Of a DNA stretch of 64,000 nucleotides, positions 1 to 64,000 are shown piece by piece. The notes under the pieces are model-generated. The model ran no database searches. It was not told the origin of the DNA and saw nothing but the letters and a program-made list of their open reading frames with translations. This DNA comes from Spinacia oleracea. Taxonomy: Eukaryota > Streptophyta > Magnoliopsida > Caryophyllales > Amaranthaceae. The translations under genes and the position numbers were made by a program. How positions within the stretch are numbered: position 1 is the stretch's first letter; each line of letters opens with the position of its first letter. The stretch covers positions 146,103,861-146,167,860 of the forward strand of contig NC_079492.1 in the NCBI RefSeq assembly GCF_020520425.1. Direction: 5' to 3'.

Positions 1-40
1 AGACACTCATCCAACTTTATGTAAAATGTTTACATGTGAA

Positions 41-42
<2 letters not shown>

Positions 43-105
<63 letters not shown>

Positions 106-231
106 TAATATAAGTTGAACTGGATTGAACTGAATTGAATTGAACTGAACTGAATTGAACTGAATTGAACTTAACTTAACTGAATTGAATTGAGCTGAAT
201 TGAATGGTCCTGAATTGAATTGAATTGGAAA
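43..231. repeat. AAT microsatellite and GAATTGAACT-type minisatellite
   Basis: An (AAT)n tract at about 43-104 is followed by a degenerate 10-bp tandem repeat (units like TGAATTGAAC) to about 231. Open frames across it are compositional. A (TTA)n tract lies at about 547-590. Confidence 0.9.
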
Positions 232-544
232 ATAAGCCATGTTACCGGAATTAAGCCATAAAAACAGAGTCTAAAATGCTTATTAAAAATTACCCCAATT
301 TAAAATGTAAAAGTTTCTACTCACTAATAAAATTACCCCAATTTAATAATAAAATTATTCAATTAATTAAAAATTATTCTTTCTTATCAATAATAATTTA
401 CTTCATATAAAGGTAACCATTTCATTTCATTCTATAATATTATTTTGCATTTTACTTGTCCTTTCTTGATCTCTAAATTATTTATGTTTTTTTTTTTTGT
501 TTTTTAACTTTCCCTTTGTTAATTGGAAGTTTTTTCTCCATCGC

Positions 545-590
<46 letters not shown>

Positions 591-1045
591 CATCATTTAG
601 TTGTTTCTATAATGATTCATGATTTTGCTTTTATAAAAACTCAAAATATTATTAGCATTATTTTTTTCTTCAAAATGATTTTGTAATTGCCATAAGATAT
701 ATAAGTAATGTATTTTTATATTCCATTTTTATAGACTCATAGTTACATGTTTTTAAGAACCTTTAAGAAGCCTAATTATATAATACGGAGTAGCATAATG
801 CTTTATAAGTTTTAAAAATGATGTTCCTATTTTTTTTGATTTGTGTCATATATGTACTATTTGTTCAGCGACATGCCTACAATCGCAATAAAAGAAATCT
901 CCTTCAAAGTATCAAAAATCGGAGTATACACTCCTATTTCTTTCCCATTTTATTTAATTTTTTTGACCTCCATTTGCAAATTTCCGAATCCGCGCCTGGA
1001 CCGTTGTTAAGTATGGTTGCAAGCCACAGGTGAGAGAAAAGGTGT
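232..1045. other. AT-rich intergenic stretch, no gene seen
   Basis: The stretch is strongly AT-rich, with the (TTA)n tract at 547-590 and short poly-T runs. The only open frames are short and have no recognisable motif. I see no gene, tRNA or intact mobile element here. Confidence 0.6.
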
Positions 1046-1225
1046 ACAATGTACTTTGTTATTCCATCTTATTCTTGCGAAGTATGTAGTATATATATGT
1101 TTATGTTAAGCGTACGTATATTATCACAAAAACTGCAGGACCTAAGAAGCTTTATTTCTGGGTCTGTTAAATCTGGAAGTAATAGGTTTCGAGTATTACT
1201 GGTAAATAAAAAAAAGTCAGGTTTA
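1046..1225 (+). repeat. diverged copy of the RING-gene 3' flank
   Basis: The sequence from about 1046 to 1225 matches about 7262-7704 and 7996-8010, except that the 7-kb copy is interrupted by two MITEs. This copy is therefore the uninterrupted (empty-site) version. It looks like a dispersed duplication of RING-gene 3' flank, or a repeat shared by both places. Confidence 0.7.
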
Positions 1226-1587
1226 CTCTTAAATACTTAATCTCCAGCCAGCCTCAATATATAATGAGCTTTGTTATTCCATTCCAGCTTCATTTTATTC
1301 AAATGACACTCCATTTGGTAAGGTTCATTCAATATTGAAATCTTTAGATAAAAGATGAAAAATTTATAGAACCTAATTACTCGACGAACTTGTTTGAACA
1401 TAATGAAAAAAAACTGAAGCTAATTAAAACTATAACTAAATTCCAAGAAAGATAATTTTATTAAATGTTGAAAAGTAATACAATGTATACATATGGTTGT
1501 TTTCACAAATTTTGAGTACAAAAGAGAAAGGGAAGCACGCAACTGAATCAACTTTGGTAAGAAATGTACGTAGAGAAGCATATGTAA

Positions 1588-2214
1588 TTAAGCAGTGCCA
1601 AATAACCTTTTCATCCTCATCACCTCGTCCTGACTTAGAAGAGTGATCTGTTGAGCTATATCGGCAGGTAAATTGCCGGCGAATAAGGAGGTGGTAGTGA
1701 ATTGGACAGCTGGGTTCGCACCGTTCAGACTAACAATTGCAGTAGCCGGAGTTCTGCCAACGTTGATTTGAAAATGAAGCATGGCTTGTGGGAAGATCAT
1801 AACGTCTCCAACCTCGAGCCTTCTGTAGAATGCATTATTTCTAGCGTCAATGAATCCCGCAATTATAGATCCTCTGGTCACGATTATAACTTCAGATGTT
1901 CGGTGGGAGTGTACTGGGATGACTCCACCTACAGCAAAGTCTAACCTTGCCATGGAAATACCTAGGCCATTCAAAGCTGGGAAATTATCTACGAACCCTA
2001 AAGTGACATTACTTCTAAATAGGTTTGCAGTGAAGCTTTCATGACGGAAGCCAGTGAAAACAAAATCATCCGTAGTGACGTTAGCAGGATCCTTGCAAGC
2101 GAATCCTTCAGGTCCCCTAGGGAGAGTAGTATCTCCTACACAAAAGTCGAGCTCGATAGCTTGACAAAGAGAAACCAAAAGAGTGAAGGCGAAGAAAGCT
2201 ACAAGGTTCTTCAT
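1588..2214 (-). CDS. germin-like protein, ABP19/ABP20-like subfamily
   Basis: This is a complete single-exon gene for 208 residues, the normal length for germin-like proteins: secreted, homo-oligomeric cupins of the apoplast or cell wall. Residues 1-19 form a signal peptide (hydrophobic core, cleavage near LCQA-IELDF). Cys25 and Cys40 should form the conserved N-terminal disulfide. Cupin box 1 is around VHSHRTSE, giving metal ligands His102, His104 and Glu108; box 2 is GDVMIFPQAMLHFQ with His147. The mature N-terminus (DFCVGD, then ANVTTDDF) resembles the auxin-binding-protein ABP19/20 branch rather than true oxalate-oxidase germins. All four metal ligands are present. Enzyme activity (superoxide dismutase or other) cannot be deduced. 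One TATA-type box lies about 110 bp upstream. Confidence 0.93.
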   Translation of the reverse strand: MKNLVAFFAFTLLVSLCQAIELDFCVGDTTLPRGPEGFACKDPANVTTDDFVFTGFRHESFTANLFRSNVTLGFVDNFPALNGLGISMARLDFAVGGVIPVHSHRTSEVIIVTRGSIIAGFIDARNNAFYRRLEVGDVMIFPQAMLHFQINVGRTPATAIVSLNGANPAVQFTTTSLFAGNLPADIAQQITLLSQDEVMRMKRLFGTA

Positions 2215-2324
2215 TTCAAAAACTTAATTGTGGTGTATATATGCAAAGAGCAGTTTAATTAGCTTGTAATTTTGCTTAGCTTGAGAGGGTTTCTTTCTTG
2301 GTTATAATTGCCCCAATTTGCACC

Positions 2325-2334
2325 TATTTATAGA
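2325..2334 (-). promoter_or_regulatory. TATA box of the germin-like gene
   Basis: On the minus strand this reads TCTATAAATA. It lies about 111 bp upstream of the ATG at 2214, a normal distance for a plant promoter with a short leader. Confidence 0.7.
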
Positions 2335-2575
2335 GAGTTGTTTAAGTATTATAATTAAGGAGCCGACTTTTGTAGATTATTTGACCTTTTCATGTTCAAA
2401 GGTCAATAATGTATAAATTGATATGGTCATGAAAACTAGGTGACTTAAGTATTCGCTAGCTAGATATTGTATTATTGTAGCTTAAAATGAAGACTTCAAA
2501 GATGGTGTACTCTTATTTATTACTCTGTACGACTAATTGGTTTGAAGATGTCTCTAGTTCTTATCAATCAATCCA

Positions 2576-3004
2576 TCAATACTATATATTAAAAAATACA
2601 CTAGGTATGATGCATGTCATCTTCTGATATGTCCTTAGTTTTTTTTTATAATAAAATTTTAATTAAAAAATCTTTTAAAGGACAAATTGTTTTTTACCAC
2701 CTATAAAAATCGAAAAATTGTTTTATACCACCTTAAAAATGGAAACTTGTATTTTACCACCTAAAAAAGAATTAAAACTTGTTTTTTACCACCTAAAAAC
2801 AAAAAAGTAGATGCAACCTTTATGTGTGGCTAAGATTGCACTAATCACTTTATAATTCGAATAAATAATAAAATTCTCTAATTTTCCAACAACCAATAAT
2901 AAAATTTTATATGATTTTATTTTATTAAAATATTATTTTAAATAAATTAGTCAGAATAGAGAAACAAATTATTTAGTCTCATAAGTGCTTTGCACGGGAA
3001 CTAA
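2576..3004 (+). mobile_element. short degenerate Helitron-like element
   Basis: It begins with TC and a TACTATATATTAAAA-like stretch and ends with a small hairpin (GTGC-TTT-GCAC) shortly before CTAA, the usual Helitron terminal logic (5' TC, 3' hairpin, CTRR). The same end type recurs at 35510 and 51367. The interior has four degenerate copies of a TTTTTTACCACCTAAAAA unit (2690-2800). No coding capacity is visible. Confidence 0.5.
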
Positions 3005-6000
3005 CCCAATTTCAATAATGTTACGGTTGTTACGGAGAAGTACATTTATCGCAAACTACACGGAGTAAAAATAAGGCTCCCGCAAAATAAATTGTACTCT
3101 CTACCTAAAATAAAAATAAAACAAGAAAATTAACTAACCATATAAAAAAATTTACTCTCTGCGCACACAAAATAAATAAATAATTATTTTCCAATTGTAA
3201 CAAATCGGATCATTAACGATTATCGGGTACAATCAGTTCGTTAAAATGGTTTGGATTACTGCATGACAGTTTGTTATCGACTTTTGGATCTTAATCGAGT
3301 TGATATTTTGCGTCGGTTCAGGTTCGAGTTGAATTTAATCGGATCTGAACGAATTTCGGGTTCCAAATCACGCGGTATTAAAAATCCGGGTTCTAAACAA
3401 AACGGAATAACCCATGTGGTTAGATGATTTGGGTTGAGAATTGACAGCAGTAGCGATGAACGATGAACGATGAACGATGAACGATGAACCGACGATGACA
3501 CACTTTCCCATTGTCGCAAAAAACGCTTACCAAAACACCAACGTGAATACATTTCGAAAAACTCTTGAAGACATGGTCAATCTGGCTGATGTGGAGGCGG
3601 CGCCTCTGATCCCGCGGCGGCTGTGGCGGAGGTCCGGTCAATTTTGCTGCTGTGGAGGCGGCCCCTCTGATCCCGCGGCGGCTGTGGCGGTGGTCCGATC
3701 AATGGTTCCATCTTATTTCATCAAAGGTATAATTATTTTGGCTTTTTTGGTAGTTTTAACACCCAATTAGGCGATTTTGTAAATGTTCAATTGAATTTGT
3801 TGATTTCCTAGGTCTTTGGTGAAAAATTGTTGGATAATTTGGTGAACATGGGGTGAATTTTGCGGGCTAGGGTTTTAATTTTTAGTCGTAATGCAATTAA
3901 TCAATTCCCAGATTGGGTTTTCATGTTCCATAGATTGCAGATGTACTTGCTTGAGCACCCTCGTCCAATTTATAAATAATGATTAAGAAGAAAATTACTA
4001 CGTATCTTTTTATTTAGGCTTCCAACCATTATTTGGGGTTGAGGTCTTTGAGGAATTGACATTTGCGTAGAATTTCAATTTCAATTTAACTTTCTAAAAG
4101 TTGAAGATGATGCTTATTCTTTTGTTGTTAGTCATAGACCCTGATTTAAGTTGCAATTGGTGATATTGATGGTCATTGTTCTTGGGAGCATGGGTTTGAT
4201 GGGAATTTAAATGGTGGATTTTTAACAGATTAGGTTCTGAACAGACAAATTTTGCGGTAACTCAAACATTCTAATGTTGTCGAAGATGACGAGGAAGATC
4301 TATAGTAGGCAACTGTTTTAAGAAAGGTAAGAAAAACTAATACCTGCAAGTAACTTGCATTTGATAGGACAATATTTAAAAGCCCTGTGCTACAAGTCAG
4401 TCATTTTTTTAACTGTTGTTAGTGCTTGTTTACTTTTTTTGATAAGTTTATAAGGTTCTAGATTCTAGAATGCAGTAGTTTGAGTCCTTCATTGTTGTTT
4501 TTGCAAGTGCTAAAGTGGGTTGTTAGTGTTTAAGTTAGTAAGACTATTGATGTTTCGTCAAATCATCAATAAATTGTACGCAAACAAAAATCGTCGAACC
4601 TCATTAATATATCATACACAGCCAGAAGTTTTAAATTTTCTTTTTGTTTTTGGTATTTTAAAAGCCTACTTCCACTTCCTATTTCAACCAAAATCCTTAA
4701 TCTAAGCAGAAAGGAAGGGTGAATGACTACCACCTCAGTTGAATATTACTTATGCACTTGGCTTGTCAGTTTTTAGGTTGTTACCAGAGACTGCACGTAT
4801 GCATTATAGATCACTGATGAATATGAAGGCATTAAGGAAAAACTAACTAATACGAAGTATAAAGTATACAGGAAAGAAAGTTGCTGAAAATTTCCATTTT
4901 AAGCATCCTGTAAGTTAAAATTTGCCAACACTTACCCATTTTTAACAGCATAATGAGCATATAGTCATATACTTCGTACATGCTATAAAATTATAAATAC
5001 CGTGCTTACCTTTGTTTTCATCCACCAGTTGAATTAAAATCTATTTTTCATCTTCCAGAATCCAACATCTTCATAATTACACAATTGTAGTAAGTAGTAA
5101 CATTACGCACATTCTTGATCATATCAGCTTCCTCGACATATTAGTATCACAAAAATGCCTATAGTCTCTCCCGTGAGTCTTGCCCACATTATTTTGTAAG
5201 TCTTCTTTTTATGCTTCAAGTTTTAATTTTGCATTAAAGGAAAAATCTTCACATGGACGTTTTAATTGTTTATTTGATGGGCCATACATTGCTAGATGCT
5301 AATTTAATTTTATCTTCCACCCTTGTGTTATTGAGTTAACCGTACAGTAGTAAGTATTGAGTAGTATTCGTTCCTCTGCTTTTGATGTTTGGTTTCCTTA
5401 ATCAGTAAAATGGGATCAATGTAGTCTCTATTTCATGTCTACACGATCAGTTTGATTACAGCATATGATAAACAAACAAAACAAAATGATGCAGCTCTGC
5501 TTTTCCACCTGACATGATTCAGTAAACCGTGTATAATGTTCTCTATTGACTTCGTTAATCCACATTCTGTGCATAAATTCAGGTGCCATTATATGCTTGT
5601 TTAAGTTAGATTGAATGTATATGGACTGTTTGGGGAACCTGGCACCAATACTTGGTTACAGATATTTATAACAGTATAATTTGTGAGTTTGTTGAAATAT
5701 ATATGGGACTGATTCGTATGTAGTACTCCGTACATGTTTGTATTTTATAAAGGTTTTGAGGACATAAGTGTTAAAAGCATATGTGCATTGTTTGTGTACT
5801 TGTTAAAATAATCGATCTTTCATATTCAATCTGATCATTTTGTTCCAGAAGTTTTGTTTTTTACTTACAGAAAATGACTTAGGCTTTCCATTTCGCGTCA
5901 ACGTATTACACACTGTGAATAGGCTCAAGATTTAAATTGTAAAACCTTTATCAAAAAATTGTGCCCCTTGGAAATAAATCATCCTCAATTCAAATCTGGA

Positions 6001-6514
6001 TTTCGTTTTGGTAAAAGAATAAAGGAGAATTGTTATGTGGTCAGATATGGCTTTTCAATCTTCTTGCTTGATTTTTGTTCATATTTGTACGAATTGCTTG
6101 CCTTTGGCTTAATTGCTTCAAGGCCCAAACTCGGGATATTTTTCTGTAGCAGTTGCTGCTAAATAATTGTATGCATGCTACGGTTTTGTTTCTTAAAACC
6201 CAATTGTATTACTTGGAACACTAATCTGGATGAAAATCAGCTGTACGTTTTGGAAGTTCTTAGATTTGATTTTTCATGTTAGATGACATAGACCTTTTGA
6301 TTCCTTTAGAATTTGGCACTAAATAATTCAGTTGGAGCATTCGAGTGTGAATTTTGATATTTTAATTTTAATACAGGTTTGATGTCCATTTCCGACGGAG
6401 CCAAAGATTCATTTGTTCTTTTGGTTGTGGGATGGAATGGACTAAATCAAAATGGCTCTTAAAACCTCTTCGCTTCCTTTCCATGAAGTAGAAGATGGTC
6501 TTTCCGTTGTCGTC
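3005..6514. other. long region upstream of the RING gene; possible untranslated exon
   Basis: No protein-coding gene is convincing here. A (GATGAAC)n tract lies at about 3455-3489. A GC-rich stretch at 3591-3707 contains two copies of a ~60-bp unit and is followed by a possible donor (AAAG/GTATAA at about 3726), so it could be an untranslated first exon or promoter. The rest to 6.5 kb is AT-rich and intron-like. This is inference from composition only. Confidence 0.35.
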
Positions 6515-6645
6515 CCGTTATCGCTTTTGGGTCAATTGGAAACAACCTCTCTGCAATTGTAGGGGTAAGGTTGCGTACACCCGATCCCCCCTATCCCGCT
6601 TCTTGCGGGAGCCTCTTTGAGGCAATGGGGTAATGATAATGAAAA
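6515..6645 (+). mobile_element. SINE 3' region (TS/AmaS-like)
   Basis: The stretch GGGGTAAGGTTGCGTACACC, followed by CCC-rich sequence, a GCGGGAGCC block and a GGGGTAATGATAATGA tail, is the conserved 3' region of a widespread plant SINE group. I cannot see a clear tRNA-like 5' head, so it may be truncated. Its tail supplies the ATG codons of the RING gene that follows. Confidence 0.55.
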
Positions 6646-7202
6646 ACAGGTTTAGTGTTGCATCAATTCTACTGGCACAACTTGGAATCTCTGTAGGAGA
6701 TGATGGTGATAAATTTCCCCCTGTCCGCGAAATTTCTCATAGACACGAATGGATCATCCAAGCTTCACTTATATTAGGTGTTATTTTAATAGTAGTAGTT
6801 ATATTTCTTATTAGGCGCTTTTTCAAGAAAAGGCAACAACATAGCACACCACCCAGTATCCAACTCCCTAATCTTCCCCTGTCCCAAGTGCCTGAAACTT
6901 GTACCAACCTCTCTAATACTCTTCCGGAAACCTATGTCTTACGTAGATTACCGGAAGAGATTTATAGATGTTTTCCAGTAGATACGTATTCCACTGAACG
7001 TTGTAATGACTTTAGTCATATAGATTGTATGATATGTAATTCTCCTTTTGTAGATGGAGAGGAGCTTTGTGTACTCCCTGTTTGTCGCCATGTTTTTCAC
7101 TCTCACTGTACTAGCTCATGGTTTTTAAGCCATGATTGTCGTTGTACAGTCTGCCGTCATGATTATTTTGACGGTTTTAATAATGATCAATTAGTAGTGT
7201 AA
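6633..7202 (+). CDS. RING-H2 E3 ubiquitin ligase, ATL-type, single exon
   Basis: The intronless ORF encodes 189 residues. Residues about 41-60 form one transmembrane helix, followed by a basic stop-transfer stretch (RRFFKKRQQ). The C-terminal RING-H2 domain has Cys132, Cys135, Cys151, His153, His156, Cys159, Cys171 and Cys174 in the C-H-H-C order, with the conserved Trp163 that contacts the E2 enzyme. One extra residue lies between the sixth and seventh zinc ligands compared with the usual spacing. A single N-terminal membrane anchor plus C-terminal RING-H2 and no intron is the ATL architecture: membrane-bound ligases passing ubiquitin to target proteins. The first in-frame ATG is at 6633 (a TGA lies in frame just upstream), with another at 6639. 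Both lie in a SINE-like tail. The substrate is unknown. Confidence 0.82.
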   Translation: MIMKNRFSVASILLAQLGISVGDDGDKFPPVREISHRHEWIIQASLILGVILIVVVIFLIRRFFKKRQQHSTPPSIQLPNLPLSQVPETCTNLSNTLPETYVLRRLPEEIYRCFPVDTYSTERCNDFSHIDCMICNSPFVDGEELCVLPVCRHVFHSHCTSSWFLSHDCRCTVCRHDYFDGFNNDQLVV

Positions 7203-7357
7203 AAAATTGTATATTGTACATTGTTTTGATCTATAATTATGGACTCTGTGAAAAGATGTACAATGTACTTTGTTATTCCATCTTATTCTTACGAAGTGTA
7301 ATCCGTATGTGTTTATGTTAAGCGTACGTCTTTTATCACAAAAATTGTAGGACCTTA
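7203..7357 (+). other. 3' flank of the RING gene
   Basis: AT-rich sequence after the stop codon, partly duplicated at 1046-1225. It probably contains the 3' untranslated region. Confidence 0.5.
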
Positions 7358-7653
7358 GAGCAACTTCAATGGTTACAAAATTGACCTGCTCATAAAAAAA
7401 ATGAACATGTGAGCAGGTAGCCCACCATTGGTACAACAATGACATAAGCCGCTGTTAAAACCATGTAGCTATTTTGGGCTACGTAGCTCAAAAAATATAG
7501 CTCTTATAAATAAATTATTTAAATTAAAATATTATAGAGAGCTACAAAGTATTGTAACCCACCAATGTGATAACTTGTAGTTTTAATCAATTGTAGCTAG
7601 AAATTTGACGTGCCAACCCTAGCCACAACATCTTATAGTTCACCGAGTTGCTC
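7358..7653. mobile_element. Tourist-like (PIF/Harbinger) MITE
   Basis: Inverted ends GAGCAACTTC and GAGTTGCTC are flanked by TTA and TAA, the three-base TWA target duplication of this superfamily. The empty site is preserved at about 1140. A truncated relative lies at 13668-13745. Confidence 0.8.
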
Positions 7654-7704
7654 TAAGAAGCTTTATTTTTGTGTCTGGTAAATCTGGAAGTAATAGGTTT
7701 CGAG

Positions 7705-7987
7705 TAGACCTGATCAAAAGGCGGGCTAGGCTGTGACCCTAAAAATCTGCCCACTGTGTTGGGTCGGGTTAAGCTTTGGGCCAATTTTGTGTACTCAAAA
7801 TGCTTTTTTCGGGCAGAAATAGTGGGCTTCAGTCCATTTCAGGCCGGCTAAATTTATAACTACATTTGTTCTTTTAAATTGCCCAAAACCCTGGAAATTT
7901 GAAAAAAAGATCGGGCTGTCTTGGGCCAGAAAATATGGCTGAAATATTCTGCCCAAACCCCGGGCCGGGCCATGTTGATTGGCTCTA
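7705..7987. mobile_element. hAT-type MITE, 283 bp
   Basis: It is flanked by a perfect 8-bp direct repeat GTTTCGAG (7697-7704 and 7988-7995). Ends are TAGACCTGATCAA and its imperfect inverse. The uninterrupted sequence at 1190-1215 is the empty site. The interior is rich in GGGC/GCCC words. Confidence 0.85.
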
Positions 7988-7995
7988 GTTTCGAG

Positions 7996-8483
7996 TATTA
8001 CTGTTCATTGTTTATTATTTCCTGTATTCTGAAAATGTAAATTACATAGTAGTACCACCATAGAAGACTGTTCTTCCAAAATGACGATATTGTTCCCTAT
8101 CATAGACTCCATAATGCCAATTATCGGTATACTTTTCAGTTTGTTTAGGGCTAATCTGTTGACGATTTGCATCTAAAACCACAAAACTACAAGTTAGTAT
8201 AGGTATAGATTATTTTCTATATTGGAGTGTGATTAGTGAGAGTGACACGTGGCTGATAGACTTGTTTATCAACACTTTTAACATATTAGTATAGGTATAG
8301 ATTATTTTCTATATTTAATTAAATTATTAAATGCACTTTAACATTTAAACCTTAAAATGCTTTATAAATATATTAAATTACTAGATCAAGTCATGTGTAT
8401 GCACGATTATTATAAAATTATTTGACAGAAATATTTCTCTCGATCTAAAGCTACTATATATTAATAAATCGTAAACATACTCA
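7996..8483. other. gene-free stretch with a 30-bp direct repeat
   Basis: A motif starting TTAGTATAGGTATAGATTAT occurs at about 8194 and again at about 8285. It could be a target duplication or transposon end. Nothing else is recognisable. Confidence 0.4.
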
Positions 8484-9004
8484 CACTACTATAAAAATAC
8501 TATTTAACAGCGCTTGTTTTTGCGTTTAACAGCGCTCCTAGAAGCGCTGTTAATCGCTCCGCTGTTAAAAGAAAAATACACATTTAACAGCGCTTGATAG
8601 AAGCGCTGTAAAAGGCCCCTTTAGGATAATTCAAATGATTATTTGACAGCACATTATAAGCGCTATTAAAGGTATGCTGTTAAAAATTTTACCACCAATT
8701 TTAAATTATTTTATAATAGCGGATGTCTTAGAAACGCTGTTAAAATAATTTTTATTATTTTCAAAAATAATTTCATTGTTTGTGCAATATATTTCATTTT
8801 ATGATATCACAAAACTATAAATAGTTCATCATAACATATATGAATAATATAGTAAATAGTTAAATATATTCCAAACCTCCAATATAAACAATTTTGCAAT
8901 TGTCACTATAATATAACTGATTACATAAATATGTTCTGAAATAAGACCACAAACATTAAACTACGCAAAATACTTCTGTATGTTTTTTGATTCCTTCAAT
9001 GTAA

Positions 9005-9101
9005 TCTATCTACTATACATTTGTTGAACAACATAGCGCACCCAATGAGTTCTTACTTCGTCAATCTGCTCTTTATCGTAACTTGGAAACTGGCAATCTG
9101 A
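9005..9101 (-). pseudogene. C-terminal exon resembling the CACTA-associated Ulp1-like protein
   Basis: Read on the minus strand, one frame gives CQFPSYDKEQIDEVRTHWVR and a few more residues before a stop. The IDEVR...W pattern resembles the tail of the C48/Ulp1-like protease domain often carried by plant CACTA and Mutator elements. No catalytic His-Asp-Cys residues are visible in what I can read. A further open stretch at 10142-10360 (around MISPVFDPYSVVKCPYPY) may be another exon of unknown origin. Confidence 0.35.
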
Positions 9102-11844
9102 AAAATATTGTGAAACAACAAGGTATTAGAAACTCGTATATAAATATAGCGGGGGAGGGGTATATGCTTGACTGGGGGTGGGTAATTTTGCAAAAGATAT
9201 GGTGCAGTTATAGATTTGCAAACCATAAATTCATCCATAGTTGTCGATCTATCTCCTGAAAAAATTAAAATATAATAATTCATCCAAACCAATTGAAATG
9301 TGCACGTTCAAATGTACAGCAAAATGTAATGTCAATATCATCAACACCTCTATGCAGCATGCCTATCACAGTAGCACAGCTGCACATGGACCTTTTTTTA
9401 TATAGGTGATAATAACCAGGTAGAATTCATTAAGCACTTGAGTTAAGACATGAGTACTCAAAAGGGGAAATTAAAGAAAGAGGAGAATGTAGGAGTTACC
9501 CTTCTTCAAGGCATACCACCCGAGAGTTGGTTGCAAGGTTTATGTCTGTCAAGCCATTATGTCAAGTCGAGGGATAGAATTCTGTGTCTACTTGTGTACA
9601 CAAGCTTGCTCTCAACGATAAGGGAAACGAGTCTACATCCACATCAAGCTTTTACCAAAGTTCGGATACCTAAGTTTTCGTCAGATATGTAGAAATCTGA
9701 TCTGTAGAGACCCTCTGCAAAAAAGAAGGAACCATCCCAATTAGGTAAGAATGTTAGTTTGTTATGACTTCCCGAATCAGATTACTCAAGACTGAAGAGG
9801 TAATTAGTGAAATTTTAGTGCAAGAGGGTAGTATATCAGACCAACGAGGCAAGATCCTCTCAATGAACAAAAAACAGGAGAATCATAAACTCTAATGTTA
9901 GTACTCTGTATTCAAATAAATTACTCGTCTACCAGACTACCACCAGTCCACCACGAAGTATATTGGGTGGCTCAACTATATGGATACGTTTTCAGGAGTA
10001 TATTTGGTGGTTCAACTATATAGATATATTTTCCCAATTTATAGATTCTGACATTCCCAAGGATACTGAAGAATGTTACCTAATTTCCAACAAGAGATTG
10101 GGTTTGGGAACACATGCATACACTAACTAATGTCACAAGTACTAATCCGTGTTCGAGGAATTAGATACTAGGTAACGCTGGGAGTAATTACCAATATGAT
10201 CAACCTCAAGTACCATTTTTGGATCCTCAAAATCAGTATAAGGATACGGACACTTGACAACGGAATATGGATCAAAAACAGGAGAAATCATATAATATCC
10301 GAGTCTAACAATTACTACATGTATCAATAATGGCTGAATATTGTACATCTCTCTAAACATTGATAATAGTGGCTGAATATTGCCACAATCAAATGCTTAT
10401 ATTTCTCTCGTTCTTGCACTTAGAACCACCAAATTAATAGAATCACAAGACAAACTAATTCAATAACAATATCTCCATCCCATCCATAATTAAACAGTTA
10501 TGCTACACTTTTTTAATCAAACCCTACTAATAGTCATAAGCTGGAGGTAGACATGAGAGCCCAAGTCAGGTCCCCTGTCCTCCTAAGGAGATCATCCCAT
10601 TGAGTGCTTGGTTGGATGCATTTTTTGTTATTTGTGCCTAGACTTTGGTTGCCTTCAACATTTTATGTCAATAAGCTGGAGGAAGACATGAGTTACAGGA
10701 GAGCCTGTAATCAGAAACCCTCCTCTTTATCTGAGAGATCGGCCTGTTGGATGCTTTTAGATAAATAGTGTCTTCCATTCAGATTTAGTTGTTCTTTCTG
10801 CCTAGAGTTCGTCTAACTTCAGCATTGTTAGGTAGGTTTTGTTCTGCTCATTATTTCAAAAAACTTGAAGGGTGGGGAGCTGATGGTTGAGAGCCAGTAA
10901 TAGATTAGCACTCAAAAAATCTAGAACAAGAGAACAGAAGCCTGTAAACTTAAGTAGGGAAAACAACACCTCCATCATGTAAACTTACTTCCTTAATTCA
11001 CATCTAATATACATAAGTGTAATGTAAAACCAGAAGGAAGATCAGCTATCGCTACTACATAAATTGGATAATTTACGAACCCAAAAATGAAATCATATGT
11101 ACAATTCGAGGACCAAAACCCATAATTAAAACAATCGTAATTGAATTCAGAAATCATAGACTAAAAGAAAACTAAAATTTATCCAATCGAAGTATGAGAT
11201 GAAATCTTGAAGAGGAGTTTTCACTCAGTACCAACAATTAACATAGCTTATGAGGGGCTCTCCTTAATTACTTCACACAAAAGCTAAGCATCAGATAGAT
11301 AACTACAAACTATCGCGTACTCATGTATGAAAAAGAGATATGACACAGAACAAAAGATAGCCATAAACCCTCTTAGTTATGGAAGCAATATTATCTTGGC
11401 CCTTGTACAAGTAACTCCCATATGAACCCTAGAAGTACTAATGAGCATAGCAATAAAATTTTACAGGTTATCAAGGAATATTCTCTTTCCGACATTTTTT
11501 CATGAAAATTAACATAAAAGTTTAAAGCTTTTATCTGTCGTCAAGAGCCATAGAGGCGAGATCGTCCACTCATTTTAGTGTTTATTAGGAGATTATATAT
11601 GCTAATTTCAGGAGAATAAAATGTCTGCGATCTTCGAGGTAGACAACAGGACATTTAAGAATTACTCCAACAAGCCACCTAAATAAGGTTAGGCCCTCAA
11701 ATAAGCTGAAGTAACAACATATTCTAAAAATGTTCAAATATCTCACCACAAACTGCTTTCTTTAATACAAAACAATACATATGAATCCCTAATCACAGCA
11801 AAAAGAATTACTAAAGTGTACAAGAAAGAAAAATTAATCCTAAC

Positions 11845-12318
11845 CTTATGATACTGAGCAGTCTCAGAGGTCAAACCTACAATTGCCGCAGCTAATCCGA
11901 TCAATCCGCCCTTACAAAACAAAACAAGCAAAAATTAATTTAACTCAATACGATTCCACACACCATTTAATAGACCAAACAAATTATTATTACCAAGATG
12001 AAAAGCTAGTACCTTGATGATTAGCCTGCGGTGAATAGGTGAATTCCTCAGTCAACAAATTGCTCACTGCACTTATTTTCTCGCGATCTGCAGCTGTAGT
12101 TAATTGCTTCACAATCCATTCAACCTATAACCACAACAACAACAATCAAATACCAATATCACTACCCGCAGAAAAAACTACTTCAAAAAAATTCTAAATA
12201 TTCAAAAAAAATAACAAATTCAAATTAACTCAAGTGCAACAATTTTCCGCTTCTCGTACAACTTATCGGCAAGATTACGAAGCACAGCGGCCAGAATTAT
12301 CAAAAGTGCAACCGCCAT
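11845..12318 (-). pseudogene. VAC14: captured N-terminal fragment of VAC14 (PI(3,5)P2 scaffold)
   Basis: Three exon-like blocks on the minus strand match the start of VAC14, the HEAT-repeat scaffold of the Fab1/PIKfyve complex. Block A (12318-12229) reads MAVALLIILAAVLRNLADKL and then YEKRK. Block B (12124-12013) reads VEWIVKQLTTAADREKISAV and ends PQANHQ. Block C (11910-11845) reads GGLIGLAAAIVGLTSETAQY. The corresponding parts of plant VAC14 are LRNLADKLYEKRK, EFTYSPQANHRK and GGLIGLAAATVGL. The introns remain between them, so this was captured from genomic DNA, not from mRNA. The donor after block A lacks a clean GT in frame, and the B-C junction does not keep frame. It is therefore a fragment. 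It lies inside the 8484-13001 CACTA element. Confidence 0.8.
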
Positions 12319-13156
12319 TGTAGAAACCTTTTGAGAAATCGCAGAATTCAAAGAGTAGATATTAGGTAACGCAAACTAATTACCAATATTGAATTCAAAC
12401 CCCTTTCCCCACAAAACCAATTCAAGAAAATTAATTAACTACAATCGAACTCTTAAAACGCAAAATTAAGGACAGGCCAAACATAAATCGCCAAAATTCC
12501 TTGAATTTTATGAAGCATACCATCAAATTCGATTATTCACACCCGTCGTGAGAAGGGATGCGCAGCCGGGTGAAGGGAAGCGCAGCTGGGAAAATGGAAA
12601 CGCCACCGCGTGAAAGAAATCTCCGTCGTCGGTTTCGCCGCTCCTATTGTGTTCGATTGAGATTTGAGAGTCTGGACAGTATCAAGGGTTTTGCAGAGCA
12701 ATAACCGAGGGAAGAAGAAGGCAGTTCTTTTCTATGTTGAGAGAGTATTTTTTTTTGTTTTTCCATATATTATTTGATAGCGTTAATTGTTGGAGCGCTG
12801 TTGTACCTATGTAATACGACAACGCTCATTAGGTAAGCGCTGTAATACGACAACGCTCATTAGGTAAGCGCTGTAATATGTGCACTTATGACAACGCGTT
12901 TATTATAAGCGCTATAATATGCTAAATTTGACATCTTTAACATCAAAAGGGTAAGAAGCGCTGTTAAATAAACGCTGTTAAATATCATTTCTGTAGTAGT
13001 GTCATTTAATTTCTTAATTTTCTTATTTCCGAATATATGATGGCTTATTTTATTCTTTGAATTTTGACACGGTGTTAAATTATTTTATAATTTCGTGAAG
13101 GAGTTTTTTTTGGGTCTCGACCTTGGGCTTAACTATTTTTTTTTATAAAAAAAAAC

Positions 13157-13425
13157 CACTACAAAAATTTGTATCTTTTATGACAACCTAATAACGACGG
13201 GTAAAAATCCCGTCGTAAAAGGGCTTTTGCGACGGGGATAACAACCCAACAAAGACGGGAATAACCGTCGCAAATATCTTTTACGACGGGTTAACGACGG
13301 GACTTTCCATTAACGACGACCCCCTTTTATGACGGGTTCGCGACGGAAAATCCCGTCGTTAATCAACAATTATTGACCTTTAGCGACGGGATTTTCCGTC
13401 GTTAATAGTACAATTTCTTATAGTG
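13157..13425. mobile_element. CACTA MITE, GACGGG family, copy 1
   Basis: 269 bp, ends CACTACAAAAATTTG and ...TTATAGTG, 3-bp duplication AAC on both sides. The interior is almost entirely AACGACGGG / CCCGTCGTT subterminal repeats. Confidence 0.85.
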
Positions 13426-13532
13426 AACCTAAACTTTTGTTAACTTTTTAAAAAAAATAATACGAAGTAAATAAGATCAAATTTTAAAAGAAAATTAAAC
13501 GACCAATGTAAAACTGACATGTGTTACAATTT

Positions 13533-13638
13533 GAGAGTGATGGATAGCTAAGTTGGTTAGAGCTTCCATCCCGGTTCCAGATGATCCTGTGATCGATTCT
13601 CATCCCCGCCCTTGTGGCTCATTTGCACCAAAAAAAAA
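13533..13638 (+). mobile_element. short tRNA-derived SINE, copy 1
   Basis: About 106 bp with a tRNA-like box A (TAGCTAAGTTGGTTAGAGC) and box B (GATCGATTCTC), ending in a run of A. A perfect 16-bp duplication ACATGTGTTACAATTT flanks it (13517-13532, 13639-13654). The second copy is at 56661. Confidence 0.88.
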
Positions 13639-13667
13639 ACATGTGTTACAATTTAACGGTTCATAAA

Positions 13668-13745
13668 AGCAACTCCAATGGTCATAAAAAAGAACTTGCT
13701 TGCAAAAAATTAAAATTATGAGCAGGTAGCCAATCATTGATCAAA
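13668..13745. mobile_element. truncated Tourist-like MITE
   Basis: It begins AGCAACTCCAATGG and matches the left arm of the element at 7358, including the GAGCAGGTAGCC block, then stops. Confidence 0.55.
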
Positions 13746-13756
13746 CATTTGAGGTG

Positions 13757-14351
13757 TAATACAAGAATTTGTATCTTTAATGACAGCCTAATAACGACGG
13801 GTCAAAATTCCTGTTGAAAAAGCCTTTTACGACGGGGCTAACAATCAAACATGTTAGAATAATGCCTTGAATCGGTCAAGCCCCTTACTGCAACGCCCCA
13901 ACACGGGGATCTCGCTGAGTCAGGGTTCAGGGACGACGCCCCTGTTTAGGGGTTCGGGGACGCAACGTGGTCCCCGATGGGGGTTCGGGGGCAACACCCC
14001 CGAACTTTACGGTATCTGTTATTCTGGACTAGGGTTATCTGTTTTGGGCCTATTTTCTGGGCTTTTCCGCATCTGTCTAGAGAGTACTATATAAACTCTC
14101 TAGGTCATAACCTAGTTGTATTCTGTAATCTGTACTCCTCAAGATCAATAAAACCTTTCTCCCCTCTGCCTGTGGACCTAGCTAACACATTGTTAGTGAA
14201 CCACGTTAAATTCTCTGCGTTCTTTATTATGTTCTTTATTCTTTCTTTGCGACTGTTATAACAAAACAAAGATGGAAAACCGTCACAAAGGTATTTTACG
14301 ACGGGTTAACGACAGAATTTCTCGTTGTTAATAGTACAATTTCTTGTAGTG
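13757..14351. mobile_element. CACTA MITE, copy 2, split by a solo LTR
   Basis: A degenerate left end (GTAATACAAGAATTTG) and an intact right end (TTCTTGTAGTG) of the GACGGG MITE family flank an inserted LTR (13852-14263). Without the insert it would be about 180 bp. Confidence 0.75.
13852..14263 (+). mobile_element. solo LTR of a retrotransposon (probably Copia)
   Basis: 412-bp fossil beginning TGTTAGAATAATG and ending TTATAACA, with a 5-bp target duplication AAACA on each side (13847-13851 and 14264-14268). It contains a promoter-like TATATAAACTC and an AATAAA signal. No internal region remains, so it is the product of LTR-LTR recombination. The matching duplication suggests modest age. The family assignment is inference. 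Confidence 0.8.
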
Positions 14352-14739
14352 TTGAAACATTTTGAAATATACGACACCGTTTAAGTTGAGACCCAAAAAA
14401 ATTAGGACATGAAGTTGAGACATTTTGAAGAAGATAGATCATAGTTAAGGTTGATGACGTCAATTTTTCCAAAAAAAAAAAAAAACGATTCAGCGAACTA
14501 ATCAACGCACTATGAAATTATTACATACCCGGTGTAAGCTACAAGTATGACGAAGATCAATGATACAATAATGATATTTCTGCTATTATACCAAACACCT
14601 GAAATGATAAACGATTGCAAATGTCTGCAAATTTTGATGATATGAAGTTACCAAAAACACGTGAACTGGTAAGTGATAACTGATAAGTCATGTCAATATT
14701 ATTTGTATGTAAATTTATTTATTCCAACCATTTTTAAAT

Positions 14740-15120
14740 GGACCCGATCTATACTAAATTTATTGTAAATTATGTCTAAAAATATGGTCAAAAACTTGTG
14801 CATAATTTAGTTTGACATGTTTATTAGGATAATTATAGGAAAAAAAAATAAAAATAAAAATCAAATTAGTGTAGTTGCTACATGTTGTGTTTGAATAATG
14901 TGATTTTAGCTCACAATTCGCTTTTAAAAACACAGGGTTACTATGATTGAGAAAATGGTTACTATATCTAAGAATTTTGGTATTTAATTTATTTATAGTC
15001 ACTATATAAACAATAAAGGTCTACATGTATGTATAAAGGATTAAAGGGTGATAGAGAAAATTATCAGTTTTGAGTCCACACTAATATTATTGTGGACCAG
15101 GTCCACGTAAGAATAATTCT
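14740..15120. repeat. MITE-like repeat with TGGACCAGGTCCAC end, copy 1
   Basis: This region matches 41060-41432 along most of its length, including the phrase ACACTAATATTATTGTGGAC at the right end. Left and right ends are loosely inverted (GTGGAC-type). Superfamily unknown. Confidence 0.55.
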
Positions 15121-15177
15121 ATTTATTCTCTGTTCCTAGAAGATTGCCCTAATACTTTATTTTTTCAATTTTATTAC

Positions 15178-15383
15178 TCCCTCTGTTTTTAAGAATTGGG
15201 TATGCTTATGCTCAAATGTAAGTAAGTAAATTGTTTTGTGTGTACTCTACGGTTAAATTAAGTATAATGTTTGAGGAGAGACTTGTGAAAAAGAACTAAC
15301 ACAAATAAGGAGACACGTACAAACAACTAAGGAGTAAGGACATTCATCTATAGGATATGGAATAATCTTTTTAGGGACGGAGA
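15178..15383. mobile_element. degenerate Stowaway-like MITE
   Basis: It begins CTCCCTCTG after TA and ends near AGGGACGGAG. The right end is decayed. Confidence 0.4.
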
Positions 15384-15409
15384 TCGAAAATAATGAACTA
15401 TCATGACAT

Positions 15410-15952
15410 TAGGGGTGTTCATCGGTCCAAATCCGGACCGGATCGGATCGGACCGATTCGAACCGGATCGAAGATCGAAATTATGATAATTCAAGGCCCG
15501 AAAATCGGACCGATTATGCTTGGAGCGAATTCGGATCGGACTGAAAAAATCGGTCTAAAATCCAGACCGGACCGTTTTGTACCGGTTGTAGACCTATTTT
15601 TATATATTATTTATTTATTTATAAAAATTATGATAAAAAAGAAAAAATATATAAAAAAAACTATTTGTTTGAGGCCTTTCTTGAAAGTTAAAATAAAATA
15701 TATCACAATATAGTAATATTTACAACATATTAAAGGAGGTAATTAAAATTTTAACTAGGTTATATTATATTTTGTTAAGGAAAAATCGATCCGGTCCAAA
15801 ATCGGGTTTTGGATCTGACCGGATCGAAGACCGAAAATTGATATTTCTCGACCCGAAGACCGGACCGATTGCCTTTGGTCCGGTTCGATCCGGTCAAGGT
15901 CGGTCCTGTCCGGTCCATATTTTCGATCCGGACTAATTTTTGTACACCCCTA
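15410..15952. mobile_element. hAT-like MITE with CCGGATCG-rich interior
   Basis: Inverted ends TAGGGGTGTTCA and TGTACACCCCTA flank about 540 bp made of degenerate GGACCGGATCG words in both arms. I could not find a clean 8-bp target duplication. The 106-residue open frame inside is compositional. Confidence 0.6.
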
Positions 15953-16395
15953 ATTATGTATTGTCCTAATAAAGTTTATTCTAATGACCAATAAACTCAA
16001 AAAGAAAAAGAAAACTCAAATAAGGGGACAATAGAATAAGAGACTTGTACAATTATACTAAAATTTTAAAGGAGGGCTAGAGCTATAGATTTAATTACAC
16101 AATTTTTGGGGAGGGAAGGTCAGACTTAGGCCAGACTTATCATCCGTCATTGACCCACTGCTACACTGTACTTCATCCGTTTTATAATGATCTTTCAATT
16201 TAGAATTATGACAGTACATACGTAGACTATTTACAACCGAAGGAAATCATCTAAATTATTAAGAAAAAACATATTAATGTGGCGACTTGTTACATTCGGC
16301 TCAATGAGCACTTTAATATAATATCAATTTTTTATATTTTTTGCTAATATATAATAAGAGATAGATATACAAAATGTGCATTGACAGACATAAAA

Positions 16396-16654
16396 AGTGT
16401 ACCATTAACGACGGAAAATCCCGTCGCTAAAGACCAATAATCGTTGATTGACGGGATAACCCGTCGCGAACGTAACCGTCATAAAAAGGGGTCGTCGTTA
16501 ATGGAAAACCCCGTCGTTAACCCATCATAAAAGACATTTGCGACAGTTGTTCCCGTCTTTGTTTGTTTGTTAGCCCCTTCGCAAAAGACTTTTACTACAT
16601 GATTTTTGACCCGTCGTAATTAGGTTGTCGTTAAACATACAAATTCTTGTAGTG
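16396..16654. mobile_element. CACTA MITE, GACGGG family, copy 3
   Basis: The right end TTCTTGTAGTG is intact and the left end is eroded (GTGTACCATTAACGACGG). It ends exactly where the SOT1 promoter module begins. Confidence 0.7.
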
Positions 16655-16735
16655 AATCATGACACATAAACATGTCATGCCATCATTATGACATGCCTTA
16701 AAGGTCGCATGCTGCGACCTTTATCATTTTCGTTA
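16655..16735 (+). promoter_or_regulatory. conserved SOT1 promoter module with palindrome
   Basis: About 80 bp are highly similar to the SOT7 promoter at 55202-55283, though the two genes belong to different sub-clades. It contains CATGACACATAA, CATGTCATG and, at 16700-16722, a perfect inverted repeat with arms AAAGGTCGCA and TGCGACCTTT separated by three bases. A TATA-rich stretch (TTATATATATATGG) follows at about 16733. It is a candidate binding site for a dimeric factor. Confidence 0.6.
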
Positions 16736-16789
16736 TATATATATGGACATATATACAACTTAACAAATGCAATCTACGTTAGAAAACAC

Positions 16790-19560
16790 ATGGCTGAACC
16801 ATCAGCAATGAATCAAAATGGTACTACCACAAAATTAAACCAAAGAGATGAAACATCTTTAGTGAATGAAGAAGTAGAAGTTGAGCATCTTAAACAATGT
16901 CTTCCAAAGACAACATGGATGGGTAGTAAGCAAAACCTACTCATTAAAATTCAAGACTTTTGGTATTTAACCAATTTCTCTAACATCCTTACTTTCCAAA
17001 CACATTTCCTTGCTCAAGACACCGATCTTATAGTGGCTAGCTTTCCGAAAACCGGCACCACTTGGTTGAAATCGCTACTGTTTTCTATTACTAATCGGTT
17101 TGTAAACCCCCCTAATAAAACACCTTTGCTTACCAACAATCCACATGAACTTGTGTGTGATTTAGAGACCGCTATCTATGGTGGAAACACCGGGAACTCT
17201 AAGCTACCGCACCCTAACCAACTTAACGAACTCCCTTCACCTCGGCTTTTCAGTTCACACTTGCCTTACTCGTCCCTTCCTGAATCTGTGAAGGTTTCTT
17301 CTTGTAAGATCTTGTATATTTGTCGAAATCCCTTAGACACGCTTGTGTCGCACTGGCTTTTCTTTCCAAAGCTGATAAAGAAGGTAATAACTCTAGTTTC
17401 CTAAATATAATAGAACTCTTTTTTGGTGTTAGCACCCGGTTCACCCTTAAGGCTAATTCGGATTCGGGGCGAGTTCTGGGTGGATAGGTTTCAGTCCCCT
17501 CCCAATTGTTGTTGCGGGGGATTGAACACGAGTTCTCCCTATTAAGTTCAGCCTCAATCACCACTGAACCAACAGACAATTGGTAACATAATAGAACTCT
17601 ACATATATCACAACTCTGATATATATAGTGTCTTTAAATTAAATAAGTGTGTTAGTGCAGTAGCGGAACCAGAAAATTTTGATCAGGGGGGTCACATTTA
17701 TTTAGTCTTGAGCTCACGATAATGTGCGTAACACATATTTTATTAGGAAAAAGAAATTGTTCACGACGACCTGTTAGTCAGTTAGTTATCCTTAATTTTA
17801 GGAACATGTATATTGTTAGTGGGCATGGTTAGTGGGTTATAAATACCACATTCTAGCAATTTACTCCCTCTGTTTTTTTATTAAGTGATATACTTTGACC
17901 AGATTTTAGAAGGGTGAGTTCATATTATTAAAATATGATGGAAGTGGGGTAATTAATGAGTTATTATTTATTGTAATAAATTGATAATGGGTGAATTATT
18001 TATGGGGGTTACTATTTACCGTCCCATATTACTCAAAACCGCCCTAATATTTTACCCATATACCCCCTTTATTTACCCCCTTATTTTAGCATTTACCATT
18101 ATCCTTTACCTTTTCCCTTTTTACCGCCCACCCTAAACATAATGTGAAATAATTTTTACATGGCCGAGACTACCGGTGGAACATCAAATTCACAAGAGGA
18201 CTTTTTTTCGGAAAAAAATATTCAGAAACTTATGCATTTCTAGCTCGTACCATGGAAGGAGCTTAAACTTCATAAGTGTATACTATGGTCGGAGCTCAAA
18301 ACTCATAAGTCTATGCTATTTAATGTTTTGATTTGTTGTTGAATTTGATGTAATTTGTTTCGGAGAAATGATTAAGAGACTTATGCATCTTAAGCTTGTA
18401 CCATGGTACAAACTTATGAATTTTAAGCTCGTACCATAGCAGGAGCTTAAAATGCATAAGTCTATGCCATGGTGTGAGCTTAAAATGCATAAGTCTCTAC
18501 CATGGTGTAAACTTAAAATGCATAAGTTTGTGGAATCAAAATTAAATTAGTATTTTTTTAATTTATTGATTAATGTACTTGACAAATAAAATTGCTTGGT
18601 TTAAATATTTTTTTTTTTATGGGTGTATGGTGGTGGTTTGGATGAAGATACTTTCTCTCTTCAAAATAGATGGGGTAAAATTTGGGAGAAAAGTTTCATT
18701 ATATAAGAATATTAAAGTAAAATAGTGGGGCGGTTTTGAGTAATGTGGGGCGGCTTTTAGCGCTCCACTTATTTATTGTAATATAACGAGAATGTGAATA
18801 AGTATATGGATCATAAGAGGCAGGGGAAAAAAATTAATATGATTGGGAGTGAGGGACCATGACATGCCAAAAATAGAACATGTATCACTTATTAAAATAC
18901 TGTCGAATAAGAAAAATGTATCACTTAATAAAATATGGAGAGAGTAGCTAGTAAATTTTATGAGTTTATAAAAGATTTTTTTTATGTAACTTTTAATTAG
19001 ATTGTACTACGTATAAAATAATAGTATAATTTTGCTATATTCTTTCCCCTCTCTTACCTCTATTATAAATTTATAATGTCAAATAGATAACAGGAGACGA
19101 AAATTTCCAACCCTCAAACATTGAAGATTTCTTTGAAGACTTTTGCCAAGGTGAGGTTATATATGGGCCGTTTTTCGAGCACGTAGTTGGATACTGGAAG
19201 CAAAGCTTAGAGCAGCCTAACAAGGTGTTGTTTTTTAAGTACGAGGATTTAAAAGAGAATCCTAGTGCTCACGTAAAGAAGTTGGCGGAATTTGTTGGTA
19301 TGCCATTTTCTACGCAAGAGGAAAATGAAGGAGTTATTGAAGAAATAATAGATTTGTGTAGTATCAATACTCTTAAAGACCTCGAGGTTAATAAGAGTGG
19401 TTCTCTTAGCCATTTCTTTGAAAATAAGACATTTTTTAGGGATGGAGAGGTCGGAGGGTGGACTCGTTATTTGACTGATTCCATGGCGGAGAAGATGAAC
19501 GAATTGATTGAACAAAAACTTGGAGGTTCGGGATTGTCCTTTAAATTGAAGCCCCTATAA
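16790..19560 (+). CDS. SOT1: cytosolic sulfotransferase with one intron
   Basis: PAPS-dependent sulfotransferase of the flavonol-sulfotransferase-like family. Exon 1 is 16790-17383 and exon 2 is 19087-19560. The phase-0 intron has clean borders (AAG/GTAATA and AAATAG/ATAACA), so LIKK joins ITGDENFQ exactly where the intronless paralogues read LIKRVTGDENYQ. The product has 355 residues, or 349 if the ATG at 16808 (MNQN, as in paralogues) is used. The 5'-phosphosulfate loop PKTGTTW is at 86-92, the catalytic His is in SSHLPY (His157), and the 3'-phosphate-binding segment ICRNPLDTLVS has Arg179 and Ser187. The C-terminal PAPS motif reads RDGEVGGW instead of the usual RKGxxGDW. The substrate is unknown. 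Most plant SOT genes lack introns, so the 1.7-kb intron, packed with a SINE and nested MITEs, is unusual. Confidence 0.85.
17420..17587 (-). mobile_element. tRNA-derived SINE (Au-like) inside the SOT1 intron
   Basis: Read on the minus strand it has box A (TGGTTCAGTGGTGATTGAGG) and box B (GTTCAATCCCC) and ends GGTGTTAGCACC-inverse plus poly-A. A perfect 13-bp duplication ATAATAGAACTCT flanks it (17407-17419, 17588-17600). The other copy is at 37272. Open frames on it are not genes. Confidence 0.9.
17864..18944. mobile_element. Stowaway MITE split by a MULE-like MITE
   Basis: The outer ends CTCCCTCTG and GGAGAGAG have flanking TA. The interior arms share ATTAAGTGATA/TATCACTTAATA. It lies inside the SOT1 intron and hosts the 18005-18768 insertion. 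Confidence 0.65.
18005..18768. mobile_element. Mutator-like TIR element with tandem TTAAGCTCGTACCATGG units
   Basis: Inverted ends start GGGGTTACTATTTACC and GTGGAGCGCTAAAAGCC and share TATTACTCAAAACCGCCC. Near-perfect 9-bp flanks TTATTTATG / TTATTTATT fit Mutator-type duplication. The interior has about five degenerate copies of a CTTAAGCTCGTACCATGG-type unit (18235-18530). Confidence 0.65.
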
Positions 19561-19790
19561 ATCAATGAGTGTTATGTATTATACGTAAGATTATTGAAAG
19601 TGATTATAAATCAATGTGTGTTATGTATTGTACGTAAGATTGTTTTTTTTTTCTTTTTCCAAAAGGGGAGTACATCCATGAGTGTTATGTATTGTACGCA
19701 AGATTATTGAAAGTAATTTTTTTTTTTTGAGGGATATTGAAAGTAATTATAAATCAATGAGTGTTATGAATTAATTAATGCTTGAAAATA
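19557..19790. repeat. tandem ~60-bp repeat after SOT1
   Basis: Four partial copies of a unit containing ATCAATGAGTGTTATGTATT and ACGTAAGATTATTGAAAGT follow the SOT1 stop codon. They probably duplicated the 3' untranslated region. Confidence 0.75.
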
Positions 19791-19950
19791 ATGCATGGTT
19801 CTTAAAGTAGTACTCCGTAATTCTTAGCGGTTGACTAGTTATTTTGTTAAGTTAAAACTCTAGTATGTATTGTATTTAGCTTTTTATTTTTTTATTTTTA
19901 CAATAGCTAATCATACAAACTTATAAGTTATACTACGTACTGGTTAATTT

Positions 19951-21391
19951 TTTTTTTTTTTTTTTGCTAAGCAAGTGAGAATAATATTAATGAGCAAACA
20001 AGAATACAACCTAGGCTAACTCTAAGTGATACGAACCAACTAGGTTGGACCCTATCTACAAGGAGCCAGCAAAAACCAAGCTACACAAGGCTGCCAGAAC
20101 TAAACAGAGCAAACTGCTAAGAATTACAAAGACATAAACCAATCACTATCCTTTCTACTGACATTCTTAGGCAAAACAGTTTGTATTCTACCTCTCACCA
20201 CTTGCTTCAACTTAGTCACAGTGTGACTCACAGTAGGAACACAGTTCTCCCAGAAACTAGTATTCCTACATTGCCAAATCAGGTACACTGCTGCCACAAG
20301 AGCTGCATAACAAAATTGCTTCTTGAATTACACTTGTTAAAGGATAAAAAAGGGAAGTATACTTGTTAGCAATCTCGTGTGCCCTCTGGACTTGTTATCG
20401 ATTTGCTTGAAGGATAACACATTCTTTGAATGTAGATGCTATCGTCCAGATTATAGTAACATTCTTCTCCCTAGGCGGTGTCTCCAAGATTGATATTAAG
20501 GTTACTGAATCCGTAAGGACTAGTACCTTGTCAATCAGTCTTCCCTTGCACCATCGGATGCCATCAAGACAAGCTAGAGCTTCTGAGTGAAGAGGGGAAT
20601 GGGCTAGGCCATAGGAACCACCTCCATCTCTCGTTGCTCCTGTTGGTACATCCGACACTGCCCATCATATCCTGTCACAGCACGCTTGGTATGTTTGTCC
20701 CATGAACCATCAACCTACAAAATAAAGTTAGGAAAAACAGAGAGTTCCTTTATAATTTCCAAGTTGTACATGGTGGAAACCAGGGGGTTGGGCTAGCTAT
20801 TGAGCGATCATAGAAGGGTCTCCAACTCCAACTCTACCTTGATTGTTTTTGTAGGTATTGCAACCCCTACTTCCTTTGTAATACAATTTAGCACTCACCT
20901 TGCATGTCCCGTTTCATTTGAGAAGATTCTTGAATTACGAGTAATCCACAAGCTCCATAATATTGCTAGCTACAAATATGTCAATTATAGAGCTATCCTT
21001 ACCATCCTTGCTATAGAAAAGCAGGACATAATTTTGCATCCATTCACCATCACCAAAGGGAATAGATCCACTATTATCCAAGCTAAATGCAAGGGGGCCT
21101 AACCCCCAAGTCAACTTAGCAAGGTTACAGGTTCTAAAGATATGTTGAGCTGTTTCACCAATTGTCCCGCAGTAGTCATATGCATTAGCAACATCAATTC
21201 CACGTTGAGCAAGGTTGTCCTTTGCAGCAATTGTGCTGTGAAGCAATTTTCAAAGAAAAACCTTCTATTTAGAAAGAATTTTAAGTTTCCATATAAGCTT
21301 TGAGAAACTATGTGCCTGGAGTTGGACATCCTGCAAGAGACCAGAAAGAAAAGCATAGCTTGATTTACTAAAACCATAAAACGATAACACA
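19951..21391 (-). mobile_element. 5'-truncated LINE (L1/RTE-like with RNase H)
   Basis: A poly-T run at 19951 is the poly-A tail of a minus-strand LINE. The decayed interior encodes an RNase H-like segment at 20395-20658 (around CKGRLIDKVLVLTDS) and a zinc-finger reverse-transcriptase-associated segment at 20935-21246 (around YDYCGTIGETAQHIFRTC). Frames are broken at several places. Short flanking similarity TGGTTA(A/T) may be the target duplication. Confidence 0.75.
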
Positions 21392-21860
21392 AACATATTG
21401 GTTATGTATTTTTTCTATTTCTCCAATCGCGATGTTCGTTTTCCTACCGTTAGGATTACGAGAGAGTATGAAGGCAAAGTCTATTTGGTTCGAAGAAGGC
21501 AAGTTCCAGTTTATAAGGTTGATCATGCGCTAATTTTAAGAATATATATTTATTACTTCGTATTATTATTGTTTTTTCGATCATAACGTTCGTAATACTG
21601 CTATTACGATTACAGAATTGTACCATTTACGGAAGGGTGTTATACTGTTATGATAAGGAAAGCTAGTACGATCATCACGTGATTTCAGTTCACGGGTAGA
21701 GCAGAGTATAGCGTTTTAGAACGATTTTGGCAGTTTGTTCTATACTTAGAAGAATTTGACAAATGTCATTCAAAATATCAATCACATCATCTAAAGACTA
21801 CAACAACATGCAATTCTCATCATTCAGGAAATAACCAAACACTTCTTCCGATCCTCTCAC
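21392..21860. other. gene-free spacer
   Basis: Short open frames only. I see no motif or repeat end here. Confidence 0.4.
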
Positions 21861-22022
21861 CAGTAGCGGATCCAGAATTTTGAGATAGTGGGGTCACTAT
21901 TTAAAAATTGATGAAACTAAAATTATTTATTTTTTAAAAAAAAATTGAACTTTTAACTATAAAAAAAAAAAAAATCAAGTGGGGTCAAGGACCCCACTGA
22001 GGGCACCGTGGCTCCGCCACTG
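21861..22022. mobile_element. hAT-type MITE with CAGTGGCGGA-like ends
   Basis: Inverted ends CAGTAGCGGATCC and GGCTCCGCCACTG are flanked by imperfect 8-bp repeats CCTCTCAC / CTCCTCAC. Fragments of the same end type occur at about 17660 and 48298. Confidence 0.75.
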
Positions 22023-22133
22023 CTCCTCACACGTGGCCTACTTAGTTACACGATTGAGAAGAAATACTTCACAGCATCCCTTAAACATTGTTCCATTTTA
22101 TTGTCAACAAATTCTCTAATTAATAATCATATA

Positions 22134-22392
22134 CTTCCTCCGATTTTTAATACTCGTAACGTCTAATTTTTTTCCACTATTCACATATTTTACTTTGTTT
22201 TTTATTGGTTATTTATAAATAAGATAAAGTATAACCATGTAAGATCTTGTTAAATTCATCTTAATGTGTACTTCCTAAATATCAAAGTTTTGTAATTTTT
22301 ACTTAAAGATAATTAAAGATATTAATGATCAAAGTTGTGCATTGACATGCGTAAAAGTGACAAACGTTACGAGTATTAAAAATCGGAGGAAG
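22134..22392. mobile_element. Stowaway MITE with long near-perfect arms
   Basis: Arms beginning CTTCCTCCGATTTTTAATAC are inverted at the right end, with TA on both sides. The long unbroken arms suggest a relatively recent insertion. Confidence 0.8.
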
Positions 22393-22766
22393 TATTATAC
22401 AGTAACTAGGTATTGTTAGTTTATTTCTAACGTACGTGGTCAATTTTTATAAAATTACATGTTGACTGGCGCACATAAGTATTAAAAAATGTGATTTTTT
22501 TATAATGATGCAAGTGATAGATGTTAACGTAGTATTTATTATAAACACTCCGTATTTAATATATAGTGGTTGAATAATTTATGGTGAGTATGTGTGAAGA
22601 CCATAGCAGAAAAAATTAAGTACACAAGGGAGGAGTAGGGACATTGCCACATTAGATGTAATATCTTAATGTAGAAGTTACTAAAAATAGAAATGCGCGC
22701 AACTTCTAAAAAGTACGGCTGAAACTGATATATATGTAACTCCTAAAAATATAGAGGGAGTACTAT

Positions 22767-22918
22767 TTATTTTTTTACTAAGTAAGAAGAAGAGACCTTA
22801 TTGGACCAACACATATCATAGGTTAATCAGACCAACTAAACAGGTCTTCGCTCGAACCACTTTCAAACATTTCGCAGTGGTAAATTCTCTACCAACTCCA
22901 CCAACTTATGTTGGTTAA
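22767..22918 (-). mobile_element. tRNA-derived SINE upstream of SOT2
   Basis: On the minus strand it starts TTAACCAACATAAGTTGGTGG, has box B GGTTCGAGC and ends TTCTTACTTAGTAAAAAAAT. A perfect 13-bp duplication GAGGGAGTACTAT flanks it (22754-22766, 22919-22931). A related SINE sits at the matching place upstream of SOT4 (39383), so the insertion predates that gene duplication. Confidence 0.85.
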
Positions 22919-22940
22919 GAGGGAGTACTATGCAAGGTTA

Positions 22941-23002
<62 letters not shown>

Positions 23003-23086
23003 TCTTCGCTCGAACCACTTTCAAACATTTAGCAGTGGTAAATTCTCTACCAACTTATGTTGGTTAAGAGGGAGTACTATGCAAGG

Positions 23087-23146
<60 letters not shown>
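22842..23146. repeat. tandem duplication with two AT microsatellites
   Basis: A segment running from AGGTCTTCGCTCGAACC to TACTATGCAAGGTTATAT occurs at 22842-22940 and again at 23001-23090, each followed by a long (TA)n tract. It extends the SOT2 promoter region. Confidence 0.85.
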
Positions 23147-23150
<4 letters not shown>

Positions 23151-23217
23151 AAAGCAATGTATTCAATTAACATTCAATTTGAAAACATAAACTTGTAAAT
23201 TGTAACCCACGACAACA

Positions 23218-24266
23218 ATGAATCAAAACCAAAAAGAGGAAATATATGTCAAGGATGAAGAGGTAAAAAGGCTAATACAACGCCTTCCAAAAACCAATGT
23301 GAGGGGCAGCAACATCCATTTCTTTCAAATGGTGTTGTATGAAGGTTTCTGGTACTCCACTAATTCATCCCTCTTTAAAAATGTTCTCACCTTACAAAAA
23401 CACTTTGTTGCTCGAGACGACGACATTTTCATTACCGGCCTCCCAAAATTAAACCGGCACAATTTGGTTAAAATCCTTACTCTTTTGCGGTTATTAACCG
23501 CAAAAATCACCCAAATACTATTGATCAAAACCCTTTTAATTTACTCACCCACCATCCCCAAGAACTTGTGTGTAACTTAGAGGCGGACGTCTATGGCGAG
23601 GCCTTTGAGTATCCACGCCCACACCACCTTAATGAGGTTCCATCGCCTAGGCTTTTTAGCACTCATATGCCATACACATCACTTCCTAACTCTATCAAAA
23701 CTTCTAAGTGTCGGATTTTGTACATTTGTCGAAACCCTTTAGACACTATCGTGTCATTTTATTACTTCTATTTAGGGTATATGAAAAAGTTGGCAAATGG
23801 AGAAGATTTTGTACAACTTCCTATAGAGGATATCTTTGAAGATTTTTGTCAAGGGAAAACCCTCTTTGGGCCTTTTTTCGAGCATGTTCTTGGGTTTTGG
23901 AACACGAGTTTAGAGCGACCTGATAAGGTGTTATTTCTTAAGTACGAAGATTTGAAACATGATCCCGAACTTCACTTAAAGAGGTTGGCGGAATTTATAG
24001 GTATGCCCTTCTCACCTAAAGAGGAAAGTGAAGGTGTCATAAAACAAATTGTAGAGTTGTGCAGTATTAAGACTATGAAGGAGGTTAATAAGAGCGGTGT
24101 TATTAACAAGTTCTTTGAGAAGAAGAGTTACTTTAGGAAAGGCGAGGTTGGTGATTGGACTAATCACTTCACACCTGCCATGGTGGAGAAGATGAACAAA
24201 CTCATGGAAGAAAAACTTGAGGGATCTGGTTTATCCTTCAACAAATTTTCTAATGAATTCCTTTAA
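23218..24266 (+). pseudogene. SOT2: sulfotransferase pseudogene (frameshifts in the PAPS loop region)
   Basis: The first frame (23218 on) begins MNQNQKEEIYVKDEEVKRL, like SOT4, and runs to ITGLPK at about residue 78. There, where paralogues have PKTGTTW, a 4-bp insertion (AAATTAAACCGG against AAAACCGG) shifts the frame, and at least two further small indels follow up to about 23560. The second frame (from 23568) resumes with VCNLEADVYGEAFEYPRPHH and keeps the rest of the enzyme: His in STHMPY, ICRNPLDTIVS and an intact RKGEVGDW motif, ending at 24266. The segment carrying the phosphosulfate-binding loop is therefore unreadable in one frame, so an active full enzyme is unlikely. The C-terminal third is almost identical in DNA to SOT7, while the N-terminus matches SOT4. 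Confidence 0.88.
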
Positions 24267-24540
24267 TGTTTTTTTTGTATGTTTCCCTTTCCTTCATTGT
24301 GAACCAATTTATGTTTTGATGAGAATAATTAGGCTTTGTTATGTTTACTAATTCAAGTTTCAAGTATCCCAAAGTTCTTAAAAAAAAATGCACGTACCTC
24401 ACATAAAAACAAATAGTTTCCCCTACGCGTAACAAGACAAAATAGTTCTACCTAGACTTGTTCAATGGGTTGGGCTCCCGTAAAAGCCCGTATCAAGCCC
24501 ATTTGTAAACGGGCTTAATTAGCCCTTAAATGTTATAAAT

Positions 24541-26418
24541 TAACCCCTACTTGTTGTACCCTGGTACAACCAGTTCTGACTGTACGTACCCCAAAAAAAG
24601 ACGCGTCTGTATCGTTTGTTCTTTCTTGTTGTATTTTTTGTTCTTTCTTGTTGTTTTTTAAATTCAACAAAATAATTGTTCATAATTGTTGTATTGTTTG
24701 TTCTTTGTTCTTGAATTTTATGTTCTTTTCTATATTGTTTGTTCTTTTTTGTAGAATTATTTCCTCTGTATTTATTTAAGAGATACACTTGCCTTTTCCG
24801 GCCGTATTTATTTAAGAGATACACTTGCCATTTTTAATAACTTATCAACCCCACCATCTAATTAAATAATATATCTAATTTACCCACCCCATCTCCCACC
24901 CCCCAAAATGACATGGTCCCCACTTGTTTACTTATTAAAATATCTACCCAACCCCACTTGCATCATTATTTTAAAGTCATTCAATTCTTCTTCTTAATAC
25001 ACGTGCCCAACCAAGTGTATCTCTTAAATAAATACGGAGGGAGTATTTGTTATTTCTTGTTTATTTGTCTGTTCACAATAATCATCTGGTTAATGTTCAT
25101 AATGAAATTAAGCTTTTCATTGATCTTTTATGTTTTTATAAGCGTCTGTATTGTTGGTTCTTTCTTTTTGTATTGTTTGTTCTTTCTTGTTGTACTGTTT
25201 GTTCTTTCATGTTGTTTTTTAAAATTCATCATAAAATTGTTCATAATTGTTGTATAGTTTGTTCTTTCTTCTGAAATTTTATGTTCATTTTTATATTGTT
25301 TTTTTTTTTTGAACTTTTTGTTCTTTTTTGCTTATTTGTTTGTCCATAATAATCATCTGGTTAATGTTCATAATAAAATTGTTCATACCATTTTCTTTGT
25401 TCTTTCTTGTTCTATTACCGAGCATCTTTTAAACCCTTATTCTTTCTTTTTAACATATTTGTTTTCTTTGCATGTTCATCATTTTCAAATCAGTAAATGT
25501 GCATTTTTAAATTACTTGTGATCATCATATCAAATTAATTACTTACTTTTTGCATTTTCAACCTATAACAATGAGGAAATTGAAACCGTGAAAGTCAAAT
25601 ATAATGGGTTAGTTATTATAAGGGATTGCAAGGTTTTTCTTAATGGAACAGATTTATTATAAACTAAATAATTACATAGGGCATCCTATCAAGTCTCACG
25701 AATTAACAGTTAACACTACCACTTGTGGATAATATAAACTATATTGCACTATTTTTTGTTGCTTGCAATAACTTTATTATCCCCTTCTCAAATTATTATC
25801 CCGGTAAAGAAAGTGAAGGAGACAATCCAGGTTATGCTATTTGTGACCATAGAATGTCCGAAACAAAATTATATACGAAGTACGAAGTAACATTTTGGTT
25901 AGAAACTGCAAAAGTCAAATATTGTGTTCAAATCACACTTTATACACACATTCAAAAGTATAAGAACTCGTGACTACATCAAAAGCAAGATTCAAGATTG
26001 AAGATATATAGAAAAATAAGTGGATGATTTCTACCAATATCTTGTAATTCAAGTACAATTTTACATAGGCAATGCCTAAAATGTTCATTTTTTTTGGTAA
26101 ACTATGTTATTTGACATGTTTTAATTGCTCAATATATGTAAATATATGTTCAAAGTAATAACATAGTAATGCAATAATTAAGTTCATTTTAAAATTAGTA
26201 AATACTCATTTCACAATCAGTAGATAAATTGTCATTTCTAAATTGGTTGAACAAATGAGGATTGCCAAATAATTTAATAAACTTTCATATTCGAATGAGT
26301 AGATAAATAATCATTTCCAAATAAATAAATAAATGTTCATTCCGAAATAGTAAATGTTCATTCTGGATGGGAGTACAACCAGCTCTGGTTGTACACATGT
26401 ACAACCAGAAATTTGCGG
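24541..26418. mobile_element. nested TIR element with 8-bp duplication TTATAAAT
   Basis: Identical 8-bp flanks TTATAAAT (24533-24540, 26419-26426) indicate hAT-type insertion. Both subterminal regions carry GTACAACCAG-type inverted motifs. The interior is AT-rich with many TTTGTTCTTTCTTGTTGT repeats (24610-25420) and contains a Stowaway at about 24759-25043. Short open frames there come from the T-rich repeats. Confidence 0.65.
24759..25043. mobile_element. Stowaway MITE
   Basis: Arms TTCCTCTGTATTTATTTAAG and the inverse ending ACGGAGGGAG share TTAAGAGATACACTTG. The left arm is partly duplicated at 24800-24830. Confidence 0.65.
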
Positions 26419-26574
26419 TTATAAATGGACCGGGCTCTTAAAGGGTTTGTTTTCAATTGGCTTCTAAAGGACTGGGATTAGATCTTACAGGGTTATGTGT
26501 TATAAGTGTTAGGTTTCTCAACTCTCTCTCACCTCCTGTCATGCTTCCACCGGTAACATAGCAACGCGAAGGAG

Positions 26575-26711
26575 ATCTTGTTAGAGGCGCCACCAGTAAC
26601 CTTAGCAACTCGAAGGAGAGCGAGCTCGATCAGCCTTGAGATCCTTAAGCTAAGCCAAGATATCTGCCTTGGGCTTCTGCCTCAACTCATGGGGTATGAT
26701 TCTCGCTGCAC
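26575..26711 (-). pseudogene. RPL35: captured ribosomal protein L35 (uL29) gene fragment
   Basis: On the minus strand, an exon-like block after an AG reads ARIIPHELRQKPKADILA, then after an in-frame TAG reads LKDLKAD. A small insertion then moves the LALLRVAKVTGGA segment to another frame. Cytosolic L35 starts MARIKVHELR...KADLL...LKDLKAELALLRVAKVTGGA, so the identity is clear. The upstream side (to about 26900) is GC-rich and has a GTAAGC donor-like site, consistent with a captured 5' exon and intron. A second short copy of CTCCTTCG.GTTGCTA lies at 26555-26580. It is host DNA carried inside the 24453-27406 element and cannot make L35. Confidence 0.75.
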
Positions 26712-27568
26712 AAATTCGCACAACAAAATGCAGAATGAATCAACTACATTGAAAAGCCTTGCAATCGTCGAATATGGAGGAGAGAGAAGAGAGGAAAATC
26801 GATGGCTTACCCAGATTCTGGAGGTGCTAGTTGATACGGCGGCGACGGCGGCGAATTTGGGATGTGGCGGTGACGACGGTGAATCATGAGGTGTTAGTTT
26901 ATATACCCGCTTTAGAAAGGGTTTAGTGCTATAAGTGGTAATTTTGAATTTGAGACTGAAATAGAACGAAATTCCTTTTGGCGATTTTGTATACTTAGCC
27001 AACTTAGAAAATTGTAATTTGGCAATTACCCCAAGTCTATTTTTTCTAATTGCCATTGAATTTTGTGTTCGTCATCCATCATTTTTCGTGGAATTCAATT
27101 TAAATTTCTTGTACAAATGTATGAGGGTGAATTATTTAAAGAAAAAAACTTTTACGCTTGAATGAGTGATAAAAAGGGCTTACCAATTTTTGTTTTTTGT
27201 ATCATGTTGGTTGCTTTGGTATGGTTACATTGCTTTGACTTTGGCCAGGCCCAATTCGGCCCGTTTATAGGTAAAGCTGTTTGAAAAAATTAGACCGAAT
27301 AAAATACAGCCTCACCCGGACCCGTTTAAGCCCAACCAGAAAATTTCAGACAAGGTCTGACCCAGCCCGACCCGTATAATTTCAGCCCGGCCCATTGAAC
27401 ATGTCTAAGTTGGTGATGCATCGTATTTTGTTTAAGTCCAATAATTGCTACTATGTCAAATTAAAGTTACTAATCTTGTTTTATTTTCGAAATGTGACAA
27501 TAATATAATTGCGATAATAAACATTACACATATGGAGCATCTCTTACCAAAACAAACATTACAAATAA

Positions 27569-28657
27569 CTAAAACACATATACTTTATACGTAGTATATA
27601 GTAGTATTAATTTATCAAGGCTGTAATTTAAAGGACAATATAATCCAGATCCACCAAGTTTTTCTTCCATCAATTCCTTCATTTTCTCTACCATGGGAGC
27701 AGACAGATAACGAGTCCATCCTCCAACCTCTCCATCCCTAAAGAAATTCTTATTTTCCACAAACTTACTAAGCAAACCACTCTTATTAACCTCCAGATCT
27801 CTAAGCTTATGAATACTACACAACTCTATTATCTCTTTAATAACACCTTCATTTTCCTCTTGTGTAGAAAACGGTATACCAACAAATTCAGCCATCTTCT
27901 TTAATTGAGCACTCGGATTCTCCTTTAAATCCTCGTACTTCAAAAACAACACCTTATTTGGCTGCTCTAAACTTTGCTTCCAGTATCCAACCACATGCTC
28001 GAAAAAGGGCCCAAATGCAACCTTACCTAAACAAAAGTCCTCAAAGAAATCTTCAATATTACAAGGTTGGTAATTTTCATCCCCAGTTACCCTCTTTATT
28101 AATTTCGGGTAAAAATGCCAGTGAGACACAAGGGTGTCTAAGGGATTTCGACAAATGTACAAAATCTTACAAGAAGAAATCTTTATAGATTGAGGAAGGG
28201 ACGAGTAAGGCATATGTGAGTGGAGAAGCCGCGGTGGAGGGAGGTCGTTAAGTTGGTTAGGGCGGGGGAGTTTTGGGTTACCACCGTACACGGCGGTTTC
28301 TAGGTCATAAACAAGCTCATGTGGGTTGTGGGTTAGCAAAGGCGTTTTGTTAGAGGGGTGGACAAAACGGTTAGTGACAGAAAAGAGCAAGGATTTCAAC
28401 CAAGTGGTGCCGGTTTTTGGAAAGCTAGAGACTATGAGATCGGTGTTTTGAGCAAGGAAATGTCTTTGAAAAGCGAGGATGTTGGAGAAATTGACAGTAG
28501 AATACCAGAAGCCTTGAAAGTTAAGGAGTTGAAAGTGTTTACTACCCATCCAGTTTGCCTTTGGAAGACATTGTTTAAGCTTTTCAACTTCTTCTTCATC
28601 CACTATATCTATTTCTTTTGTTTGGTTTGTTTTGGTGGTAATATCGTTTTGATTCAT
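27569..28657 (-). CDS. SOT3: cytosolic sulfotransferase with an altered C-terminus
   Basis: Intronless gene for 362 residues (usual length about 340-350). The PAPS loop PKTGTTW is at 80-86, the catalytic His148 is in HSHMPY, and Arg170 and Ser178 are in ICRNPLDTLVS. The C-terminal motif is RDGEVGGW (307-314), as in SOT1 and SOT6. The coding DNA is almost identical to SOT6 (opposite strand, about 21 kb away). A 4-bp insertion (TATA) after GGSGL replaces the final SFKLQP of SOT6 by about 23 unrelated residues (starting YCPLNYSLDK), reading past the old stop. Those last residues lie outside the catalytic fold, so activity may survive. The TATA box AGTATATAAC lies about 50 bp upstream, next to MITE sequence. 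Confidence 0.92.
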   Translation of the reverse strand: MNQNDITTKTNQTKEIDIVDEEEVEKLKQCLPKANWMGSKHFQLLNFQGFWYSTVNFSNILAFQRHFLAQNTDLIVSSFPKTGTTWLKSLLFSVTNRFVHPSNKTPLLTHNPHELVYDLETAVYGGNPKLPRPNQLNDLPPPRLLHSHMPYSSLPQSIKISSCKILYICRNPLDTLVSHWHFYPKLIKRVTGDENYQPCNIEDFFEDFCLGKVAFGPFFEHVVGYWKQSLEQPNKVLFLKYEDLKENPSAQLKKMAEFVGIPFSTQEENEGVIKEIIELCSIHKLRDLEVNKSGLLSKFVENKNFFRDGEVGGWTRYLSAPMVEKMKELMEEKLGGSGLYCPLNYSLDKLILLYTTYKVYVF

Positions 28658-28829
28658 TGTGGCTTATGACTTGTGAGTATGCCCTTGATGTAAGATGCAT
28701 TTGTTATATACTTATTTCGTTTCGAAATAATAGGGACACCTAGACATTTCACAATAACCAAGATAAATGTTGAAAAGTAAGGAATAAGTACGGCAAAAGT
28801 GAAATGTACGTAGTAAGAAAAGAATAATA

Positions 28830-29075
28830 CTTCATCCGTTCTTAAATATTAGTCCCTTTTTGACTTTTTCAACTATATATTTAAACGTAAATATCTCCAA
28901 ATACGTATGTTAAAGAAATATAAAATGATGATTTCTTAAACTATACATTGAGAAGAACAAATTACAAAATCTCACGGTGAATATATTTTGAAATATGTAA
29001 GAAATTAGAAGATTATATTCAATTGCAAATAGTGACAAGATTATAAAAGAGACTAATAATCAAGAACGGAGGGAG
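28830..29075. mobile_element. Stowaway MITE
   Basis: Arms TTCATCCGTTCTTAAATATT and the inverse ending ACGGAGGGAG, with TA on both sides, upstream of SOT3. Confidence 0.75.
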
Positions 29076-29554
29076 TAATACAATTATGTTAAGTGGAGTG
29101 GCAAGAAAAGATGAATAAAAAAATAGGTTGAGTGAAAAGTTATGATTAAAAAGAAAATATAAAGATAGATTGAATGGTTGTAAGTAGACCTGGAAAAACT
29201 GAACCGGATCCGAAAAATCGACCCGATTGACCCGATCTGTAACCCGAAATCGATCCGAAGCAACGACCCGAAATTAACCCAAAAACCGAATAGACCCGAT
29301 CCGAAATCGAAACCGACCCGGAAGAGATTTGACCTAAAATGACCCGATACCCGAACGAGCCCAACTGAAATACCCGAACCGATCTTCACCCGAAACCGCA
29401 TTAACCCGAACCGAAAATAACTCTAAATTTTAAATCAACTCGAACCGATCCGAACCGAAAATCCAAAACTGACCCGAACCGAAAAACAACTAAAATTTAC
29501 CAATTAGTTTAAATATAAGTTCTTTTTAGCTTTTCATAATATAATGATTTAATC

Positions 29555-29594
<40 letters not shown>

Positions 29595-30142
29595 TCATTT
29601 TATTAATTTATACTCTTTTATGTTATAGGAAAATGTTTCAATATTATGATAGTATCAATGTAATAAAACATAGAATAATGATATGTTAATTTCGTAATTC
29701 TTATCTTCTTTTAGGCTCATATAAATAAGATCATTTAACAAATGATAAGAAAATAATGGAAATAAAACCAACATTAGCACATGGTAAAATAGATTTAAAA
29801 ATCATATCATCAAAAATTCAAGACTTCCATTTTGACATGGAATATAACTTATCAGATAAATATTGATAAGTAACTAAGCAAATGGCCAAAGTCATAGGCA
29901 ATGTTCTTTTCTAACTAGCTTATATCAAAATATTATGTCCAAAAGTTATACTAGAGTAATTAGGGAGTATTATATTTGTACATGTCTCAAGTCTCGTTTT
30001 CTCGATCGTAAATTAATAGTAGAACTAGTCTCGTGTTCGGAGTATTGTTTACTATAACTCTCATACCATAAACCATTAAACTTCGAACCGTATACGCTTA
30101 AGTCTAAACCCTTAATTTTTTTTTAATAATAATAACATTATA

Positions 30143-30230
<88 letters not shown>

Positions 30231-31008
30231 TTTGACCACCAAAACTAAAGAGAAATAACCTGATCAAAACTCGAAACCTGAACACTACAAGAAATCACCA
30301 ATTTTCCGACCGCTAAAAGTAGTCGGAAAAAAGCTGAAAATAGTCGCTAAAAACGTTTGCGACTGAAAGTAGTCGGTATGACATGGTCGGAAAACTTCTG
30401 GTCGGAACATTAGAAATTTACGACTAAAAAGTAGTTGGTAAAGTTCACCGACTACTTTACCGACTAAATATTGGTTTCTAAATTTCCGACTACAAAAGTA
30501 GTCGCTAAATCTCCGACTACCATTGTAGTCGTAATTTAGCGACTACAATTGTGGTCGCTAAATTCCGACCACAAAAGTAGTCGCTAAACTACGACTATAT
30601 ATGTGGTCGGGGATTTAGCGACTATTGTTATGGTCGTTAAATTTGCGACCATATTTGTAGTCGTATTTTCACGACTACTTTGGTAGTCGGAATTTAGCGA
30701 CTACTTTTGTAGTCGGAAAACTTCAAATCCAGCAAGACCAGATTTGGAAAGTTACGACTATTTAAATGGTCGTTACCATATCAAATATTTAACCACAATA
30801 TTCAATTTCCTGCTATTCAATATAATTCCCGCGACCACAATATTCAATATATTCCTGCGACCACAATATTCAATATATTCCTGCGACCACAATACTGATA
30901 GAAATATATAATGCATTACTACGAGTTAATACATAAATATATACAAAATATGTTTGAAAATCTAGCCCGTAGGCGACCACAATATTCAAAACACGATCTA
31001 CTGAAAAT

Positions 31009-31535
31009 CTAGCCCTGCCCCTCCATCGGGGGATCTTGACGGTCCTGAGACTGAAATTGACTACACTGACTGAACATCCTTCCATAGTTCTCCATTGCCT
31101 CTTTCAACTCGGCAATCACCTTTGCTTGGACCCTATCATTTTCTTCTTTTTCTTCTTTTTCCCTTTGGCGCTCTAGTCGCTCTGCATCTCTCTGCCTTTG
31201 TAGCTCTTCCTTCTCCCTTTGTAGCTCTTCCTTCTCCCTTTGTCGCTCAAGTCTCTCTTCTTCTCTCTCCCTTAGTATCTGAGCTTGTGTCGCCTCCAAC
31301 GCTTGGGTCTTTTGAGTAAATTGTTCTTGAAATTGCGAATAAAGGGAAGGTATGTATGAGCTAGAAGAACCACCTCCCCTCGAAGGTGGTGCATAATACA
31401 AATGTGAGCCACTCCCCAAGCCATGGACCTTTCCCTTCTTTCTCCCACCAACTGTCTCAAAAAATATTTGATTTGGATCCTTTTCAATGCCTTTTTCACG
31501 GCATTCAGCAACAGTCTTTTCATATGTTTCCTACA
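31009..31535 (-). pseudogene. TNP1-like (plant Ptta/En/Spm) C-terminal fragment with coiled coil
   Basis: Read on the minus strand, one frame runs from ETYEKTVAECREKGIEKDPN through FFETVGGRKKGKVHGLGS to a serine-rich linker and a charged coiled coil (repeated LQREKEELQRQ-type segments), ending in MEGQG and a stop. The GGRKKGKV.GLGS block is typical of the second protein of plant CACTA elements. The N-terminal part is missing and the tandem array follows upstream. The coiled coil contains tandem 30-bp repeats in DNA. Confidence 0.7.
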
Positions 31536-31609
31536 AGAATTGAAATGATTAACAAACATGCATAACAATTACGCACAACACTTCATAAGCATTCAATCAA
31601 CAAACGAAC

Positions 31610-33750
31610 CTATATTCAAAATCTAAACCTTTTACATGATTCATATTTGTAGTTACATGTTTATGAAACTCATTTCAAGTTCGTTTTGGACGCCTAAGGG
31701 TCATTTGGGTCGTTATGGGTCATTTATGCCTAAAAATGCTATTTTCGTTCCCAACTATCAACAAACGAACCTATATTCAAAATCTAAACCTTATTCATGA
31801 TTTATATGAGTGGTTACGTGTTTATGAAACTCATTTCAAGTTCGTTTTGCACTCCTAAGGGTCATTTGCGTCGTTATGGGTCATTTTATGCCTAAAAATG
31901 TCATTTTCGTTCCCAACTATCAACAAACGAACCTATATTCAAAATCTAAACCTTTTACATGATTCATATTTGTAGTTACATGTTTTTGAAACTCATTTCA
32001 AGTTCGTTTTGGACGCCTAAGGGTCATTTGGGTCGTTATGGGTCATTTATGCCTAAAAATGTCATTTTCGTTCCCAACTATCAACAAACGATCCTATATT
32101 CAAAATCTAAACCTTTTACATGATTTATATGAGTGGTTACGTGTTTATAAAACTCATTTCAAGTTCGTTTTGGACGCCTAAGGGTCATTTGGGTCGTTAT
32201 GGGTCATTTTATTCCTAAAAATGTCATTTTCGTTCCCAACTATCAACAAACGATCCTATATTCAAAATCTAACCTTTTACATGATTTATATGAGTGGTTA
32301 CGTGTTTATAAAACTCATTTCAAGTTCGTTTTGGACGCCTAAGGGTCATTTGGGTCGTTATGGGTCATTTATGCCTTAAAATGTCATTTTCGTTCCCAAC
32401 TATCAACAAACGATCCTATATTCAAAATCTAAACCTTTTACATGATTTATATGAGTGGTTACGTGTTTATAAAACTCATTTCAAGTTCGTGTTGGACGCC
32501 TAAGGGTCATTTGGGTCGTTATGGGTCATTTATGCCTAAAAATGTCATTTTCGTTCCCAACTATCAACAAACGATCCTATATTCAAAATCTAAACCTTAT
32601 TCATGATTTATATGAGTGGTTACGTGTTTATGAAACTCATTTCAAGTTCGTTTTGCACTCCTAAGGGTCATTTGGGTCGTTATGGGTCATTTTATGCCTA
32701 AAAAAGTCATTTTCGTTCCCAACTATCAACAAACGAACCTATATTCAAAATCTAAACCTTTTACATGATTCATATTTGTAGTTACATGTTTTTGAAACTC
32801 ATTTCAAGTTCGTTTTGGACGCCTAAGGGTCATTTGGGTCGTTATGGGTCATTTATGCCTAAAAATGCTATTTTCGTTCCCAACTATCAACAAACGAACC
32901 TATATTCAAAATCTAAACCTTATTCATGATTTATATGAGTGGTTACGTGTTTATGAAACTCATTTCAAGTTCGTTTTGCACTCCTAAGGGTCATTTGGGT
33001 CGTTATGGGTCATTTTATTCCTGAAAATGTCATTTTCGTTCCCAACTATCAACAAACGATCCTATATTCAAAATCTAACCTTTTACATGATTTATATGAG
33101 TGGTTACGTGTTTATGAAACTCATTTCAAGTTCGTTTTGCACTCCTAAGGGTCATTTGCGTCGTTATGGGTCATTTTATGCCTAAAAATGTCATTTTCGT
33201 TCCCAACTATCAACAAACGAACCTATATTCAAAATCTAAACCTTTTACATGATTCATATTTGTAGTTACATGTTTTTGAAACTCATTTCAAGTTCGTTTT
33301 GGACGCCTAAGGGTCATTTGGGTCGTTATGGGTCATTTATGCCTAAAAATGTCATTTTCGTTCCCAACTATCAACAAACGATCCTATATTCAAAATCTAA
33401 ACCTTTTACATGATTTATATGAGTGGTTACGTGTTTATAAAACTCATTTCAAGTTCGTTTTGGACGCCTAAGGGTCATTTGGGTCGTTATGGGTCATTTT
33501 ATTCCTAAAAATGTCATTTTCGTTCCCAACTATCAACAAACGATCCTATATTCAAAATCTAACCTTTTACATGATTTATATGAGTGGTTACGTGTTTATA
33601 AAACTCATTTCAAGTTCGTTTTGGACGCCTAAGGGTCATTTGGGTCGTTATGGGTCATTTATGCCTTAAAATGTCATTTTCGTTCCCAACTATCAACAAA
33701 CGATCCTATATTCAAAATCTAAACCTTTTACATGATTTATATGAGTAGTT
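31610..33750. repeat. tandem array of ~161-bp units with a higher-order duplication
   Basis: About 13 copies of a unit marked by CCCAACTATCAACAAACG, CTCATTTCAAGTTCGTTTT and GGGTCATTTGGGTCGTTATG. Two unit types differ at GGACGCC/GCACTCC and GTGGTTACGTG/GTAGTTACATG. A block of four units (about 31797-32458) recurs with no difference I could see at 33087-33748, offset 1290 bp. The array lies inside the CACTA element. Confidence 0.92.
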
Positions 33751-35183
33751 ATAAAAATTTACTTACTGAGTTTGAGGCTTTCAAAATAGTGCAGATAATT
33801 AATTCATCATGAAATATCAAATGAACAACTACTAACAGAGATTCAAAAAACTAATAATAGGGATTGTATCTTACGTTATGCTGACATCATATGTACGTGT
33901 TCGTAGTATATTTTCATCACCAGGTTCTTGAGCAACTAGATATGTGGTCTGAAGAGTCGCCTGAAAAATAAATTGAACACAAAAAAATCAAATATTAAAT
34001 CAAAAAACGAACAAAAAATCAAATATTAAATCAAAAAACGAACAAAAAATCCAACACAAAAAAATCACCATTAACGAAAAAAAATCACCAAAAAATCACC
34101 AGAAAAAATTGGTTAGGGTTTAAAAAATAAAAAATCAATTAACAAAGAAATCAAATGTAGGTGTACCTGCGTCGCGTCGGTGGTGGTTGATGAAGGTGGT
34201 GGTTGCCTGCCTCGCGTCTTTGGTGGTTGATGAATGTGGCCAGCGTCGCGTCGTCTAATGGGTGGCCAGCGTCGCGTCGTCTGCGGTGGTTGCTTGGTGA
34301 ATTTGGGCTGCCTGTCGATCGGGTGTCGTGCGGTGGTTGTGTCGTGGGGTCGCCGGCGATGGTGGGTGGGTGGCCGGCGACGATGGTTGGTTGACGTGAA
34401 TTAATCGACGATGGTTGGTCTATTCCAGATCTTAGGTTTTTATGATTTGTTTTTTAGTTGGTCGAGTAATGGGTTTTGGTAGAGTTATGGGTTTTGAAGT
34501 TTCCGACCAAAAAGGGGTTTTACAAGATTTGTTCAGGTTTTTTTTTTTGTCCACACCTTTTCCGACTACAAAAGGTAGTAGGTAAATACCGACCAAAATA
34601 ATTTAGTCGCAAAACACTAATTTAGCGACCAGTGTGAAAATAGTCGGTATATTCCGACTACCTTTGGTCTGTAAAAGTCGTAGGTAAGGTTTTTGGGTTT
34701 AGGTATTTGGTTGAATTAATTCACGACCACATTTTAGTCGCTAATTATCTGCTAGGTAGTCGTAATTTTCCGACCACTTTTAAGTAGTCGGCAAAATATA
34801 TATTTAGCGACCAAATAATATTTAGTCGGTATATTAAATATTTTCCGACTACTTTTCTTGTGGTCGGAAAATGTAGTCGGCCAATGGCCGTTTTCTTGTA
34901 GTGGAAAAATCTGTTCCAACCCGAAAAACTCGATCTAACCCCAAAAATCCGATATAACCCGAAAAATCGAATCCGATATGAACTGATCTGATACGACCGA
35001 TCTGATATTGACCCGAAATTTTGACCCAAACCAGACCCGACCCGATTATAAAAAACCGAAGTGACTCGGAACTCGAAATCGAACCGACCCATACCCGAAA
35101 CCGACCCCGAAAAAATAACCCGAAATGACCCGACCCGAATCCGATCCAAACAACCCATTTGCCAGGTCGATCTAATTGTAAGT

Positions 35184-35509
35184 AATGTGGGAAAAGAAGA
35201 GTGTGCATGCATTAAATATGATGGGTCGATCATCCATCCCAAAATATAATAAAGTAGAGTGTTCATATTATTTTGAACACCTACTTATAAAAACCATTCC
35301 CATGCATTATTTTGAAAGGGAGAGAGTATGGCAATACATATGAGCATATATGAAAATCTTGAGTTTCAAGTTGGTACGTCGCTCACTTGATAGCTACTCC
35401 CTACCATTCTTTTTTGTTTTTCCTATTTAGAATATGGGAAGAAACGAAAGAGATCAAATGAGGGGGACCACTATCCGAGATTGGGTACGACTGTCTACTA
35501 TTCTATCGA
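35184..35509. other. gene-free spacer
   Basis: AT-rich with half of a Stowaway-like end near 35400. No gene is visible. Confidence 0.4.
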
Positions 35510-36695
35510 TTAGATTTTAGCCCGTGCGATGCACGAATTCTATTAAATTGTTAATTTTAAATAAAACTCATATGTATATACCAATTTTATATACTTCGTA
35601 TTATATTAGATTAGTTTTTTTATTTTGCATTCACTACAAGAAATTGTACTATTAACGACAGGAAATCCCGTCGCGAAAGGCCAATAATCGTTGATTAACG
35701 ACGGGATTTCCTGTCGCGAACCCGTCATAAAAGGGGGCCTTCGTTAATAGAAAATCCCGTCGTTAACCCGTCGTAAAAGACATTTTGCGACGGTTATTCC
35801 CGTCATTGTTTGGTTGTTAGCCCCGTCGCAAAAGGCTTTTACGACAGGATTTTTGACCCGTCGTAATTAGGTTGTCGTTAAAGATACAAATTCTTGTAGT
35901 GATTGAATTAGATTTTAGCCCGTGTTGTTTTTGGATAAAATTGTATATGCATAATATGCATAATTAATTAATAAAAATATCTACGTGGCACCTAATTATT
36001 TATCTAAGCGGAACTCGGATTTTTTAATTCAAAATTAATTTTGAAATCTTTTTTTTCATTGGCCGAAACCATTGGATTTCCTACGCGACGCTCTAATATT
36101 GGATTAATGTTTGATTTTAAATTGATTTTTATTTATTTTATTTCAGATTAGTGTTTGATTTTGGATTAATTTTATTTTAGATTTATTTTTTAATTATTAG
36201 AGTGTTTAATTTTAGATGGAGTTGTATATATTAGTAATTAATTAATTAAAATATCTATGTGGCACCTAATTAATTCTATACGTGGCAATCAATTTTTTTT
36301 AATTCAAAAATAAATTAGGAATCTTATTTTTCTTTGGCCGGAACCATTAGTAATCCTACGTGGCGCTCTAAGAATTCAGCAAATACGGAGTATGCCTATT
36401 GGATTAATGTTTTATTTTAAATTGAATTTTATTTATTTTATTTTAGATTATTGTTGATTTTGGATAAATTGTTATTTTAGATTTATTTTTTATAGTTATT
36501 ATAATGTTTGATTTTTGATGGAGTTGAATATATTAGTAATTAATTAATTAAAATATCTACATGGCACCTAATTAATTATTTACGTGGCAATCGATTTTTT
36601 TAATTCAAAAATAAATTAGAAATCTTATTTTTCATTGGCCGAAACCATTAGTAATCCTATGTGGCACTCTAATAATTCAGCAAATATACCTTCTT

Positions 36696-36775
<80 letters not shown>

Positions 36776-36776
36776 A
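35510..36776 (-). mobile_element. Helitron-like element, minus orientation
   Basis: On the minus strand it ends with the hairpin GTGC-ATC-GCAC, then GGGCTAAAAT and CTAA, inserted between A and T. The other end reads TC after a long (TA)n tract (36702-36772). The interior has three tandem copies of a ~300-bp unit containing GGCACCTAATTAATTA and TTTTTCATTGGCCGAAACC. It is interrupted by a CACTA MITE. A related shorter copy is at 51367. Confidence 0.65.
35632..35901. mobile_element. CACTA MITE, GACGGG family, copy 4
   Basis: 270 bp, ends CACTACAAGAAATTG and TTCTTGTAGTG, with duplication ATT on both sides. It is inserted in the Helitron-like element. Confidence 0.9.
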
Positions 36777-37256
36777 TTATACTTTCATATTTCTAAACAT
36801 ATACAATAAAAGTTATTATTGAATATATTACCCCCTCTATTATTTTTTTAAATGTATCACTTGCCTTTTATTGGTGTTTTTTTTTAAATACGCCACTTCT
36901 ACATTTGATAAATTTCTACCATATTTTATTATTTTTCTGTCTTTGGTTAATCACCATTCCAAATATTTTGTTGTTTTCCTCTCTCTCATGGCCCCACTTA
37001 AATAATTAAAAAAAAACCAACATTTCTCACATAGTAATATACTATCACTATTATGGTCTCCATTAATATTGTTATTTAATTAATAAATTATTTACTTGTC
37101 CACTTGCATCATTTGATAATAATTTTGTATAAGCCTCCTAAAATCCTATATTTATGCCCATGCAAGTGATGTATTTGCATAGAGTCGGTACTTCCACAAA
37201 TGCATGTTTTGTATGATTGTATATTTATTTCTCAAATTATGATAATTCATTTTAAA
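36777..37256. other. gene-free spacer with part of a Stowaway-like MITE
   Basis: A Stowaway left end (CCCCCTCTATTATTTTT) is seen at about 36830. The rest is AT-rich with no gene. Confidence 0.45.
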
Positions 37257-37271
37257 TAATACAGTGTGACA

Positions 37272-37441
37272 GTTTTATTTTTTGGTGTTAGCACCCGGTT
37301 CACCCTTAGGGCTAATTTGGATTTAGGGCGAATTCTGGTTGGATAGTTTTCAGTCTTCTCCCATTTGTAGTTGCGGGGGATCGAATACGGGTCCTCCCTA
37401 CAAGTTCAGCCTCAATCACTACTGAACCAACATGCAATTGG
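37272..37441 (-). mobile_element. tRNA-derived SINE (Au-like), copy 2
   Basis: Same family as 17420. On the minus strand it has TGGTTCAGTAGTGATTGAGG and a box B before a TTAGCACC-inverse end and poly-A. A 15-bp duplication with one mismatch flanks it (37257-37271, 37442-37456). Confidence 0.85.
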
Positions 37442-37542
37442 TAATACAGTGTCACAATGGTTAAATATACAATCGTATTTGTAAAATATACATTCATCAA
37501 CCGGGCAGCGGTCAAGGTGACCACAACCTTATATTGGTCTGT

Positions 37543-37748
37543 TTTTTTTTTTTTTTGACATATGCTTATAGAAGATTACAAACAATTAGAAAAACTTAGA
37601 AGGGTAGCAGCTGCTTTGGTTGCTAGAATATGTGCCTGTTGGATCCTCTGCCTGTCCACTTTGTGAATTGTGCACCATTTGAACACCATTCCAATCCTCT
37701 GAATTTCCTTGATAGTCCAACTAATCTGAATATCCACCTGTGAATTGT
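37543..37748 (-). mobile_element. 206-bp 5'-truncated LINE
   Basis: A poly-T start (poly-A tail on the minus strand) and a perfect 16-bp duplication CCTTATATTGGTCTGT (37527-37542, 37749-37764) show target-primed insertion. The open frame on it is residual LINE or chance coding. Confidence 0.8.
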
Positions 37749-37764
37749 CCTTATATTGGTCTGT

Positions 37765-38251
37765 CACATCCCGAAATGAGCCCACTTTCTATTTTACAAA
37801 GTAAATTATTGGTCGAGGGTCAAATTTCACCAAGAGCATCTGGCGTGCCCGGTTGGCGAGTTAGATATATAGGTTGAGAAGGTATATAACCTAAGTCTGG
37901 ATCAAAAGGAAAACAACAAAATTAGGTTTTGGTCTAAGTAGGTTGTACTCATGTTTTTTTCTTTTACCATTGAGAAGACATATAACCTAATTTTAGGTCA
38001 AAAAGAAAACAACAAAACTAAATCTCTTAAATTATTGGTCGATGGTCAAACTTCAAAGACCATTCGGCGTAACCTATTCAAGGCATATTCTAACAATATT
38101 TTTTTCAAACATAATAAATGAATTGAAATAGAAAGAAGCCTTAATCAAGGGGAACATAACAAACCCATTATTCTCATAAAAACAGAAATTAGTTCAATAT
38201 AATGAAGGAAAGGGAAGCATACAATATATTATACAAAAACCATTCAAGAAA
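37765..38251. other. SOT4 3' flank
   Basis: No gene. The phrase AATTATTGGTCGA(G/T)GGTCAAA occurs twice (37804, 38032), suggesting a small tandem duplication. Confidence 0.45.
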
Positions 38252-39289
38252 TTAATTAGAAAATATGTTGAAGGATAAACCAGATCCCTTAAAATTTTCT
38301 TCCATGAGTTTATTCATCTTCTCCACCATGGCAGGTGTGAAATGATTGGTCCAATCTCCAACCTCGCCTTTCCTAAAGTAACTCTTCTTCTCAAAGAACT
38401 TGTTAATAACACCACTCTTATTAGCATCCAATTCCTTCATATTCTTAATGTCACAGAAGTCTACAATTTGTCGTATGACACCTTCATTTTCCTCTCGAGT
38501 AGAAAAGGGCATACCTATAAATTCCGCCAACCTCTTCAATTGAGGAGTAAGATCGTGTTTCAAATCTTCGTACTTAAGAAATAACACCTTATCAGGTCGC
38601 TCTAAACTCGAGTTCCAAAACTCAAGAACATGTTCGAAGAAAGGCCCGAATAGGATTTTTCCTTGACAAAAATCTTCGAAGATATCCTCTAGTAAAGTAG
38701 GTTGTACGAAATCTTCTCCATCATTTGCCATATTTTTCATAAACCCTAAGTAGAAGTAATAAAGTGACACGAGAGTGTCTAAAGGGTTTCGACAAATGTA
38801 CAAAATTCGACACCTAGAAGTCTTGATAGAGTTAGGAAGTGATGTGTAAGGGATATGAGTGCTAAAAAGTCTAGGTGATGGAACCTTATTAAGGTGATGT
38901 GGACGTGGATACTCAAAGGCCTCATCATAGACATCCGACTCTAGGTTACACACAAGTTCTTGTGGGTGGTGGGTGAGTAAAGGGCTTATTTGATTAATAA
39001 TAGGATGATTTTGGCGGTTAACAACCGCAAAGAGTAAGGATTTCAACCAAGTTGTGCCGGTTTTAGGGAAGCCGGTAATGAAAATGTCGTCATCTCGAGC
39101 AACAAAGTGTTTTTGTAAGGTGAGAACATTTCTAAAGAGGGTTGAATTGGTGAAGTACCAGAAACCTTCGTACAACACCATTTGAGTGGGATTGATGGCG
39201 CCCTTCAAATTGGTTTTTGGAAGGCATTGCATTAGCTTTTTGACCTCTTCATCATTCACATATATTTCCTCTTTTTGGTTTTGATTCAT
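38252..39289 (-). CDS. SOT4: cytosolic sulfotransferase, intact motifs
   Basis: Intronless gene. I chose the ATG at 39289 (MNQNQKEE), conserved in all paralogues, giving 345 residues. An in-frame ATG six codons upstream (39307) also exists. The PAPS loop PKTGTTW is at 75-81, the catalytic His145 is in STHIPY, and Arg167 and Ser175 lie in ICRNPLDTLVS. The C-terminal motif FRKGEVGDW is canonical, unlike SOT1, SOT3 and SOT6. Its closest relative here is the pseudogene SOT2, with a shared N-terminus and a shared upstream SINE. This copy has no visible defect and is the best candidate for an active enzyme of its sub-clade. A TATA box (GTATATATAAAAC, minus strand, about 39346-39358) lies about 60 bp upstream. 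The substrate cannot be inferred. Confidence 0.94.
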   Translation of the reverse strand: MNQNQKEEIYVNDEEVKKLMQCLPKTNLKGAINPTQMVLYEGFWYFTNSTLFRNVLTLQKHFVARDDDIFITGFPKTGTTWLKSLLFAVVNRQNHPIINQISPLLTHHPQELVCNLESDVYDEAFEYPRPHHLNKVPSPRLFSTHIPYTSLPNSIKTSRCRILYICRNPLDTLVSLYYFYLGFMKNMANDGEDFVQPTLLEDIFEDFCQGKILFGPFFEHVLEFWNSSLERPDKVLFLKYEDLKHDLTPQLKRLAEFIGMPFSTREENEGVIRQIVDFCDIKNMKELDANKSGVINKFFEKKSYFRKGEVGDWTNHFTPAMVEKMNKLMEENFKGSGLSFNIFSN

Positions 39290-39382
39290 TGTGATCTTTG
39301 GGTACAAGTTTATGTTTTAGGATTGAATGTCCAATGCATTGTTTTATATATACAACCTTACGTAGTACGGACTACTCCCTCT

Positions 39383-39560
39383 GAACCAACCTAAGTTGGT
39401 GAAAAACTCATCTTGTGATTTGAAGGTCACAGGTCGAGCCCATCAACAGCGAAATGTTTGGGAGTCGCTCGAGCGAAAACTTGCGTAGCTGAGCTGAGCT
39501 GATTAACCCGTGATAATTGTTGTTTCAATAGTGTTTATTCTTCTTACCTAATAAAAAAAA
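39383..39560 (+). mobile_element. tRNA-derived SINE upstream of SOT4
   Basis: It begins GAACCAACCTAAGTTGGTG and ends TTCTTCTTACCTAATAAAAA. It is related to the SINE at 22767, and both sit at the same place relative to their SOT genes. The flanking duplication is decayed (ACTACTCCCTCT / AGTATTTCC region). Confidence 0.75.
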
Positions 39561-39650
39561 GTATTTCCACTATATTTTTTAGGACTCACATATGTTTCAG
39601 ATTCGACCATACTTTTTAGAAATTGCATTTCTATTTTTAGTAACTTCTAC

Positions 39651-39914
39651 CACTACGAAAAATTGTACAATTAACGACAGCTGGTCACTAAAGGCCAATA
39701 ATCGTTGATTAATGACGGGATTTCCTGTCACGAACCCGTCACAAAAGAGGACCGTCGTTAATGAAAAATCCCGTCGTTGATCCGTCGTAAAAGGCATTTG
39801 CGACGGTTGTTCCCGTCTTTATTTGGTTATTAGCCCCGTCACAAAAGGCTTTCGCGACGGGATTTTTTACCCGTCGTAATTAGGTTGTCGTTAAAGATAT
39901 AAATTCTTGTAGTG
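39651..39914. mobile_element. CACTA MITE, GACGGG family, copy 5
   Basis: Ends CACTACGAAAAATTG and TTCTTGTAGTG, 264 bp, with duplication TAC on both sides. Confidence 0.88.
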
Positions 39915-39949
39915 TACCTCCAAGGTACTCACTCCTCCATTGTTTGTTG

Positions 39950-40500
39950 TTTATCTTTCTTCTATGGTTCCTTGACATACTCACGTTATCTTTTCTCACA
40001 ATAAATTATTCACACACTATCAAATATCTATTACTTTATACTAAAACAGACATCATGAATGACACGTATACGCACTATCAAAATGGTATCAGAGCCCAAG
40101 TTTGTTGGACCATTCATAACTGGACATTTCATACTGGTTAAGGTACCTCTATTTGATGCTCATTCCCAATGAGGGTTGTAATACCTTCTGTGCCAGTGTG
40201 CTCTAAATTCTAAGGACACTCACATGTGAGGGGGACTGTTGAAACTCCTATTGTCCACATGTGAGTTGTCCCACATTGGAGAAAGAGGAGATGAAATACC
40301 ACCTTATAAGCTTGTGGAGTCACTCCCACTATTGCCAATGATTTTAATGTGGAACCTTCATTAGCTTATAAGTGATTCAAACTCTCCTCCTCCTCATGAA
40401 TTGCCTAGGCCCATTTCATCAGTGATCTGAATCTTTTTATAAAGCTCATTTGGTGATTAGTCCGTATCCAATCTTGTAACATTGAACCAGTTTCAAGAAG
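39950..40500 (+). mobile_element. LTR-retrotransposon fossil, TRIM-like
   Basis: A primer-binding site for initiator tRNA-Met (TGGTATCAGAGC, 40084-40095) is followed after only ~140 bp by a purine-rich tract (GTGAGGGGGA) and an LTR start (TGTTGAAACTCC, 40237). So short an interior fits a terminal-repeat retrotransposon in miniature. It is a broken fossil without coding regions and LTR limits are uncertain. A piece of it (40440-40495) recurs at 57265-57315. Confidence 0.5.
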
Positions 40501-40736
40501 CAAGGTTCTCTCCTAGAGCACTAATGACTACTGAGTAATGACACACGACATGAACAGTTCAACTTAATTGATGTTTTCACTTCAACTTAATTGATGTTTC
40601 TCTAGCCATTTGTCACTCTCTATATTATTTCGTCGCTATGTGGAGATGGGTCCTTTTCCCATGTGAGGATGTTTAATGTCTTTAAACACTGTAACTTTTA
40701 TGAAAAAAGAAAAATGGTGACATGTGTTTTTTATTA

Positions 40737-40972
40737 CTCCCTCCGTCTCCCGTTTTGTTTGTTTGCACTATTCACATAATTCACGTTAACCCTATTTTAT
40801 TTCTAGTATATGAAAACAAATGTTACTCCGTAGTAAATAATACGGAGTATATTGTTTATATTTTCAAAATATTAATATTTTATAATATGCAGTTAAAGAT
40901 ATTGGTGCTCAAAATCGTGCATTGAAAAGTGTGTCCAGTCAAAACGGTATGAATATTCCGGGTTGAAGGGAG
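40737..40972. mobile_element. Stowaway MITE
   Basis: Ends CTCCCTCCGTC and GAAGGGAG with flanking TA. It shares TTGCACTATTCACATAATTC with the element at 53684. Confidence 0.7.
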
Positions 40973-41059
40973 TAAATTTGAGTGAAGTATACGAAGTATT
41001 TAACAACTTTATCTACTGTGTTATATAAAAAAATGACAGGTACTCCGTGGATTATGAAA

Positions 41060-41432
41060 TACACCAAATCTTAAATGGACTTGGTCCACATTAAATTTAT
41101 TGTGGACATTTTCTTAAAATAAAGTCAACTACTTGTTTCTAATTTATTTTGGCATTTTATTAGAATTATTATGAAAAAATATATCAAATTAGTGTCGTTG
41201 ATACATGTTGTGCTTGAATAACGTGATTTTTTAAGTCACATTTTGCTTTTAAAATATAGGGTTACTATGTTTCAAAAAAGGGTTACTATGTCTAAGAATT
41301 TTGGTGTTTAATTTATTATAGTTACCATATGAATAATAGAGTTCACTATAAATGTAAAAAGGATGCCAGAGAAAATTGTTGATTTTGAGTCTACACTAAT
41401 ATTATTGTGGACCAGGTCCACAAAAGAATAAT
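41060..41432. repeat. MITE-like repeat with TGGACCAGGTCCAC end, copy 2
   Basis: Matches 14740-15120. The left end here (TTGGTCCACATTAAATTTAT) is better preserved and is the rough inverse of the right end, supporting a TIR element. Confidence 0.6.
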
Positions 41433-42955
41433 CCGATGAAATATAGATATGCGAGAGTAATAAGTTCGTATCAGTTTTAAATAAACTAAATATTAAAAAC
41501 AGAGTACTTAATACCTTTATGGATGGTCTGAACGTAAATAGACACGATTTTTGTTCACGAGACATAAATGAGTAAAGGCATTTTAGATAATGTAAGTGAA
41601 CATCAAACTCATTTAGGCATATATATGCGATTATAAATGGGAAAGGAATATTTAAACCTAAGATCTATTACAAATATTTTTTTCAGTCTTAATAACTAGG
41701 ACAAAACCTCATTGGTAATTTTCCTGATATTATGATGATGCATACTTCGTATTTGGGACCGGATATCCGAAAATTCGAACCAAATCCGAATTTCAAAAAT
41801 ACCAAATTGATGTTTTACATTAATTTTTCGAATATCCGAAACCTTAAAACTAGAAAATATCCGTAATTTTGGTTAGGAACATCGGATTTTCTATTGTTTT
41901 TTAAAAAATTTAAATTATTTCGGATCTAAAATGGAAAACACAAATTCTTATTTATAAGTTGTGTACAATAAATATTGTACATCGGAGTAAAAATTATCGG
42001 AGTAAAAGTTGATTCAAAATGCTTAAAAGTTACATTTATATATGTAAAAGTTATCTATTTTTTAGTGATAAAAATTTTCATTTGAATAAAAGTTATTTCT
42101 TCAAAATCAATAATAATGTATAGATTAATCATTTATTCCTTTCAAAAATTTATCTATCAACTTTTTATTTTTATAATATAAACGTTACAAAAGAGTTGGT
42201 TAAAGTTACAAAAAAACTGCATAAAAGTTATTGTTATAACCAAACGCGTGCCACGAACGATTAGGAACAAACCCTGCAAATATAATATAGACCAAATAGC
42301 AAAAACTATAATAAAAGTCACAAGTGTTTGTGAGGAAATTCAGATTTCCTCCCCTCAAATATTATCGTATTATTAAGTTCCTGCAAACTAATGTAATAAC
42401 CCCTCAATTGATGATTACTCTCACCAATGTATTTTCCCTCTTATTTTCTAGCTAGGCTTAAACCCCCTTTTATAGGCTAAACTAGAAACCCACATCTATT
42501 AGAATTGTACTTGCTCCCCAAGTCTAAATAATTATAGAGATTGTTACATACCAAAATATATCTAGTTTCCTAATTACAATTCTAATTAAACTAGGAAACA
42601 AGATATTAAACCAAACAAGTCCGTTTCGTATTCTTGTCGACTTAACTAAGTTGTGTTTAATGCCTAACAGTTATCTTGATGTACAATAAATTTATTGTAC
42701 ACCTTATACGCGCAAGATCTTTTGAATGGAAAAAGTTGATCCAAATCCTATTCGAATATCCAATTTGTTTTCCTTCTGAATATCCGATTCGAAATATCCT
42801 AAACCTTAAAATCGAATCGGTTATCCGAAATTTAGAATTGGATATTTTTGCACCTGTACAACTCCTAAATAAATACGAAGGGGTAAGTGCATTAAATTCC
42901 ATGAAAAAACAAATGTTATTATTGTAAAGGTGCGGGTACAACTCCTAATTTCCTA
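41433..42955. other. gene-free stretch with CCGAATATCC-type degenerate repeats
   Basis: Degenerate ATCCGAA words occur at 41755-41900 and 42735-42850. They resemble the interiors of the hAT-like MITEs elsewhere. The rest is AT-rich and I see no gene. Confidence 0.45.
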
Positions 42956-43306
42956 CTCCCTCCGTCTCTTTTTGTTCTTTACGTTTTTCTTTTTAGATAT
43001 TTTAAAATATTTTTTACGTTTTCTTTTATATTATCACATGAATGACTTAGTATTCTATCAAATTTGTGTCCAATTATTATTTTAACCAATTAAATTCATT
43101 GGGTCATTTAATCTCTCACACTTTTCCATTAGAACATTAAAATTTTCTCATTTCCCAATAAGAATTTTGATAAAAGTGAAAACATTATAAATAAACGTAA
43201 TTTATCTTGTTTAAATAAAAAAATTGAGGAATCTCGATGCAAATTAATTAATCTTTAAAACGCGTGAAAAATACCAAACGTAAAGAACAAAAAGAGACGA
43301 AGGGAG
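42956..43306. mobile_element. Stowaway MITE, TTTTTGTTCTTTACG family
   Basis: Ends CTCCCTCCGTCTC and GACGAAGGGAG with TA. The same family in inverse order is at 44436-44788. A fragment lies at 43550-43640. Confidence 0.8.
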
Positions 43307-43833
43307 TAAATAAATACTCTATACGAAGGAGCAAGTGCATTAAATTCCATAAAAAAAGGTTATATTTATTGTGAAGGTGGAGGGTCCAAAGTCTTACCTA
43401 CCCAATTTTTTGGATAACTACATGTACACCTAGTGTACAAGACATCTTGTACACCATGCTTTTCTATTGGTTAAAATGTCATATTTATTGTCTTTCATTC
43501 TCATTTTTTTAGTGGGTAGTTAAGACGTAATTACCTAAACATAAATTACCTAAGCGTAATTTATCTTGTTTAAATAAAAAAAATTGAGAAATCTCGATGC
43601 AAATTAATTAATCGTTAAAAAGAGTGCAATGAATTCCCTTTTCCCAATTTTTTTAAGCACACCATATCTTATGATTTATGCCGGAATCAAGTCCTACCAA
43701 TTAAACAATTTAAATTATGCACCATTTTTTTTTTTAACAATTTAAATTTGTTATGTGTAATACCGTGTTTAAATTATTACACTACATGACAAATTATATT
43801 GGAAACCCCAATAAACCAAAAAATCAGATACTA

Positions 43834-44069
43834 ATTCCTCTGTTTTTAAATGATTGTCCTATTTGATATTACGGTCTCTAAGATATGACTTAAAACGTAA
43901 ATATCTCTAATTCTACACGCGTATAAATTATAAATGTTGTTATTCCAAAAATATATACTAAAACAAATCTAACAAAACCCAACGTAACTATATTATTTTT
44001 TATAGGTCAAAAAGAATTCATTGTCAAAGTTTGACTCAAAAAATTGGAATGATTTAGGGACGGAGGGAG
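43834..44069. mobile_element. Stowaway MITE shared by both duplication copies
   Basis: Ends near ATTCCTCTGTTTTTAAATG and GGGACGGAGGGAG. The homologous copy is at 51939-52192, so it was present before the duplication. Confidence 0.7.
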
Positions 44070-44435
44070 TATTGTGTCTTACAAGTTCAAGAGAAGATAG
44101 ACAAAGTTGGTTTATGCTGGGAATAGGCGGGCCAGGGGTTCCATGGTGTTGATCAAATGATACAACCTCCCGGCCACCTAGAAAACAACGGTCTAATAAA
44201 CTAGGTGTTTGCATGATTATATGAGAGATTTGAATGAGAGTTTTGAGGCAAAATAGAAATTTAATAGGCCAAATAAAATCTCTAATGCGAGTGTTTGGTT
44301 AAAAAATGATTAAAAGAGAGTTTTGCATCTAAAACACTAATTTAGAAAAGCTATTAACAAGAGCTTTTTGGTGAGAGAAGTTTGTGATCTGAGTGAAAAT
44401 AACTGTTCTACCTGGCCTAAAGTTCAAATTTACTA

Positions 44436-44788
44436 CTCCCCCCGCCTATTTTTGTTCTTTACGTTTGGTATTTTTCACGCGTTTTAACGATTAATTAATT
44501 TGCATCGAGATTCCTCAATTTTTTTATTTAAACAAGATAAATTACGTTTATTTATAATGTTTTCACTTTTATCAAAATTGTGATATTGAAAAATGAGAAA
44601 ATTTTAACGTCCCAATGGAAAAGTGTGAGAGATTAAATGATCCAATGAATTTAATTGGTTAAAATAATAAATGGACACAAATTTTGATAGAATAATAAGT
44701 CATTTATGTGATAATATAAAAGAAAATGTAAAGAACATTTTGAAATACCAAAAAATGAAAACGTAAAGAAAAAAAGAGACGGAGGGAG
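44436..44788. mobile_element. Stowaway MITE in duplication copy A
   Basis: Ends CTCCCCCCGCC and GACGGAGGGAG with TA. The other duplication copy lacks it and has a different MITE at the same spot (52549). Confidence 0.8.
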
Positions 44789-45018
44789 TACTTCGCGATC
44801 ATATTGATAAGACATAGGTAGTATGGAGTAATAGAGTAATTAATGCGTCAAATATGACAATACAATACGTTTTATTATGAATTACTAGTGCATCAAACTA
44901 AAACGCATAACTTGGAATTATACTAAAAATTACATTTATTTGATTTGAAACTAATAGATCGAGATATATACTAAGGATATACTCGTAATTATTCTAGTAC
45001 ACGATTATATTAAGTAAC

Positions 45019-46077
45019 TCAGGATTGAGGGAGTTGTTGAAAGGACAAACCAGAACCACCAAGTTTTTGTTCCATCAAAGTGTTAATCTTGTCAATCATA
45101 GGAGGGGTGAAATAATTAGTCCAATCACCAACCTCTCCTTTCCTAAAGAAGTTCTTCTTCTCAACAAACTTGTTCATAAAACCAATCTTATTAACCTCCA
45201 ATTCCTTGAGATTATCAATGCTACAAAACTCCATTATTTCATTAATCACACCATTACTTTCTTCCTCAAAAGAAAATGGCAAACCAAGAAATTCAGCCAG
45301 CTTTTTAAGATGAAGCATAGCATTATCACCTTTTAAATCCTCATACTTTAAGAACAAGACCTTGTTAGGTTGCTCAAGACTTTGTTTCCAAAACTCAATA
45401 ACATGCTCAAAATAAGGCCCATATGGAAACTTCCCTAGACAAAATTCCTCAAAAAATTCCTCTATTGTAGGAGGTTGGAAATCTTCATCTTTTGTCCTCT
45501 TTTTTATCAAGGTTGTGTGCCAAAACCATTGCGAAACACAAGTATCTAAAGGATTCCGAGCAATATAGAGAATCTTACACGATGAATCTTTGATAGATTC
45601 GGGTAATGATTGGTATGGAAAGTGTGTATGCAAAAGCCTTGGAGAAGGGAGGTCGTTAAGTTGGTTAGGGCGTGGTAAGATGGGATTATCACCATAAACA
45701 CCAAGGTCTAGATGATAAACAAGTTCATGAGGATTATGGTTAAGTAAAGGGCTAAATTTGATTAAGGGTTGTTGATGATGATGATTATCAACATTATTAG
45801 GTCGGTTGACAATACAAAAGAGTAAGGATTTCAACCAAGTTGTGACGGTTTTTGGGAGACTAGCTAAGAAGATGTCGGAGTTGCGAGCTTGGAAGTGGGT
45901 TTGATAATGGAAGATTTGTTTAAAGGCATTGGATTGACACCAAAAGCCTTGGTAATTTACTAGCTCAAGCTTACTTCCAAGGAAGTTTGTTTTTGGAAGG
46001 CATTGCTTAAGTTGTTCAACTTCCTCTTCTTGGAGTAGTTTAGTTTCTTTTGTTTGATTGTCATTTTGATTCATCAT
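45019..46077 (-). CDS. SOT5: cytosolic sulfotransferase with Gly-to-Val in the PAPS loop
   Basis: Intronless gene for 352 residues, starting MMNQNDNQ (two adjacent ATGs). The 5'-phosphosulfate loop reads PKTVTTW (75-81): the invariant Gly78 is Val (GTC against GGC in the paralogues). The rest is intact: catalytic His152 in HTHFPY, Arg174 and Ser182 in IARNPLDTCVS, and FRKGEVGDW near the C-terminus. A side chain at this glycine should crowd the PAPS phosphates, so activity may be low or lost, although no frame is broken. A His-rich insertion (NHHHQQP) lies at about 99-104. The TATA box GTATATAAG (minus strand) lies about 55 bp upstream. It is the most divergent full-length member. Confidence 0.92.
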   Translation of the reverse strand: MMNQNDNQTKETKLLQEEEVEQLKQCLPKTNFLGSKLELVNYQGFWCQSNAFKQIFHYQTHFQARNSDIFLASLPKTVTTWLKSLLFCIVNRPNNVDNHHHQQPLIKFSPLLNHNPHELVYHLDLGVYGDNPILPRPNQLNDLPSPRLLHTHFPYQSLPESIKDSSCKILYIARNPLDTCVSQWFWHTTLIKKRTKDEDFQPPTIEEFFEEFCLGKFPYGPYFEHVIEFWKQSLEQPNKVLFLKYEDLKGDNAMLHLKKLAEFLGLPFSFEEESNGVINEIMEFCSIDNLKELEVNKIGFMNKFVEKKNFFRKGEVGDWTNYFTPPMIDKINTLMEQKLGGSGLSFQQLPQS

Positions 46078-46700
46078 ATTATGTGGATTGATTCATGTCA
46101 CTCCCTAGAGGCTGAATGCAAGCACCTACTTATATACTACCTCATTTCCTGATGATTTTTACAGTTATTATTTGCACAAATATTAAGATAAATGAGAGAA
46201 CAAAATGTGTTAAAAGGCGTATGAATATAATAAAATATGGGTAAAGTAAGAGAACTGGTAAAAAGGTGGGTGGATGTAAGAAAAAAACGAATAAGATAAG
46301 AAAACATGAGCTGGGGTAAATGTTGTGGGGTAAGAAGTGTAAGATAGTAAAATTTTCAATTACTAAAGTAGTATAAAGCACAATGTAAAGAACATTATAA
46401 AACGGACTACAATGGACATGGTACGTATTTGATAAGGAGTTATATACTATGAAACGAACTAAATCGGAAAGTGTAACAGATACAACGTACATAAAAGTTA
46501 AATAAAAACTTATATGATGTGTTCTTATATATAAGACCGGTCAATTTTGTACAAATAGTTACACTTTATTATCGTATAATTAAAAAAAAAAGTTAATGGT
46601 GACATCAACGATATCATTGCGGGGCTAAGAAAGACCTATCCTAAAAGTGATAATGTATTACCACCGAGTTAATTATAACATTTGTCTAAGGGTCTGTTTG
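46078..46700 (-). promoter_or_regulatory. SOT5 upstream region
   Basis: It contains the TATA box (about 46131) and a Stowaway-like stretch from TACCTCATTTCCTGATG to about 46465. The part 46240-46700 is duplicated without a gene at 57694-58240. No other gene is visible. Confidence 0.55.
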
Positions 46701-46887
46701 ATTACAATAGCTGAAATCGAGCTGAAATTAATAAGGTAGTTGAAACTGATATAATAGCACCTGAAATAAATTAGTAGCTGAAACTGATAAGGTGCAATTA
46801 TATGAGATGTTTTGTAAACCCACTTGTGAAGTAGCTGAAATATTTCGTATGATATTTTAGGACATGTATATATAATGTGTATGCATA

Positions 46888-47535
46888 TCTATACTAATAT
46901 ATTAAAAGGCGTTGAGAAAAATGTCTATGTGGCACGTAGTACTCTTCCTTTTGCGCCACATCATCGACTCACCAAATGATATGTCATATCATGGACAACC
47001 AAAAATCAATACGTACAATGAGGTTCGAACTCTAGACCTCAAGTGTGGAGGACAACTCTCATTACCATCTTAACCAACAATCATTTGTGGATTATCTCTT
47101 AACATTAATTTATAAATGAATGTTAACATGAAGTTTACAACAACTAAACTTTTATGTGACTTTTTATTTTCTATTGATTATTTTGGAAAAAAATAATAAT
47201 TAAAGAATTAGGACAACCATGAATAAACATGATGTCATAAGTCTCATAAGCATCAACTACATAAATGTCTTGCTTGATTGCATATGTCTAATTTGGTGTT
47301 TGTTAATTTTGAATCACTTATTTCCACTAGAAACAAATTATACAAATTGTAAGATGATGCAATTGAAAAATTATTTCTCATGATAAATGAGTTAGTGTGT
47401 TTGTGTAGTTGACGAATTTGATGAATGCTTTCACTTAATGCTATATATGTATCTTATCAAATATTTTGCTCAAGAAAAATCTAAAATTTTAACTATTCTA
47501 TGTAGCAATCGGGCATCGCCCGAGCCACGCACTAG
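46888..47535 (+). mobile_element. non-autonomous Helitron, 648 bp
   Basis: It starts TCTATACTAATATATTAAAA and ends with the hairpin CGGGC-ATC-GCCCG, then AGCCACGCACTAG, inserted between A (46887) and T (47536) without duplication. These are textbook Helitron ends. No coding region. Confidence 0.85.
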
Positions 47536-47948
47536 TTACTTATTAAATAAAAGTAGTACATCGTATAATTTATTGAACGTAGGATGCTACTCAAGATATT
47601 GCCACTCCAAAAGTTAATTTGTGCTATACTTATAAGAAATAGTGTTAAAATCAATCATTGTATCACGGAATAAATAAGTACATATGATTAGTGGTCCATT
47701 ATCATATAATCAATTATCTAATCAAGTTGAATTATTGAGGGCCTCCTAAGTACGGAGTATTATTTTCCTGATCTCTCAAAAAAAAAAAAAAAATTAACTC
47801 CGTGATACTGATAAAATAGTTGTACCTACTAATCTTGTTTTATTACGCGTAACAAAACAAAATAGTTGTACCTACTAATCTTGTTTTATTTTCGAAATGT
47901 GACAATTGCAATAATATACATACTTGATACTTCGTATTTTTCTATATA
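47536..47948. other. gene-free spacer, part of the SOT6 far-upstream flank
   Basis: A near-tandem repeat of AAAATAGTTGTACCTACTAATCTTG occurs at 47815 and 47858. Related sequence lies on the two sides of the 24453-27406 element. Confidence 0.5.
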
Positions 47949-48228
47949 CTCCCTCCGTTCCAAAATTATAGTCATATTTCTAATTTTGGCTATTAAGGTG
48001 CACATTTTCTCATGTACTATATTAATTTAAAATGCATTGATAACCCCACACATGTACTATATTTCATTTTCCCCTGTACTATATTATCTTTCCCACGTAC
48101 TTTATTCCCCTTTTCCATGCAACTCAATCACCATTTGTATTTTATTTCACTTTTCATGTACTATATTCCATTTTTCTTAAAATCCGTATTTTTGGTCAAC
48201 CGAGACTATAATTATGGGACGGATGGAG
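47949..48228. mobile_element. Stowaway MITE with TGTACTATATTCCAC repeats
   Basis: Ends CTCCCTCCGTTCC and GGACGGATGGAG with TA. The interior has repeated ATGTACTATATT units. Same family as 54850. Confidence 0.75.
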
Positions 48229-48450
48229 TAATAATGATGATGATGCGCTTGCGCCACGTCATGGGAGCAATTATTGGGTTTAATTGGTTTGTAATCATGG
48301 GTGTATCCAGAAAATTTTAATTGGGGAGGTCAAATATACTACGAAGAATGTTGTACGAAATATACTCATATTCCTTCAAGAATAAATAAATTATAAATAT
48401 ACTCTTTAATTTAATTTTATTTACCTTCAAAATAAAAGCAAGTTTGTTAA

Positions 48451-48976
48451 AAGAACCTTTTATAACCCAAATTTTGCGAGAAAGGACCTTGTATAATTTT
48501 TTTTTATGAAACCACACCTTAATGTAAATTTTTTTTGCAAGAAATGACATTATATATATTTTTTTGTGAAATCACACCTTAATGTAATTATTTTTTGCGA
48601 AAGACAACCAAAAGTAAGTTTCCGGCATTGTGTGAGTTTTTCCGACCACTTACTTGCACGTGAGAAGCATGTGTGGCTTTATTTTGCTAACCAAATCCAA
48701 TTTTCCTCCAAAATTCTAAGCTTTAAAATTACCTAAAGTTGAAAAAAAATATTCGAAATAAAATCAAGTTTGAAAATTCAAGAATCGGGAAAATCAGTGT
48801 CTTTAGCCAACTTAAGTCACACGTGCTGCTCACGTGCAAGTCAATGGCCGGAAAAGCTCAATCAATGCCGGAAACTTACTTTAGGTCATTTCTCGCAAAA
48901 AAAATTACATTAAGATGTGATTTCACAAAAAAATGATATAAGGTCCTTTCTCGCAAAATTTGAGTTAGAAAGGCAC
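48451..48976. mobile_element. long-TIR foldback element
   Basis: About 230-bp arms are inverted copies: AAATTTTGCGAGAAAGGACC and GTAAGTTTCCGGCATTG in the left arm return as complements in the right. Copies of TTTTGTGAAATCACACCTTA occur twice in the left arm. It resembles Mutator-type or foldback MITEs. Confidence 0.7.
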
Positions 48977-49129
48977 ATTTACTATCTCAACTACTTATTT
49001 TTTGTGTTGATAACTTTTACAACATTTATAACTTATTCACATCACATTCAAGAGGGGGGGATGGCCCATATATGTTTGAAATTCATTCTCTCTTGATCAA
49101 CAATTTTATTATATTACTATATTCCTTTT

Positions 49130-49276
49130 TACATGTATTATATTCTACTTTCACATACAAATTATTCATCAATGTACTATATTTCAATTTCCCACAAACT
49201 ATATTTCACTTTTCTTAAAATTTGTGTTTTTATACAAACAAACATGACTATAACTTTTCGAAACGGAGGGAGTATA
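49130..49276 (+). promoter_or_regulatory. half Stowaway MITE ending at the SOT6 TATA box
   Basis: The right half of the 47949/54850 family ends ACGGAGGGAG and is followed at once by TATATAAC, the presumed TATA box about 55 bp before the SOT6 ATG. SOT3 has the same arrangement in a more decayed form. Confidence 0.6.
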
Positions 49277-49326
49277 TAACAAGTGCATCTTACATCAAGG
49301 ACATAACTCACAAGTCATAAGCCACA

Positions 49327-50367
49327 ATGAATCAAAATGATGACATTACCACCAAAACAAACCAAACAAAAGAAATAGTTATAGTGGATGAAGAAGAAGT
49401 TGAAAAGCTTAAACAATGTCTTCCAAAGGCAAACTGGATGGGTAGTAAACACTTTCAACTCCTTAACTTTCAAGGCTTCTGGTATTCTACTGTCAATTTC
49501 TCCAACATCCTCGCTTTTCAAAGACATTTCCTTGCTCAAAACACCGATCTCATAGTCTCTAGCTTTCCAAAAACCGGCGCCACTTGGTTGAAATCCTTGC
49601 TCTTTTCTGTCACTAACCGTTTTGTCCACCCCTCTAACAAAACGCCTTTGCTAACCCACAACCCACATGAGCTTGTTTATGACCTAGAAACCGCCGTGTA
49701 CGGTGGTAACCCAAAACTCCCCCGCCCTAACCAACTTAACGACCTCCCTCCACCGCGGCTTCTCCACTCACATATGCCTTACTCGTCCCTTCCTCAATCT
49801 ATAAAGATTTCTTCTTGTAAGATTTTGTACATTTGTCGAAATCCCTTAGACACCCTTGTGTCTCACTGGCATTTTTACCCGAAATTAATAAAGAGGGTAA
49901 CTGGGGATGAAAATTACCAACCTTGTAATATTGAAGATTTCTTTGAGGACTTTTGTTTAGGTAAGGTTGCATTTGGGCCCTTTTTCGAGCATGTGGTTGG
50001 ATACTGGAAGCAAAGTTTAGAGCAGCCAAATAAGGTGTTGTTTTTGAAGTACGAGGATTTAAAGGAGAATCCGAGTGCTCAATTAAAGAAGATGGCTGAA
50101 TTTGTTGGTATACCGTTTTCTACACAAGAGGAAAATGAAGGTGTTATTAAAGAGATAATAGAGTTGTGTAGTATTCATAAGCTTAGAGATCTGGAGGTTA
50201 ATAAGAGTGGTTTGCTTAGTAAGTTTGTGGAAAATAAGAATTTCTTTAGGGATGGAGAGGTTGGAGGATGGACTCGTTATCTGTCTGCTCCCATGGTAGA
50301 GAAAATGAAGGAATTGATGGAAGAAAAACTTGGTGGATCTGGATTGTCCTTTAAATTACAGCCTTGA
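49327..50367 (+). CDS. SOT6: cytosolic sulfotransferase, near-identical twin of SOT3
   Basis: Intronless gene for 346 residues, beginning MNQNDDITTK and ending SGLSFKLQP, the normal C-terminus that SOT3 has lost. The PAPS loop reads PKTGATW (81-87): Thr85, which helps bind the phosphosulfate, is Ala (GCC against ACC in SOT3). Catalytic His149 is in HSHMPY, Arg171 and Ser179 are in ICRNPLDTLVS, and RDGEVGGW is shared with SOT1 and SOT3. Apart from one extra Asp codon near the start, the loop change and one Asp/Val difference, it matches SOT3 up to GGSGL. The matching region includes about 70 bp of promoter and part of the 3' untranslated region. The Thr-to-Ala change is expected to weaken but perhaps not abolish PAPS use. 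Confidence 0.93.
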   Translation: MNQNDDITTKTNQTKEIVIVDEEEVEKLKQCLPKANWMGSKHFQLLNFQGFWYSTVNFSNILAFQRHFLAQNTDLIVSSFPKTGATWLKSLLFSVTNRFVHPSNKTPLLTHNPHELVYDLETAVYGGNPKLPRPNQLNDLPPPRLLHSHMPYSSLPQSIKISSCKILYICRNPLDTLVSHWHFYPKLIKRVTGDENYQPCNIEDFFEDFCLGKVAFGPFFEHVVGYWKQSLEQPNKVLFLKYEDLKENPSAQLKKMAEFVGIPFSTQEENEGVIKEIIELCSIHKLRDLEVNKSGLLSKFVENKNFFRDGEVGGWTRYLSAPMVEKMKELMEEKLGGSGLSFKLQP

Positions 50368-51366
50368 TAAATTAAGTATATGTATTTTAGTAGTTATTTG
50401 TAATGTTTTTTTTTCCGGGAAGAGTTATTAAATTTGTTGTAATGTTTGTTTCAATTATACCATACGTCCATACTACTATCACAGTTATTTGTGACTGAGA
50501 TATTTGAGATTAGTTTATGCATGTACATAGTATGCATTATTCATCATATGAAGAGGTTAAACACTTAGGCTATGTTTGACAAGCACTTTCAGTCACCTTA
50601 AATAATTAGGTGCTAATAATATAAGTCACCTTATACAATTAGGAGTGTTTGGTAGGGAGCTGAAATAAAATATAAGTTGGAAAAAGTGACTGATATTGAA
50701 ACATTAATCTGATTAATGTTTGATTTTCAGCTCATGAAATTTTTGTTTTCTTTTGAAAAAAAAATGTCTCTAAAATTCTAAATAAGTTAAAACTCTAATA
50801 CTATGTTGTATAATTGTAACTCGCTATGGGAGAAAAAAAAGTCCCTCCTCTGTGAATGATGAAACGTCGGTAAGCACTTCTCTCTACTTTACGGGTTGCA
50901 TCCAAAAATTTCTTAATTTTTATTCATTTAATAATCGAATCATTTATCTTTTCTAGAAATGTATTTAAATCAAACCCAAAATCATAAAATTAGCAGAGAA
51001 AAGAATAGGAAAAAATAATGTTGTGTTAATTATATTTTAGATAATCAAATATGTATTTTTTCTCCAAAATGTATTTCGTCTTTGTAACTCAATATACGAT
51101 TGTAACTTAAAATTTTTCTTACAAGTGATAAGTAAAGTAGGTATAAAAAATAAAAATTTATACAAGTAATGCAAAATTATTCAAAAAATTAGTTTACCGG
51201 CTGTTGGTTAACCAATTTTATTCTTAAACTGCATGTGTAACGAAATTTATATTATTATTTGTAAAACTGCGTATATAAAGCAATTTATAAGTGAATTTGA
51301 AATGACTAAAAAACTCGAACTATATGCAACAATTCGGGGCATTGTACAAGCCACTAACTAGTTATA
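50368..51366. other. SOT6 3' flank with a Helitron 3' end
   Basis: The start is shared with SOT3. A MITE-like stretch (GGCTATGTTTGACAAGCAC) lies at 50572-50740. At 51321-51361 a Helitron 3' end (CGGGGCATTGTACAAGCC then CTAG, next base T) is seen. Its 5' end is uncertain (perhaps about 50795). No gene. Confidence 0.5.
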
Positions 51367-51822
51367 CTAGATTTTTAGCCCGTGCGATGCACAGATTCTA
51401 TTAAATCGTTATGTTAAAATAACACTCCTATACATACCAACTGCTATATTTATACAATAGATCAGATTAAATTTTGATTTTGGATTGGATTTATTTTTTA
51501 ATTATTAGAGTGTTTGATTTTGGATGAAGTTGTATATTGGATTAGTGTTTGATTTTTGATTGAATTTCATTTTAGATTGGTGTTTGATTTTGGATGAATT
51601 TTATTTTAGATTTACTTTTTGATTATTTGAGTGTTTGATTTTGGATCGACGAAGCTGTATATAATAGTAATTAATTAATTAAAATATCTACGTGACACCT
51701 AATTAATTATCTACATGGCACTCGATTTTTTAAATTCAAAAATAAATTAGAAATCTTATTTTTCATTGGCCGAAACCAATAGTAATCCTAGGTGGGCTCT
51801 AATATTTCAGCAAATATGCCTT

Positions 51823-51905
<83 letters not shown>
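51367..51905 (-). mobile_element. Helitron-like element, minus orientation, copy 2
   Basis: On the minus strand it ends GTGC-ATC-GCAC, GGGCTAAAAAT, CTAG. The interior matches one to two units of the 35510 element, and the other end lies in a (TA)n tract (51830-51901). It abuts another Helitron end tail to tail. Confidence 0.65.
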
Positions 51906-51906
<1 letters not shown>

Positions 51907-52548
51907 TGAAAAACCCAACAAAATAAAAAAATCAGATACTTCTTCTGTCCGTAAAAGATTGTCCTACTTGACTTATTACGGTCTCTAAGACACGACTTAA
52001 AACGTAAATATCTCTAATTCTATACACGCAAAAAATTATAAAAAATTGTTATTTCAAAAATATATATTGAAACAAATCTAACAAGACCCTACATAACTAT
52101 ATTATTTCTTATAGTTCAAAGAGAATTCTGTCAAAGTATTCAAAATTAGCCCAAAAAACTGGAATGGCAAAATCTTTTAGAGACGGATGGAGTACTATAT
52201 TTTACAAGTTTAAAAAAATCGACAAAGTTGGTTTATCCTGGGGAATGGGCAGGTCAGGGCCTCACGGGTTGCATGGTACGATCAAATTATACAAGCACCC
52301 GGCCACCAGGAAACACCGGTCTAGTAAATTAGGGTGTTAGATTATGAGAGTTATTAAATGAGAATTGTGAGGCAAAATAGAAATTTAATGCTGAGTGTTT
52401 TGGTTGAAAAAGGATTAAAAGAGAGTTTTGCAACCAAAACACTAATTGTCTAATTTAGAAAAGCTATTAAAAAGAGCTTTTTGGTGAGAGAAGTTTGTGA
52501 GCTGAGTGGAAATAACTCTTTTGTTCGGCCTAAAGCTCAAATTTACTA

Positions 52549-52799
52549 CTTCCTCTGTTTCTGAAAGTTTTTTACACTTTGGAATACGTGTCCAAAATAT
52601 AAAAACTTTGACCGTAAATTCTCACTATTATATATATCAAAACGTTACATGTAAGATCTTGTTAGATTGGTTCGGTATGTATTTTCAGAATATCAACTTT
52701 TTATAATTTTTTCACATACGAAATTGAATATATTAGTAGTTAAATATTGCATTGGAGTCCGTGCAAATAACTGTAAAGAACTTTCTGAAACAGAGGTAG
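52549..52799. mobile_element. Stowaway MITE, TTCCTCTGTTTCTGAAAG family
   Basis: Ends TTCCTCTGTTTCTGAAAG and CTTTCTGAAACAGAGGTAG with TA. It occupies the same site as the different MITE at 44436 in copy A. Confidence 0.78.
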
Positions 52800-52827
52800 T
52801 ACTTCGTAATCATATTAATAAGATATA

Positions 52828-53151
52828 CTCACTCCATTCCTTAATACTCTCCTCAGTTTGACCGGCACAAACTTTTAGGAAATTTAATTGACTTATTAAT
52901 TTATTAGGTGGTAGTTGATAGTGAGGTATTTTTTTAATATAGTTAGTGGAAAAAGTGTCAAATAAAGGGGTGGGAGCGGAGGTGGATTGAAGTTTGTAAT
53001 GCTTTTAAAAGAAGTAAGAATATATGTTGGTCATGGTTAAGTGAAAGAAATGATATAATATTAGTAAAAATATACCATTTATAGAGACGTGACGTTTATT
53101 AAGGGACGACTTTATACGAAAAGCGGGATGAGTATTAAGGGGCGGAGAGAG
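52828..53151. mobile_element. Stowaway MITE
   Basis: Ends CTCACTCCATTCCTTAATAC and GTATTAAGGGGCGGAGAGAG with TA. Private to copy B. Confidence 0.75.
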
Positions 53152-53371
53152 TAAGTAGTACCACGTAATAGAGTAATGCATCAAATATGACAATACAATA
53201 CGTTTTGTTATGAATTACTAGTGCAGCAAACTAAACAACATACCTCGTACTACGTAACTTGGAATAATTTATACTAAATTACATTACAATATTTGATTTG
53301 AGACTAATAGATCGAGATACAAAATATACTCGGAAGTATACGAGTGCACTATAATATTAAGTAATTTAGGA

Positions 53372-53480
53372 TTAAGGGAGTTGTTGAAAGGATAAACCAG
53401 AACCTCCAAGTTTTTGTTCCATCAAAGTGTTAATCTTGTCAATCATAGGAGGGGTCCAATCACCAACTACCAACCTAAAT
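53372..53480 (-). pseudogene. C-terminal fragment of a SOT5-like gene
   Basis: About 36 codons match the end of SOT5: GDWT, then PPMIDKINTLMEQKLGGSGL and SFQQLP. Twelve bases present in SOT5 are missing, and the similarity stops at about 53480, where sequence like the SOT6 5' flank begins. It is a remnant of a deleted gene copy. Confidence 0.88.
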
Positions 53481-53683
53481 GTGACAATAATATTTTTTTT
53501 TGGGTGAAATGTGATATAATATAATAATTGCGATAATATACATATTTTTCTATATAGTGATGGTGATGCGCTACGCCATGGGAGCAATTATTGGGTTTAA
53601 TTTGTTTGTAATTCATTTTCTCTTGATCAGTGGTTTTATAATATTACTAGTGGCTTCTCCATTACCAATATGTTGGTTTTATA
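53481..53683. other. sequence resembling the SOT6 5' flank
   Basis: It matches pieces of 47880-49110 (for example GGGAGCAATTATTGGGTTTAAT and CATTTTCTCTTGATCA) but without a coding region following. Confidence 0.65.
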
Positions 53684-54458
53684 CTCCCTCCTTTTCAAAT
53701 TATTTGCACCGGCCATTTTTATTTTTCTCATTATTCACATAATTCACATTGACTATATACTACTTTCTCTGTTTCTAAAAGTTCTTTACGCTTTATAATA
53801 CGTGTACAAAATATGAAAACTTTGACCGTAAATTCTCACTATTATATACATCAAAACGTTACATGTGAGATCTTGTTAGATTGGTCTCGGTATTTACTTT
53901 CAGAACATAAACTTCTTATAATTTTTCCACATACGAAAATGGATATATTAGTAGTTAATATTGCATTGGAGACCGTGCAAATAGTAACTGTAAAGAACTT
54001 TTTTGAAACGGAGGTAGTACATTCGTTTTTTAAAGTTCTTCACGCCTTGAAATATATGGCCAAAGTATGAAAATTTTGACTATAAATTCTCACTATAATA
54101 TACATCAATACGTTATAAGGTAAGATATTGTTAGATTAGTCTCGTTATTTATTTTTTGAATAATAATTTTTAATAATATTTTCACATACGGAATTAGGCA
54201 TATTAGTGGTTAAATATTGAATTAGAATATGTGCAAAAAGTAAGGTGTAAATAAATTTAAGGAACAAAGGTAGTATGTTTTTGCTAGCATATGAAAATAA
54301 ATTTTAGAATGTAATATATTGTTGGCTTTACCTTAATAATCGTATGTATTTACAAAATATTAACTTTATAATAATGCTAATATGTACTCCATTGTTAAAG
54401 TTATGTATTGATAATTTTGTTCAGTCAAATTAAGTGGTGCAAGTAATTTGGGATTGGA
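53684..54458. mobile_element. Stowaway MITE with two MITEs nested inside
   Basis: The outer element starts CTCCCTCCTTTTCAAATTAT and its other arm (GTGCAAGTAATTTGGGATTGG) is near 54440. Inside lie 53763-54017 (TTTCTCTGTTTCTAAAAG family) and about 54018-54276 (a diverged member of the same family). Confidence 0.65.
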
Positions 54459-54849
54459 AGTTAATATTGTCCGCTTTGGTTTTTGGGCTCCTTCCCAAAA
54501 AGCCTCATACTAGGCAATTTTTTAACACTTATATGCTAGGAAATTTTTGACTCCACTTTCGATGTGGGACTTTGGTTGATATCCCAACAGAAGAGTAATG
54601 CATTCTTGAGGTATATAACAAAGGGTGACGATAAAGGTCGCAAGTTGCGACAACATTTAGTTGTCTCAATCTTACGTGTCGTAGTTTAATGAGTACATAT
54701 AGGCGTCATGTAGGATATGCGTCAGCATGATATTTTTATTATCAATGCGATATTTTTACTATGAAAGTTTGTAAATAAGGTAGTCGATGTAAAGAAGGAA
54801 ACAAATTAAAATATTAAGATTTTCCTACCTTTTTTTAACATATATAATA
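54459..54849. other. gene-free spacer
   Basis: It has a stretch AAAGGTCGCAAGTTGCGAC at 54634 that resembles the palindrome in the SOT1 promoter. No gene is visible. Confidence 0.4.
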
Positions 54850-55164
54850 CTCCCTCCGTCCCAAAATTATTGTCATGTTTTCTAAATCGGGCGTTCCAAA
54901 GTTATAGTCCTGTTTCTAATTTTGGCTACTTAGGTCCCCACTTTCTCATGTACTATATTAATTAAAAATAAATTGAAAGCCCACTCATGTACTATATTCC
55001 ACTTTTCTATGTACTATATTCTCTTTCACATGTACTTTATTCTACTTTTCCATACAACTCAATCATCATTTGTACTTTATTCCACTTTTTCATATGCTAT
55101 ATTCCACTTTTCTTAAAATCCGTGTTTTTGGTCAAACAGAACGATAATTATGGGACGGAGGGAG
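54850..55164. mobile_element. Stowaway MITE upstream of SOT7
   Basis: Ends CTCCCTCCGTCCC and GGGACGGAGGGAG with TA. A partial second left arm (GTTCCAAAGTTATAGTCC) and repeated ATGTACTATATTCC units are inside. A TATATAAG lies a few bases after it. Confidence 0.78.
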
Positions 55165-55201
55165 TAGGTTATATAAGTAACATATTTTAGTTTCCCATTT
55201 A

Positions 55202-55283
55202 AATCATGACACATAAGCATGTCATGTCATCATTGTGACACGGCTTAAAGGTCAGCATGTTACGACCTTAATCATTTCCGTAT
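55202..55283 (+). promoter_or_regulatory. conserved SOT7 promoter module
   Basis: Shares AATCATGACACATAA, CATGTCATG, TCATT.TGACA, CTTAAAGGTC and CGACCTT.ATCATTT with the SOT1 promoter (16655-16735). The inverted repeat is imperfect here. It lies between a TATATAAG (55173) and an ATTATATATC (55306), either of which could serve as TATA box. Confidence 0.6.
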
Positions 55284-55351
55284 AACAATATCGACCATCT
55301 TCATTATATATCATACATTCATTTCCGATAACATAACCTAAACTATTGAGA

Positions 55352-56380
55352 ATGAATCAAAATCAAAATCAAACAATGGATGAAATGTGTAAAGAAGTCC
55401 AAGAAGAAGTTGAAAAGTTAGTGAAATGTCTTCCTAAGGTTACTCAAAGAGGCTCTTCCTTTGAAATGATAAAGTATCAGGATTCCTGGTATTTCATTAC
55501 AGGTAATTTGTTCAGAAATGTTGTTACCTTTCAAAAACACTTTGTTGCTAAACATACCGATATTATCATTACTAGCCTTCCCAAAACCGGCTCAACTTGG
55601 TTAAAATCTCTACTCTTTGCGGTCGTTAATCGCGCAAATCATCCCATTAATCAAAGCCCTTTACTCACTTGCCATCCACAAGAGCTTGTTTATAGCTTAG
55701 AGACCGATGTATATAGTGAAGCGTTTCCTTATCCTCGCCCACACCATCTTAACGAGGTTAAGCCACCTAGGCTTCTTAGCACCCATGTCCCTTACACATC
55801 TCTTCCTGAATCTATCAAGACTTCTGAGTGTCGCCTTTTATATATATGTCGAAACCCTTTAGATACGCTCGTTTCAAGCTATTACTTTTTCCAAGAGTAT
55901 ATGAAAAAATTTCAAGAGAAAAAACAAGATTTTGCGACAAAACGTAGTCTTGGTGATACCTTTGAGGATTTTTGCAATGGGAAAAGCTTATTTGGGCCTT
56001 TCTTTGAACATGTTCTTGGGTATTGGAACATGAGTTTAGAGCGACCTGATAAGGTGTTGTTCCTCAAGTACGAGGACTTGAAAAATGATCCTGAACTTCA
56101 TTTGAAGAGGTTGGCGGAATTTATAGGTATGTCCTTCTCACCTAAAGAGGAAAATGAAGGTGTCATAAAACAAATTGTAGAGTTGTGTTGTATTAAGACT
56201 ATGAAGGAGGTTAATAAGAGTGGTGTTATTAACAAGTTCTTTGAGAAGAAGAGTTACTTTAGGAAAGGCGAGGTTGGGGATTGGACCAATCATCTTACAC
56301 CTTCGATGGTCGAGAGGATGAATAAACTCATGGAAGCAAAGCTTGAAGGATCTGGTTTATCTTTCAAATTGCTTTCTTAA
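55352..56380 (+). CDS. SOT7: cytosolic sulfotransferase, intact motifs
   Basis: Intronless gene. The first ATG (55352) gives 342 residues starting MNQNQNQT. The PAPS loop PKTGSTW is at 77-83 (Ser for Thr at the fifth position, a conservative change common in the family), the catalytic His145 is in STHVPY, and ICRNPLDTLVS and FRKGEVGDW are both intact. Residues from about EFIGMSFSPKEENEGV to the RKG motif are nearly identical in DNA to the pseudogene SOT2, while the N-terminal half is clearly different, which suggests gene conversion. It appears functional. By its motifs it joins the SOT2/SOT4 sub-clade, but its promoter module is shared with SOT1. Confidence 0.94.
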   Translation: MNQNQNQTMDEMCKEVQEEVEKLVKCLPKVTQRGSSFEMIKYQDSWYFITGNLFRNVVTFQKHFVAKHTDIIITSLPKTGSTWLKSLLFAVVNRANHPINQSPLLTCHPQELVYSLETDVYSEAFPYPRPHHLNEVKPPRLLSTHVPYTSLPESIKTSECRLLYICRNPLDTLVSSYYFFQEYMKKFQEKKQDFATKRSLGDTFEDFCNGKSLFGPFFEHVLGYWNMSLERPDKVLFLKYEDLKNDPELHLKRLAEFIGMSFSPKEENEGVIKQIVELCCIKTMKEVNKSGVINKFFEKKSYFRKGEVGDWTNHLTPSMVERMNKLMEAKLEGSGLSFKLLS

Positions 56381-56660
56381 TTAATAAACTAATACTACTA
56401 TGCATGTATGGTACGTGCGTGTTCATGTTGTAGATCGATCAATTAGCTACGTATCCGTACTTACGTTGTATCTTAATTTGAATAATCATGCATTGTAGTT
56501 TTGATTGGAAGTGTATTATACGTGTTCATGTTGTAGATCAACAACTACTAATTTTAATAACGCAAACCATAACGCACGCAACATATGAATGGTAGTGAAG
56601 GATGAACTATTCTATTATGGAATATGGATGGTCTAGGTAATTAGATTCTTGTTTGGACCT
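56381..56660. other. SOT7 3' flank
   Basis: AT-rich, with GTGTTCATGTTGTAGATC twice (56418, 56522). No gene. Confidence 0.45.
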
Positions 56661-56764
56661 GAGAGTGATGGATAGCTCAGTTGGTTAGAGCTTCCATCTC
56701 GGTTCCAGGTGATCCTGGGATCGATTCTCATCCCCGCCCTTGTGGCTCACCAAAAAAAAAAAGG
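56661..56764 (+). mobile_element. short tRNA-derived SINE, copy 2
   Basis: About 104 bp with intact box A (TAGCTCAGTTGGTTAGAGC), box B (GATCGATTCTC) and a pure A tail. A perfect 15-bp duplication TTCTTGTTTGGACCT flanks it (56646-56660, 56765-56779), so the insertion is recent. Confidence 0.9.
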
Positions 56765-56779
56765 TTCTTGTTTGGACCT

Positions 56780-57693
56780 TATATACTTTAATTGCTTCGG
56801 TGCTTTATATCTTCTAGCCGGTAACCAATTTGTGATATTACCTCTCAATAATTAATTTACTAATGATAGATGACCCTATCAATATCTTCTAGGGGACTGA
56901 AATCTATCCCTCGTAACTCTTCTCAGATCCGAATTTACTCTAAAGGTGAAGCGGGTGTCAATGTCTTTACTTAGTGATTAAGACTGATGATCAATGGCGG
57001 ATTCAGAATAATATATTAATGGGCGTAAAAAATAAAAAGATAATAACTTGTGACAACAATTGACAGCGCATAAAACCATACATAACACTTTATATTATTG
57101 GTAGTGACGGATGGACTACACTATAATGCATGGACTATGTAATTGATTTAGCATGTTAATTAATAACGTATGTAGGCCGTGGGTTGAATAAAGAAAGAAG
57201 ATGAGATTGTATATTTGTATCTACGCCCCTTTACCTTGGGCTAGCTTATTACTTTGTTTCTAATGGTTCAAGCTCGTTTGGTGATTAGTCGGTATCCAAT
57301 CTTGTAACATTGAACTAGAGCGGTCAAAAAGGTTAATCGAATCGGGTCTGGTCATCTTATGTCTCGGGTTATAATATGGTTGGGTCATCGGGTCATTTTC
57401 TCATCTGGGTACAGGTTGAGTTCAGGTCGGGTTCGATCAGGTTAATTATTTGTCGGCTCATGTTGGGTTATTTTTTCATTTCGGTACAGTACGGGTCGGG
57501 TCTCTTTCTAGTCGGGTACAATTTCGGTTTTGGGTCTTAACGAGTCGGGTTTGAGTCAGACTTGTAGCAGTTAATTTCGGGTTTGGGTCAAGTTCGGATC
57601 GAATAATTATCGGGTCTGTTAAAATTCAGGTCGATCGATTTCACTATCGGACACGGGTTAAGACCGGATCCGATAACTATCAGGTCTAGTTAT
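56780..57693. other. gene-free stretch: LTR-fossil piece and GGGTCGGGTT repeats
   Basis: 57265-57315 matches the LTR fossil at 40440-40495. From about 57315 to 57690 the DNA is a degenerate GGGTCGGGTT-type repeat like the hAT MITE interiors. A TGGCGGATTCAG at 56996 may be a decayed MITE end. Confidence 0.5.
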
Positions 57694-58240
57694 TGAGTGG
57701 GTGGATGTAAGGAAAAAATTGAGTGGGTGGATGTAAGGAAAAAAACGAATAAAATTAGTTATTCAGTGGGTGGATGTAAGGAAAAAAACGAATAAAATTA
57801 GAAAAATTGAGTGAAAAATTGTAAATGTTATGAGATAAGAATAGTAAAATGTAAAGAAAACTATGAAACGGACTATAACAGAAAGGGTAAATATAATTCT
57901 GAAAACGGAGTTACATATTACAAAATGGATAAATCGGAAAGTGTAACAGATATTACGTACGTAAAATTTATATAAAAACTTATATGACGCGGCCGTATAT
58001 ATAGACCAACTTGGTACAAATAGTTATTAAAACAAATTACTCCGTAATGCATGGTGACATCAAAGATCTTACTGTGAAGAAGTCTCAAAGACCTATCCTA
58101 AAAGTGATAATGTATTACGCCGAGTTAATTGCTACTACGTATGTGTTACGTTTGTCTAAATCAACACTTTTAATAAGTATTACACGTCATGTAATCATCT
58201 TTCTAATCAAGTTGAATCATCGTGGGAACCCACTTTCATA
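57694..58240. repeat. ghost of a SOT5-like promoter flank
   Basis: Matches 46240-46700 (for example AAATCGGAAAGTGTAACAGA and CCTAAAAGTGATAATGTATTA) in the same orientation but no SOT coding region lies beside it. The left part has three tandem copies of GAGTGGGTGGATGTAAGGAA (57694-57800). Confidence 0.75.
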
Positions 58241-58647
58241 CATGGGTGTTCATAAAAAACTGTAATCCTGAACCATACCGAAAATTAACATTGGAGATTT
58301 TTTTTTTTCCGAATGAACCACGAAGCGTTACAAATTACATGCGAAACCATGCAATAAAAGTCTTTGAACCATACGCGGAATAGAGAGTTCCATTGCTCTT
58401 GAAGTAGAATAAGGCAAAATCATGCAATAAAAAGTCTTTGAATCTAATTTACGATAAGAACTTACAAGTGGAGTAATTTACAATATCGAAAGATGATCGT
58501 CATTCACCAATTGAGAATTAAATTTTAGTTACATAAAACTAAGACCAAACCCTAAAAAAGAAATAAAAAAAATCTAAGGGATAGATTCTCTTTAGTTTTG
58601 ATTCTACAAAATAAACAAAAATTACAGTGTGTTTTCCTTTCCACCTT

Positions 58648-59828
58648 CTAAAAACGCAAACATACAGCTTTAGGCAAAGCTTTATGGGAAATAACAGGCA
58701 AAACCCCAAGCTTGCAATCAAACTCGAATAATTGACTAACATTATTATCATCATCTCCATTATAAGATATGATGATATCTTGGATTAGAGATAGTAGAAT
58801 CCGTTCCAGATCTTCACCGTCGGCCCATTCATGGATCTTGGCACTAATAAGCATTGGATTGCTTGAAATCATATCATAAACTGGATAATTCTTCCTTGGC
58901 ATAACATGATCGCCTTCTCTTAGCCTTAATGAAGGGCAATAATCTCCAATTCCATCTCCTAAGTATATGAATTTCTTGGCGTTGTGTTCACTTAATAACC
59001 TTTTTATCACCAAACCCTGCAATTTTATAGAATAATAACAAGTGATTAGACATTAACAACAACAGATTTAATGTGTACTTGTACAAATTTAGATTATATC
59101 AAAAAATCTCCAAATATATTTAATTACCTTGCACATGTTTGGAGGGCAAGGGTTGTTGCATCCATGAGGAGTTTTGGTGAAATCATGAATTGGTAATATC
59201 CTTAATCTCCCTTCTTCATCAATATAACCTGGGTTTGTGTTAATCTCTGTGAAACAATTCTTTAATCCAAGATGATCCAGTACGGTCTCAATGAAGAATG
59301 TATTTGCATCGCTTACAATCCTCAAATCACATCTGCATTCCAAAAAATATAAAATTCTTCATTAACACATACTTGTACATAATACTCCGTATAATGCAAT
59401 AAACGGGATAATGAGTTCATAGAAGATTAGAAAGAGTAATTAATGTTTAAACAAGATAGAGGAATATTAAATTACCCAGCAGCATGGGCAGCTTTAATTG
59501 CCGGAATAACACGAGGATGAATCGGAACTGTTTTCAAAACTCGAGCAATGTCGTCGGTTGTTATTCCTTGTGAGTGCATCTCTTTCATCAATGTGTCCTG
59601 TTTCATCATTAAAAACAGAGATTAATCGCTTGAACCAACAATAACATGATGAAAACAGAGTAAAAGCAGGGGAGAATCAAAGAAACAAACCATCATAGAG
59701 TTCCATGGCATGGTATTAAGAAGCTGATTGTAACGTTCTGTAAAACCCAACTCATCAACTACCCAATTATCGCTATCACATTCGATAATCGTCTTGTCGA
59801 AGTCGAAGACCACCATTATTCCTTCCAT
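58648..59828 (-). CDS. HAD-type phosphatase, PPsPase1/PECP1-like (phosphate-starvation family)
   Basis: Four exons: 59828-59691, 59597-59476, 59332-59128 and 59016-58648, with GT-AG introns. Joined they give 277 residues. HAD motif I is VVFDFDKTIIE (nucleophile Asp9, acid Asp11), motif II is LRIVSDAN (Ser), a motif III Lys region follows, and motif IV is YLGDGIGDYCPS. This is the plant PHOSPHO1-like group (Arabidopsis PPsPase1/PS2 and PECP1), cytosolic Mg-dependent phosphatases that act on pyrophosphate, phosphocholine/phosphoethanolamine or thiamine monophosphate and are strongly induced by phosphate starvation. I cannot choose between these substrates. The tail after SLIQDI carries an acidic NGDDDNN run. 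The promoter has three P1BS-type motifs, in keeping with phosphate control. Confidence 0.92.
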
Positions 59829-59837
59829 TGCTGAAGA

Positions 59838-60350
59838 AAACTACTCGTACTAGGTTGAAGAAGTTCAGAAACTTTGATGGGATTTTTGGTCTATTAATTC
59901 TTGGCTTTGTGTATTAACCTGGAGGATTAGTAGTCAGGTATTTATAGTTTAAAGTTTGAAGGATCTGAATTTAGGTGAGAATAGAATCTATAGAATTAAG
60001 GAAATAGTTAGGTAATTAGTTAAATGTGTAATTTGAAGATGAATACAATGCGCGGGAATCTTAGGGAATATGCTTTTCTTGTAAGGCAGAAAATTACTAG
60101 GATAAGAAAACCATAAACTTTGATGGGATATTTGCTGTTCTAATTCTTGGTTTTGTGTATTAAGCTAGAGGATTAGTGGTGAAGTATTTGTAGCTTGAAA
60201 GGGTTAGTAAGGAATATACTGTAGAATCTTCTGTTACGAAAGAATTATCCCAGTAAAGGATCTGAATTTAGGTAATTAATTAAAAGTGTAATTTGAACAC
60301 AAGTAAAATGCGCGGGAATCTTATAGAATATGCTTTTCTTGCACGGAAGA
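59838..60350 (-). promoter_or_regulatory. tandemly duplicated phosphatase promoter with P1BS motifs
   Basis: A ~240-bp unit (from AAACTTTGATGGGAT to ATGCGCGGGAATCTTA.GGAATATGCTTTTCTTG) occurs at about 59870-60105 and 60115-60350. P1BS-type (GNATATNC) motifs: GAATATGC at 60066-60073 and 60316-60323, and GAATATAC at 60212-60219. The TATA box CTATAAATA is at about 59940-59948 (minus strand). PHR1-type factors bind this motif in known phosphate-starvation genes. Confidence 0.75.
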
Positions 60351-60460
60351 AATCCTAGTTTGAGTAAAATTATAACAGCATTTTGAGAGGACAATCCTAA
60401 GCTTTGTTCTTTGGAATATTGATCGAGATTCTTCTTATAGCTTTTAAGGGTTTTATAGTT

Positions 60461-60504
60461 GTCTAAGAAGAAGTTGAAAAATTAGTGCAATGTCTTTCAA
60501 AGGA
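60461..60504 (+). pseudogene. tiny sulfotransferase N-terminal relic
   Basis: After a TAA codon, about 14 codons read EEVEKLVQCLSKD, matching SOT7 residues around EEVEKLVKCLPK, and the DNA matches 55399-55440 closely. It lies between the phosphatase promoter and the IPK1 3' end, outside the present array. Confidence 0.7.
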
Positions 60505-60775
60505 CGAGTAACACTGATTCAGCATAGCCAATAGCGTAGCCATAAAAACGAGTAACTAAAATGTTCACCTACAACGAATAGACAACTATTGTCATATATA
60601 GTCTTAAATTATAAATACGAGCATGTCTAATATTAACATTTACTTAAAGATTGAACGAGGTTATAGCTGCTTTACCGGACAATTTGGCAAGTAATGTCAC
60701 GGTTTGAATCTAACTGTGCAATCCTCCACAATCTCTACCAAGAAAAACCATTTATTAAGAAAGTCATATTCAATC

Positions 60776-63700
60776 TCAATTTCCAGCTTCATACCCCTCA
60801 ATAGTTCCCTTATTTGCAGCTCCACGTTCTAATTTGAGCTTCTGTTTGTAACAGTTGACTATCTTCTGATCCAGTTCATAGTAAACTTCCATTTTATTCA
60901 GGGGTTTCATATCAAGGTCGATAAAAAATGCCTGCAACAGTGCATAGAACATAAGACCATCAGAGAGAAAAAAATTTAAGAATTCATACTAGCCCAAAAC
61001 ATTATATTGAATGACGGAACGACTATACATAAAACACAATCTAGAGAACATCACAACCCACAAAGTCACAAGGAACTGATTAAAGATAATAACTTAGTTC
61101 AGATGTCATAAATTCTCAAATTTCTTAACATCTTCATGAAACCCAGAAAACTGCTGAAACTTTGTCTACTTAGCTTGAATATGGGTACACGGTCATATGG
61201 CCTTTTTCTTGTGACATTAGACAACTGAAATGAACAATTTTAAGGAAAAACAGATCAGAAAAGATGTTTACCTTGACATCGAACCGTTGCTTTGTTGAGT
61301 CCAGATATATGGTTCTATAATGGGATTCTGGATGATCATCTTCCCTTGGACGGAAACTAATCATCAAACTACAGTCCTTGGCTGTTGCAGCTATCAAGTA
61401 GTCCCTTACAATCTTCAGACTTTCATCTACAGGAATGGAATGTAGAGAGCTGTATTTTCCAAATTGCTGGTTTTCACCGGAATTTCTACATAACTTGCAA
61501 GGCTGGGAAACAATATCATAATAAGCATGAATTGCTCCTTCTATATCAATTTTGTCAAGCTTTTGGACTTCAAGTAGCCTGTCTAGTACACCTAATTTGA
61601 GTATTGCCTCTCCTACAAGATGCACAAACCTCCTTGTATGCATACCATTTTCTTCATGTATAAAAGATTTTAGGTGATCTTCAAATGCTTCAATTTCGAC
61701 AAATTTCATGCCCCCAAGGTCTCCATAAATTAAGGAACCATTTAGAAAAACCCGCAGATTATTCTGCGGAGTTGCAATGAGAGCCTTAAGTGCTTCATGT
61801 ATTTGATCCTTTGATCCGGAGAATAAATCCAATGGATCATACTCACTCAACTGTTGTATCTGATAAACAGACAGAACCATGTCTTAGGAAAAATAGAAAT
61901 ACCAAATGATTAGCATCAAAGTCGAATCAGGTAGAACGTAATGGCATTTATCTGTTGGCACATTGCATAAGCAAAAGACTCACAAGTTGATTAAATGATA
62001 GTATCTCTTTTGAAAAAGAATATGTCAATCGATAACTGACAGCTACCTTGAGTTGTTGCAATTTGAGGACTTGGTGCATTTTGAAACGAGTTACATTCTT
62101 CTTGATGGTATTTTCATCAGTTATAAAGCTTGAAGATGGAAGAAATCCACACTTGGGCTGCCCATGGGAGACAAAGGAAGTAACAATAAGACCAACTGAA
62201 TCGAAGTTATACTTATATGGGTCTATTAATTGAGAATGGTTTCTAATTTATGCCGTTAAAAAAAAAGAGAATTATGTCATATAATAACGAGACCACCTTA
62301 ATCTCCACGGATATGCATGGTGCTCCTTCAGATATGCCTGCAAGAAGACCAAACAGCACGATTAAGAAGTTATCTTGAAGTAAGCAATGATTCATCCTTT
62401 TCTTCAAAATATTTGTTGAGCACATGGTTTTCTACTTCTCTTTACAGAAAGTAAGTATTAAGCATTTGCAAAGACAAAGGTCAGTTAATGTTTCCGAACT
62501 AGAAGAAGAAAAAGGATTTATTATATCTAAACCCTAGCAGGTTATAACACACTATCTATTTTCAATTACTGATACTGTATCTAAATCTTTCCAAATGTTT
62601 TAACGAAGATTTAAGTTACTTGGGTGAATCGTGTTCTGAATTTCTGATACTCTGTAACATATAAAGTCGTCTTTTCTTCTCTGGAAGTGAAAGAACAATT
62701 GATCATGTAGTTTAACCTTGGGGGAATACTGAATGATCTGACATTAGCATCACAGAATCAGCATAACAATCAACTTTGGCAGCATTAACTCTCCAACCAG
62801 GACGCTGGGAGAGAGTATTTCTTTCAACTGACTCCAGAAATCCCCTTGACACAAGTATCCGCACCTGCAAGTTTGATAGAAGCCAATAATGTCCAAAGAG
62901 TGATACTAGTTGACCAAAGGTGATGCACAGGTGTATATTGCACTTTTTCTCAAGATATCCACAAAACTAAATCCCAAAATATTTGTCATGCTTGAGTAGG
63001 AATTAAGGTGATGGTGGACCAAAAGCATAAATTATGACAAAGGGAAACTACATAATCACACCCTCTACAACTAATTTGAATACTCCCTCTTGTTTTACAC
63101 TTGTTTCTAGGAATGTTAGTGGGTGCAAGAAAAAGGTGGATAAAGCAAGAGAGAGTGAGTAGAAAGGTGTAATTACTGTGGGGTACAGAGGCTAAGATGG
63201 TAAAAAGTGCTTGCCAAAAACAGAATAAAGTAGAAGTAGAATGAAAAGAAAAAAAAATGAAAGAAAAAAACAGAGGGAGTATATAACTATAAAGAAGACG
63301 GATTTGGGACATAAATTAACAAAAGGCCTCATGTTTTTAATACAAATAGGAAAATGATGGGGAAAATGAACCATAGACGGCCAGTCAATTTTAAGCACTC
63401 CTCTGCATAACCAGAAACCCCTAGCTAAATTGAGGTACTTTTAACAGTTTACAACAAACTTCAGCTCTGCCCCCCTACACAGTCACATAACAGACTACAT
63501 CCTTTCCTTCCTCGTCTAATTCTTCATATGCTTGAGAACAAGCGCAAGTCTAACTCTAAGATACTCACAGCGTCATAATGACTATACACATTACAAACCA
63601 CACAATCCAAGCATAAAACCAAACATATAATCTCAGTGACAACATTAGTTATGGCCTTTATTTAAGCAATTTCAACAACTTCAGTAGTAAGACACCGTTT

Positions 63701-63974
63701 GATCTGACAAACATAGCATAGACAAACTAAAACTACAATAATTGTCCGAGTAATCAACATACCAACATACCCCAGGATCGACAAACTCTGATCCTAACAG
63801 AGGGATCATCACACATTGCACATACATCTGCTCCGCAATCTCCCTGTTTGGGGATGTAACAATAGACCCAGCATCTTTCCATAAGATGCATTCATGCTTG
63901 GACAAAGCTGAGCGTTCGGTCTCTTCTATCGACCCATTCCTCACAACTTTCTGCACCCGTATTATTTTCCCACT
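60776..63974 (-). CDS. IPK1: inositol-pentakisphosphate 2-kinase (IPK1), 5' end beyond the window
   Basis: Six exons visible: 63974-63771, 62864-62717, 62337-62297, 62157-62047, 61859-61272 and 60931-60776 (stop TGA). All join in frame with GT-AG introns. About 415 residues are covered. The first ~35 residues lie beyond the right edge, and the start of the first listed exon (AG at 63975) is my choice. Signature blocks: GKIIRVQK, LWKD...SPNREIAEQ.YV, CISVEIK-PKCGFLPSS spanning the third and fourth listed exons, EYDPLDLFSGSKD and FFIDLDMKPLNKME. IPK1 phosphorylates Ins(1,3,4,5,6)P5 at position 2 to make phytate (InsP6), needed for storage phosphate and for phosphate signalling. The ~900-bp intron at 62865-63770 contains a Stowaway MITE. 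Confidence 0.93.
63083..63279. mobile_element. Stowaway MITE in an IPK1 intron
   Basis: Ends CTCCCTCTTGTTTTACAC and an inverse ending CAGAGGGAG, with TA on both sides. Confidence 0.72.
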
Positions 63975-64000
63975 CTGCGCAGTGTGGAAAGTGATCAGTA

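Follow-up and report, generated by a model that had tools for sequence, protein, structure and literature searches.

The cytosolic sulfotransferase gene SOT1 of Spinacia oleracea probably carries a real spliceosomal intron, which would have been gained after the gene split from SOT3 and SOT6, by insertion of DNA at a latent donor site with a TAA overlap. The intron is present in only one member of the gene cluster analysed here, and sequence comparison within that cluster supports the view that it was most simply gained by insertion. Well-resolved intron gains are scarce in plants, and what looks like one can often be accounted for by repeated losses, according to the available portion of PMC4256211. 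In the present case, the close uninterrupted paralogues keep the likely pre-insertion site, and therefore the proto-splice-site route is directly testable.

Results

A sulfotransferase gene cluster with one interrupted member

The window, by which we mean the whole 64,000-nt stretch of DNA that was analysed (assembly GCF_020520425.1, NC_079492.1, positions 146,103,861-146,167,860, forward strand), contains a cluster of cytosolic sulfotransferase genes, and a profile search matched PF00685 in all six SOT stretches scanned. All coordinates below are positions within the window.

16808-19560, plus strand: SOT1, the sole interrupted member of the window cluster
16808..17383, plus strand: SOT1 exon 1, 192 codons from the ATG at 16808, open frame, PF00685 positions 1-113
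17384..19086, plus strand: predicted spliceosomal intron of SOT1, 1703 nt, phase 0, with GT at 17384-17385 and AG at 19085-19086
19087..19560, plus strand: SOT1 exon 2, open frame of 157 codons and a stop, covering PF00685 positions 120-255
about 23218-24266, plus strand: SOT2, frame-shifted near the nucleotide-binding motif, reads as a pseudogene
27569-28657, minus strand: SOT3, uninterrupted, coding sequence near-identical to that of SOT6
38252-39289, minus strand: SOT4, uninterrupted
45019-46077, minus strand: SOT5, uninterrupted
49327-50367, plus strand: SOT6, intact and uninterrupted, used as the anchor sequence, 77% protein identity to SOT1
55352-56380, plus strand: SOT7, uninterrupted

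With 17384-19086 removed, SOT1 reads as an open 349-residue PF00685 sulfotransferase. Its two exons give profile matches of 6.5e-30 and 4.1e-36, respectively, and exon 1 contains the sequence FPKTGTTW, which we take to be the PAPS-binding motif. The junction aligns without a gap to SOT3 and SOT6 (KLIKK/ITGDE in SOT1 versus KLIKRVTGDE), and if exon 1 is read through unspliced, a stop is reached a few codons on (...KKVITLVS, then stop). The initial annotation had claimed that clean GT-AG borders restore the exact frame of the paralogues, and that every sibling here is uninterrupted at this position. Both claims are borne out, as the spliced frame is open and gapless at the junction, and all six window siblings (SOT2, SOT3, SOT4, SOT5, SOT6, and SOT7) are continuous at the site. 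SOT5 matches the solved plant sulfotransferase chains 1q44, 9m0l, and 5mek, and its alignment to the Arabidopsis-type chain 1q44 has a five-residue gap about seven residues beyond the place of the junction. Therefore, the SOT1 junction appears to lie near a variable stretch of the protein.

Further features of the cluster were observed. SOT3 and SOT6 form an inverted pair (27607-28727 and 49256-50375) that is 98.4% identical over about 1.1 kb; the block comprises the coding region plus about 70 nt upstream, and the similarity is weaker further downstream. A 5-nt insertion near the end of SOT3 replaces its C-terminus. Inspection of the flanks by eye revealed no poly(A) that would point to a retrocopy origin of SOT3 or SOT6. 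On the minus strand, 53375-53467 holds a SOT C-terminus fragment that shares 89% identity with SOT5 across 35 residues. A stretch of about 95 bp upstream of SOT1 (16655-16748) resembles 55202-55295 upstream of SOT7, and this likeness, despite the distance between the two genes within the family, may reflect either a shared promoter element or a transposon end. A search for relatives found none in viral contigs; genome contigs gave two distant bacterial ones (24% identity), which were left out of the analysis, and no plant ones.

Borders and splice signals

The following signals were located at the borders of the interruption (a slash marks a splice position throughout).

17384..17387, plus strand: GTAA, 5' splice site and putative old exon sequence, identical to the GTAA in the corresponding position of SOT6
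19025..19084, plus strand: AG-free, T-rich stretch of 60 nt upstream of the 3' splice site
19053..19057, plus strand: candidate branch point CTTAC, its A lying 30 nt before the 3' end of the intron
19085..19086, plus strand: AG of the 3' splice site, CAAATAG/AT, presumably contributed by inserted DNA

The GC content of the interrupting sequence is 32.6%, compared with 39.8% in exon 1 and 38.6% in exon 2. Of the 99 GT-AG pairs near both edges, 14 give an open frame, and the pair 17384/19086 scores best against SOT6. Scored against the donor consensus MAG/GTAAGT, the SOT1 donor AAG/GTAATA matches at 7/9 positions. At the homologous site, SOT3 and SOT6 carry the coding sequence AGG/GTAAC, which in SOT6 likewise scores 7/9; two of the 58 GTs in the SOT6 coding sequence score 7 or more, and one of these is at the homologous intron site.

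The 3' splice site of SOT1 (AATAG/A) is weak. A better-looking acceptor, CAG/G (CAG/GAG; 19087-19096), lies 7 nt downstream of it, and its use would shift the frame, leading to an early stop and a truncated protein. The candidate branch point follows the pattern YTNAY, and the last 50 nt of the intron are 46% T. An AG-free stretch as long precedes 5.0% of the 6,439 AGs on both strands, and one with as much T too precedes 1.2%. Judged by its borders and by the open spliced frame, 17384-19086 would be a U2-type spliceosomal intron, with splicing itself being predicted.

The edges of the proposed insertion

The initial annotation had further noticed ATAAC at both edges, and proposed that an insertion with a target duplication of this word had supplied the splice sites. 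The word is indeed found at 17387-17391 and 19087-19091, and in its exact register, which was picked post hoc, it is present in only 1.2% of 20,000 random 12-nt stretches. However, a shared word of at least 5 nt is the rule in random pairs of 36-nt stretches from the window (3,335 of 5,000, or 67%), and neither of the splice dinucleotides, GT or AG, lies within ATAAC. Moreover, if ATAAC was duplicated, the ancestor would have read KKVITGDE, with one codon more than SOT3 and SOT6 have. Thus the repeat itself stands, whereas its role as a target duplication was set aside, being weak against chance and in need of an extra ancestral codon; we consider gain by such a 5-bp duplication highly improbable. 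This mode of gain expects GTAATAACAGG at the site of an intronless SOT1 orthologue, and GTAACAGG would contradict it.

A shorter overlap emerges when the flanks are anchored on SOT6 (ATAAAGAGGGTAACTGGGGAT). On the left, SOT1 agrees with SOT6 up to and including GTAA apart from a single earlier mismatch, and on the right it agrees over TAAC, which places the two copies of the overlap as follows.

17385..17387, plus strand: left copy of TAA, putative 3-nt overlap or target duplication, from the SOT6-anchored flanks
19088..19090, plus strand: right copy of TAA, putative overlap, from the SOT6-anchored flanks

This TAA overlap may be the footprint of the insertion, although an overlap of at least 3 bases also arose in 5.9% of 20,000 insertions simulated without duplication. 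As GTAA is also part of the donor consensus, the match of SOT1 to SOT6 over these four letters is not independent.

The interior of the predicted intron

Several elements were recognized inside the intron.

17404..17419, plus strand: left direct repeat of a SINE-like element, matching 17585-17600 at 15/16 positions
17419..17586, minus strand: SINE-like element, 88% identical to 37278-37444, its span being that of the repeat match
17585..17600, plus strand: right direct repeat of the SINE-like element, matching 17404-17419 at 15/16 positions
17658..17813, plus strand: uncertain hAT-like MITE fragment, starting with CAGTAGCGG... and having no matching right end
17864..18944, plus strand: Stowaway-like MITE with CTCCCTC... 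ends and a TA duplication, its length increased by a nested element
18004..18768, plus strand: nested MITE-like element of about 765 bp inside the Stowaway-like MITE, boundaries approximate
18376..18527, plus strand: long hairpin with self-complementary arms, inside the nested element

We take the element at 17419..17586 to be SINE-like, presumably with internal promoter boxes, and the T-run at its left end indicates that it was inserted on the minus strand. The inverted arms of the Stowaway-like MITE, a family name that we assume, are located at 17876-17896 and 18913-18933 (90%), and those of the nested element at 18019-18055 and 18717-18753 (89%); an 8-nt repeat, TTATTTAT, was seen by eye at both ends of the latter. 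The interior had been described as holding a SINE and a MITE within a MITE, and this description agrees with the second window copy and the flanking repeat of the SINE-like element, as well as with the two nested sets of inverted arms. The uncertain fragment at 17658..17813 is 82% identical over 44 nt to 21861-21903, and the 8-nt repeat TGTTAGTG stands without mismatch on either side of it (at 17650 and 17814); the repeat also occurs at four other same-strand places in the window. Outside the intron, 21861-22022 has the appearance of a hAT-like MITE with the ends CAGTAGCGG and CCGCCACTG, as read by eye. This element perhaps represents the family of the intron fragment, the name hAT being our assumption for both.

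The predicted fold of 18370-18530, which spans the hairpin, has an energy of -74 kcal/mol. All eight RNA-family matches in the intron are below gathering scores (seven within 18376-18772 and one at 17488-17532), and microRNA-family matches of the hairpin are well below them; if transcribed, the hairpin could be a source of small RNA.

Outside the listed elements, a few hundred bases remain as the founding DNA, with pieces at 17388-17403 plus 17601-17657 on the left and at 18947-19087 on the right. Its ends carry no terminal inverted repeats (P 0.61, 0.08, 0.22, and 0.62 at four lengths), and its right piece gave only short AT-rich matches within the window. A possible copy of its left end at 42555-42580 (E 0.001) was rejected, since 49 of 150 random 37-mers matched the window as well. 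Across the 64-kb window, the founding DNA thus appears to be without the recognisable transposon ends or copies that would mark a transposon-derived intron, and it may be the product of either transposition or break-repair filling. Most simply, the nested elements would have landed after the founding insertion, but they could also have arrived together with the founding DNA.

Constraint on SOT1 and the chance of a clean splice pair

With the NG86 method, dN/dS between SOT1 and SOT6 comes to 0.208 in exon 1 and to 0.144 in exon 2 (0.294 by YN00, for exon 1 only), and these codon comparisons show the two exons evolving under similar constraint. With SOT5, SOT4, and SOT7 as outgroups, parsimony placed 37 synonymous changes on the SOT1 branch along with 39 replacements, against 38 and 31, respectively, for SOT6, leaving 32 sites unassigned. 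By this count, SOT1 has slightly more replacements than SOT6, yet nowhere near the number expected without constraint. However, a short dead phase of SOT1 would also give such an excess.

These figures bear on the idea that SOT1 is a recent pseudogene, broken by the insertion of a transposon or of filler DNA, with its GT-AG frame being the result of luck plus youth. The weak 3' splice site with its competing, frame-shifting AG speaks for this idea, as does the slightly higher number of replacement changes than in SOT6, and the cluster already contains one pseudogene, SOT2. Yet both exons are intact over 349 codons, under a constraint like that of the uninterrupted SOT6. The age of the interior also speaks against a dead gene: a K2P distance of 0.126 separates the SINE-like element from its second copy (37278-37444), which makes about 0.06 each if they had a common source, and a SOT1 that had been non-functional from the arrival of that element onward would be unlikely to show an intact frame. 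Under simulated neutral decay, with assumed indel-to-substitution ratios of 5-15%, the frame stayed intact with a probability of 0.0001-0.008 at 0.06 and of 0.006-0.08 at 0.03, values that are valid only if the SINE-like element landed after the intron was formed. If the nested elements arrived with the founding DNA, this SINE-based age argument is removed.

Luck as the source of the frame was assessed by simulating 20,000 insertions of intergenic DNA from the window into SOT6, each with a 3-nt duplication. In 25.8% of the insertions, at least one GT-AG pair, with each member no more than 10 nt from its edge, left the frame open; such a pair with zero net length change was obtained in 5.2%, and one with a donor of at least 7/9 in 1.0%. 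Zero net length change together with a donor of at least 7/9 was obtained in 0.35%, so that a pair as good and as exact as that of SOT1 would rarely arise by chance. On balance, we regard a pseudogene as an unlikely explanation of the SOT1 locus.

Gain or loss

For six genes, with SOT2 left out, unrooted codon trees were built on the full gene, on exon 1, and on exon 2. They set SOT1, SOT3, and SOT6 apart from SOT5, SOT4, and SOT7 with support values of 100, 98, and 100, respectively, and grouped SOT3 with SOT6 in all three cases. As the exon-1 and exon-2 trees agree, the possibility that SOT1 is a chimera of two gene copies was ruled out. Given the agreement of the trees on this split, a single gain on the SOT1 branch would suffice, whereas losses in place of a gain would have to number at least two, unless the tree is rooted on the branch of SOT1 itself. 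Such a root is disfavoured by the synonymous distances, as SOT1 has a dS of 0.64 from SOT6 and of at least 1.36 from SOT5, SOT4, and SOT7. Parsimony alone is nevertheless a weak argument, because losses outnumber gains (652 versus 118 in single-event groups of grasses) and apparent single gains in plants may be several losses, as stated in the available portion of PMC4256211.

Alternatively, the intron may be an old one of the SOT lineage that was precisely lost both from the stem of SOT3 and SOT6 and from the side of SOT5, SOT4, SOT7, and SOT2. In addition to the excess of loss over gain in grasses, this explanation can draw on the presence of introns in some plant SOT genes, as in 18 of the 56 Brassica rapa genes (PMC6699706) and 4 of the 29 potato genes (PMC8707064), although most SOT genes are intronless or single-exon in both of these surveys and in that of cotton, where the mean is 1.5 exons (PMC6938023), as far as the accessible parts of the three surveys go. 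Furthermore, the GTAAC of SOT3 and SOT6 differs from the ATAAC at the start of SOT1 exon 2 by one transition, as precise loss followed by a mutation would leave it. However, the match between the GTAA at the start of the intron and the exon of SOT6 would then be a coincidence, and at least two losses are needed on the window tree, short of a rooting on SOT1 that the distances oppose. We therefore consider an old, repeatedly lost intron quite unlikely. A finding of ATAACAGG at the site of an intronless SOT1 orthologue would fit precise loss. Since precise loss plus one transition also yields the site seen in SOT3 and SOT6, the local sequence favours gain without proving it. From the trees, the distances, and the site together, we infer that the SOT1 intron was gained rather than lost elsewhere.

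Discussion

In the origin that we propose for the intron, the ancestral SOT1 exon would have held a latent 5' splice site, AAG/GTAAC, of which the present AGG/GTAAC of SOT3 and SOT6 is the counterpart; the pre-insertion site in the TAA model would read AAG-AAG-GTA-ACA. DNA would have been inserted just after GTAA, leaving the 3-nt TAA overlap. The donor would then be the GT of the old exon, which belongs to the GTA codon of SOT3 and SOT6, and the acceptor would be an AG within the last bases of the insert (...ATAGA), with the T-rich, AG-free stretch ahead of it. Because an A derived from the insert would replace the removed G, the length of the mRNA would be kept and the only cost would be a change from Val to Ile, which would fall where the protein sequence is variable. 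Later, the SINE-like element, the Stowaway-like MITE, and a further element would have enlarged the intron.

Insertion beside a ready-made splice signal is a known and seldom well-documented route of plant intron gain. Tentatively, and with some doubt, we suggest that SOT1 might present a plant intron gain of which the whole route can be read, from the latent donor and the acceptor-bringing insert to the Val-to-Ile cost and the nested growth, in a gene that is still constrained. If true, the new intron would have offered further transposons a place to insert while selection continued to act on the gene. A literature search, made without naming the species, found no earlier report of the SOT1 intron.

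Maize Dissociation and rice catalase are reportedly the cases behind the transposon-derived introns of Zea and Oryza. A table in the available part of PMC3443670 lists transposon-born introns from Oryza, Zea, Drosophila, and Oikopleura; its Oryza and Zea entries are hard to square with the statement, in the accessible text of PMC4256211, that as of 2014 a transposable element had been linked to none of the fixed intron gains proposed for plants. Like the Zea and Oryza cases in the former excerpt, SOT1 has a putative exonic insertion that is predicted to be spliced out; in contrast to them, its intron holds several nested elements and a founder without recognisable transposon ends. Gain through break repair, as described in the same part of PMC3443670, would fit the short edge repeat and the absence of transposon ends in SOT1, although the edge repeat is only 3 nt long. 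Among the Introners, one class takes the host donor and carries its own acceptor, and Introners are present in no land plant surveyed, according to the available portion of PMC9860276. They would share with SOT1 an insertion with a short duplication and the combination of a host donor with an acceptor from the insert, but no multicopy intron family was seen within the 64-kb window. In its mechanism the locus resembles events that are already known, but within the window its founder is not recognisable as a transposon, and we file the intron neither as transposon-derived nor as an Introner. As in the plant cytosolic sulfotransferases of the PF00685 family with solved chains (1q44, 9m0l, and 5mek), a single domain is made, in SOT1 jointly by two exons; in contrast to most plant SOT genes in the accessible parts of the surveys, which are intronless or single-exon, SOT1 is interrupted.
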